Translations under genes and position numbers: made by a program
Assembly (NCBI GenBank): GCA_011390065.1
Contig: JAABTD010000013.1
Span: forward strand, 1 to 39,819
Source: Desulfobacteraceae bacterium
GTDB taxonomy: Bacteria > Desulfobacterota > Desulfobacteria > Desulfobacterales > JAABSP01
DNA: 39,819 bases
Reading direction: 5' to 3'
The notes under the pieces: generated by a model
The model's database searches: none
What the model was told of the DNA's origin: nothing
What the model saw: the letters and a program-made list of their open reading frames with translations, nothing else
Shown here: in pieces, positions 1 through 39,819 of the stretch
Layout of the letters: every line of letters starts with the position of its first letter
Numbering within the stretch: position 1 is the stretch's first letter

Positions 1-1
1 C

Positions 2-100
2 CGGCAGTCTTACTGCGGCTGCATTTTCAGCGAAAGAGACCGGTATTACAAGGAACCGGCCCGGGATGGCGGTTCCCACAACGCGCTCCCCAGGCACTGA
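2..100 (+). CDS. queH: Epoxyqueuosine reductase QueH, C-terminal fragment (5' end outside window)
   Basis: The frame starting at base 2 is open to a TGA at 98-100 and encodes 32 residues. They include YCGCIFSERDRYYK, which resembles the cysteine-rich C-terminal end of QueH (DUF208), the iron-sulfur enzyme that reduces epoxyqueuosine to queuosine in tRNA. The CxC pair would be two of the metal or catalytic cysteines of that family. The gene ends 8 bases before the start of the M48 peptidase gene, so the two may be co-transcribed. Only the tail is visible, so the call rests on a short motif. Confidence 0.6.
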   Translation, partial: RQSYCGCIFSERDRYYKEPARDGGSHNALPRH

Positions 101-108
101 TCCCGCCT

Positions 109-1950
109 ATGTTCGGCAATTTCATCTATTTCATCGTCGTTCTCCTGATCTACGCCACCTACCAGCCGGCCCAAGATGCGGAGATTCACCTCCCGGAGAC
201 CCTGCTAATGTTTTCGGGGCTCCTCCTGGCCTTTGTCCTCATCGTCTGGTTCCGGTTCCATCGCATCGAAAAACGGCTCTTCAGGGCGCCTTTTCACCGC
301 ATTGATCACCAATTCACCACCACACTGACCCGGTTGTCGATTCTGGCGATTCTCCTGTTCGCCGTGGACATCTACCTTCTGGACTTAGGCGCCCTCTTTT
401 CGGATTTCGCGCTGTTCAATGCCTTTCCGACCCTGGAAGCGATCCTCTTTCTAGGACTGTTTATCCTCTATCTGTCCATCATTTGGATGATGGCGCATCG
501 GGTCTACCGACAACTGTATGCCGCGAGCGTCTCACGGCGGTCCTACGTGGTCTCGAACATCTCCTTTGCCGTGCCCGTTCTCCTGCCCTGGTTGATTCTA
601 TCGACGGTCGCGGATCTCATCCACCTGCTCCCCTATCAGCCGGCCCGGCAATTTCTGACCACCACCGAAGGTGAAATTCTCTATTTTCTGGCATTTCTAT
701 TCGCCGTGGCGATTTTGGGACCGTTGCTGATCCAGAAATTCTGGCGATGCAAGCCCCTGCATCAGGGGATTGAACGGCATCGGATCGAACGGCTGTGCCG
801 GAAAGCCGGCCTCCAGTACGCCGACATCCTTTACTGGCCCATTTTCGACGGGCGGATGATCACCGCTGGCGTCATGGGGCTGGTCAAACGTTTCCGGTAC
901 ATTCTAGTGACCGAGGCCCTCCTCGCCTATCTCAAACCCGAGGAGATAGAGGCGGTTATCGCCCATGAAATCGGCCATATCAAGCGTTATCATCTGCTGT
1001 TTTATCTTTTCTTCTTTGTGGGCTACATGCTCATCTCCTATGCCACCTTCGACCTGATTGTCTACGGGCTCATTTACCTTGAACCATTGTACAGCATTGT
1101 CGGGAACGCGGGATTTGACCAGGCTGCAGTGACTTCCGTCGTTCTGAGCATGCTGATCATCATTATCTTCCTCGTTTATTTCAGGTTTATCTTCGGCTAT
1201 TTCATGCGAAATTTCGAACGGCAGGCCGACACCTATGTCTACCGCCTGTTCGAATCGGCCCGGCCCCTGATTTCGACCTTTGAAAAGATCACCCTGACCA
1301 GCGGCCAACCGCCGGAGAAGCCCAACTGGCATCATTACAGCATATCGGAGCGTGTTGGTTACCTTAAGAAATGCGAAGCCGACCGTTCCTGGATCGGCCG
1401 TCATGACCGGAAGGTGAAGCGGAGCGTCGCCCTTTACGGCGTGGGAATCCTTTTGATGGGGCTGGTCAGTTACCATTTGAACTTTGGAGAGGCGGGCAGA
1501 CGGCTCAACGCGCAGTTGGTCGAAAAGGTCATCCTTCGGGAAATACAGAAAGGACGTCAGGACCCCGGCCTGTACCGGATGCTCGGGGATTATTACTACA
1601 GCCGCGAGGATTACGCAAAGACGGCCGCGGCGTATGAGAAATCACTGGACTTGGCGCCCGGGAGCCCGGAGGTGCTGAACAATCTTGCCTGGCTGTACGC
1701 CACCGCCGAAAATGCTGACTTCCGCAAACCGCAAAGGGCTCTCGAACTGGCTCGGAAAGCAGCCGACTTGTCCAAGTCCCCTCACATCCTCGACACGCTG
1801 GCGGAGGCTTACTACGTCAATGATCAATTGGCGGAGGCTGCCGCAACCGCCGCGGGGGCGCTTCAAATGGCGGATGAGAACAGACCGTATTACGAGGAGC
1901 AGTTGGAAAAATTTCAGAAGGCGATGTCGGGAGGGAAAGCGTTGCACTGA
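109..1950 (+). CDS. Membrane M48 family zinc metallopeptidase with C-terminal TPR repeats
   Basis: The 613-residue protein begins with several hydrophobic segments (about residues 3-210). It then has the HEIGH zinc motif at H286-H290, with the likely third zinc ligand E370 in NFERQAD, as in M48 (HtpX/Ste24-like) peptidases. Two more membrane segments lie between and after these (about 297-360 and 443-460). The last 130 residues form TPR-like helices (GLYRMLGDYYYSREDYAKTA onward). The likely role is membrane-protein quality control, with the TPR part binding substrates or partners; this is family inference. No strong ribosome binding site precedes ATG 109; translation may be coupled to queH, which ends 8 bases upstream. 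Confidence 0.85.
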   Translation: MFGNFIYFIVVLLIYATYQPAQDAEIHLPETLLMFSGLLLAFVLIVWFRFHRIEKRLFRAPFHRIDHQFTTTLTRLSILAILLFAVDIYLLDLGALFSDFALFNAFPTLEAILFLGLFILYLSIIWMMAHRVYRQLYAASVSRRSYVVSNISFAVPVLLPWLILSTVADLIHLLPYQPARQFLTTTEGEILYFLAFLFAVAILGPLLIQKFWRCKPLHQGIERHRIERLCRKAGLQYADILYWPIFDGRMITAGVMGLVKRFRYILVTEALLAYLKPEEIEAVIAHEIGHIKRYHLLFYLFFFVGYMLISYATFDLIVYGLIYLEPLYSIVGNAGFDQAAVTSVVLSMLIIIIFLVYFRFIFGYFMRNFERQADTYVYRLFESARPLISTFEKITLTSGQPPEKPNWHHYSISERVGYLKKCEADRSWIGRHDRKVKRSVALYGVGILLMGLVSYHLNFGEAGRRLNAQLVEKVILREIQKGRQDPGLYRMLGDYYYSREDYAKTAAAYEKSLDLAPGSPEVLNNLAWLYATAENADFRKPQRALELARKAADLSKSPHILDTLAEAYYVNDQLAEAAATAAGALQMADENRPYYEEQLEKFQKAMSGGKALH

Positions 1951-1979
1951 AATCAGGTGGCCTGAGTTCAGATGAAGCG

Positions 1980-4400
1980 TTATGAGATGCAGACTTTCTT
2001 GACCTGGGCCATGTCGGTGAACCCTTTGATTACCTTGGCGACGCCGTCCTGCTTCAGTACGCGCATGCCTTCCCTTATGCACTGTTCCTGGATATCCTTG
2101 ACCCGAGCCTGAGTCTGGACCAGTTTTTTGACCTCATCGCTGCCCAGCAGCAGTTCGTGAATCCCCATCCGACCCCTGTAGCCGGTATTGCGGCATTTTT
2201 CACACCCTTCGGGACGATAGAGGACCATGTCTTTCCGCTCAAGACCGATATCCTCTGCAAAGATCTTTTCTCCGTATTCCCGAACCATGATCTCGTATTC
2301 ATCCTGATCCGGCGTGTAGGGCTGTTTGCAGTCCTTGCAGAGGGTTCGGACCAGCCGCTGGGCAAGGATGCCCAACAGCGCGTCCGCGAAGTTGAAAGGG
2401 TCCATGCCCATGTCCAGCAGTCGGGTAATGCTCTCCGGCGCGCTGTTGGTATGGAGGGTGGAAAAGACCAGATGGCCGGTGAGGGAAGCCTCGATGCCGA
2501 TGGCGGTGGTCTCCTTGTCCCGCATTTCACCCACCATGATGACGTCGGGGTCGGCCCGGAGAAACGACCGCATGGCCGCGGCGAAGTTGAGGCCGATCTT
2601 GGGGTGCATCTGGACCTGGCGCAGCCCCTGTTGAGTGATTTCCACGGGATCTTCGGCCGTCCATATCTTGCGATCCACGGTATTGATGACCTTCAATGCG
2701 GAGTGGAGCGTGGTGGTTTTGCCGGAACCGGTGGGTCCGCAGACAAAGATGATGCCATAGGGCTGCTGGATGATCTCCAGAAAATACTTTTTGTTCCAGT
2801 CGGAAAAACCGAGATTGTCGAAAGGGATCGGTTCCCCGGCAGCGAGAATCCGCATGACGATATCCTCCATCCCGCCCTGGGTCGGAACGGTCGCCACACG
2901 AAGTTCGATGTTCAACCCGCCGTATTTCTTGAAAGGGATTTTTCCATCCTGGGGCTTTCTGCGTTCGGCGATATCCAGTCCGGACATAATCTTGATCCGG
3001 GAGGCGATGGCGTTGCGATAACTGTAAGGGATCGGCATGGGGTAGAGCTGACATGCGCCGTCGATGCGGGTCCGGACTTTGACATCGGCTCTCCCCGGCT
3101 GGGGCTCGATATGAATATCGGAAACGTTCTGGTGGAAAGAATCGATAATGATCTTGTTGACCAACTTCACCACCGCGTTGCTCTCTTCACTGACGAGTTC
3201 TTCTTCCTCTTCTTCGCCCGTCTCGACGTCAACGCCTCTTAGCAGTTCGTCTGAGATGGCGTCGATATCGAAATCCGTTGGTTCCTTCTTCTGTTTTTTC
3301 TCCTCGGTGAAAAGGGTGATAAAGTCGAGGATATCCTCCTTTGTTGCGACCACGAACTCCAGCGGATTATTGGGGAATACGGATTTTACGCCGCCGATTT
3401 TCTGAAAATTTTGGGGATCGTCGATGGCGATGACGATCTTGCCCCCTTCGACCCGAAGCGGGACCCATAGATTGTTCCGCATGAAAGGAACCTTGAGGCC
3501 CTTGATCAGGTTCTTCGGAATGGGCGTGGCATCGCTGTATTCCACCGCGGGCGCCCCATGATATTTTCCCAGCGACTCGACGATGTCTTTTTTCGGGACG
3601 CTGAACTGCTTCATCAGAACATTTTCGACGCTGTCTCTCATCCGCGCCGCTTCATCCTGGGCCTTCTTGAGGTCTTTGGGCGAAATCAAATGTTTCTGGA
3701 GAAGGTAGGTGAATTTACTGTTGGATTGACGCTGGGTCTTCTTGAGGTTATGGAGGCCGATGCCGATGATTTTGGCCAGTTCCTGGGCGGCTTTTTCTTC
3801 CATCTTGGAGAAAGGCCCATCGGCTTTCCGATTGACAAGCTGAATGGCGCCCATGAGATACCGCTGGAAAAAGACAGGCATCGCCATCACCTGCCGGGTG
3901 GTGAACCCGCTTTTAACATCCCAATTCTTATCGAACCTGAGGTCAGGATCGATGTCGGCCAATGCTTTTTCGTCGTAAACATTGGCGATGTTGACGACTT
4001 TCTGCCTGTGGGCGGCATAACCGGCGATGCTGTCAGTCGATACTTTAATTCGGATCTCTTTGATCTCATTGCCGGTTTTATAGCGGGATATCAGTTCCCG
4101 ACGCTCCCCGTCAAGGACGTAGATCGTCATCCTCTCGGCCTCGAACAACTCGACGATCTCATCGATGATGCTGATGAAGATATCGTTCTGGCTTTTGGAA
4201 CTGTAGATTTTACTCGCGATCTTCTGCAGCCGGATTTTGAACTGCATCTCCGGCCGCGGCTGCTGTCGCTTTGCCGCATCCGCCGTTTTCAAGCGCGTGA
4301 CATTGCCCTTCGGCGCATCGGCGCTTTGGGTGTCGGCCTCTTTAACCTGCCGAACTTTAGGCGCTTTTGATCTGACGCTCGTATCGGTATTTCTTAACAT
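1980..4400 (-). CDS. GspE/PilB-type secretion or pilus assembly ATPase with N-terminal GAF domain
   Basis: The 806-residue protein has a charged, low-complexity start (1-65). A GAF domain follows at about 70-215 (FEAERMTIYVLDGERREL, MAMPVFFQRYLMGAIQLVNR). An MshEN/PilB N-domain-like region covers about 230-370, and a complete type II secretion ATPase core fills the rest. Walker A is GPTGSGKT at 555-562. Asp-box and Walker B sequence (FLRADPDVIMVGEMRD), a His box (STLHTN) and two CxxC pairs (CKDC, CEKC) near the C-terminus fit PilB/GspE. Such ATPases power pseudopilus or type IV pilus assembly. The GAF fusion suggests control by a small ligand. No pilus genes are adjacent. A small membrane protein gene lies 59 bases upstream on the same strand. 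Confidence 0.88.
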   Translation of the reverse strand: MLRNTDTSVRSKAPKVRQVKEADTQSADAPKGNVTRLKTADAAKRQQPRPEMQFKIRLQKIASKIYSSKSQNDIFISIIDEIVELFEAERMTIYVLDGERRELISRYKTGNEIKEIRIKVSTDSIAGYAAHRQKVVNIANVYDEKALADIDPDLRFDKNWDVKSGFTTRQVMAMPVFFQRYLMGAIQLVNRKADGPFSKMEEKAAQELAKIIGIGLHNLKKTQRQSNSKFTYLLQKHLISPKDLKKAQDEAARMRDSVENVLMKQFSVPKKDIVESLGKYHGAPAVEYSDATPIPKNLIKGLKVPFMRNNLWVPLRVEGGKIVIAIDDPQNFQKIGGVKSVFPNNPLEFVVATKEDILDFITLFTEEKKQKKEPTDFDIDAISDELLRGVDVETGEEEEEELVSEESNAVVKLVNKIIIDSFHQNVSDIHIEPQPGRADVKVRTRIDGACQLYPMPIPYSYRNAIASRIKIMSGLDIAERRKPQDGKIPFKKYGGLNIELRVATVPTQGGMEDIVMRILAAGEPIPFDNLGFSDWNKKYFLEIIQQPYGIIFVCGPTGSGKTTTLHSALKVINTVDRKIWTAEDPVEITQQGLRQVQMHPKIGLNFAAAMRSFLRADPDVIMVGEMRDKETTAIGIEASLTGHLVFSTLHTNSAPESITRLLDMGMDPFNFADALLGILAQRLVRTLCKDCKQPYTPDQDEYEIMVREYGEKIFAEDIGLERKDMVLYRPEGCEKCRNTGYRGRMGIHELLLGSDEVKKLVQTQARVKDIQEQCIREGMRVLKQDGVAKVIKGFTDMAQVKKVCIS

Positions 4401-4459
4401 AATGACGTATCGGTCTGGGTAATTTTCGGGATGCCCTGTCTGTTTCTACCGCTTCGGCT

Positions 4460-4711
4460 TCATGAACTTTGATCGTCGCCGGCGTCCTCCAACCTATTGA
4501 AATAATGACCATATGTTTTCCTGACGCCGCCGCCGATCAGCAGGACGGCGACCAGGTAAAAGCAAAGACGGGTCACGAGGATAAAGAAATCAGTATGTCC
4601 CGCTTGCCGGAGTTGCGCCATTTTCCCGGGCATAGCAAAAAAGATGCCGATGCCCGCCCCGATCAGCACAACCCCCCAAATCAGCTGAATGGTCTTTTTT
4701 TCTTTCCGCAT
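4460..4711 (-). CDS. Small two-helix membrane protein of unknown function
   Basis: This 83-residue protein has a basic start (MRKEKK) and two hydrophobic helices, at about 9-27 (IQLIWGVVLIGAGIGIFFA) and 43-62 (FFILVTRLCFYLVAVLLIGG), with a polar tail. I do not recognise the family. A good sigma-70 promoter lies 36 bases upstream, which supports a real gene. It precedes the GAF-GspE ATPase gene by 59 bases on the same strand and may share its transcript. The Shine-Dalgarno match before ATG 4711 is weak. Confidence 0.6.
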   Translation of the reverse strand: MRKEKKTIQLIWGVVLIGAGIGIFFAMPGKMAQLRQAGHTDFFILVTRLCFYLVAVLLIGGGVRKTYGHYFNRLEDAGDDQSS

Positions 4712-4746
4712 TGCGCTTCAATTCTGCTTTTGTGACTGACCGTTGG

Positions 4747-4776
4747 AATATAAACCGAACTGCCGGTTTGTGTCAA
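4747..4776 (-). promoter_or_regulatory. Sigma-70-type promoter for the small membrane protein / GspE transcript
   Basis: On the minus strand, TTGACA (4776-4771) and TATATT (4752-4747) are separated by 18 bases. The first hexamer is consensus and the second is 5 of 6. The predicted start of transcription is near 4740, about 30 bases before ATG 4711. Confidence 0.6.
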
Positions 4777-4875
4777 ACATATACCTCGCTTATCCAAAAT
4801 TTCCCCATTTGCGTCGTGGTGGTCGGCATCCAGTTAGAACCTGTTCAGGGATCTGAAGCGCACAGTATGGATGGT

Positions 4876-5307
4876 TTATAACCCATACAGGATATTGCCG
4901 TCAATGACCGTCACCCCATTGGCCCCCAGAAGACGTACCGCCTCCCGGGTCTTCTCGAACCGGAAAATCATCACCGCCCTGTCGCCGCTCTGACGGACGA
5001 AGGCATACATGTATTCCACATTGACGCCCCCTTTATGGAGCAGCGCCAGGATGGTATGGAGGCCGCCCGGCTTGTCGGGCACTTCAACGGCGACCACGTC
5101 GGTTCTCTGAACCGTGAATCCCTTGGCTTTCAGCACCCGGGAAGCCGTCTCGTTATCATCCACAATCAGGCGTAAAATCCCGAAATCGGAGGTATCGGCC
5201 AAAGCCAGCGCCCGGATATTCACACCGGATTCGGATAGAAATCCGGTGACTTCCGCCAACCGTCCGCTCTGATTTTCCAGAAAAATCGAAATCTGCTCAA
5301 CATCCAT
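4876..5307 (-). CDS. Tandem ACT-domain protein, partner of phenylacetate-CoA ligase
   Basis: The 143-residue protein consists of two ACT-like halves. The first starts [22 protein letters not shown] and the second starts [20 protein letters not shown], each with the Gly-Arg/Gly-Gly-Leu turn that binds amino acids in ACT domains. Genes of this type commonly sit next to phenylacetate-CoA ligase genes, and here it follows that gene by 55 bases on the same strand, so the two probably form an operon. A role in sensing an aromatic or branched amino acid and adjusting the ligase pathway is inference. The Shine-Dalgarno sequence GAGGAG lies a few bases before ATG 5307. Confidence 0.85.
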
Positions 5308-5362
5308 GGATCAACTCTCCTCTATCGTTTCATTCACGACATTTAAAGCAAAGCCCAACAGG

Positions 5363-6664
5363 TCAGCGTTCCCGATTGTCGATGACCCGGACCGCCTTGC
5401 CCTGGCTCCGGGCGATGACTTTCGGCTCCACAAGCTTGACCCTGGCGGTGACGCCTAAATATTCCTTGATATTCTGTGAAATACCCTGCTCCAGATGCTG
5501 AAGACGCCGAACCTCGTCGGAAAACAGCGCCTCTCCGATTTCCACCATCACGGTGAGGGTGTCCAGATTGCCTTCACGATCCACCACCAACTGATAATGT
5601 GGGGCAATGCCCTCCACATCCATCAATACGCTTTCAATCTGGGAAGGAAAAACGTTCACGCCCCGAATGATCAGCATGTCGTCTGTTCGTCCGCTGACTT
5701 TATCCATGCGCACCAGGGTCCGACCGCAGATGCACGGCTCGGGATGCAAAGCAGTGATGTCCCTGGTCCGATATCGGATGATGGGAAAGGCTTCTTTGGT
5801 GATGCTGGTAAATACCAGTTCGCCGGTATGACCCGGAGGAAGCACCGCGCCGGTTTCCGGATCGATAATCTCCGGGATAAAGTGATCTTCGAAAATATGG
5901 AGGCCGCTTTGGGCTTCATGGCATTCAACGGCGACGCCGGGACCGATCACCTCGCTCAGACCATAGATATCCACTGCCGTGATGTCCAGCTTGCTCTGGA
6001 TCTCGTCCCTCATTTTCTCCGACCAGGGTTCTGCCCCGAAAATGCCGTATTTGAAACGCAGTTCCCGGAAATCGGTGCCCATCTCGGCCGCGACTTCCGT
6101 CAGATGAAGGGCATAGGAAGGGGTTGCCGTCAGGATGGTCGGGCCAAAATCCCGCATGATGATGATCTGCCGCTTGGTATTGCCGCCGGAAACCGGAATG
6201 ACCGAGGCGCCCAACTTTTCGGCGCCGTAATGCACCCCCAGCCCGCCGGTAAAAAGGCCGTAACCATAGGCGTTGTGGATGATGTCGCCCCGGGTCGCCC
6301 CGCCGGCCATGAGAGATCGCGCCATGAGCGTCGACCAGGTATCGATGTCCCGGGCGGTATACCCGACCACCGTAGGCTGCCCGGTTGTCCCGGAAGAGGC
6401 GTGGATGCGGACCACATTGTCCATGGGCACGGCGAACATGCCGAAGGGATAATTGTCCCGAAGGTCCTGTTTGGTGGTAAAAGGCAACAGTTTGATATCC
6501 TTCAGAGACTGAATATCCAATGGTTTAACGCCGGCTGCGTCGAACTGCTTCCGGTAGAATGGCACCGTGGCATAAGCTCGTTCCAGGGTTGACCGCAGCC
6601 GGCGGAGCTGAATGGCCTCCATGGCCTCTTTCGGCAGGGTCTCGTAATCGATGTCATAGATCAT
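5363..6664 (-). CDS. paaK: Phenylacetate-CoA ligase (adenylate-forming)
   Basis: The 433-residue protein matches the PaaK family in length and motifs. The AMP-binding P-loop [14 protein letters not shown] lies near residue 90, [12 protein letters not shown] follows in the middle, and [25 protein letters not shown] is in the adenylation core. The C-terminal lid contains [19 protein letters not shown]. It would convert phenylacetate (or a related aryl acid) to the CoA thioester with ATP. In anaerobes of this type it often works with indolepyruvate oxidoreductase in amino acid breakdown or synthesis. AAGGAT lies about 10 bases before ATG 6664. An ACT-domain gene follows. Confidence 0.92.
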
Positions 6665-6736
6665 GATATTGCGATCCTTTCCGTTATAAAAAAATATTAT
6701 ATTAAATTCTTATGCAGGGCTATTCCGTCAGGCAAC

Positions 6737-6769
6737 AAAAAAGGCCGCGGGTCTTGCATCCGCAGCCTT
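6737..6769 (-). terminator. Intrinsic terminator after the crotonase gene
   Basis: On the minus strand a 10-bp stem (AAGGCTGCGG pairing with CCGCGGCCTT, one G-U pair) closes a loop of about 9-13 bases and is followed by six Ts at 6742-6737. It lies 37 bases past the crotonase stop, so the paaK gene below is probably transcribed separately. Confidence 0.75.
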
Positions 6770-6805
6770 GAAATGGATTAAGTGAACCTGGTTTGACAGG
6801 GGCGC

Positions 6806-7594
6806 CTACTGCAAACGTCCCTTGAATTCAGGTTTTCGTTTCTCCAGGAAGGCCGTCGTCCCCTCTTTTGCGTCCTCGCTGGCCATGCAGAGGGCAAATG
6901 CGTCGCATTCAATATGACAGCCTGTATCGAGATCCGTTTTCAACCCCTTGTTGATCGCCTGCTTTGCGGCGCGCAGGGAAACGCGTCCCTTTCCGGCAAT
7001 GGTCCGGGCCGTTCCGAGCGCCTCCTCCATGAGGGCCCCAGCTGAGCAAACCCGGTTGACCATCCCGGCCGCCTGTGCTTCTTGGGCCGTGATCATCTTG
7101 CCGGTGTAAATCATCTCCTTGGCCATGGCCGGTCCCACCACAGAAGGCAGTCGCTGGGTGCCGCCGAATCCCGGAATAATGCCTAAATTGATCTCCGGCA
7201 AACCGAATTTCGCGGTGTCGGCGGCGTAAATGAAATCGCATGCCAGCGCGATTTCACTGCCGCCGCCCAGGGCAAATCCGTTGACGGCCCCGATGACGGG
7301 GATGGGAAGGTCCTGCAGCATCCCGATCACGCGTTGCCCCTGGGCGGAAAAGCGCTTTCCCTGCAACGCATTGAATGTGGACAGTTCAGAAATATCCGCG
7401 CCCGCCACAAACGCCTTATCGCCGGCCCCGGTAAGAATCACCGCCCGGATGGCGTCATCTCCTTGGATGGTTTCCAGCGCGTCTTCCAGCTCCGACAGCA
7501 GGGCGCCGTTTAATGCATTCAGCGCTTTGGGCCTGTTGAATGTGATGGTCGCAATGCCGTCCTGAATCTCGTAAAGGATGTTTTCATACGCCAT
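6806..7594 (-). CDS. Enoyl-CoA hydratase / crotonase family protein
   Basis: The 262-residue protein has the crotonase fold signatures. IPVIGAVNGFALGGGSEIALACDF forms the oxyanion hole and carries the first catalytic Glu, and FGLPEINLGIIPGFGGTQRL carries the second Glu. Both acids needed for hydration of 2-enoyl-CoA are present, so true hydratase activity (short-chain enoyl-CoA or crotonyl-CoA) is likely. ATG 7594 was chosen because GGAGGAAAG lies 10 bases upstream and gives the usual N-terminus MAYENILYEI; a longer frame to 7624 is open but has no better site. A terminator follows, and the sugar dehydratase gene ends 67 bases upstream. Confidence 0.9.
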   Translation of the reverse strand: MAYENILYEIQDGIATITFNRPKALNALNGALLSELEDALETIQGDDAIRAVILTGAGDKAFVAGADISELSTFNALQGKRFSAQGQRVIGMLQDLPIPVIGAVNGFALGGGSEIALACDFIYAADTAKFGLPEINLGIIPGFGGTQRLPSVVGPAMAKEMIYTGKMITAQEAQAAGMVNRVCSAGALMEEALGTARTIAGKGRVSLRAAKQAINKGLKTDLDTGCHIECDAFALCMASEDAKEGTTAFLEKRKPEFKGRLQ

Positions 7595-7660
7595 ATCGGT
7601 CTTTCCTCCGTCTGTTGTTGTCATTCCGTGGGCAATCTCACAGCAGCAGCGCAGCCGCCG

Positions 7661-9616
7661 TCAGGCGGGCGCACACATTATTCGGTTGTCTGCTTCCTTC
7701 CTGTTGCCCGATCTCGCCGATGGAATGTCCGCGGGCATATATTCCGGAACGATCTCTTTCAATTTCAGCCGAATCCCTTCGCCGTCCTGGCGGTGAGCGA
7801 GTCTTTGGATGGCATCGATGCTGCCGTTGAGAACGTTTTGATTGCAGGACTGTCCTCTGAGCACCATAATCTTATGGTGCAGGGTGGGAACAATGTTTTC
7901 GCCTTCGGTGATCAATTCTTCGTAGAGCTTTTCGCCGGGTCTGAGGCCAATGAACTCGATCTTGATGTCTTTATCCGGTTCGAATCCGGAAAAGGCGATC
8001 AGATCCTTGGCCATATCCAATATCCGAACCGGTCTTCCCATGTCGAGGATGAAAATTTCGCCCCCCTCTCCCATGGCGCCGGACTGGAGAATCAATTGAC
8101 AGGATTCGGGAATGGTCATGAAATAGCGGATAACGTCCGGATGCGTCACCGTCACGGGCCCGCCTTTTTCGATCTGCTTCTTGAAAAGCGGCACCACGCT
8201 GCCGACACTGCCCACCACATTGCCGAATCGGACCGTGATATACCGGGTTCCTGAAAGGTTGCAGGCATTCTGCCCCTGCACCATCAGTTCCGCCGCCCGT
8301 TTGCTGGCCCCCATGACATTTGCCGGACGCACCGCTTTGTCGGTCGATACCAGCACGAATTTTTCCACACCGTACCGGTTGGCGAAATCAACCATGTTTC
8401 GCGTGCCGATGATGTTGTTGGTCACGGCCTCCCACGGATGCATTTCCAGCATCGGGACATGCTTATAGGCCGCCGCATGGAAAATAACGCGCGGTGCATA
8501 TGTTTCAAAAGCATAGGCAAGGTGGCTTCGATTGCGGATATCCGCCAGCAGCGGAACGATGGCGATGTCCGGGAAATTTTTTTTCAGCTCGATTTCAATG
8601 TCGTAAAGGGGGCTTTCGGCCTGGTCGTACAAAACAAGCGTCGAGGGGTTGAACCGGCAGATTTGACGACACAGCTCGGATCCGATGGAGCCCCCCGCGC
8701 CGGAGACCATCACGCAGCCGTCTTGCAGATAAGATCCGATCCGTTTCTCCTCCAGATGAATGACTTCCCGGCCCAGGAGATCACGATAGGCCACGTCCCG
8801 AATCGCTCTCACGCTCACCCTCCCCCCGATGAGTTCTCCCATGCCGGGCAGCGTTTTGAATGCGACGCCGCTGTTTTCACAGGCGGAAACGATTTCGCGC
8901 ATCCGTTGGGAGGAAATGGAGGAGATAGTGATCAAGGCTTCATCGGCACGGAGCTGTTCCGCAATATGTCGGATTTCGGTCGTCGGGCCCAGGATCGGGG
9001 TGCCGTGAATCTGCTTTCCGATCTTGGATGCGTCATCGTCTACAAAAGCGACGACGTTGTACTTGAGTTCGGCATTGTCCTGAATCTCCCGGTAAATCTT
9101 TTCCCCGAAGTCCCCGGCGCCGATGATCAAAAGATTTCTTGCCTCCCCTTTGCGGGGTGGGCGCATGGGAAAAAAGCGGGCGGCAACCGCTTTGACGGAG
9201 TCGTTCTTTCCGGCCACCTGGAAGAAAAACCGGACGCTGAATCGGCACCCGGAGACAAGGAGGACTGTCAGGAGCCAATCAATGATGAAAACGGATCGGG
9301 CAAAACCGAGGAGACCATGGGCTGACAGGACGTAAAAAAAGATGACGATCGAGGCCAAAGAAGCGGCCATGATAATCCTGAACAGGTCGTCGATGCTGGC
9401 GTAGCGCCACATTCCCCTGTAAAGATCGAAAAAATAAAAAGCGCCGATTTTGATCAGGAGCACCCCGAAAAAAGTGTGGAGAAGGACATCCATGCTTTTC
9501 GGCGGAATCTGGAAATTGAACCGCAAAAGGTGCGATCCGTACCAGGAAGCAAAAATCAGCAGAACGTCCGCGCAGAAGATTAAGAAAAAATTTCTATTGA
9601 AAATTCGTGGCTTCAT
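7661..9616 (-). CDS. Polytopic NDP-sugar 4,6-dehydratase (PglF/WbpM/FlaA1-like)
   Basis: The roughly 651-residue protein has four or so hydrophobic segments in the first 140 residues. A first Rossmann domain follows (LLIIGAGDFGEKIYREIQ), then a second, catalytic one with SGAGGSIGSELC. STDKAVRPANVMGASKRAAEL carries the SDR active site in the variant M-x3-K form typical of PglF/WbpM. It would convert a UDP-N-acetylhexosamine to the 4-keto-6-deoxy sugar for surface polysaccharide or glycan synthesis. ATG 9616 is preferred over TTG 9628, because AAGGGGAA is well spaced only for the ATG. No other glycan genes are in the window. Confidence 0.9.
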   Translation of the reverse strand: MKPRIFNRNFFLIFCADVLLIFASWYGSHLLRFNFQIPPKSMDVLLHTFFGVLLIKIGAFYFFDLYRGMWRYASIDDLFRIIMAASLASIVIFFYVLSAHGLLGFARSVFIIDWLLTVLLVSGCRFSVRFFFQVAGKNDSVKAVAARFFPMRPPRKGEARNLLIIGAGDFGEKIYREIQDNAELKYNVVAFVDDDASKIGKQIHGTPILGPTTEIRHIAEQLRADEALITISSISSQRMREIVSACENSGVAFKTLPGMGELIGGRVSVRAIRDVAYRDLLGREVIHLEEKRIGSYLQDGCVMVSGAGGSIGSELCRQICRFNPSTLVLYDQAESPLYDIEIELKKNFPDIAIVPLLADIRNRSHLAYAFETYAPRVIFHAAAYKHVPMLEMHPWEAVTNNIIGTRNMVDFANRYGVEKFVLVSTDKAVRPANVMGASKRAAELMVQGQNACNLSGTRYITVRFGNVVGSVGSVVPLFKKQIEKGGPVTVTHPDVIRYFMTIPESCQLILQSGAMGEGGEIFILDMGRPVRILDMAKDLIAFSGFEPDKDIKIEFIGLRPGEKLYEELITEGENIVPTLHHKIMVLRGQSCNQNVLNGSIDAIQRLAHRQDGEGIRLKLKEIVPEYMPADIPSARSGNRKEADNRIMCAPA

Positions 9617-9695
9617 GGTCAGAAGCAATTCCCCTTTGAACAGTTGTCAGGTTTCGGCCGGCGCTGCCCGTTCTCCTTTTTCGGAGCATGGTCGT

Positions 9696-9725
9696 TACAT
9701 ACAAAACAATCTACGCCTCCGTCAA
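9696..9725 (-). promoter_or_regulatory. Weak candidate promoter for the sugar dehydratase gene
   Basis: On the minus strand TTGACG (9725-9720) and TATGTA (9701-9696) are separated by 18 bases. The first hexamer is 5 of 6 and the second only 3 of 6. It lies about 80 bases before ATG 9616, in the divergent region shared with the citrate synthase gene. Confidence 0.3.
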
Positions 9726-9751
9726 CCCTCAGATGCCTTGTCCAACGCTTT

Positions 9752-9771
9752 TTGGCGCAAGCTTGCGCCAA
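9752..9771. promoter_or_regulatory. Perfect 20-bp palindrome next to the citrate synthase promoter
   Basis: TTGGCGCAAGCTTGCGCCAA reads identically on both strands and ends 5 bases before the -35 hexamer of the citrate synthase promoter. There is no T-tract, so it is not an intrinsic terminator. The position and perfect symmetry suggest a binding site for a dimeric regulator, either activating the citrate synthase gene or acting on both divergent genes. I do not recognise the motif. Confidence 0.5.
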
Positions 9772-9776
9772 TCGCA

Positions 9777-9804
9777 TTGACAAACCGCTGGCTTTGACTA
9801 TAAT
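9777..9804 (+). promoter_or_regulatory. Consensus sigma-70 promoter of the citrate synthase gene
   Basis: TTGACA at 9777-9782 and TATAAT at 9799-9804 are both perfect hexamers, separated by 16 bases. The predicted transcript starts near 9811, about 30 bases before ATG 9842. Confidence 0.8.
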
Positions 9805-9841
9805 CCCCCAACAATATTTACTTTGAGATGAAAGGATCCCC

Positions 9842-11191
9842 ATGACCGAGACCGCAAAACTTATTCTGGACGGCGCAACATTCGAACTCCCCATCATCAC
9901 GGGGACCGAGGGCGAGAAGGCCATTGATATTTCAAAGCTCCGTCAACAAACCGGTTATATCACGCTGGACCCCGGATTCGCCAATACCGGCAGCTGTCGA
10001 AGCGTCATCACCTTCATGGACGGGGAAAAAGGGATTCTCCGGCATCGGGGAATCCCCATCGAGCAGTTGGCGGAGCGATCCAGTTTCAGGGAAGTGGCCT
10101 ATCTGCTGATCAACGGGGTTTTGCCAACCCAGAAAGAGTTGAACCGCTTTTCGGTATTTCTCAACGACCAGTCCCTTGTCCACGAAGATATGCAGTTTTT
10201 CTTCCAGAACTTCCCCAGGGCGTCCCATCCCATGGGCATCCTCTCCTCCATGGTCACCGCTCTGAAAAGCTTCTATCCCTACCTTGAGGATCTGGAGGAG
10301 GAGATCAACATCACGGTGACCCGCCTCATTTCAAAAATCCGCACCCTGGCCGCCATGTCCTATAAGATATCCCGGGGTCACAAGGTGGTGTATCCACGGC
10401 CGGACCTTACTTATTGCGAAAATTTCCTCAATATGATGTTCGATTCTCCGGTGAAACCCTATGAGATCGACCGCGACGTTGTCCAGGCCCTCAGCATCTT
10501 CCTGATCCTCCATGCCGACCATGAGCAGAACTGTTCCACATCCGCCGTCCGCATGGTGGGCAGCGGACGAGTCAATCTCTATGCCGCCATTTCCGCCGGA
10601 GTAGCGGCCCTCTGGGGGCCTTTGCACGGCGGGGCCAACCAGGCGGTCATCGAGATGCTGAACGACATTCTCAAAAACAATATCCCCCTCAAACGAATGG
10701 TCGAAAGGGCCAAGGACAAAACCGATCCTTTCCGACTCATGGGATTCGGTCACCGGGTCTATAAAACCTACGATCCTCGCGCTCGGATCATGAAAAAAAT
10801 ATGCGACGTCATACTGGATAAATTAAAAATAAACGATCCCCTTCTGGAAGCGGCCAAAGAACTGGAAGGGATCGCCCTGGAAGATGATTATTTTATCGAG
10901 CACAACCTTTATCCCAATGTCGACTTTTACAGCGGCATCGTGCTCAGGGCCATCGGCATTCCCACCAACATGTTCACCGTCATGTTCGCCATCGGTCGGT
11001 TGCCGGGATGGATCGCCCAGTGGAAAGAGAGCATCGATTCTCCGGACGGCAAGCTCAACCGCCCCCGACAAATCTACATCGGTCCAACGGAAAAGCCGTA
11101 TATTCCCATCGACCAGCGTGAAACGGCTGCTTCCGCTGCTTCCGCTGCTTCCGCCGCTTCCGCCGCTTCCGCCGCTTCCGCTAATCAATGA
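9842..11191 (+). CDS. gltA: Citrate synthase (type II) with repetitive Ala-Ser tail
   Basis: The 449-residue protein condenses oxaloacetate and acetyl-CoA to citrate in the TCA cycle. Active-site regions are clear: ADHEQNCSTSAVR (H227), LHGGANQAV (H262) and MGFGHRVYK (H304), with SGIVLRAIGIP and a conserved Arg region further on. The start is supported by AAAGGAT before ATG 9842 and by a consensus promoter. The last 20 residues are an Ala-Ala-Ser repeat made by a 9-bp tandem repeat, not part of the usual fold. The stop overlaps the convergent thioredoxin gene by 11 bases. Confidence 0.95.
   Translation: MTETAKLILDGATFELPIITGTEGEKAIDISKLRQQTGYITLDPGFANTGSCRSVITFMDGEKGILRHRGIPIEQLAERSSFREVAYLLINGVLPTQKELNRFSVFLNDQSLVHEDMQFFFQNFPRASHPMGILSSMVTALKSFYPYLEDLEEEINITVTRLISKIRTLAAMSYKISRGHKVVYPRPDLTYCENFLNMMFDSPVKPYEIDRDVVQALSIFLILHADHEQNCSTSAVRMVGSGRVNLYAAISAGVAALWGPLHGGANQAVIEMLNDILKNNIPLKRMVERAKDKTDPFRLMGFGHRVYKTYDPRARIMKKICDVILDKLKINDPLLEAAKELEGIALEDDYFIEHNLYPNVDFYSGIVLRAIGIPTNMFTVMFAIGRLPGWIAQWKESIDSPDGKLNRPRQIYIGPTEKPYIPIDQRETAASAASAASAASAASAASANQ
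11126..11179 (+). repeat. Six 9-bp tandem repeats encoding (Ala-Ala-Ser)6
   Basis: Six copies of GCTGCTTCC or GCCGCTTCC follow each other at the 3' end of the citrate synthase gene. The first three carry GCT and the last three GCC at the first codon, which suggests stepwise duplication. The frame is kept, giving six AAS units followed by Ala-Asn-Gln and the stop. Confidence 0.9.
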
Positions 11192-11720
11192 TGCGGTTTA
11201 CCAGCGCTTCGAGCTGTTCTTCGGTCTGAACACCGGTAATTCTGTCGGAGACAGCGCCATTTTCAACAAGCATCAACAGGGGAATCGCGGAGATGCCATA
11301 GTGCGCGATCGCCTCTTCCCCTACCCAGAACACCGGAAACGGAACGCCGTATCGATCGATGATCGGCTGAATCGCGCTGATGCCGCCGTAATCGACGCTC
11401 ATCCCGATCATCTTAAGCCCCTTGGGTTTATACTGCCTGTGCAGGCGGACCAATAACGGCAGCTCTTTGCGGCACGGGGCGCACCAGGCAGCCAGGACCA
11501 CGATCAGCGCCTCGTCCTGGGATTGTTTCAAGGCTTGATCGAATTCTCGGACCGTGATCGCTCTAACCGGATTTTTTTCCCCGGCCCCGACCTGGTAAGA
11601 CGTCACCCATAACATGCCCATCGCCGCCAGAAAAAGGGCAAAATAGGCTTTTGCACGATAACTTATTTTGCAGCGCGCCCCACATGGATTTAAGACTCCT
11701 TTCAAATCGGGTGTGGACAT
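11181..11720 (-). CDS. TlpA/ResA-like periplasmic thioredoxin
   Basis: The 179-residue protein has one N-terminal hydrophobic segment (about 26-46, AYFALFLAAMGMLWVTSYQVGA) that serves as an anchor or signal. A thioredoxin-like domain follows with the redox motif WCAPC, the cis-Pro site IPLLML and a typical LxxLxxxYKPKGLKMIGMSVD segment. It would act in disulfide exchange or cytochrome c maturation on the outer face of the membrane. ATG 11720 has no Shine-Dalgarno sequence; a TATAAT box ends only 7 bases upstream, so the mRNA may be nearly leaderless. The last 11 bases overlap the end of the citrate synthase gene. Confidence 0.8.
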   Translation of the reverse strand: MSTPDLKGVLNPCGARCKISYRAKAYFALFLAAMGMLWVTSYQVGAGEKNPVRAITVREFDQALKQSQDEALIVVLAAWCAPCRKELPLLVRLHRQYKPKGLKMIGMSVDYGGISAIQPIIDRYGVPFPVFWVGEEAIAHYGISAIPLLMLVENGAVSDRITGVQTEEQLEALVNRIID

Positions 11721-11725
11721 ACTAT

Positions 11726-11767
11726 TTATTATACCATAGAATCGAGTTATTATACCATAGAATCGAG
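11726..11767. repeat. Two perfect 21-bp tandem repeats upstream of the thioredoxin gene
   Basis: A 21-bp unit, beginning TTATTATACC and ending ATAGAATCGAG, occurs twice without a gap (11726-11746, 11747-11767). On the minus strand each unit contains an extended -10 promoter element, so the duplication doubles the promoter. Confidence 0.9.
11728..11757 (-). promoter_or_regulatory. Duplicated extended -10 promoters for the thioredoxin gene
   Basis: On the minus strand TGGTATAAT (TG-N-TATAAT) occurs at 11757-11749 and again at 11736-11728, 21 bases apart. No -35 hexamer is seen at the right distance, as is common for extended -10 promoters. The downstream copy would start transcription at or within a base or two of ATG 11720; the upstream copy would give a leader of about 21 bases. 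Confidence 0.5.
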
Positions 11768-11770
11768 ATA

Positions 11771-11866
11771 ATGGAAAAAACCGGCAGAGAGCTTGACATC
11801 CCACGCGTGTTTGATATGGCCATTGCCAATGCCTTCGATAGTCTGAAACCCCAAATTGGCCTATGA
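11771..11866 (+). CDS. Possible 31-residue small protein ahead of the Nudix gene
   Basis: ATG 11771 opens a 31-codon frame ([20 protein letters not shown] and on). Its TGA overlaps the ATG of the Nudix gene as ATGA. Such an overlap is typical of translational coupling and would explain why the Nudix start has no Shine-Dalgarno sequence. However, the small frame itself also lacks one and I do not recognise the product, so it may be chance. Confidence 0.25.
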
Positions 11867-12306
11867 GAATGGAAAAATCGTACCGCAATCCGATCCCGAC
11901 GGTCGATATCATCATTGAAATCAGAAACCGGATCATCCTGGTCGAACGGCGCAACCCGCCTTATGGATGGGCCCTGCCGGGTGGATTTGTCGATTACGGA
12001 GAATCCCTGGAAACGGCCGCCCGGAGAGAAGCCAGAGAGGAAACCTCCCTCAACGTGACCCTGATTGAACAGTTCCAGGCCTACTCCGATCCGGACCGGG
12101 ACCCCAGGCAGCATGCCGTCACCATGGTATTCATCGCCTGGGCCGAGGGAACTCCCGCGGCAAAAGATGACGCAAAACATATCGACATGTTTCAAAAAGA
12201 GACGCTTCCCTCTTCGCTGGCATTCGATCATGAAAAGATCTTGATGGATTATTTCCGCTATAAAAACGGAACTCCCCGGGCCGAGATTTTCAACCTGAAG
12301 GACTGA
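11863..12306 (+). CDS. Nudix hydrolase
   Basis: The 147-residue protein has a Nudix box, [20 protein letters not shown] followed by ETSLNV. It fits G-x5-E-x7-REUxEE, with Ser where Gly is usual in EExG. Length and the preceding [12 protein letters not shown] segment resemble ADP-ribose pyrophosphatase or MutT-like housecleaning enzymes; the substrate cannot be told. The start at 11863 overlaps a possible small upstream frame. An in-frame ATG 6 bases later is an alternative. The Smr-domain gene follows after 27 bases. Confidence 0.88.
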
Positions 12307-12333
12307 AATTCAGAGCTGAAAGGAGGTCGCACT

Positions 12334-13092
12334 GTGGGGCATCGCAGGCAAAAAAATGGACGTTCCCCATCCACAAAAAAGCAAGCGCCAAGCGCCGATT
12401 CCAAACCCTTTGGCCAGCTCAAAGCAATGCTGGAAGAAAAAGCGATCTCGCTGCCGTCGGATGACCACGGGAAGGGGGAAACGTCTTTTCTCCTGAGCGA
12501 TATGGACAGCAACGAAGATGAGGCGTCCCTGTTTCAAAGGGCCATGGCGGACGTCGCGCCGCTGCCCCGCGGGGGTCGCCTGCCGATCCCGCCCAAACGG
12601 CGGACAAATCCCAAACCCTGCGATGTCGGCGATGTTGAGGCCTTAAGGCATTTGCGACATCTGGTGAAGTACGGAAAAGGTTTCGTGGTCGCGGACACTT
12701 CGGAATATATCGAAGGCGTCCGCTACTGCGACAATCCGGAGGTTGCCAAACGGCTCCATCGGGGGGATTTTTCCATTCAAAGCCACATTGATCTCCATGG
12801 GCTGATCACAGCAGATGCCAGAGAAGCGCTGGAAGAATTTCTGTGGGAGTCCGTCGCCAGCGGCAAGCGGGCCGTGCTGGTAGTCCACGGAAGGGGGCTT
12901 TCTTCTCCGGGCAAACCGGTCTTGAAAGCCAAGGTCCAGGAATGGCTGATTCGCGGTCCCTGGCGAAAATGGGTCATCGCGTATGCCAGCGCCCGGCCCT
13001 GCGACGGCGGAGCGGGCGCAACCTATGTCCTGCTTCGCCGCCGTCCGACCACCAAGCGGTTCAGAAAACAAGGCAGGGGCGCGCCACCCTGA
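12334..13092 (+). CDS. Smr-domain protein (MutS2/Smr-type DNA- or RNA-processing nuclease)
   Basis: The 252-residue protein starts at GTG 12334, chosen because AAAGGAGGT, a near-perfect Shine-Dalgarno sequence, lies 6 bases upstream. The first 110 residues are basic and low-complexity. The C-terminal half is an Smr domain, with SHIDLHGLITADAREALEEF, the core VHGRGLSSPGKPVLKAKV, and a final strand RPCDGGAGATYVLLRR. Stand-alone Smr proteins of this length are found in many proteobacteria and are linked to nicking or ribosome-collision cleavage; the exact target here is unknown. Confidence 0.88.
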   Translation: MGHRRQKNGRSPSTKKQAPSADSKPFGQLKAMLEEKAISLPSDDHGKGETSFLLSDMDSNEDEASLFQRAMADVAPLPRGGRLPIPPKRRTNPKPCDVGDVEALRHLRHLVKYGKGFVVADTSEYIEGVRYCDNPEVAKRLHRGDFSIQSHIDLHGLITADAREALEEFLWESVASGKRAVLVVHGRGLSSPGKPVLKAKVQEWLIRGPWRKWVIAYASARPCDGGAGATYVLLRRRPTTKRFRKQGRGAPP

Positions 13093-13101
13093 ACAGCCGA
13101 G

Positions 13102-13809
13102 TTATATTTGGACGGCCACAACCGTGATATTGTCCGCCCCGCCGGCTTTCAGAGCGGCATCGATCAGGTCTTGACATTTATTCATCAGGGGTTTCGTCTC
13201 CCCGAGAACCGACACGATCGTCTCCGACGCCACTTCACCGTACAATCCATCCGAACAAAGCAGCACGACATCGGTCGCTTTGATGGCAAAACTGCCGGAT
13301 TCGGGCTCGCACCGCCTGCACCCAACACATCGGAGCAACAAATTCCGCATGGGATGCTCTCTGGCCATCTCCTCGGTAATTTCGCCCGACGCCAGCAACC
13401 TGCCGGGGACCGTATGATCCTCGGTGATACGGATCAGATTTCCGTCCCGGAACAGATAGAGCCGACTATCGCCCACATGGGCCCAGTAGAGAAAAGGCTT
13501 TTTAATGTAAGCCAGCACCAGGGTCGTCCCCATTCCCTGGAGTTCGGGCTGTGCTTCGACCGTTGTCAATACCTCCGAATGGATATCGGACACCAGATCG
13601 GTCAGGCGAGCTGGAATGTCTGTTTTCGGCGCCACGAAACTTTCCAGAGCGCCGACGGCCTGCCGGGAGGCCAGATCGCCCCCGACCTCGCCTCCCATAC
13701 CATCGGCCACCGCCAGGAGGCAGGCGCTGGCTGAAAACCGACGAACGAAAAGGCTGTCTTCATTGCTATGCCTCCGACGCCCTTTATGGGTACAACTCGC
13801 CGTTATCAT
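13102..13809 (-). CDS. PP2C-family serine/threonine phosphatase
   Basis: The 235-residue protein carries the PP2C metal-site motifs in order: RRHSNEDS near the start, AVADGMGGEVGG, GMGTTLVLAYI, HVGDSRLYLFRDG, LLCSDGLYGEV and GGADNITVVAV at the end. These place it with Stp/PrpC-type Mn2+-dependent phosphatases that oppose Hanks-type kinases. No kinase gene is nearby. Its ATG overlaps the stop of the mannose-6-phosphate isomerase gene (ATGA), so the two are translated from one mRNA. It converges with the Smr gene, 9 bases apart. Confidence 0.92.
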   Translation of the reverse strand: MITASCTHKGRRRHSNEDSLFVRRFSASACLLAVADGMGGEVGGDLASRQAVGALESFVAPKTDIPARLTDLVSDIHSEVLTTVEAQPELQGMGTTLVLAYIKKPFLYWAHVGDSRLYLFRDGNLIRITEDHTVPGRLLASGEITEEMAREHPMRNLLLRCVGCRRCEPESGSFAIKATDVVLLCSDGLYGEVASETIVSVLGETKPLMNKCQDLIDAALKAGGADNITVVAVQI

Positions 13810-15065
13810 AAAGTTTCCGATGGATGAGCCATCTCGTCCATTCCCTCCTGACGCCGGGGCGTCGAGGCCTTGAAAAATGCCGCCCGCCCACGGATCCGGT
13901 AGGCATTGACGCCTCCCGGAACCAGCACGGCGTGTCCTTTATCAACCCTCATCGCTCCTTCCTGGCCAGGAATGGAAAACGATGCCCGCCCCTCGACGCA
14001 GAGCAGGATCTGTATACCGTCATTGCCGAAGATCGATTCATGGCCCGCTTCCGTCAGATGAAGAACGGAAAGCCGGAATTCAGCCGCCTTCCCTGGGTAT
14101 ATCCGTTCCACGTCGGTAAAAATTCGGGGCGTCAGGATTTCAACCTCCCGCTCCTCGAAATTAAGGGTGGCCATCAACTCCGGGCCATCCACATGTTTGG
14201 ATGTCAGCCCTCCGCGGAGGACATTGTCGGAGTTGGCCATCAGTTCGATCCCCACCCCTTCCAGATAAGCATGGAGTTCCCCCGCCGGCAGGAACAGCGC
14301 TTGCCCCGGTTCTAAACGGACCAGGTTCAGCAGCAGCGGCGAAAGCACCCCGATATCTCCCGGGTACGCCTTGTTGAGGCGAACCACCCATTCGTATGCC
14401 GGATCCTGGCGACTGCGCGCACTCGATGCCTCAACCGCTCCCTGGATCAGTCGATGCCGGAAGTCGGGATCAGCGCCCATCAACAGTTGAAAGAAACGTT
14501 TAAGCCCACGTCGATCCGGATGTCGGCGAAGATCCGCCAGGGCAGGTTCCAACTCCGGCAGGGCAAGGTCGCCCATGTATGTCAGAATGCCGGATATTTT
14601 ACGAAATCCGCACAGGGCCAGAAAAGGTTCCACAGCGCAGAGGCATTCGGGTTTGTGATTGTCGTCCCTGTAATTTCGATGGGGGGCGTCCATGGAAATG
14701 CCAAGGCGATTTTCTGCGGCAAACCCCTTCCGGGCTTGTTCTTTGTTCGGATGGGCCTGAACAGACAGAGGGGCCGCCGCCGCCAGCACCTTGAACAGGA
14801 AAGGGAGTCGCTTCTGAAAGCGCCGGGCGACCCATTCCCCGAGAATCCCGGCGGGATCATTCCGGATCAGCGTCTCAAGGGATTCCCACCCGTTGTCGGT
14901 TTCCACCAGTGAAGGGGCCTTGGGATGGGCGCCCATCCAGAGTTCCGCCCAAGGCGCTGCATCGGGGTTATTCCGCCCCAAAAGACGGGGAATGGCGGTG
15001 GACGAACCCCATGCATAGGTCTGAATCGGATTGTCTAATCGTCGAATGCGTTTCATTTTTATCAT
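13806..15065 (-). CDS. manA: Mannose-6-phosphate isomerase, class I
   Basis: The 419-residue protein interconverts mannose-6-phosphate and fructose-6-phosphate, feeding GDP-mannose and polysaccharide synthesis. Typical type I features are NPIQTYAWGSSTAIPRLLG, the zinc-site region SVQAHPNKEQA, PAGELHAYLEGVGIELMANS and SDNVLRGGLTSKHVD. A C-terminal cupin half ends in GREAFF-like sequence. An ATG at 15056 is an alternative start; neither has a clear Shine-Dalgarno sequence. It is followed by the PP2C gene with a 4-base overlap. Confidence 0.93.
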   Translation of the reverse strand: MIKMKRIRRLDNPIQTYAWGSSTAIPRLLGRNNPDAAPWAELWMGAHPKAPSLVETDNGWESLETLIRNDPAGILGEWVARRFQKRLPFLFKVLAAAAPLSVQAHPNKEQARKGFAAENRLGISMDAPHRNYRDDNHKPECLCAVEPFLALCGFRKISGILTYMGDLALPELEPALADLRRHPDRRGLKRFFQLLMGADPDFRHRLIQGAVEASSARSRQDPAYEWVVRLNKAYPGDIGVLSPLLLNLVRLEPGQALFLPAGELHAYLEGVGIELMANSDNVLRGGLTSKHVDGPELMATLNFEEREVEILTPRIFTDVERIYPGKAAEFRLSVLHLTEAGHESIFGNDGIQILLCVEGRASFSIPGQEGAMRVDKGHAVLVPGGVNAYRIRGRAAFFKASTPRRQEGMDEMAHPSETL

Positions 15066-15193
15066 ATCGAATACAAAATATTTGGATTTGTTATCACATC
15101 CCCCATATTATTGGCAACCGATTGTTGCGTAAAACATCACATCATCCATAGGTTTTCTCGATACAATCAGAAAAGATCATAGAAACAACCTTT

Positions 15194-15222
15194 TTGACAA
15201 ATATATCTTTAGGAGGTAAAAA
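15194..15222 (+). promoter_or_regulatory. Candidate promoter for the selD-yedF operon
   Basis: TTGACA at 15194-15199 is consensus; TAAAAA at 15217-15222 (4 of 6) follows after 17 bases. The spacer contains AGGAGG, but no start codon follows it at usable distance. It lies about 65 bases before ATG 15286. The rest of the 220-base divergent region between manA and selD is AT-rich with nothing else I could assign. Confidence 0.45.
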
Positions 15223-15285
15223 AATAAGGGTTGTCGCTTGCAAAGCGGCCGATTTATCACCATCAACCCAAATACAGGATCTATA

Positions 15286-16359
15286 ATGTCAAACGGAAAA
15301 GACACCGCTGCAGTTGAAGAAACGCCGCTGCGCTTAACTCAGACCGTTGCGGGCGCCGGATGAGCGTCCAAACTGCCGCCAGGGGACCTGGATCGGGCGC
15401 TATGCGGGCTGACATTTCCTACCAACGCCGACGTCATCGTCGGACTCGACCGGGCCGATGATGCAGGGGTTTATAAAATAACGGATGACATCGCCCTCAT
15501 CCAGACCGTTGATTTCTTCACCCCCATTGTGGACGATCCCTACTGGTTCGGGCAAATCGCTGCGGCCAATGCGCTGAGCGACGTCTACGCTATGGGCGGC
15601 GTGCCCAAAACCGCCATGAACCTGGTGGGATTTCCTTTGAAGCACATGGATCTCGCCATCCTGAGACGGATACTGGAGGGAGGGTTGGACAAGATGACCG
15701 AGGCCGGGGTCGTCGTGGTGGGCGGTCACAGCGTGGAAGACAACGAACTGAAATATGGGCTTTCGGTCACCGGATTCGTGCATCCGGACAAGGTGCTGAG
15801 AAAGAGATCGTTGAAGGCGGGGGATCGCCTGATCCTGACCAAACCGATAGGGACAGGGATCATCAACACGGCCATCAAGGGGGGGCTGGCCACTCCGGAG
15901 ATCACCCAATTCGTCACCCGTCTCATGGCGGCCTTGAATCGATCGGCGGCGGAAGCCATGGCCGGGCATCCGGTCCATGCCTGCACCGATGTCACCGGTT
16001 TCGGGCTTCTGGGCCATCTTGCGGAAATGGTCGTCGGCGCCGGGCTGGGTGCGGAGATTGATTCGACGTCTCTCCCGATCATTCCCCATGCGCTGGAATA
16101 TGCCGCCATGGGATTGATCCCAGGAGGGGCTTATAAAAACCGCGAATTCAGGGAAACCATCGTCGCCATTGAGCCCTCGGTGGATCGAGGGGTTCGGGAC
16201 GTGCTTTTCGATCCCCAAACGTCAGGAGGCCTGTTGATCAGCGTGCAGGCCGACCACGCTGATGCTCTTCTATACGACTTACATCGAAAAGGAGCGGCGG
16301 ATTCCGCGATAATCGGAAGAGTCGTTTCCGAACCCTTTGAACAAATACGCGTGATTTAA
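15286..16359 (+). CDS. selD: Selenide, water dikinase SelD, selenocysteine-containing (UGA read-through)
   Basis: The frame runs from ATG 15286 to TAA 16359 with one in-frame TGA at 15361-15363, giving 357 residues with Sec at position 26. The context LTQTVAGAG-Sec-ASKLPPGDLD is the catalytic Cys/Sec segment of SelD, where Sec-containing enzymes are known. Later motifs include GGHSVEDNELKYG (ATP site), ACTDVTGFGLLGHL and DPQTSGGLL. The enzyme makes selenophosphate from selenide and ATP for selenocysteine and selenouridine synthesis. AGGAT lies 8 bases before the ATG. yedF follows 20 bases after the stop. Automatic calling would start it wrongly at 15529 and lose the active site. Confidence 0.93.
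15361..15391 (+). promoter_or_regulatory. Sec UGA codon and SECIS-like hairpin in selD
   Basis: After the TGA (15361-15363), CCAGG (15379-15383) and CCTGG (15387-15391) form a perfect stem with loop GGA. The loop begins 20 bases after the UGA with a G first, which fits the distance and the loop-G rule described for bacterial SECIS elements bound by SelB. Confidence 0.65.
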
Positions 16360-16379
16360 GAGGATTGACAGGAGGACGC

Positions 16380-16973
16380 ATGCAAAAAATCGACGCCCGT
16401 GGCCTGGCCTGCCCGGCCCCGGTTTTACAAACAAAAGCAGCCATCGACGAAGGCGCCGATCTATTGGCGGTCCTTGTGGACAATAAGGCCTCTAAAGAAA
16501 ACGTCTGCCGGTTCCTTGAAACCCAGGGGTTTGAAACGATCGTCGAGAGCTGGGAAACGGATTTTCATGTACATGCAACTCGCGCCGGCGTTGTTCCCCG
16601 GTCGGCTGCCGAATCCCTGTCCCCAGAGAGCGATGGGTCGAAAATCATGGTCATGATTACCACTGATCGCATGGGATTCGGCGACGACGCCCTCGGTATG
16701 AAGCTGATGACCAATTTCATCAAAACGCTCAAGGAGATGGGAGCATCCCTCTGGCGTCTGGTCTTTGTCAACAACGGGGTCAAGCTCGCTGCCGAGGGCG
16801 CCGCCGTTCTGGAGGATCTCAAAACATATGAAGCCGACGGCCTGAAAATCCTCGTTTGCGGCACTTGCCTCGATCATTTCAACCTGCTGGATCAGAAGCG
16901 GGTCGGGGAGACCACCAACATGCTGGACATCGTTACCGCCATGCAGTTGGCCGACAAGGTAATTAACATTTAG
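16380..16973 (+). CDS. yedF: Selenium metabolism protein YedF (TusA-like plus DsrE-like domains)
   Basis: The 197-residue protein begins with a TusA/SirA-like domain containing DARGLACPAPVLQTKAAI (the CPxP site, with Cys as potential sulfur or selenium carrier). A DsrE-like C-terminal domain ends in LVCGTCLDHFNL. YedF-type proteins accompany selD in many selenium-using anaerobes and are thought to help deliver selenium. ATG 16380 was chosen because AGGAGG lies at 16370-16375; an in-frame TTG at 16365 is less likely. The stop overlaps the end of the convergent secreted-protein gene by 4 bases. Confidence 0.9.
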   Translation: MQKIDARGLACPAPVLQTKAAIDEGADLLAVLVDNKASKENVCRFLETQGFETIVESWETDFHVHATRAGVVPRSAAESLSPESDGSKIMVMITTDRMGFGDDALGMKLMTNFIKTLKEMGASLWRLVFVNNGVKLAAEGAAVLEDLKTYEADGLKILVCGTCLDHFNLLDQKRVGETTNMLDIVTAMQLADKVINI

Positions 16974-17842
16974 GGAAACAACACCCATGTGTATTCAAAT
17001 GGCGCTATATTGATGCAACGATTGCTGAGGATGAAGCGGTCGTTGTAAATGGCGTTGTAATTATAACCGGACATCATGGACGTAAAAACAGGCCCGCTGA
17101 AGCTGGGATCAAGGATTTTTTCGTAATACTGATAAGGGCCGCAATAAATATTCAAGGTCTTGGCATAGGTTGTGGGGGATCGAATGTAGAAAACAACCAT
17201 GCCGGGCCAATAATGGCTGTAACACGTCGGGCACGAGGAATAAGAAGACGTGTCCAGGGCCGCATAAGCATTGTCCAAAGATGTGAACTGGCCGTCTTCT
17301 TGCTCCGAGGCGGGGGCGTCCTCTCCGGAAGATGGCGGCGAAATCTTTAATTCTTCTAAAATGGCGTCATCCAAATCCGGCTTTTCATAAAAAAATCGAA
17401 CGGGTAAGGCAGCGGAAACAGCGCCAAGGGTTTCCACCCGAAATCGATAGGCTTTCTTTTCTAAAACATCCTTGGTCTCATTGATTGTAAATATATAATA
17501 ATTCAAGCCTGTTACAACCTTTTCAAGCACCACGTCGCTCCCATCCAGCAACATCACCCGATAAAGTCTCTGGCTGGCTTTGTAATTATCCGGATATGGC
17601 AACGCCTCGCTTTCCACTTCGGCATCCCGCCAGCTGACAGGAAGAAAATAGCCGGAGATCACGCTGTTTTTTTCCGGATAAGAAATTCGGATTCGATTGC
17701 CTTGATCCCCGGCATCCGCCGGATTTCCCCCGGCTCTATCCGCCGCATCGAAGGATGCGCCGCCCACTGCATAGGCGGCGCCGGCCAGGAATAGACCTGA
17801 AATGATGACAGCCCCGATCTTTAATAACGCACTCGTTCTCAT
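16970..17842 (-). CDS. Secreted protein of unknown function under a GEMM riboswitch
   Basis: The 290-residue protein has a clear signal peptide (1-25, KIGAVIISGLFLAGAAYA with AYA cleavage). About 40 residues later comes a beta-rich region (IRISYPEKNSVISGYFLPVSW, YRFRVETLG) like an Ig or fibronectin fold, then an acidic linker near 170-190. The C-terminal domain has four cysteines (SSCPTCYSHYWPG, NIYCGPYQYY, SNRCINIAPF) and many Tyr, suggesting disulfides. I do not recognise the family. It is preceded by a riboswitch and terminator, so production is probably set by cyclic dinucleotide level, as for adhesins, pili or matrix parts. AAGGGGGAAA precedes ATG 17842. Confidence 0.75.
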   Translation of the reverse strand: MRTSALLKIGAVIISGLFLAGAAYAVGGASFDAADRAGGNPADAGDQGNRIRISYPEKNSVISGYFLPVSWRDAEVESEALPYPDNYKASQRLYRVMLLDGSDVVLEKVVTGLNYYIFTINETKDVLEKKAYRFRVETLGAVSAALPVRFFYEKPDLDDAILEELKISPPSSGEDAPASEQEDGQFTSLDNAYAALDTSSYSSCPTCYSHYWPGMVVFYIRSPTTYAKTLNIYCGPYQYYEKILDPSFSGPVFTSMMSGYNYNAIYNDRFILSNRCINIAPFEYTWVLFP

Positions 17843-17900
17843 TGGATTTCCCCCTTTGGATGATATGGTTTTTCATGTTGTCAAAGGGCAGAAGGCGCTA

Positions 17901-17955
17901 CAAAAAACAACGCCTCCGGGCAAGCGAATATCTCACACTGCCCAAAGGCGCTGTT
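17901..17955 (-). terminator. Intrinsic terminator: expression platform of the GEMM riboswitch
   Basis: On the minus strand a 17-bp stem without mismatches (three G-U pairs) forms between 17955-17939 and 17922-17906. It closes a 16-base loop and runs into TTTTTT at 17907-17902. It lies between the riboswitch aptamer and ATG 17842, 59 bases before the gene. This is the arrangement of a transcription-attenuating riboswitch. Confidence 0.85.
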
Positions 17956-17963
17956 TACGCAAC

Positions 17964-18058
17964 GTTCGGCAGCCCGGCGATCATGGCTCAATTAAGAGCT
18001 GTAGACCCGTGGCTTTGCGTCACAGCCTTTCGGCAGTTTTGCCCTTCTACACCGTTAA
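17964..18058 (-). ncRNA. GEMM-I (cyclic-di-GMP-I type) riboswitch aptamer
   Basis: Read on the minus strand, the conserved GEMM blocks occur in order. AAGGGCAAA is at about 18046-18038. A hairpin with arms CTGCC and GGCTG and a GAAA tetraloop is at 18036-18023. GACGCAAAGCCACGGGTCT follows at about 18021-18003. A GCTC/GAGC hairpin is next, and GCCGGGCTGCCG at 17978-17967 is the tetraloop receptor side. The base corresponding to G20 of the Vibrio Vc2 aptamer (middle G of AGGGC, 18043) is G. From memory of that structure this favours cyclic-di-GMP over the cGAMP-selective GEMM-Ib variant. A terminator and the secreted-protein gene follow. Confidence 0.88.
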
Positions 18059-18060
18059 GT

Positions 18061-18338
18061 TTTCGAAGATTAACTATGCAATTTTCATGCTAATCAGCTT
18101 CACTGGATTCAGAAGGAGCTGAATCCGAACCCGGCGACCTGCGCTGACAGATGAGATTGCTTTCTATTTAAACCCGTTAGGCATGAATCCCAGCCAGAAA
18201 AATACGGATGCGGACATGACGGCTTTCCGCCTTCATGGGTCAAGTTAGTTCCTTTTTTTGTCAGCGCTTGAACAATTTTTGACCATCCGACAAAAATTTG
18301 TCAGCCACCAGAACGGGATTCAATATGCGATGCGGATC
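18061..18338. other. Gene-free stretch upstream of the riboswitch, with one 8-bp inverted repeat
   Basis: Together with the riboswitch this is the longest gene-free stretch of the window (17843-18338). GGATTCAG (18105-18112) and CTGAATCC (18119-18126) are perfect inverted arms around AAGGAG, about 50 bases before the aptamer, and could be a regulator site. The promoter of the riboswitch transcript must lie here, but no convincing -35/-10 pair was found. Near 18290-18305 a short palindrome (GACAAAAATTTGTC) follows the barrel gene stop, but without a clear terminator. Confidence 0.4.
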
Positions 18339-19823
18339 TCAGAAGTGAAAAATCAAGGAGGAATAGAGCAGATGCTCTGTTGCGTCCTGGGAAAAATCCG
18401 TATCCACCACCAGGGACCGGCCCACATCGTTGCCGTATCGAAACTGATAGGCGAGGTCAAAAATGACGGGGCCCTTTGCGAAACCGGCGCCGAGGCTGAA
18501 CCCATAATAATCGTCCGGGCTGCCCTGAGCCGGCGCCGGATCATAAAAAAGTCCCCAACGCAGTGGGATCACATAATCGACCGCCGGATCAATGAACAGA
18601 TATTCCATTCCCAACCGGATCTGATGAGTCGGATCGATATCGGAGTCATCAGGGGCTTTGGCCGTTACAGGCGACGTCTTATCGCCCATTTCATCTTCCA
18701 TTTCAAGGTCTTCCCAATGGGTCCGGAAAAAGTCCAGTGAAACCGTCAGGCGATCTGATGTTCGCCAGGCCAGGCCGATGCCGTAGGACATGGGCATTCG
18801 CATCTTTTCATCTGAAGCCGACCGGATGTCCGTAACCTTTTGATCGTCTTCCATAACGGTTGCCGTCCGCTCATGCTCGATATCCGCCGTAAAGGGCGAC
18901 TTGAAAACCATGCCGATGGTCAGTTCATCGGCGACTCGCCATATCGCACCGATATTGAAATTCATTCCCTGGAAAGTATAGTGATCCTTGATCGTTGTCA
19001 GAAAACGGGATTGACCGCTTATGCCGGACGACGCGCTCGTCCAGACCGTCTCCGTCTGCACATCGTTTTTCGATTCCCATTTGCTGTGGGTCAGATCGTC
19101 ATCCCACAGGTTCAATGTAACGCCCAGAGACAGATCCGGGATGATCTGGATGCTGTATGCCAGGCCCAGAGCCGACAGAGATCCGTTCACCCGGTTCCAG
19201 TAGCGGCTGGTGGTTGTCGAGGTGATGGTGTCCAAAACGATGTCTCCGAATTCGATATCCTTTGTGACGGCATCGACAGTTGAAAAATCCCAGCTCCTCG
19301 CAAAATCATATAAGCGCTGATAATTCAAAGAGATAACCATGTTCCGATTGAACAGATTGAAAGGATAGACTGCGCTGAGGTAGTTGATGTCCGATTCCGT
19401 AATGCTTTCCCCGCCGTCCGCTTCGGAATTCAGATGAAACGAATTGTCTTCGATGCGATGGACGCCGCTGTAGACGACGGAAATTTCCGGCGTTCTGAGT
19501 TGCACCAGTCCGCCGGGGTTCCAGGAGGCCGCCGTGGCATCGTCCGCAACGCCGATGAACGCCCCGCCCATGCCGATGGCCCGGGCGCCGGAACCGACCG
19601 GATTGGGCGAGGAGGCGAATTCGAAGCGACCGGATACGATGCCGGCGGGATTTCCCGGCAACTGTGAAGGGATGGCAGGGACTTGGCTGTTTCCGTCCGG
19701 TATGGGCGGCGCATCGAAATTGTCGGGGTTGAAGCCGTCGGGCAACTGAGCAACGGCAGGACTCTGGGCGACGAACCAGAGGATCAGCAGGGTGGCCAAG
19801 AACCTCTCGGGCGCAATTTGCAT
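18339..19823 (-). CDS. FadL/OmpP1-like outer-membrane beta-barrel protein
   Basis: The 494-residue protein has a signal peptide (1-25, LLILWFVAQSPAVA) and a Pro/Asn-rich linker. It then has the family start SPNPVGSGARAIGMGGAFIGVADDATAASWNPGGL, which marks the OmpP1/FadL/PorV type, here split around G residues 70-105. Long alternating beta strands follow to a final LLYSSLIFHF with terminal Phe, the usual signal for outer-membrane insertion. FadL-type barrels take up hydrophobic compounds; PorV-type ones serve secretion. It is the last gene of the CHAT/ECF cluster, 44 bases after the CHAT gene. GGAG precedes ATG 19823. Confidence 0.85.
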   Translation of the reverse strand: MQIAPERFLATLLILWFVAQSPAVAQLPDGFNPDNFDAPPIPDGNSQVPAIPSQLPGNPAGIVSGRFEFASSPNPVGSGARAIGMGGAFIGVADDATAASWNPGGLVQLRTPEISVVYSGVHRIEDNSFHLNSEADGGESITESDINYLSAVYPFNLFNRNMVISLNYQRLYDFARSWDFSTVDAVTKDIEFGDIVLDTITSTTTSRYWNRVNGSLSALGLAYSIQIIPDLSLGVTLNLWDDDLTHSKWESKNDVQTETVWTSASSGISGQSRFLTTIKDHYTFQGMNFNIGAIWRVADELTIGMVFKSPFTADIEHERTATVMEDDQKVTDIRSASDEKMRMPMSYGIGLAWRTSDRLTVSLDFFRTHWEDLEMEDEMGDKTSPVTAKAPDDSDIDPTHQIRLGMEYLFIDPAVDYVIPLRWGLFYDPAPAQGSPDDYYGFSLGAGFAKGPVIFDLAYQFRYGNDVGRSLVVDTDFSQDATEHLLYSSLIFHF

Positions 19824-19867
19824 TCACATCTCCGGCGGTGGTGGTGTCGTTAAGGATCAAGCCAGCT

Positions 19868-21736
19868 TCACGGGGAACCCCCTTTGCTCATCTCATCCGT
19901 CTCATATTTCTGCAATTTTGGCAAAAGGTTTTTGGTCAGGGCCTGTCGCTGCTCCAGGACCGGTCTGCCGTTGTCCAGCTCTTCAAATACCGTTTCCAGT
20001 ATGCGTCGGGTATCCCGTTCCACGAGGCGCATCAGCACCAGGCTCTGTTCGCCGGTATCGTGGGCCTCCAGAAGCAGGATCAGATCCGGCATCAGCAAAC
20101 CGGGGCGAACCCGCTGCTCCGGCGGGGTCATCCGAATCTTTCTCACCAGTTCCGACAAGACGATGTCGAAGGAATCCTGCTCCAGCAGCTTGAACGGACT
20201 CCGGGAGGCGATAATCCGTTCCTGGATAGCGTAAAGGATCATCTTTTCCCTCCCGCCTTTGACCGTCAGGGAATCGAAAACAGCGGCCAGCGTGGGGGAG
20301 GACATCTCCGTCTTTGCGGCAACGGGCGGAAGGTCGTCCGTCAATTCAGACAGGACATCGAAAAGCTGATGGGTCCGTTCCTGTTGCTTTTCAGCCCGAG
20401 CGATCAACAACTTTTGGATCTCCAGTCGGTCGGCGGTTTCCGCACGCACGGACCGGGAGTTCATCCAGTGGTCGATGCGCAACCCGCCCACAACGGCCAA
20501 GCCCAGCGTCGCCAGAATTGCAATGGCCATCAACCCCGTCTTGATCGACTCCCACTTGGTCGGGTTGAACGAATAGTTAAAAAGCGCCCCCCGGGTCAAT
20601 GCCGTCTGACGTTTTGCAGCAGCAATGCTTTCCCCCCTGGGACTATTTTCCGGTTTCCCCTGGCGGAAATAGCCGATGGTCGGATCGCCGTACAAAAGAT
20701 AACTGACCCAGCAGAGGTTGGGCCCGTATTTTTCCGTCAGATTGGCCCGGGCCATCCTGACCGCCTCGCCGGCGGTGCGCCCGGCCCGCAGCAGCTCGTA
20801 GAATTCATGGGCGAAATAACTGCTCGGCTCGTCCATGATCTCCCAGGAGGTTCCCACGTAATGCCGCACACCGGAGCGCAAAAAAGCATTGCCGAGACCG
20901 AAGGAGCTGTTTTTCTCGGTTCCGGTCAACTCCCAGGCTTCTGTTCGGGCCGACTGACAAGCGTTGGAGAAGATCAATGCGGGCATCGACGCGCCGCCCG
21001 CCATGCGGTCGATGTCGGCTGCAGCGAAATGTTTTCGGGCCAGTCGCCATCCGCTGCTGGAAGGGTTGTCGGCATCGTAATCCACATGCCCGGCAAAATG
21101 GACAAAATCGTATTCCTTGAGCCGTTCCTTTATCCCCTCCAGGGTCACATCGCCATCCAGGACAGGATCGATAATCGTGTCCGACCCGTTCATCCGGGCC
21201 ATATCCTGGAAAACCTTCAGGCCCTCTGCTTCGGCGATGTCCAGGTCACCTCTGGGATTGGCGATGATCCACATTTTCAGCGGCCGGGACAAATCTCTCG
21301 GGCCGGCTCTGGCGACCTCCTGGCGTGTTTTGACCAGCCGCCCCATGCTGAATCGCTCGCAGAGGAAGTCCTGCTCGAGACAGATCAGTTCCCACGGAAT
21401 GTGGACCAGATGATCATCCAGCCGCAGTATGAGATAACCAGCGGTGGTGTTCCGCAGCGCTTCCTTGATGGTTCGGGTCAGCAGTTCGTCGCCGAGCATC
21501 CGGCCGACGGCTTTCAGTTTTTCCACTGCATCGGGTCCGCCGCCGCCGTTGCGGCTGGTCTGGTTCAAGGCCTCCATCATTTCCCGGCATCGCGTCTGGA
21601 TACGATCAATGGGGACCGGGAGATCCTCATAACGCCAGATCACGTCTCCAGGTTCATAAAGCCCGATTTTCAAATGATGTTTCTCCCGGGCCACTTCCAG
21701 AAAAACGGCATCATTTTTCATGGAAACCTTCTTCAT
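19868..21736 (-). CDS. Transmembrane CHAT-domain (caspase-like) protein with periplasmic C-terminal domain
   Basis: The 622-residue protein has a CHAT protease domain in its first 370 residues. The His motif is VHFAGHVDYD (H217), the Cys motif is LIFSNACQSART (C260), and VGTSWEIMDEPSSYFAHEFYE follows, so both catalytic residues are present. One membrane helix at about 399-420 (LMAIAILATLGLAVVGGL) implies a cytoplasmic protease and an external domain of about 200 residues. That domain (SPTLAAVFDSLTVKGGREKM, PFKLLEQDSFD, LVLMRLVERDTRRILETVFE) reads like a CsgG/LpoB-type fold. ATG 21736 lies inside the preceding zinc-finger gene; ATG 21721 is an alternative start. A role in cleaving the anti-sigma-like protein encoded next to it is inference. 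Confidence 0.85.
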   Translation of the reverse strand: MKKVSMKNDAVFLEVAREKHHLKIGLYEPGDVIWRYEDLPVPIDRIQTRCREMMEALNQTSRNGGGGPDAVEKLKAVGRMLGDELLTRTIKEALRNTTAGYLILRLDDHLVHIPWELICLEQDFLCERFSMGRLVKTRQEVARAGPRDLSRPLKMWIIANPRGDLDIAEAEGLKVFQDMARMNGSDTIIDPVLDGDVTLEGIKERLKEYDFVHFAGHVDYDADNPSSSGWRLARKHFAAADIDRMAGGASMPALIFSNACQSARTEAWELTGTEKNSSFGLGNAFLRSGVRHYVGTSWEIMDEPSSYFAHEFYELLRAGRTAGEAVRMARANLTEKYGPNLCWVSYLLYGDPTIGYFRQGKPENSPRGESIAAAKRQTALTRGALFNYSFNPTKWESIKTGLMAIAILATLGLAVVGGLRIDHWMNSRSVRAETADRLEIQKLLIARAEKQQERTHQLFDVLSELTDDLPPVAAKTEMSSPTLAAVFDSLTVKGGREKMILYAIQERIIASRSPFKLLEQDSFDIVLSELVRKIRMTPPEQRVRPGLLMPDLILLLEAHDTGEQSLVLMRLVERDTRRILETVFEELDNGRPVLEQRQALTKNLLPKLQKYETDEMSKGGSP

Positions 21737-22340
21737 CTATATGGAACCGGTACGTCCCTTTTTCATCGGCGTTCTGTTCAACGACGAGATGATATGTCCC
21801 GAACCCCAGGTTGTCGAAGACTTCATAGTCCCGGGTCGCATACCGGGCCTGGAGGCCGCCCCCTTCCCTTGCCAGGGTCAGGCAGACGTTCTGGGCGTTT
21901 TTCCGTCCTGCCGTCACCTTCACAGCCATGAAAGCGGCATCCAACCGGGATTTCTGGACATACATCTCCGTCTGCAGCCGCCCCATCCGCCGCGTCACCA
22001 GCACTGCGGCCCGGGCGGGTTCAGCGGAAACCGACGACCGGACGGCCGAGGCTGCGAGCCCCATGAACCAAACCGGGGGCGTCAACTCCGAAACCCACCC
22101 GTGAAACGAATCGATCTTCTTCTTCACGCTTTCGATGACGACAGTCACCACATCCCCGGCGGCGGGAATTTCATATGCGGCCATATCCATCTCGCTCAAC
22201 ACCATCTTTGAAACTGCCAGCGTTTCCATGCAGCGATCGCACGCCGCCAGATGATCGGCCGCCTCAGACCGCTCGATTTCGGTCAACTGGTCGTCGACAT
22301 ATCCGGCAATCGCAGCCGCATCCAAACAGGGTGAATTCAT
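21711..22340 (-). CDS. Zinc-finger anti-sigma-factor-like protein
   Basis: The 209-residue protein begins with an anti-sigma zinc-binding (ZAS) segment. MNSPCLDAAAIAGYVDDQL is followed by EAADHLAACDRCMETL, giving H-x3-C-x2-C, as in anti-sigma factors of ECF sigmas. No clear membrane helix is seen, although 115-130 is mildly hydrophobic. The C-terminal 90 residues are beta-rich (AFMAVKVTAGRKNAQNVCLTL, GFGTYHLVVEQ) and unrecognised. ATG 22340 was chosen for AAGGAG 9 bases upstream. The 3' end overlaps the start of the CHAT gene by up to 26 bases. The sigma factor two genes upstream is its probable partner. Confidence 0.75.
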   Translation of the reverse strand: MNSPCLDAAAIAGYVDDQLTEIERSEAADHLAACDRCMETLAVSKMVLSEMDMAAYEIPAAGDVVTVVIESVKKKIDSFHGWVSELTPPVWFMGLAASAVRSSVSAEPARAAVLVTRRMGRLQTEMYVQKSRLDAAFMAVKVTAGRKNAQNVCLTLAREGGGLQARYATRDYEVFDNLGFGTYHLVVEQNADEKGTYRFHIDEEGFHEK

Positions 22341-22359
22341 GCTAGGCGCTCCTTTCGAC

Positions 22360-22578
22360 CTAAGACGTAAACGATTTAAATTCGCAGAGGTTTTTCTCAA
22401 TTCTGGACAATTTTGCGTCTACGGCTTCGGGGGCGCTGCCGGTCACCAGAGCGATCTCCTCAGCGGACAGTCCGAAGGCGCGCATTCGGATGAGAATGCG
22501 ATCCATCTCGGGAATGACCTGAAGCACCGGGTCGTCCAAAAGCCCGTCTTTGACAATGGAAAAATCGACATCATTCAT
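22360..22578 (-). CDS. Free-standing sigma-region-4-like small protein
   Basis: The 72-residue protein aligns without gaps to the last 50-60 residues of the ECF sigma factor encoded just upstream. VLQVIPEMDRILIRMRAFGL matches ALQVVSQTDRIILRLHRFGM, and KLSRIEKNLCEF matches RISRIKKTLSDF. I count about 20 identities over 50 positions. It therefore contains only the helix-turn-helix region 4, which reads the -35 element and is a common contact of anti-sigma factors. GAGGAGGG before ATG 22578 is a strong ribosome site. It might act as a decoy for the anti-sigma protein or a competitor at promoters; this is inference. Confidence 0.75.
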   Translation of the reverse strand: MNDVDFSIVKDGLLDDPVLQVIPEMDRILIRMRAFGLSAEEIALVTGSAPEAVDAKLSRIEKNLCEFKSFTS

Positions 22579-22658
22579 ATGTTGCCCTCCTCTGTATCTA
22601 CTATACACAAAGGAATTCGGTTTCTATCAAAAAAAAATCGGATCGAAGCGGAGGGGAA

Positions 22659-23228
22659 TTACCGATAATCGATAAAGTCGCTCAAGGTTTTCTTTATTCG
22701 GCTGATTCGGTTGTGGATGGCGGCTTCCGTGCTGTCGACGATGACCGCGATATCTTTCGCCGGCATACCGAAGCGGTGAAGCCGCAAGATGATGCGGTCG
22801 GTCTGGGAGACAACCTGCAGGGCGGTGTTGAGGGCGACCTTGCCGAGAACGTCGGATTCCAGATTAGCCGGATCTTTCTGGAACTCATCCAGATCCATCC
22901 GGCCCTTCTGTCCCATGAAGCTGTCGAATCCGCGTTTTCTCAAAAAATTGAGGGTGGCGTGGGTGGCGATCACCACGATCCAACGGGCCAGACTGTGGCC
23001 CTCCCCTTCTTTATAGAGGCGCAACCGGCGACGATTGTCGTCAAGGAGCTGCAAAAACACCTCCTGGCAGACCTCCTCCAGATGATCTTGAACAAGGGGT
23101 GCGCCCTTGAGGCGGAACGTTCGTCGAACTGTAGCGCAGACCAGCTTCCAATAGGCTTCCACAAGCTTGTCGCATCGGTTTTTTTTGATGCACTGGTTGA
23201 GGATCTTCCGCTCTTCGGATCGGGTCAT
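22659..23228 (-). CDS. ECF-type RNA polymerase sigma factor
   Basis: The 189-residue protein has sigma-70 region 2 (about 25-100: LVCATVRRTFRLKG, LEEVCQEVFLQLLDDNRRRL, SLARWIVVIATHATLNFLRK). Region 4 covers about 130-185 (TDRIILRLHRFGMPAKDIAV, AIHNRISRIKKTLSDF). There is no region 1 or 3, as in ECF sigmas. Its ATG overlaps the stop of the lipoprotein gene (ATGA at 23228-23225), so its translation is likely coupled to that gene. The downstream order sigma, sigma-4-like, zinc-finger protein, CHAT protease points to a regulated signalling cassette. Confidence 0.9.
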   Translation of the reverse strand: MTRSEERKILNQCIKKNRCDKLVEAYWKLVCATVRRTFRLKGAPLVQDHLEEVCQEVFLQLLDDNRRRLRLYKEGEGHSLARWIVVIATHATLNFLRKRGFDSFMGQKGRMDLDEFQKDPANLESDVLGKVALNTALQVVSQTDRIILRLHRFGMPAKDIAVIVDSTEAAIHNRISRIKKTLSDFIDYR

Positions 23229-25225
23229 CGGGCGACAACCCTGTCCGTCGGTCGAACAGCAGCGGCTGTCCCGGCATTCATAACGGCGGTGAAAACATTC
23301 CCCGTTGCGCCGCCCGTCACCATCGCATCTCCAATAATCCGGGCGTCTCTGCCCATGGCCTGATCTCCGGTCTCAGTGAATCGATAGACAATGAGCGGCC
23401 AATCCGGCGGCAACGTTTTCTTTCCGGTTCCCTGATCCGAAAGGGCGATGTGGACGCGATTCTCCGAAACATCCACGATTTCGGCGGCAAGGAGGGGAAA
23501 ATTTCGCAGAAATTTTTCCGACAAGCGTCGGCCCATGGCCGCCAGATCCTCCCTGCCCGGAGAGGGGGCGTAAACATCTCCCACCGCCAGGGTCTCACGG
23601 GTCTCGATGTTGACCATCCTGGCGGCCGCCTCGATCCCGGTCCGGGTCTCATGGACGACGCCCAGCAATACCGCATGGGGGGAAGCCCCGTGAGCGGTCG
23701 CATCGGTTGTCAGGCCCTGCCGGTCCAGCAGGCGTTGGAGGTCTTCCGAAACAGCGACGCGAAACCGCCGAGGTGCGAGGAGGCCGGCCAGCATATCGTG
23801 CTGGAACCGAATCCCTTTCGGATTATCTTCTGAAAATTCAAACGGATGAATGGAAATCCCGTACCGGTGCCGCAGCTGAAAAGCCTCGGGGATCTTGCGA
23901 ATGATGCGGACCTTCTTTTCAACGTTTCGACCCTCAGCGTCCGCTGCCGTGATCGTCACCGGGTTTTCTCCCGGTTCCAGGCGCAAAAACGCATTAAACG
24001 AGATCAGCCGTCCCTGGTGAAAGGGAACTGCCCGGCCGTTGACGCTCAGATGGCCGAGGTCCGCTTCGCTCCGCACTTCGACGTCCAGCCGGAGGGTCTC
24101 GGAGAAGATGATCTGCGGATCGGAAACCCCCTTTATGTCGATCCTCAAAGGCGTCTTTCCGATGCGGGCAATTCGAGACAGATCGACGGGCTCCCTGCCG
24201 TCGGTCATGACCCTGTTTTCCCCTCTCCACGCCAACCACCCGGCGGCAGACTCGCCGGATAATCCGCCTTTCTCCACACGGAACCGGGTTTCATTGCCGA
24301 GGCGGTCCTCCGTGGTCAGAAGGGCCGTCATGGAATCAAGATCCGATGTGAAAAAAGCCGGCGTCCCGCTGGAGAACGGCGCCGCTTGCCCGTTGATTTG
24401 GAGCGACGCAACCCCGGCGGGGTCCAGCAGGCTGCCGGAAATCGTCTTTCCGGGGACAAACCGGTCGATGGCGATCATGGGCCCGGTTCGGTCTACCTGC
24501 AATTGTAATCGTTGCCGGGTCTCGCCCCCCATCAGGTTCCGGACGCGCACCCTGATCTCGCAGCGTCCTTCCGCCAGATACAGGTCCTCGGAAAAGGCAA
24601 CCTCCGGTTCAGAAGCCTCCATAAAAACCTGCATGTCATCAATAAAGATATCGGAGATGAATTGTCTTTCGTCCACGGCCACCCCGGCGATGCGGATTGG
24701 ATCATCCCGGGTCCATACGACCTTCGCCGGATCAGACGTCGGAAGGGTCAGCGTCAGGCGGGGTTTTCCGGGAGCTTGGCCGGTCTGCCGGAGCAACCGG
24801 GTGCGCGTTTCGTCCAGGTAAAACCGCGCTTTTTCCGATGGGTATTGGGCCAGAGACCATTCCAGCTCGGCTTTTGCCGCCGGGTAATCGCCTTCCAGGT
24901 AATGGATCAGCCCTTTTTCCCGGTGGGGAAAATAATCGACGAAGTGCATTCCAACGGTCCGGGCCCGACGCTGATCCGTCCCCCGGAGCCGGATGGCCTC
25001 CTCAAGGTCCGCCAGCGCGGCCTGGCAACAGCCGCCTTCCATGCAGGAGAGCGCCCGCTCGTAATAATCGTACCACCGACCGGTGAAGTTTCCCCTTGCC
25101 TGGCAGTAAGGGACGCCGTCCCTGACGCAAACCCGTTGCGGGACGGCTCATCCCCAGACCAAAAGCAGGCTGAAAATGGTCAGCAGAAAAAAAATCCCGC
25201 CTTTTCGGCGCAAAGGGTCAGACAT
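23225..25225 (-). CDS. Lipoprotein with Ig-like and CsgG-like regions; UGA at the lipobox Cys (possible selenocysteine)
   Basis: From ATG 25225 (AAGGA 8 bases upstream) the frame encodes MSDPLRRKGGIFFLLTIF, then SLLLVWG, then TGA at 25148-25150, then 640 more codons to 23225. The TGA falls exactly where a lipobox (L-V-W-G-C) needs its cysteine. After it come VCVRDGVPYC, TPR-like helices (RALSCMEGGCCQAALADLEE, GLIHYLEGDYPAAKAELEWS), two Ig-like regions (VDRTGPMIAIDRF; LRLEPGENPVTITAADA) and a C-terminal CsgG/FlgO-like domain (GISIHPFEFSEDN to the end). A SECIS-like hairpin follows the TGA. Either Sec is inserted or the gene carries a nonsense change. A shorter product from ATG 25042 would lack the signal. 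The ECF sigma gene overlaps its stop. Confidence 0.75.
25115..25150 (-). promoter_or_regulatory. In-frame UGA plus candidate bacterial SECIS hairpin in the lipoprotein gene
   Basis: On the minus strand TGA (25150-25148) is followed at once by GCCGTCCC (25147-25140), pairing perfectly with GGGACGGC (25122-25115). Inside it GCAA (25139-25136) pairs with TTGC (25130-25127) around loop CGGGT, with GTCA unpaired on one side. The apical loop starts 12 bases after the UGA and has G at position two, close to the described bacterial SECIS rules. A competing smaller hairpin (GGGAC-GGC-GTCCC) is possible. Confidence 0.5.
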
Positions 25226-25250
25226 TGGCAACATCCTTATACCAGGCGGA

Positions 25251-25637
25251 TCAAAGCGATATGAAGGACAGCAGGCGTCCCACCTCCGCATATTCCGCCT
25301 CGGACAGCCGATACCAGGGTGCGGTCGGAGAAAACTGGAGAACCGCTTTCACGTCCGGTGAAAAGACCTTTCCGGCCCGCAAGAGGGGTTCAGGCAAACG
25401 ATATTTGAATTCTCCACCCAGATCCAGGATCAAATCGACGGCATCGTTTTCCTCCATGAGCTGAACCATATAATACGGACGCACCCTGGCTTTGCCCCGG
25501 AGGCGTCGGCGCCCCGCTGCATCCTGGTACACCTCGATCACCCCGTTTTCCAGGCTTAGCGCGGTGTTGTCCGGCGCAGCCAGAAATATTGCCTCCACAC
25601 CATATTCCCCTTCCCCAAACGGAATCCATTGCGACAT
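25251..25637 (-). CDS. Unrecognised 128-residue protein in the CHAT/ECF cluster
   Basis: The protein has no signal peptide or membrane helix and is rich in beta-strand-like segments (NGVIEVYQDAAGRRRLRGKA, VRPYYMVQLMEENDAVDLIL, FKYRLPEPLLRAGKVFSP). I do not recognise it. AAGGAGA lies 9 bases before ATG 25637, so it is very likely expressed. It follows the MoCo-carrier-like gene by 40 bases and precedes the lipoprotein gene by 25 bases, so it probably belongs to the same operon. Confidence 0.65.
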   Translation of the reverse strand: MSQWIPFGEGEYGVEAIFLAAPDNTALSLENGVIEVYQDAAGRRRLRGKARVRPYYMVQLMEENDAVDLILDLGGEFKYRLPEPLLRAGKVFSPDVKAVLQFSPTAPWYRLSEAEYAEVGRLLSFISL

Positions 25638-25677
25638 CAGGATATGTCTCCTTAGCGGTATTCAACCGTAAAAGCGG

Positions 25678-26403
25678 CTATTTGACGACCCGCAACACAT
25701 CGGTCGACCGAAGCTTGACCTGCAATGCCTCGAGAATCACAAGCGCGGGGCTTTTCTCTGCATCTATGCTGCGGCAGGAGGCCTCCAGCGCTTCGTTTCC
25801 CACCCCCAGCCGAAATTCGTTCATGAAATAGCGTTCCATGGATGCAGCCACCGCGGACACCTGACGAGCGGACATATTGGCGATCCGGGTCCGCTCCCCG
25901 AAATTGAGCTTTTTCGTTAACATTTCAACCGCCTGGTTCACCGTTTTCGGGATGGCGACGGGCATGACGGCTGATTCGCGGTCACTGTGGAAAAGGGCCA
26001 GGGCGCCGGGCATGGCGGCGTCGACATGGGAGAGGCGCAACGCGGCCGTCAGGACGTCGGCTACGGCGGAGATCAGTTCCAGGCCCCCTTCGGGCCCGGT
26101 GATGTGGAGACGGTCAATGTCGTGATCCCGAAGCCATGTGGCGATTCGCCGGGCTGCGCCGAATGCGGCAATGGACATCAGGTCGATATGGAGGCAAGGA
26201 CGGCCGCGGGATTCGGCGGCCGCCCGGACCGATGGATAGACCCCGGTCAGATCGCCCTCCGACAGGATCAACGTGCCCGCCGCCGCGTTCACCAGTTCAA
26301 GGCGGGTCTCGCCATCCCGAAAATCGATCCCCATGGTCGCGGCCACATCCCGGGCCGCCCGTTCCGGGCCTGTCCGGCCCAAGCTGAAAATCTGCTCTAT
26401 CAT
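25678..26403 (-). CDS. Putative molybdenum-carrier-like (YpsA/SLOG-related) protein with DUF6794-like C-terminus
   Basis: The 241-residue protein opens with FSLGRTGPERAARDVAATMGIDF. It continues with AAAGTLILSEGDLTG, RPCLHIDLMSIAAFGAARRIATWL and DIDRLHITGPEGG. This is the order of the putative molybdenum cofactor carrier family (SLOG-like), though the usual GGWCPKGRRAEDG segment after the first helix is missing. The last 80 residues (LNFGERTRIANMSARQVSAV, YFMNEFRLGVGNEALEASC) resemble the DUF6794 pattern as I remember it. Nucleotide or ligand binding is likely, but the ligand is unknown. It appears to be the first gene of the CHAT/ECF cluster. Its ATG at 26403 has only a weak ribosome site. 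Confidence 0.6.
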   Translation of the reverse strand: MIEQIFSLGRTGPERAARDVAATMGIDFRDGETRLELVNAAAGTLILSEGDLTGVYPSVRAAAESRGRPCLHIDLMSIAAFGAARRIATWLRDHDIDRLHITGPEGGLELISAVADVLTAALRLSHVDAAMPGALALFHSDRESAVMPVAIPKTVNQAVEMLTKKLNFGERTRIANMSARQVSAVAASMERYFMNEFRLGVGNEALEASCRSIDAEKSPALVILEALQVKLRSTDVLRVVK

Positions 26404-26481
26404 ATCGTCGTCCGATCACATCCGTCCGATCACACATCAGGGCCCCTTGTTTCAGATCGGTTGTCCGCAACATAAAGGCCG

Positions 26482-26512
26482 GTGAGACGCCATGGCAGCC
26501 CATGGATCTCAC
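26482..26512. other. 31-base hairpin between the PilZ gene and the CHAT/ECF cluster
   Basis: GTGAGA (26482-26487) pairs with TCTCAC (26507-26512), and inside it CCATGG pairs with CCATGG around loop CAGC. There is no T-tract on the minus strand, so it is a weak terminator at best for the PilZ gene. A poor promoter-like pair on the minus strand (TTGACC 26557-26552, TAGAAA 26533-26528, 18 apart) would place the hairpin in the leader of the cluster. The sequence TCCGATCACA is also repeated nearby (about 26412-26435). Confidence 0.35.
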
Positions 26513-26553
26513 TTTGAAAATGAATTATTTCTATCAGATATTCAGGTAAAAGG

Positions 26554-27015
26554 TCAAGCGGGCGATCGGTTCAACCTTGGTCGGAAGGACAATTGACGGG
26601 CCGCCTGATGTTTGATGCGCTGGTAAAAACCGTGCTCCCGGCGGTGCTCTTTGTGCAGAGCATTGAGCACCTGGCTGGCCAGCAACTGGTTTTCAGGCGA
26701 GGGATCGATATATTCGAGGCCGATTTCAAAGCTGCTGCTTTCAACGTCCCAGCGATACCAGCGAATCTTGACGCCGGCCTGGAACAATCCTTTGGGAGAA
26801 AACGCCTTCAGCGTCAGCCGCGGCTTGTGATGGGCGGAGATCAACAACCGGTCGTTGACGAACATTCGGTCGGCTTGAACCAGAGCCCCTTTTCCGGAAA
26901 AATTGGTAATCGTCACCGCCATTCGGGTCTCATAATCCGGGTAACGGATCTCCAACACAGCGTCCCAGACAACGGGATATCGTTCGATCTGCCGGCGGTT
27001 CTTCTGGAAAAACAT
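26554..27015 (-). CDS. PilZ-domain protein
   Basis: The protein of about 153 residues starts MFFQKNRRQIERYPVVWDAV, with a possible RxxxR motif (RRQIER), then ITNFSGKGALVQADRMF, the N-x-S-x-x-G motif of PilZ domains. These bind cyclic-di-GMP. Strand-rich sequence continues to IGLEYIDPSPENQLLASQVL, followed by a basic tail. ATG 27015 is preferred because GGGGAGG lies just upstream; a frame to 27084 is open but begins with unrelated sequence. With the GEMM riboswitch and a second PilZ gene this supports active cyclic-di-GMP signalling in the organism. Confidence 0.75.
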   Translation of the reverse strand: MFFQKNRRQIERYPVVWDAVLEIRYPDYETRMAVTITNFSGKGALVQADRMFVNDRLLISAHHKPRLTLKAFSPKGLFQAGVKIRWYRWDVESSSFEIGLEYIDPSPENQLLASQVLNALHKEHRREHGFYQRIKHQAARQLSFRPRLNRSPA

Positions 27016-27220
27016 GGGCCCTCCCCAATGCCTGAAGTCTGGTGGATCCGGGTCTATTTCCGCATGGTTTTCTTTATCCCACATCCGGGCGGCGGCTGCA
27101 ATGGGGCGGCGGATGTAGTTTCCGGTAGGATTTCTCGACTCTTTGCCGCTTTCCCCTTGCCCCTGAACCCGGTTTATGTCAGTATACCGACCATTTTAAA
27201 GAAAAAAAGGAAATATTACC

Positions 27221-27619
27221 ATGAGCACTGTTATCGAACTGGAATACGAAGGCGGCCAGAAACTCCATGCCCGCCTCGGTCCCCATTTAATCCGAACCGA
27301 TCAACCGCCCGAAGACGGGGGTGAGGACACGGCGCCCACCCCCTCGGATCTGTTTCTGGCCTCCCTTGTCACCTGCGCGGGGATGTATGCTTACGCGTTC
27401 TGCCGGTCGCGAAACATGGATACAACGAAACTCAAGGTCCGATCGACATGCCATTACGATGAAGAGAAAAATCGCTACACCCGAATCGCCACCGACCTCA
27501 CCCTCCCGCCCGATTTTCCTGAGCGGTACAAACGGGCGCTGATCCGATCCATGGACATGTGTTTCGTCAAAAAACACCTGCTCCACCCGCCGGCCTTCGA
27601 TATCGACGCCCACTACTGA
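27221..27619 (+). CDS. OsmC-family protein (thiol peroxidase-like)
   Basis: The 132-residue protein fits the OsmC/Ohr superfamily, with APTPSDLFLASLVTCAGMYAYAFCRSRNMD (first conserved Cys, C62 region) and RALIRSMDMCFVKKHLLHPPAF (second Cys). Two Cys in this arrangement can reduce organic peroxides, but this subgroup (YhfA-like) is less well characterised. AAGGAAA lies 9 bases before ATG 27221. The 205 bases upstream are bounded by the divergent PilZ gene and hold no clear promoter. The stop overlaps the end of the convergent transglutaminase gene by 7 bases. Confidence 0.85.
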   Translation: MSTVIELEYEGGQKLHARLGPHLIRTDQPPEDGGEDTAPTPSDLFLASLVTCAGMYAYAFCRSRNMDTTKLKVRSTCHYDEEKNRYTRIATDLTLPPDFPERYKRALIRSMDMCFVKKHLLHPPAFDIDAHY

Positions 27620-29589
27620 TTTCGGGGCTCGGACCGGCGGTCGGGCTGGAAGCGCCTGACCTGTTGCCGGAACCGCTCAAGCACCGTCTCGTCGACCTCG
27701 CCCGCACCATATCGCAGCCGCACATACCGCTCGGTGATGTCGCGGATCGACGCCTCCAGGTCCGGCCGTCGGGCTCCGATGGCTTCGGCATAGGCCGTCG
27801 GCCCCTGGTGGGAAAGGCGGGAGAGGCCGACCCGGGCCAGTTTCCGGCAGAAGCGATCGTAAATCTCCCGGACCGGATCTTCTGCCGCCGACGGCTTCCG
27901 GAAGAGCCGAAGGCCGAATCCCAGGGCCACCAGAGCGATGAGGGCCATGGCCGCCAGCAGGGCGCCGACCGAACCTTTCCAGGACCGAAGATCGATGCCG
28001 ATCTTTTGAAGCAGGGATCGCTGCTGCTCAAACGCATACCCGGCGAACCACATGTCCCATTGGATGTTCACCGCATCCCATCCGTCCCCAATCGCCTGCC
28101 ATAATGGAACCGCATCTCTGAATCGCCCGCCGGACAGAAAATCGGGCGCCTCGCCGGGCGAAAGGGCCGCCGCCACCCCCTGTTCGATGCGATTCGGGGC
28201 CACGGCAGCCGTGGGATCGGTCCTGACCCACCCCTCCCCTTCCAACCAGACCTCCACCCAGGCATGGGCGTCGGATTGCCGCACAATGATGTAATTGCCG
28301 TAACGATTCCGGGTTCCGCCCTGGTATCCCCCCACCACTCGGGCCGGCACCCCGGCAGCCCGCATCAGAAAGGCAAAAGACGATGCATAATGCTCGCAGT
28401 AGCCGCGTCGCGTGTCGAACAGAAACCCGTCAATGACGTCCTCCCCCAGAGGCGGAGGCGAAAGGGTATAGACAAACTGCTCCTCCCGGATCATCCGGAG
28501 GGCCGCATCCACGATCTCCTGGGGACCCTCAGCCTCTTCCGCCCAGCGGCGCGCCAAAGCCCGGCTCCGGGGATTGCCCCCTTCAGGCAGCGCCAGGGCC
28601 GCCTCCCGGTCCCTCAGGTGAACCGGCCCGGTGTTATACGTCATCAGGGATGTGAGCCGGTAATGAATCTTCCGCCTGACTTTTCCTCTCCGCATCAGGG
28701 TGTAATCCGGAAACAGGCGGGCGATGTCAGGGGCTTCGGCGGGCAGATCCAGGGCGAACAGCCAGCGATCCTGGTGCGGCTCCAGCCCGATGGCGTAGGT
28801 TGCCGGGTCCGTTCCCGAAAGGTCGTCCATATCCACGGGCGCCCGCAACCGCCACTGCCAGTCCCGGCCGTTGAAATCGTAAAAGACAATCCCCCGCCAG
28901 TAGAGCTGTCGCCGGAGGGGAACTTCTTCCTGGAACCGGGCGTGGAAGGCGATCTCGTCACTCTGCACCATCCGGGAAATCCGGCCGGGACTCAACGTAT
29001 CGGAAAAGCCCGACGTGGCCTGGGAATCCCGGGGCACGCCCCACAGGCTGCCCTGAATCCGCGGAAAAAGCAAAAAAAGGATGATCGTCAGGGGCAGGGC
29101 CTGGGCCATAATCACTCCCGAAAGCCTCAAATGGGATCTCAGCGTCCCTCCGGGATGATTCAGCCGGATGAGCACGGCCGTGGTCGCCAGCACGGAAAGG
29201 CCCATATAAAGCGTCATGGCCAGGTTTTCATAGGCGAAAAGCGCGGTGATGACGATGAAATAGGCCATAAAAGCGGTGACCATCCGGTCCCGGTGGGTGG
29301 TCATCTCCAGAGGCTTGAGGCCGGCCATGACCGCCAGCAGCCCGCCAAAAGCCTCGCCGCCCAACGTGTGTCCGAATGAGACCATGACCCCGAAGATGCC
29401 GGCCAGCGTCAACCCGGTTCGCAGCCCTCTGCCGGGACGGCGCCAGCCATACCGCGCCGCCAGCGCTCCATACCCCCACAGACCGGCGCACCACCCCACG
29501 ATCCAGAGCGGCAGCCGAAGCACATGGGGAAGAATGGCCACGGTTAACGCCCCGATAAGCGCCGGAACCTGTCCTGCGTCGGGCCTCAT
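27613..29589 (-). CDS. Membrane transglutaminase-like protein (TgpA type, DUF3488-transglutaminase-DUF4129)
   Basis: The 658-residue protein has about six membrane helices in the first 200 residues (DUF3488) and then a periplasmic transglutaminase domain. The triad residues are C398 (RRGYCEHYASSFAFLMRAAG), H442 (DAHAWVEVW) and D458 (WVRTDPTAA). A final membrane helix follows (LLAAMALIALVALGFGL near 560), then a DUF4129-like tail (PVREIYDRFCRKLARVGL). It would process or crosslink cell-envelope peptides or proteins. ATG 29589 overlaps the stop of the DUF58 gene as ATGA; a frame to 29634 is open but less likely. The usual third partner, a MoxR ATPase gene, is not beside it. Confidence 0.9.
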   Translation of the reverse strand: MRPDAGQVPALIGALTVAILPHVLRLPLWIVGWCAGLWGYGALAARYGWRRPGRGLRTGLTLAGIFGVMVSFGHTLGGEAFGGLLAVMAGLKPLEMTTHRDRMVTAFMAYFIVITALFAYENLAMTLYMGLSVLATTAVLIRLNHPGGTLRSHLRLSGVIMAQALPLTIILFLLFPRIQGSLWGVPRDSQATSGFSDTLSPGRISRMVQSDEIAFHARFQEEVPLRRQLYWRGIVFYDFNGRDWQWRLRAPVDMDDLSGTDPATYAIGLEPHQDRWLFALDLPAEAPDIARLFPDYTLMRRGKVRRKIHYRLTSLMTYNTGPVHLRDREAALALPEGGNPRSRALARRWAEEAEGPQEIVDAALRMIREEQFVYTLSPPPLGEDVIDGFLFDTRRGYCEHYASSFAFLMRAAGVPARVVGGYQGGTRNRYGNYIIVRQSDAHAWVEVWLEGEGWVRTDPTAAVAPNRIEQGVAAALSPGEAPDFLSGGRFRDAVPLWQAIGDGWDAVNIQWDMWFAGYAFEQQRSLLQKIGIDLRSWKGSVGALLAAMALIALVALGFGLRLFRKPSAAEDPVREIYDRFCRKLARVGLSRLSHQGPTAYAEAIGARRPDLEASIRDITERYVRLRYGAGEVDETVLERFRQQVRRFQPDRRSEPRNQ

Positions 29590-30599
29590 TGACGCCCCGG
29601 GGCATTGCCGAAGCGGGCCAGGGCACGCAGGCATTCATGTTTGTGGGCCTCTCCCCAGTCCGGCAAGACCTCGACGCCGGGAAGCCTCAGGCCGTAGAGG
29701 ATGTGGCGGCGGTGGGCATCGAGCACCATATGACAGAGCCGGGACAGGCGCTCCTCGGGGTCTTTCGTCCCGAGACGGTCCCATTCCAGCCGCACGGCGG
29801 CGCCCCGCTGGGCTGTGAATCGCTTGGTGAACAACCCCTGACCCTGGGAATAGGTCTTCCAGGAGATGTGCTGCAGGGGATCGCCCGGCGCATACGGCCG
29901 CAGCCCCTGGAAATCTTCCGCTCCCGGCCCCATGGGTCGACTTCCGCTTTCGCCGCTCGCCGACGGACCGTCGCTGAGCGCCAACGGGCCGGGCAGGGGT
30001 TTGGGATAGACCAGACATTCCGTCGGCAGGTTAAGGCGGGCCCAGGACCGGAAGATGCCCAAAGGATATCGGGTGCTGATGGTCAGCGGGCCCGGGCTGA
30101 AAACCCCCCGTGTCCTCGCGATCTCTTTAAGAATGATCAAGGCATCCATCCCTGCGGGCAGATCCTGTTGAATTTCCGGAGATTCCGGAAAGGCGAACCG
30201 GACGGCGGGTCGATCGGGCGCCGTCGTCTGCAGAACGAATTTGAAGGAAGCCGTCTCCCCGGCAAACACCGGACGCGATCGAACCGACCCCACAGTCAGC
30301 CCGGAAAGATTTCTGACGGTATAAAGGATCGATACGAAGGCCATGCCGCCCAAGAGAAAGGTGAGCAGAAACCCCAAATTGTTGTTGTAATTCAGGGCGC
30401 CCAGCAGCATGGCCGCCAGCACTGTGACGAACAACAGTCCGTAGCGGGTGGGCAGCACATAAATATTCCGTCGGTTGAGGGTCGCCGGAAAGGAAAGGGG
30501 CGGCGGCATTTTTCCCAACTTGCGCCTTAAGATTTTCAAGGGTCTCTTTCCTATGGTCGGAGTTTCGGCAAGGGTTTCGACCGATGGCGCAGACATCAT
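29586..30599 (-). CDS. DUF58-domain protein, partner of the TgpA-type transglutaminase
   Basis: The 337-residue protein has a basic start, two membrane helices at about 55-97 (YGLLFVTVLAAMLLGALNY, GFLLTFLLGGMAFVSIL) and a periplasmic stretch. The DUF58 signature GAEDFQGLRPYAPGDPLQHI follows, with WKTYSQGQGLFTKRF after it. DUF58 proteins normally form units with a MoxR AAA ATPase and a transglutaminase. Here the transglutaminase follows with a 4-base overlap, but the gene upstream is an unrelated importer on the other strand. Function in envelope assembly is inferred from such units. Confidence 0.88.
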   Translation of the reverse strand: MMSAPSVETLAETPTIGKRPLKILRRKLGKMPPPLSFPATLNRRNIYVLPTRYGLLFVTVLAAMLLGALNYNNNLGFLLTFLLGGMAFVSILYTVRNLSGLTVGSVRSRPVFAGETASFKFVLQTTAPDRPAVRFAFPESPEIQQDLPAGMDALIILKEIARTRGVFSPGPLTISTRYPLGIFRSWARLNLPTECLVYPKPLPGPLALSDGPSASGESGSRPMGPGAEDFQGLRPYAPGDPLQHISWKTYSQGQGLFTKRFTAQRGAAVRLEWDRLGTKDPEERLSRLCHMVLDAHRRHILYGLRLPGVEVLPDWGEAHKHECLRALARFGNAPGRQ

Positions 30600-30686
30600 C
30601 CAGATCGGTTTTCATCAAGGGTTCAATAAGCGGTAGAACTTACAGCTAAAAAGGCGTTATGTCAACCCAGCGGAATCATTAAGCCC

Positions 30687-30715
30687 TTGACGTTGAACAT
30701 ATCGACTATTAACAT
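30687..30715 (+). promoter_or_regulatory. Candidate promoter of the peptide ABC transporter operon
   Basis: TTGACG (30687-30692) and TAACAT (30710-30715) are 17 bases apart, matching 5 and 4 of 6 consensus positions. The transcript would start about 95 bases before ATG 30818. No riboswitch-like structure was recognised in the leader. Confidence 0.45.
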
Positions 30716-30817
30716 CTTGATTATTTGGCGGCGATGATTTAAGGTTGCTCATTCATTTCAGGGCGGATTGCCCGCGGCGCCGGAAAAACCGAAAATCAAC
30801 TTGAGGAGGTACGACTT

Positions 30818-32341
30818 ATGACAAGACGTTGCTGTTTTATTTTGCTGACCCTCTCGCTGGTAGCGATCACGCCGCTGGCGGCGATGGCCGCCCCCCAGGG
30901 AACATTGCGGGTGGCCACCACCACCATGCCGAACGCCATCGACCTGCCCATGGGGGCTGAACGCAACGCCCACAATGTGTCCTGGCAGATTTACAACGCC
31001 CTCACCTGGATCAACGACGAAGGAAAAGTCGTGCCGGCCCTGGCCGAAAGCTGGACCATCTCCGAAAACGGCGCGGAGTACACCTTCAAACTGCGGAAGG
31101 GCGTCAAATTCCATAACGGCGAGGCCTTCAACGCCAACAGCGTGGTGGCTACCTGGGAGCGGGGAAAACAGGACAAGATGCAGTGGAAGGAAAAATTCGC
31201 CATAGCCAAATATGTTCAGAAGGTGGACGAATACACCGTCAAAATCGGCGCCGAAGGCCCCAGTCCCCTGTTGCTGCGGGTCATCGCCGAATTCTGGGCC
31301 ATGATTCCGCCCCGCTACTACCAGCAGATGGGCGAAAACGGCTTCCTCAATCATCCCGTCGGCACCGGCCCCTTTATGTTCAAAGAATGGAAAAAAGGCG
31401 ACCGGATCATCTTCGAAGCCAACCCCGATTACTGGGAAGACGGATATCCCAAGGTAAAGAGACTCATTTTCCGTCCCATCCCGGAATCAACCACCCGGAT
31501 GGCCGCCATCCAGACCGGCGAAGTCGATATCGTCACCCGGCTGAGTTCCGAGGAGGCCGAGGCGTTGAAAGCGGTTCCCAACGTCAAGATGATCAACTAC
31601 CCGGTGGATCGGGTTTACTACATCGCCTTTAACAACCTCACTTCGGGAAAAGGGCAGCCCACCGAAAGTTCCCTGGTCCGCAAGGCCATGAATTACGCGG
31701 TGGACGTCCAGGCCATCATCGACGCCCTGTTCGACGGCTACGGTCGGCAGGCCACGGGCCTCATCACGCCCGGCGACTGGGGATACGACGAGGAGATTGA
31801 ACCCTTCGGGTACGATCTGAAAAAAGCCGGGGAACTCCTGAACGCCGCCGGCTATCCGGACGGATTTTCCATGGGATTCGCCTGCCCCTCGGGCGCCTAC
31901 ACCAATTTCGAGCAGGTCTGCGAAGCCATCCAGGGCTATTTAGGCGCCGTGGGCATCGAGACCGACCTCAACCTGATGGAATCGGGAAAATACTGGGATC
32001 TGGAAGGCAAGAAACAACTGCCGCCCCTGTTCGGCGATTCCTGGTCCGAGGCCACGGGCGAGGCCCTGCCCCGGCTCAAGGGCGCGCTGGGCGGCATGGA
32101 TGCCAGCTTCTCCGCCTGGTCTGATCCCCAGATCCATAAGCTCCTCGACGAGATCGGCCGAACCGTGGACGACGAGGCCCGGGCAAAGCTATATGTGGAA
32201 CTGCAACGCTACATGCAGGAAAATCCCCCCTTCATCTATCTTTACGAACCGGTCACCTTCGAGGCCGTCAATCCCAAGGTCAAGGATTACCGACCCCGGG
32301 CGGCCGAGAATTATTATCTGAAATATACGTCCATCGAATAG
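30818..32341 (+). CDS. Periplasmic solute-binding protein of a Dpp/Opp-type ABC importer (family 5)
   Basis: The 507-residue protein has a signal peptide (1-24, LVAITPLAAMA) and a family 5 binding-protein body. Typical segments are YNALTWINDEGKVVPALAESW, YTFKLRKGVKFHNGEAFNA, GTGPFMFKEWKKGDRIIFEA and NPDYWEDGYPKVKRL. It captures a peptide, nickel chelate or similar solute; the ligand cannot be read from sequence. GAGGAGGT lies 8 bases before ATG 30818. A palindrome in the gap behind it may raise its mRNA level over the permease genes. Confidence 0.92.
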   Translation: MTRRCCFILLTLSLVAITPLAAMAAPQGTLRVATTTMPNAIDLPMGAERNAHNVSWQIYNALTWINDEGKVVPALAESWTISENGAEYTFKLRKGVKFHNGEAFNANSVVATWERGKQDKMQWKEKFAIAKYVQKVDEYTVKIGAEGPSPLLLRVIAEFWAMIPPRYYQQMGENGFLNHPVGTGPFMFKEWKKGDRIIFEANPDYWEDGYPKVKRLIFRPIPESTTRMAAIQTGEVDIVTRLSSEEAEALKAVPNVKMINYPVDRVYYIAFNNLTSGKGQPTESSLVRKAMNYAVDVQAIIDALFDGYGRQATGLITPGDWGYDEEIEPFGYDLKKAGELLNAAGYPDGFSMGFACPSGAYTNFEQVCEAIQGYLGAVGIETDLNLMESGKYWDLEGKKQLPPLFGDSWSEATGEALPRLKGALGGMDASFSAWSDPQIHKLLDEIGRTVDDEARAKLYVELQRYMQENPPFIYLYEPVTFEAVNPKVKDYRPRAAENYYLKYTSIE

Positions 32342-32372
32342 TGAGAATTTCCGATAAATAATCTATCCGCGT

Positions 32373-32400
32373 GTAGGGGCGAAAAATTTTTCGCCCCTAC
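32373..32400. repeat. 28-base perfect palindrome between binding-protein and permease genes
   Basis: GTAGGGGCGAAAAA (32373-32386) is followed without a gap by its exact complement TTTTTCGCCCCTAC (32387-32400). As RNA it forms a stem closed within the A/T part. Its place after the binding-protein gene suggests partial termination or mRNA protection. The sequence resembles short palindromic repeats scattered in many genomes; only one copy was noticed here. Confidence 0.8.
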
Positions 32401-32451
32401 GGTTTCCCTGTCAGGAACATGTGATCTTATTTTGATGCCGATACAACGCCT

Positions 32452-33399
32452 ATGCAGCGCTATATCCTCTCCCGACTGATCCAGTCCCTGCTCATCCTGC
32501 TCGGGGTGTTGCTGATCGTCTTCTTCATGCTTCAGCTGACCGGTGATCCCGTCTCCCTGATGGTCTCCCGAAACGCCTCTCCGGAGCAGGTGCAGCGGGT
32601 TCGGGAAGAGATGGGGTTCAACCGGCCCATGATGGTCCAGTTCGCTGATTTCATGACCGGGGCCGTGGTGGGGGATTTCGGCATGTCCCTGCGCCACCGG
32701 CAACCCGCCATGAAGTTGATTCTGGAACGGCTGCCGGCCACCGTGGAACTGGCCACCGTGGCGTTGTTGATGGCCATGGTTATCGGCATTCCTCTGGGGC
32801 TTCTAGGGGGCTCCAACCCCGGCGGCTTCTGGGACACCCTCTGTCGGCTGGCCGGCCTCATCGGCCAGACCATTCCCAATTTCTGGCTGGCGTTGATTCT
32901 CATCGTCTTCTTTTCGGTGGGTCTGGGCTGGTTTCCCACTTTCGGCCGGGAGACCTGCACGGTGTTCGGCATTCACCTGCCCACGCGGTCGGTGATACTG
33001 CCGGCTTTTGCGCTGTGCCTCTTCACCACCGGGCAGCTGGTCCGGTTCACCCGGGCAGCGGTGCTGGAAATCAAAAATGAGGATTATGTGCGCACCGCCT
33101 ACAGCAAAGGCATTGGAGACAGGCAGATCTATACCCGTCACATTCTGCGAAATGCGGCCATCCCGCTCATCAGCATCATCGGGGTCCAGTTCGGCTACCT
33201 CCTGTCGGGTTCCATCTACATTGAAACCATCTTTTCATGGCCCGGCATCGGCAACCTGCTCGCCGAGGCCATCGGGAACCGGGATTTCGCCCTCGTCCAG
33301 GCCATCGCCTTTTTCGCCAGCCTGACGGTGGTGATCCTGAACCTGCTGACGGACATCGCCTACGGGCTGGCCGACCCGCGAATCCGTTACGGAGACTGA
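32452..33399 (+). CDS. ABC importer permease, DppB/OppB type
   Basis: The 315-residue protein begins MQRYILSRLIQSLLILLGVL, a helix typical of DppB/OppB. It has about six membrane helices in total, and the cytoplasmic EAA loop RAAVLEIKNEDYVRTAYSKG, then GIGDRQIYTRHILRNA, which couples to the ATPase. It forms the channel together with the DppC-type permease encoded 8 bases downstream. The 110-base gap upstream holds the palindrome. Confidence 0.93.
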   Translation: MQRYILSRLIQSLLILLGVLLIVFFMLQLTGDPVSLMVSRNASPEQVQRVREEMGFNRPMMVQFADFMTGAVVGDFGMSLRHRQPAMKLILERLPATVELATVALLMAMVIGIPLGLLGGSNPGGFWDTLCRLAGLIGQTIPNFWLALILIVFFSVGLGWFPTFGRETCTVFGIHLPTRSVILPAFALCLFTTGQLVRFTRAAVLEIKNEDYVRTAYSKGIGDRQIYTRHILRNAAIPLISIIGVQFGYLLSGSIYIETIFSWPGIGNLLAEAIGNRDFALVQAIAFFASLTVVILNLLTDIAYGLADPRIRYGD

Positions 33400-33407
33400 T
33401 CCTCGCC

Positions 33408-34337
33408 ATGCCTGAAACCAGCGCGGACGCCACCGGCCTCCTGGTCGACGAAACACCGGATCGGACCTTCCGACAATCCCTGGTCTACGTCGGCCGTCTC
33501 TTCTGGCGGGACAAGACGGGCCTGGTGGGGCTGATCATGTTCCTGATGGTGGTCTTTTCCGCGATCTTCGCTCCCTGGATTGCGCCCTACGACCCGTTGC
33601 AACAGGACCTGCGGGCCGCCAAGACGCCCCCGGCCTGGACCGAAAAAGGTTCCTTCGACCACCCGCTGGGCACCGACAATCTGGGCCGGGACATCCTCTC
33701 CCGCATCATCTACGGCAGTCGCGTGTCGCTCACCGTGGGATTTTTCGGGGTCCTTATCGCGTGCAGCCTGGGACTGACCATCGGACTCATCTCCGGCTAC
33801 GTGGGGGGCCGCACCGACAACATCATCATGGGCGGGGTCAATCTCATCCTCTCCCTGCCCTACCTGGTCTTCGTGGTCTTCATCGCGGCCATTCTGGGCC
33901 GGAGCCTGCTCATCGTGATCCTCATCTTCGCGTTCACCGACATCCCCATTTTCGTTCGAATCACCCGGGGCGAAGTGCTCCGCATCCGTGAGTCGGGGTT
34001 CGTGGAGGCCGCCCTGAGCATCGGCGCCAAAAGGCGGCGGATCATCTTCCGCCACATCCTCCCCAATCTCATCGGCCCGCTCATCACCATCGCCACCTTC
34101 GAAATGTCGGCCATGATCTTCTACGAGGCCGGTCTGGGATTTCTCGGGCTGAGCGTCCCTCCCAGCGTGCCGAGCTGGGGCAACATGCTGGCCGTGGGCC
34201 GGAAATATCTGACCATCTACCCCTGGATCGCCACCATCCCCGGACTGGCCATCGTCTTCACGGGACTGGCGATGAACCTGCTGGGCGACTGGCTCCGCGA
34301 CGTCATCGATCCCCGGTTGCGGCGGGTGAAAAAATAA
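33408..34337 (+). CDS. ABC importer permease, DppC/OppC type
   Basis: The 309-residue protein has an N-terminal cytoplasmic stretch (1-35), a first helix (LVGLIMFLMVVFSAIFAPWI) and the DppC hallmark HPLGTDNLGRDILSRIIYGS. Five more helices follow, with the EAA loop GEVLRIRESGFVEAALSIGA. ATG 33408 is chosen since the preceding permease gene ends at 33399; the frame is open further upstream only inside that gene. The ATPase gene starts 1 base after its stop. Confidence 0.93.
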   Translation: MPETSADATGLLVDETPDRTFRQSLVYVGRLFWRDKTGLVGLIMFLMVVFSAIFAPWIAPYDPLQQDLRAAKTPPAWTEKGSFDHPLGTDNLGRDILSRIIYGSRVSLTVGFFGVLIACSLGLTIGLISGYVGGRTDNIIMGGVNLILSLPYLVFVVFIAAILGRSLLIVILIFAFTDIPIFVRITRGEVLRIRESGFVEAALSIGAKRRRIIFRHILPNLIGPLITIATFEMSAMIFYEAGLGFLGLSVPPSVPSWGNMLAVGRKYLTIYPWIATIPGLAIVFTGLAMNLLGDWLRDVIDPRLRRVKK

Positions 34338-34338
34338 G

Positions 34339-35346
34339 ATGAGCACGATTCTCTCCGTCAGGGACCTCACGCTCCGCTTCCACACCTTCGATGGAGTGGT
34401 TCACGCCCTCAACGGGATATCCTTCGATGTCCAGGCAGGGGAAACCCTGGCCATCGTGGGGGAGAGCGGATCGGGCAAGAGCGTGACCATGATGTCCCTG
34501 CTCCATCTGCTGCCCATGCCCCCGGCCCGGATCGCGCGAGGAGAGGCCCTGTTTTACACGAACGGAACGCCGACGGACCTGCTGAAAATGTCCAGGGCCG
34601 ACATGCATCGGGTCCGGGGAGCGCAGATCGGGTATATCTTTCAGGACGCCCTCAGCGCCCTCAATCCGGTCATGACCGTGGGCCGCCAGATCGGCGAATC
34701 CCTCGTGATGCATCTGGGGATGGATGCGGAGACCGCCCGAAAACGGGCCATCGATCTATTGGACGACGTGGGCATCCCCGGCGCCAGGGCCCGGTATCGG
34801 AACTATCCTCATCAATTTTCCGGCGGCATGCGTCAGCGGGCCATGATCGCCATCGCCATCGCCTGCAATCCCCGGATGGTCATCGCCGACGAACCCACCA
34901 CGGCCCTGGATGTAACGGTCCAGGCTCAGATTGTGGAGTTGGCGAAACGAATCCAGAGGGAACGGGGCATGACGGTGGTCTGGATCACCCATGACCTCGG
35001 CGTGGTGGCGGGCATCGCCGACCGGGTTCTGGTCATGTACGCCGGCTGCCCGGTGGAGATCGCGCCGGTGGACGACCTGTACGACCATCCCCAACACCCC
35101 TACACCCGGGGGCTGTTGTCCGCCCTCCCCCGCCTGGACGACCGGTCCCGGCGGGACCTGGCCAGCATCCAGGGCGCCCCACCGGATATGATGGCCTCCC
35201 CCCGCCACTGCCAGTTCGCCTGGCGATGTCCCTATGTCTTCGACCGCTGCTGGAAAGCCGTACCGCCCTACTACCCCGCAGGAAAAGGACACGCGACCCA
35301 GTGTTTTTACGACCTGGAAAACGGAAGGCCCAGAACCGATGCCTGA
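34339..35346 (+). CDS. ABC importer ATPase, DppD/OppD type
   Basis: The 335-residue protein has Walker [10 protein letters not shown]-loop [16 protein letters not shown], signature [14 protein letters not shown], Walker [14 protein letters not shown] and switch His in [10 protein letters not shown]. The C-terminal extension with [12 protein letters not shown] and the Cys cluster [14 protein letters not shown] marks the peptide-importer subfamily. It forms the ATPase pair with the DppF-type protein encoded next, whose start overlaps by 8 bases. Confidence 0.94.
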
Positions 35347-36394
35347 TCCCGCGACACCCTGCGGCGCCGACAACCGTAAGGAAATCCTCGTCCGCGTCAA
35401 AGGGTTGAAAAAACACTTTCCCATTCTGCGGGGCCTGATCTGGCAGCGGCAGGTGGGCGCCGTGAAGGCGGTGGACGACGTGTCTTTCGACATTCGCCGA
35501 GGGGAAACCCTGGGGGTGGTGGGGGAAAGCGGATGCGGCAAATCGACCACGGGTCGGGCCATCCTCCAGCTCCAACGCCCGTCGGCGGGCAAAATCTTTT
35601 TAGGAGACCAGGAGCTGACGGCCCTGGGCGAACCTGAGCTGCGGAAGCTGCGGCCCCGGATGCAGATGATCTTTCAGGACTCCTACGATTCCCTCAACCC
35701 CCGCCAATCTGTGGGACAGATCATCGCCGAACCCATGGTCATCCACGGCGATCAAAACAGGACCCTGTCCAGGCAGCACATGCGGAACCGGGTGGCGGAA
35801 TTGCTGGACCTCGTGGGGCTCAATCCAAACCACATCTCCCGTTTCTCCCATGAGTTTTCCGGCGGGCAGCGCCAGCGGATCAACATCGCGCGGGCGTTGT
35901 CCCTCAACCCCGAATTCATCGTCTGCGACGAGCCCATCTCGGCCCTGGACGTCTCTATCCAGGCCCAGGTGGTCAACCTCTTCAAGGACCTCCAACGCCG
36001 GCTGGGACTCACCTATCTCTTCATCGCCCACGATCTGAGCATGGTCCAGCACATCTCCGACCGGGTGGCGGTGATGTATCTGGGCCGCATCATGGAACTG
36101 GCGGACCGCGATGAACTCTTCGACGCCCCTCTCCACCCCTACACCCAGTGCCTCATGTCGGCGGTCCCTATCCCCGATCCGAAAAAAGAGCGGAACCGCC
36201 GCCGGATCACCCTGACCGGCGAGGTTCCCAGTCCGGCCCATCCGCCCCGGGGATGCGTCTTCCACACCCGGTGCCCTCTTGCAGAAGACATCTGTTCCGA
36301 CAAGACCCCGGCCTATCGGGAAATCCTGCCGGACCATTTCGCGGCCTGTCATTTCGCCGATGACAAAGGCGGCAGCCGCATCCAGGAGCCCTGA
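35339..36394 (+). CDS. ABC importer ATPase, DppF/OppF type
   Basis: The 351-residue protein has Walker [10 protein letters not shown]-loop [14 protein letters not shown], signature [15 protein letters not shown], Walker [14 protein letters not shown] and switch His in FIAHDLSMV. It has the family C-terminal segment [12 protein letters not shown] and a [14 protein letters not shown] cluster. ATG 35339 lies 8 bases inside the end of the DppD-type gene. The PRC-barrel gene starts 2 bases after its stop, so it seems to be cotranscribed. Confidence 0.94.
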
Positions 36395-36396
36395 CC

Positions 36397-36862
36397 ATGG
36401 ACTACCCCCTGAACGCCGAGGTCCACTGCGCCGACGGCCGGTTCGGACGATCGACCCGCATCATCTTCAACCCGTCTACCGGGCGGATGACCCATTTGGT
36501 GGTCCGGGACGCCCGGTCTCCCCATTCCGAGCGGATGCTGCCGGCCCGATGGATCCGGGAGACCACGCCGGAGATGGTTCTCGTCAACGCCGCCAAAGAG
36601 GAGGTCCGGACGCTGGAAATCTTCGACAGGACGGAATTCGTCCGGCGGGATGTCCCCCATTATGGACGGGACCCCAAAATGACGGCGTTGTGGCCGTTTC
36701 TCGTACCGGCCCGGAAGGTGATGTCGGAACGGCGTCGCGGCGTCCCGGAGGGGAGTCACGATCCCGGTATCCGAGATCGCGCGGATCGAGGAAAACACGG
36801 TCTATTTGAAAATCAGCAGAGAAGCGGTGCGGCGGCTGCCGACTTCGACAGCGACCCCCTAA
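36397..36862 (+). pseudogene. PRC-barrel-domain protein gene with a +1 frameshift
   Basis: From ATG 36397 the frame encodes a PRC-barrel-like start (MDYPLNAEVHCADGRFGRST, then NPSTGRMTHLVVRD and ARWIRETTPEMVLVNAAKEE) as far as RRRGVPEG. After the run of four Gs at 36750-36753 the sensible sequence continues one frame over: VTIPVSEIARIEENTVYLKI, then SREAVRRLPTS, and stops at TAA 36860-36862. Removing one G restores PEGVTIPVSEI. The intact product would be about 154 residues. Without correction, the first frame reads through unrelated antisense of the PilZ gene to 37443. This is a recent mutation or a sequencing error in a homopolymer. Confidence 0.75.
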
Positions 36863-37221
36863 GGGGTTTCGGTTTCTTTGCCGTCTCCGTCGCCGGCCAT
36901 GGGAAGCAGCTTGAACCGCTTGTTGAACTGTATGGCCATGCCCTCGTTCTCGGTCCGGACCACGACGCCGGAAACTTTGATGAGGGTTTTTCTCCCTTCC
37001 AGCTTTTTCAGCTCATCCAGCGGCAGCACCAGATCGATGGCCACCTCCGTGCCCTCCGACAGCACTTGCTCGGTACTGAAGAAGGCGCCCCCCGCGCAAA
37101 CATTGCGGGTCTCCAGGGCCATCACCGCATCATCTTCTTTTTGTTCTGCGACCTGCACCTGGGAAGGAAGATCAAGCCCGAAACGCTCCAAACGACGATG
37201 TTCACTCTTTTCGGTCTTCAT
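36859..37221 (-). CDS. PilZ-domain protein (second copy)
   Basis: The 120-residue protein starts MKTEKSEHRRLERFGLDLPS, with the RxxxR cyclic-di-GMP motif (HRRLER). The second motif reads NVCAGGAFFSTEQ, with Cys in place of the usual Ser of N/D-x-S-x-x-G. It ends VVVRTENEGMAIQFNKRFKL, typical of PilZ. Whether it still binds cyclic-di-GMP is open. Its stop overlaps that of the frameshifted PRC-barrel gene by 2-3 bases at a small GC palindrome (ACCCCCTAAGGGGT). No clear ribosome site or promoter was found before ATG 37221. Confidence 0.8.
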   Translation of the reverse strand: MKTEKSEHRRLERFGLDLPSQVQVAEQKEDDAVMALETRNVCAGGAFFSTEQVLSEGTEVAIDLVLPLDELKKLEGRKTLIKVSGVVVRTENEGMAIQFNKRFKLLPMAGDGDGKETETP

Positions 37222-37354
37222 GAATTATTCTCGCTGATCGGGAAAAAGGATCGTGACATAAAAGCTCCTGACTTATTGCCGCGCTTGACTGTCGGTTTTA
37301 TTATAAACCCATGCAAGCTGTCAAACAGTGTTTTCGAAAGAAGAATGGACAAAG

Positions 37355-38083
37355 ATGCGAGATATTGCCGACATTTCGATTCTGGCTGTGGGTCAGGGCT
37401 GGATAGCCGTGGAAAAACCCGCCGCCATCAGCGTCCACAATGACCCGGGCAACGACCTGACATCGATTTTAGCCGTCCGCATCAGGGGAATGCCGCCCCC
37501 GTATCCGGAACTCCGTTTTGACCCCGATTACGGCCTGCATGCGGTCCACCGCCTCGACCGGGACACCTCCGGCGTGATGCTCATGGCCGCCGCACCCGAA
37601 ACCTTTCATCACCTGGCCCGGCAATTCCAGGATCGAACCGTCCGGAAACGGTATCTCGCGGTCCTCCACGGCCCTGTCACGGCCGCCGGGGATTCCGGCG
37701 AGGCGCTATGGGAATGGCCTCTGACGAAAGCGGCCGGCGGTCGACGCGATCCCCAAGGAAAGGGCGCCAGAAAATCCTGCCGAACGCAGCTCCGCATCTT
37801 GCGATCCACGCCCCATTATGCTCTAATCGAATGTGAGCCCCTTACGGGCCGGCAACACCAGATCCGCCGTCATGCCAAGCTGGCCGGACATCCCGTGGTC
37901 GGCGACGGGCGATACGGCTCTCCCCGATCCCTTCGATTCCTGCAGACCCGGTGCGGCTTCCACCGTTTAGGGCTCCACGCCGACGCCCTGACCGTCGTGC
38001 TGCCGGGCGAACCGGAACCAACCACTCTCCGATCCGCCGGCATGCCGCCGGAGATGGCGCGACTGCTGGACCAAGACGGTTGA
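37355..38083 (+). CDS. RluA-family pseudouridine synthase
   Basis: The 242-residue protein has the catalytic motif HAVHRLDRDTSGVMLMAA (Asp in RLDRDTSG), KRYLAVLHGPV and LTGRQHQIRRHAKLAGHPVV. It lacks an S4 domain, so it resembles the short RluA/RluC-like rRNA or tRNA modifiers; the target is unknown. ATG 37355 was chosen over GTG 37328, since neither has a strong ribosome site but the ATG has AGAAG upstream and yields a family-like start. The 106 bases to the divergent PilZ gene are AT-rich. Confidence 0.88.
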   Translation: MRDIADISILAVGQGWIAVEKPAAISVHNDPGNDLTSILAVRIRGMPPPYPELRFDPDYGLHAVHRLDRDTSGVMLMAAAPETFHHLARQFQDRTVRKRYLAVLHGPVTAAGDSGEALWEWPLTKAAGGRRDPQGKGARKSCRTQLRILRSTPHYALIECEPLTGRQHQIRRHAKLAGHPVVGDGRYGSPRSLRFLQTRCGFHRLGLHADALTVVLPGEPEPTTLRSAGMPPEMARLLDQDG

Positions 38084-38145
38084 TGATTTTCAGCCCCCGG
38101 GGGGAAATGGCCCCTGCGGCAACAATCAACATAAAGAGGCAAACC

Positions 38146-39819
38146 ATGCTCAGTCGTTTCGGTTTTAAAACCCGGATCATGGCGGGCGCTTGCGGCCCCC
38201 TTTTCCTTTTCGTCGCGCTCTTCGTTTTGACCGACATCGCCATGGAGCGGCAACGCGATACCGACCGATGGGTGGAACAGACCCATGAGATCCGCCACCG
38301 GACCGGTCGGATCGAGGCCATTGCATTGTCCATGAGCACCAACGTGCGGGGGTTCCTGTTGGCCGGAACCGAGGCTCACCTGGCCGTCTATGATGCAGCG
38401 CAAAAACGCCTCAGTCAGGAGATCCAATCCCTTGAAACCCTCCTTGCGGACTTTCCGGAACAGGCGCAGCGGGTCGTTGAACTGGACCGGATTTTCCAGG
38501 AATGGCAGCAGACGGCTGCAGCCGGGGCCGTCGCCCTCCGCCGGAAAATTGGCGATGCCGAGACCATGAATGATATCGCCGAACAGGTGCGAGAAGCCGA
38601 GAACAAAACCCTCTTTCGGGAATTGCGCGGGCAGATCGCCGGGTTCATTCAGCATCAGGAAACAGAGATCCGGGAACGTAAATTCACTGCCGCCGCAGCG
38701 TATGCCAAAGTCCATAACGCTTTGGCAAACCTTCCGGAAACGGATCGCCGGCTTCAAAACGACCTGGATCTTTTCCAACAGATTTACGCCGTCATCGAGA
38801 CCGCCGGCGAGATGGAAAGAGGCTTTCGCAGCTATCTCCTGTCCGATGACGACGCCTATGTCGAGATGTATGAAGCCGCCGGGAGACGGCTGCCGGAACA
38901 ACTGTCGCGACTGTCGCATTTTCTGTCCGACGCTCCGGAACTCGCCGTCTCTCTCAAAGACGCCCGACAAATTATCCAGTATTGGGACCAGGAGATCGCC
39001 GCCCCCGCTATCGCGCTGAAAAAAGCGCTGGATAAATCACCGTCCGCCATGCTCAGGCTGTCGGTGTTCATTGAAAATCAGGGCGGCGGCGCGTATTTCG
39101 AGACGTTTCTGAAACGGATCGAAACCATCCGGGCATCGGCGTACGAACGAATGGCCGCAAGGCGGGAAAAAACCAGCGCTGAGATCTCCTACAACGCGGG
39201 CCACATCAAAACCTTCGGCGACGCCAACTGGCGCCTCGACCGGGCACATCAGGCCATCCAGGAGGCTTTGCGGATATTGATCGAGGCCATCAACACAGAA
39301 GCCAGCGTGCGCGGCTTTTTGCTGACCGGCGTTGAACTGCTGCTGGAAGCTTACCACACGGGCGCCGCCGGCTTTTACGATCGGGTCGAAACACTCAAAG
39401 ACAAGGTCGCCCACAAGACCGAACAGACCCGGTCGCTCGAGACCATCGAAACCACTTTCTCGGCATGGCTCGATCAAGTGGCCACGCCGCTTATCCTGCT
39501 GCGGCGCGACATCGGCCATTCCGCCACCATGGACGATATGGCCGATTTCATCAAACAAGGAAAAGGGGATGCCCTTCTGGCCCGGTTCCGAAGCCATCTG
39601 GAGGAGGTCAAAGCCGAAGCCCGGCGGTCCCTGGACCTGCGAAAAGCGGAAAACCGGAAGAGGGTTCAATGGACCCGGCGGCTCATGGCGGCCGGGGTCC
39701 CGGCCACCGTGCTCCTTTCCCTCCTGGCAGCCTGGGGTCTGGCCCGGAGCATCGCCCGGCCCGTGGAACAGGTGGCAACCACCCTGGGGATATCCGCCCG
39801 CTCCATCGCCTCGGCAGCC
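38146..39819 (+). CDS. Transmembrane receptor with three CHASE3-like modules, 3' end outside window
   Basis: The frame is open for 558 codons from ATG 38146 (AAAGAGG upstream) to the window end. A first membrane helix lies at about 12-31. The periplasmic part contains three CHASE3-like units: STNVRGFLLAGTEAHLAVYD (from 64), RGFRSYLLSDDDAYVEMYE (near 225) and ASVRGFLLTGVELLLEAYH (near 387). A second helix follows at about 514-534 (LMAAGVPATVLLSLLAAWGL). The end ARSIARPVEQVATTLGISAR is the start of a HAMP domain. What follows (chemotaxis signalling domain or histidine kinase) is not visible; SARSIASAA slightly favours a chemoreceptor. Confidence 0.8.
   Translation, partial: MLSRFGFKTRIMAGACGPLFLFVALFVLTDIAMERQRDTDRWVEQTHEIRHRTGRIEAIALSMSTNVRGFLLAGTEAHLAVYDAAQKRLSQEIQSLETLLADFPEQAQRVVELDRIFQEWQQTAAAGAVALRRKIGDAETMNDIAEQVREAENKTLFRELRGQIAGFIQHQETEIRERKFTAAAAYAKVHNALANLPETDRRLQNDLDLFQQIYAVIETAGEMERGFRSYLLSDDDAYVEMYEAAGRRLPEQLSRLSHFLSDAPELAVSLKDARQIIQYWDQEIAAPAIALKKALDKSPSAMLRLSVFIENQGGGAYFETFLKRIETIRASAYERMAARREKTSAEISYNAGHIKTFGDANWRLDRAHQAIQEALRILIEAINTEASVRGFLLTGVELLLEAYHTGAAGFYDRVETLKDKVAHKTEQTRSLETIETTFSAWLDQVATPLILLRRDIGHSATMDDMADFIKQGKGDALLARFRSHLEEVKAEARRSLDLRKAENRKRVQWTRRLMAAGVPATVLLSLLAAWGLARSIARPVEQVATTLGISARSIASAA

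Follow-up and report, generated by a model that had tools for sequence, protein, structure and literature searches.

The window, which is the whole stretch of 39,819 nucleotides that was analyzed, carries on its reverse strand a gene for a protein of 290 amino acids (P0001) that starts with ATG at 17842, and ahead of this gene lies a leader in which a predicted c-di-GMP riboswitch aptamer, a terminator hairpin with its U tract and a Shine-Dalgarno sequence follow one another. The coordinates of these features are collected in Table 1, where T and H denote the 5' and 3' arms of the terminator, respectively.

Table 1. Features of the riboswitch leader and its target gene in the window
Feature	Position	Strand	Details
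Class I c-di-GMP riboswitch aptamer (predicted)	17965..18053	-	RF01051, 81.4 bits, E 1.1e-14, whole model covered (1-87 of 87)
P2 hairpin, closed by a GAAA loop; predicted ligand-free partner of T	18018..18040	-	Duplex with T -24.5 kcal/mol, 0/500 shuffled arms as good; 15 pairs in the ensemble before H is made
Aptamer 3' strand CUGCCGAACGUUG; second, less stable candidate partner of T	17960..17972	-	Duplex with T -20.2 kcal/mol, p 0.004
Terminator hairpin	17905..17956	-	23 pairs, one bulge; T 17933-17956, H 17905-17927
Terminator U tract	17902..17907	-	Six U, from sequence
Shine-Dalgarno sequence AAAGGGGG	17850..17857	-	From sequence
Target gene P0001	16970..17842	-	290 aa; N terminus that looks by eye like a Sec signal peptide; C-terminal domain rich in Tyr

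An earlier note on this DNA had recognized a GEMM-I aptamer from its conserved blocks, and the search against RF01051 (Rfam 15, gathering cut-off 35 bits) agreed with it, giving a score far above the cut-off over the full length of the model and the sole match in the whole window. In the RF01051 alignment all the conserved bases of pocket and junctions are found, namely G20, GACGCAAAG in J2/3 and CUGCCGAA at the 3' end (Vc2 numbering); the GAAA loop of P2 is present, and the loop-receptor region of P3 is one base off the consensus, with CUAC in place of CUAA. Judged from its sequence, the leader is thus a clear member of the class I c-di-GMP riboswitch family. The leader as a whole (17843-18060) folds with a z score of -4.73, with 0 of 200 shuffles as stable, and the terminator hairpin within it, which begins after a gap of 8 nt and overlaps no aptamer strand, reaches -35.2 kcal/mol with a z score of -9.11 (0 of 200 shuffles as good). 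The terminator that the note had placed between aptamer and gene was hence found again, although the 17-bp stem given there was an undercount. A hairpin hiding the Shine-Dalgarno sequence in the read-through mRNA was no better than shuffles (z scores of -0.90 and 0.08), and a search for a promoter gave a sigma-54-like site at 18077-18092 with 2 mismatches, but 4 such matches occur in the window in comparison to 5.55 expected.

The target had been described as a secreted, Cys- and Tyr-rich protein that could not be named. The secretion signal is apparent by eye, and no match to P0001 was found in Pfam, NCBIfam, PDB sequences, phage records or viral contigs, so that the protein remains as nameless as before; the region between the signal peptide and the C-terminal domain is likewise without known relatives in Pfam, NCBIfam and PDB. 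In the mature protein, the start of which is a guess, Tyr amounts to 8.7%, in keeping with a Tyr-rich composition, while Cys-rich was an overstatement because only 4 of the 264 mature residues are Cys. These four Cys all fall within the last 92 residues and are conserved in the C-terminal domain of the two full-length sequences and one partial sequence, which are all three that were found. The structure prediction proposed in the note had a mean pLDDT of 43 and gave no usable model; a Foldseek search with it returned nothing at E<=0.001, and some Ig/fibronectin-like matches were set aside. The further suggestion of a matrix, surface or electron-transfer component gained no support, since searches for a family, a fold or a solved structure that would match P0001 found none.

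Relatives of P0001 were found in one genome besides its own (G000), namely G002, a Desulfobacteraceae MAG from another genus of the same family, which encodes a full-length orthologue of 287 aa with 41% identity and, where a contig ends, a fragment of the C-terminal part. The gene was found in 2 of 58 related genomes, its own included, and in 1 of 395 genomes of the phylum, which is itself; within the order, 17 of 389 genomes gave matches at E<=0.1, with only G000 and G002 below E 0.001. The weak matches in the other 15 genomes (E 0.008 to 0.1) were taken as chance; the two that were inspected (L013 and L017) are a transporter-like membrane protein, and several contain stops. When the C-terminal 80 residues were used as query on 96 genomes, matches were obtained in G000, G002 and G093, the last at E 0.005 and in the same region as L017. 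The genome listed in the same genus as the window (G001) has neither the target gene nor an RF01051 match. The leader of the G002 orthologue (L007) contains an RF01051 aptamer of 71.2 bits that is near-identical to that of the window from UAACGGUGUAGAAGGGC on, with CUAA as its P3 receptor, and this is followed at similar spacing by a hairpin with a z score of -4.87, an interrupted U tract (UUGUUGUUU) and a Shine-Dalgarno sequence of the same kind, CAAAGGGGG, before the start. As aptamer and hairpin also precede the sole full-length relative, which belongs to another genus, the arrangement in the window is therefore not a product of chance.

Upstream of the target, genes for TPR/glucodextranase-B-like, ECF sigma, zf-HC2 anti-sigma, CHAT and PorV/FadL-like proteins stand in a row (18339-25042, reverse strand), in an order that is the same in G002 (41% to 62% identity) and partly kept in other genomes of the order; the row is possibly a regulated CHAT module. 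The CHAT gene is more widespread, with matches at E<=1e-40 in 25 of 194 genomes. The idea that the target belongs to a conserved CHAT operon was rejected: among 10 CHAT loci, one of which (G003) has its contig end 167 nt past the PorV gene, the riboswitch and the target occur only at that of G002, and they therefore look like a separate unit. A link to the T9SS through the PorV-like neighbour was also dropped, since PorV_fam scored 62.1 bits against a cut-off of 90 and the SprA search had no match even in controls. On the other side of the target, a SelD gene at 15378-16359 of the forward strand (TIGR00476, 302.6 bits from 15529 on) seems, as judged by eye, to extend upstream through an in-frame TGA near 15378, and its product is therefore probably a selenoprotein. 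YedF (217.2 bits) lies 3' of SelD at 16365-16973, and its stop overlaps that of the target, the two genes being convergent. A PilZ-like domain at 26554-27084 of the reverse strand, about 9 kb from the riboswitch, scored 22.1 bits, just under the Pfam cut-off of 22.5.

Two known layouts of such switches are described in PMC9262584. In Cd1, the OFF switch of the Clostridioides difficile flagellar operon, a T+H terminator coexists with the aptamer and the antiterminator consists of T paired with an aptamer strand, whereas in pilM, a cGAMP-sensing ON switch of Geobacter metallireducens, the terminator is built with the aptamer's own strand. With a class I aptamer and a downstream, separate T+H terminator, the window has the arrangement of Cd1 (OFF) and not that of pilM (ON), and its aptamer 3' strand does not lie inside the terminator stem as it would in the pilM type. 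The likeness to Cd1 is not complete: there the aptamer-stabilizing strand A is the one described as pairing with T (PMC9262584), while in the window T is better matched by P2, in duplex energy as well as in the swap test, and the target of Cd1 is flagella in comparison to an orphan secreted protein here. The pilM aptamer is closely homologous to that of the window and also acts on transcription, but its terminator, according to PMC9262584, contains the aptamer A strand, which that of the window does not, and base 20 of the window aptamer is G.

Among 80 leaders that were classified, 30 had a separate terminator, 3 were pilM-like, 1 had a far terminator and 46 had no recognised one; the corresponding numbers for 60 further leaders were 36, 5, 1 and 18. 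This classification misses L007, the U tract of which is interrupted, and L007 was added by hand to the duplex and swap tests. The ON layout, in which the 3' half of the aptamer contains the 5' arm of the terminator, was seen in two leaders of the window's own genome (L004 and L005) and one of G002 (L029). L004 and L005 belong to RF03167, the c-di-GMP-I-GGC riboswitches of the same Rfam clan, while the window and L007, both RF01051, have the separate OFF-type terminator. Four RF03167 switches are present in the own genome. By eye, three of these precede proteins that look secreted, and three of the four have C-G as their first P2 pair, unlike the G-C of the window; L004 and L005, in which a terminator was found, differ from the window in layout. 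With a separate terminator in the window and terminators inside the aptamer in L004, L005 and L029, both layouts appear to coexist in the family.

Four class I c-di-GMP aptamers of 71.5 to 80.5 bits stand head to tail at L157 (G041:C102, 1939-2295, reverse strand), with gaps of 5, 5 and 7 nt that leave no space for a terminator between them. Some 29 nt further downstream follows an ORF (732-1910) that looks by eye like a secreted lipase; the bases at the Vc2 G20 position are A, G, G and A from 5' to 3', and the array may possibly sense both cGAMP and c-di-GMP. The same locus has two inverted Acido-Lenti-1 RNA matches (3247-3293, forward, 51.3 bits; 3397-3443, reverse, 50.9 bits) about 100 nt apart. 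In G002, L031 and L032 (both 1501-1585) match RF01051 with 58.3 and 48.0 bits and have U at the Vc2 G20 position, which would be a possible ligand variant or decay; they precede near-identical secreted N-termini, dockerin-like by eye, that are fused to different C-terminal parts.

The complementarity of T to aptamer strands is well supported in the window (Table 1) and in the orthologue, where the P2:T duplex reaches -17.3 kcal/mol (0 of 500 shuffles as good) and that of the 3' strand -11.8 kcal/mol (p 0.172). Ensemble folding of the growing window RNA placed T on P2 from +28 to +48 nt past the aptamer, with about 15 pairs at +32 nt, and released it after about +52. In the orthologue P2 and the 3' strand kept T occupied until about +40, and from +48 it was paired with H. 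The 3' strand had been the first idea for the main partner of T, and was given up as P2 was better in both ensemble folding and duplex energies. Across leaders, T holds the full complement of the last five bases of its own aptamer in 14 of 30 separate leaders in comparison to 1.19 expected from shuffled T, and in 11 of 27 in comparison to 1.08 when the own and G002 leaders are left out; in the duplex test of the 3' strand on 27 leaders, 4 had p<0.05 and 544 of 5000 swaps were as low. The P2:T duplex was significant in 18 of 31 leaders in comparison to 5 of 31 for the 3' strand, and in 14 in comparison to 8 of the 36 separate leaders fetched afterwards.

In the swap test, made on 67 leaders with separate terminators, T paired better with its own P2 than with swapped partners (z score of -4.0, 1 of 5000 swaps as low), the signal was weaker for the 3' strand (142 of 5000), and no own-partner preference was found for the 5' strand (2825 of 5000) or the two halves of P3 (4518 and 1382 of 5000). 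With one leader for each of the 16 groups of similar P2, 219 of 1800 swaps were as low, which is not significant, and some of the signal may therefore be due to common descent of the leaders. The 5' strand paired with T better than shuffles in 29 of the 67 leaders though it has no own-partner preference, so complementarity against shuffles alone is a weak criterion, and in ensemble folding no more than 3 of 30 leaders had pairing of T with the aptamer above that of shuffles (p<=0.05), and for the window p was 0.08. The evidence for P2 as a general partner of T across leaders is thus suggestive. At equilibrium the full terminator always wins in ensemble folding, so a model in which the switch is OFF needs kinetics.

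The ligand is likely c-di-GMP. In the RF01051 alignment, the base just 5' of the first P2 pair, at the position of Vc2 G20, is G, as the earlier note had reported in favour of c-di-GMP over cGAMP, and the first P2 pair is G-C, as in Vc2. The orthologue also has G at this position, as do 75 of the 80 leaders examined, in comparison to A in 2, with 3 unparsed by the pattern; the own genome has 19 GGDEF and 2 EAL matches. That the leader would sense 3',3'-cGAMP, or both dinucleotides, we consider very unlikely, even though related switches of the same phylum sense cGAMP (PMC6456294, PMC8835794) and the two kinds of pocket differ at only a few bases. The cGAMP type, according to PMC6274999, has A14 just before P2, and the GEMM-I change modelled there with cGAMP bound is G20A. 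The A expected of a GEMM-Ib switch is absent from both the window and the orthologue.

With c-di-GMP as the ligand, we consider it fairly probable, from the arrangement of the leader, that the window holds a transcriptional class I riboswitch that acts as an OFF switch. Without ligand, the emerging T would pair with aptamer strands, for the most part with P2, which it would invade by way of the GAAA loop. This pairing would keep T from H until RNA polymerase has passed, and the secreted protein would be produced. When ligand is bound, the docked aptamer would retain P2 and the 3' strand, T would be free, and the T:H hairpin would form and stop transcription. As aptamer strands would hold T in the ligand-free RNA, the switch would be OFF with ligand whichever of P2 and the 3' strand is the partner. 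The opposite direction, in which the ligand-bound aptamer prevents termination as in pilM, is unlikely in our judgement: the Geobacter cGAMP switches turn genes on, as stated in PMC6456294, and L004, L005 and L029 show that layout, but the window terminator uses no aptamer strand and can coexist with the bound aptamer, and the pairing that the aptamer 3' strand can also form with RNA just past the U tract arises only after termination at that site has been decided. Less probable still is a decayed or constitutive leader with the terminator uncoupled from the aptamer. With such stability the terminator may form in any case, that of the orthologue has a poor U tract, and the promoter search gave no site above expectation; against this, aptamer, spacing, hairpin and complementarity have been kept across two genera with targets only 41% identical. 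The OFF reading would extend to an order-wide platform, with the window as an example, if T generally nucleates on the P2 GAAA loop and unzips P2 as the antiterminator, which would make loop-receptor docking rather than P1 the switching element; we regard this extension as doubtful.

RF01051 matches were found in 135 of 194 genomes of the order, and PMC12452182 describes c-di-GMP switches as enriched in the phylum Thermodesulfobacteriota, while PMC11124144 reports a single one in another sulfate reducer; a literature search on c-di-GMP riboswitches of Desulfobacterota found no paper. The riboswitch family itself is already known, and what is new is that the target is an orphan and that the switch is predicted to be OFF. 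Under the OFF model P0001 would be produced when c-di-GMP is low, hence by motile or dispersing cells and not by sessile ones, and the layout agrees less well with a matrix protein that is produced when c-di-GMP is high. A protein family without known relatives is thereby tied to the c-di-GMP network, with an expression pattern that can be tested. The invasion of P2, if true, would be a second way of coupling the same aptamer to termination. Taken with the ON layouts in the same genomes, the results suggest that within a single bacterial family this aptamer clan serves both to switch on some secreted proteins and to switch off others, in each case at the RNA level.
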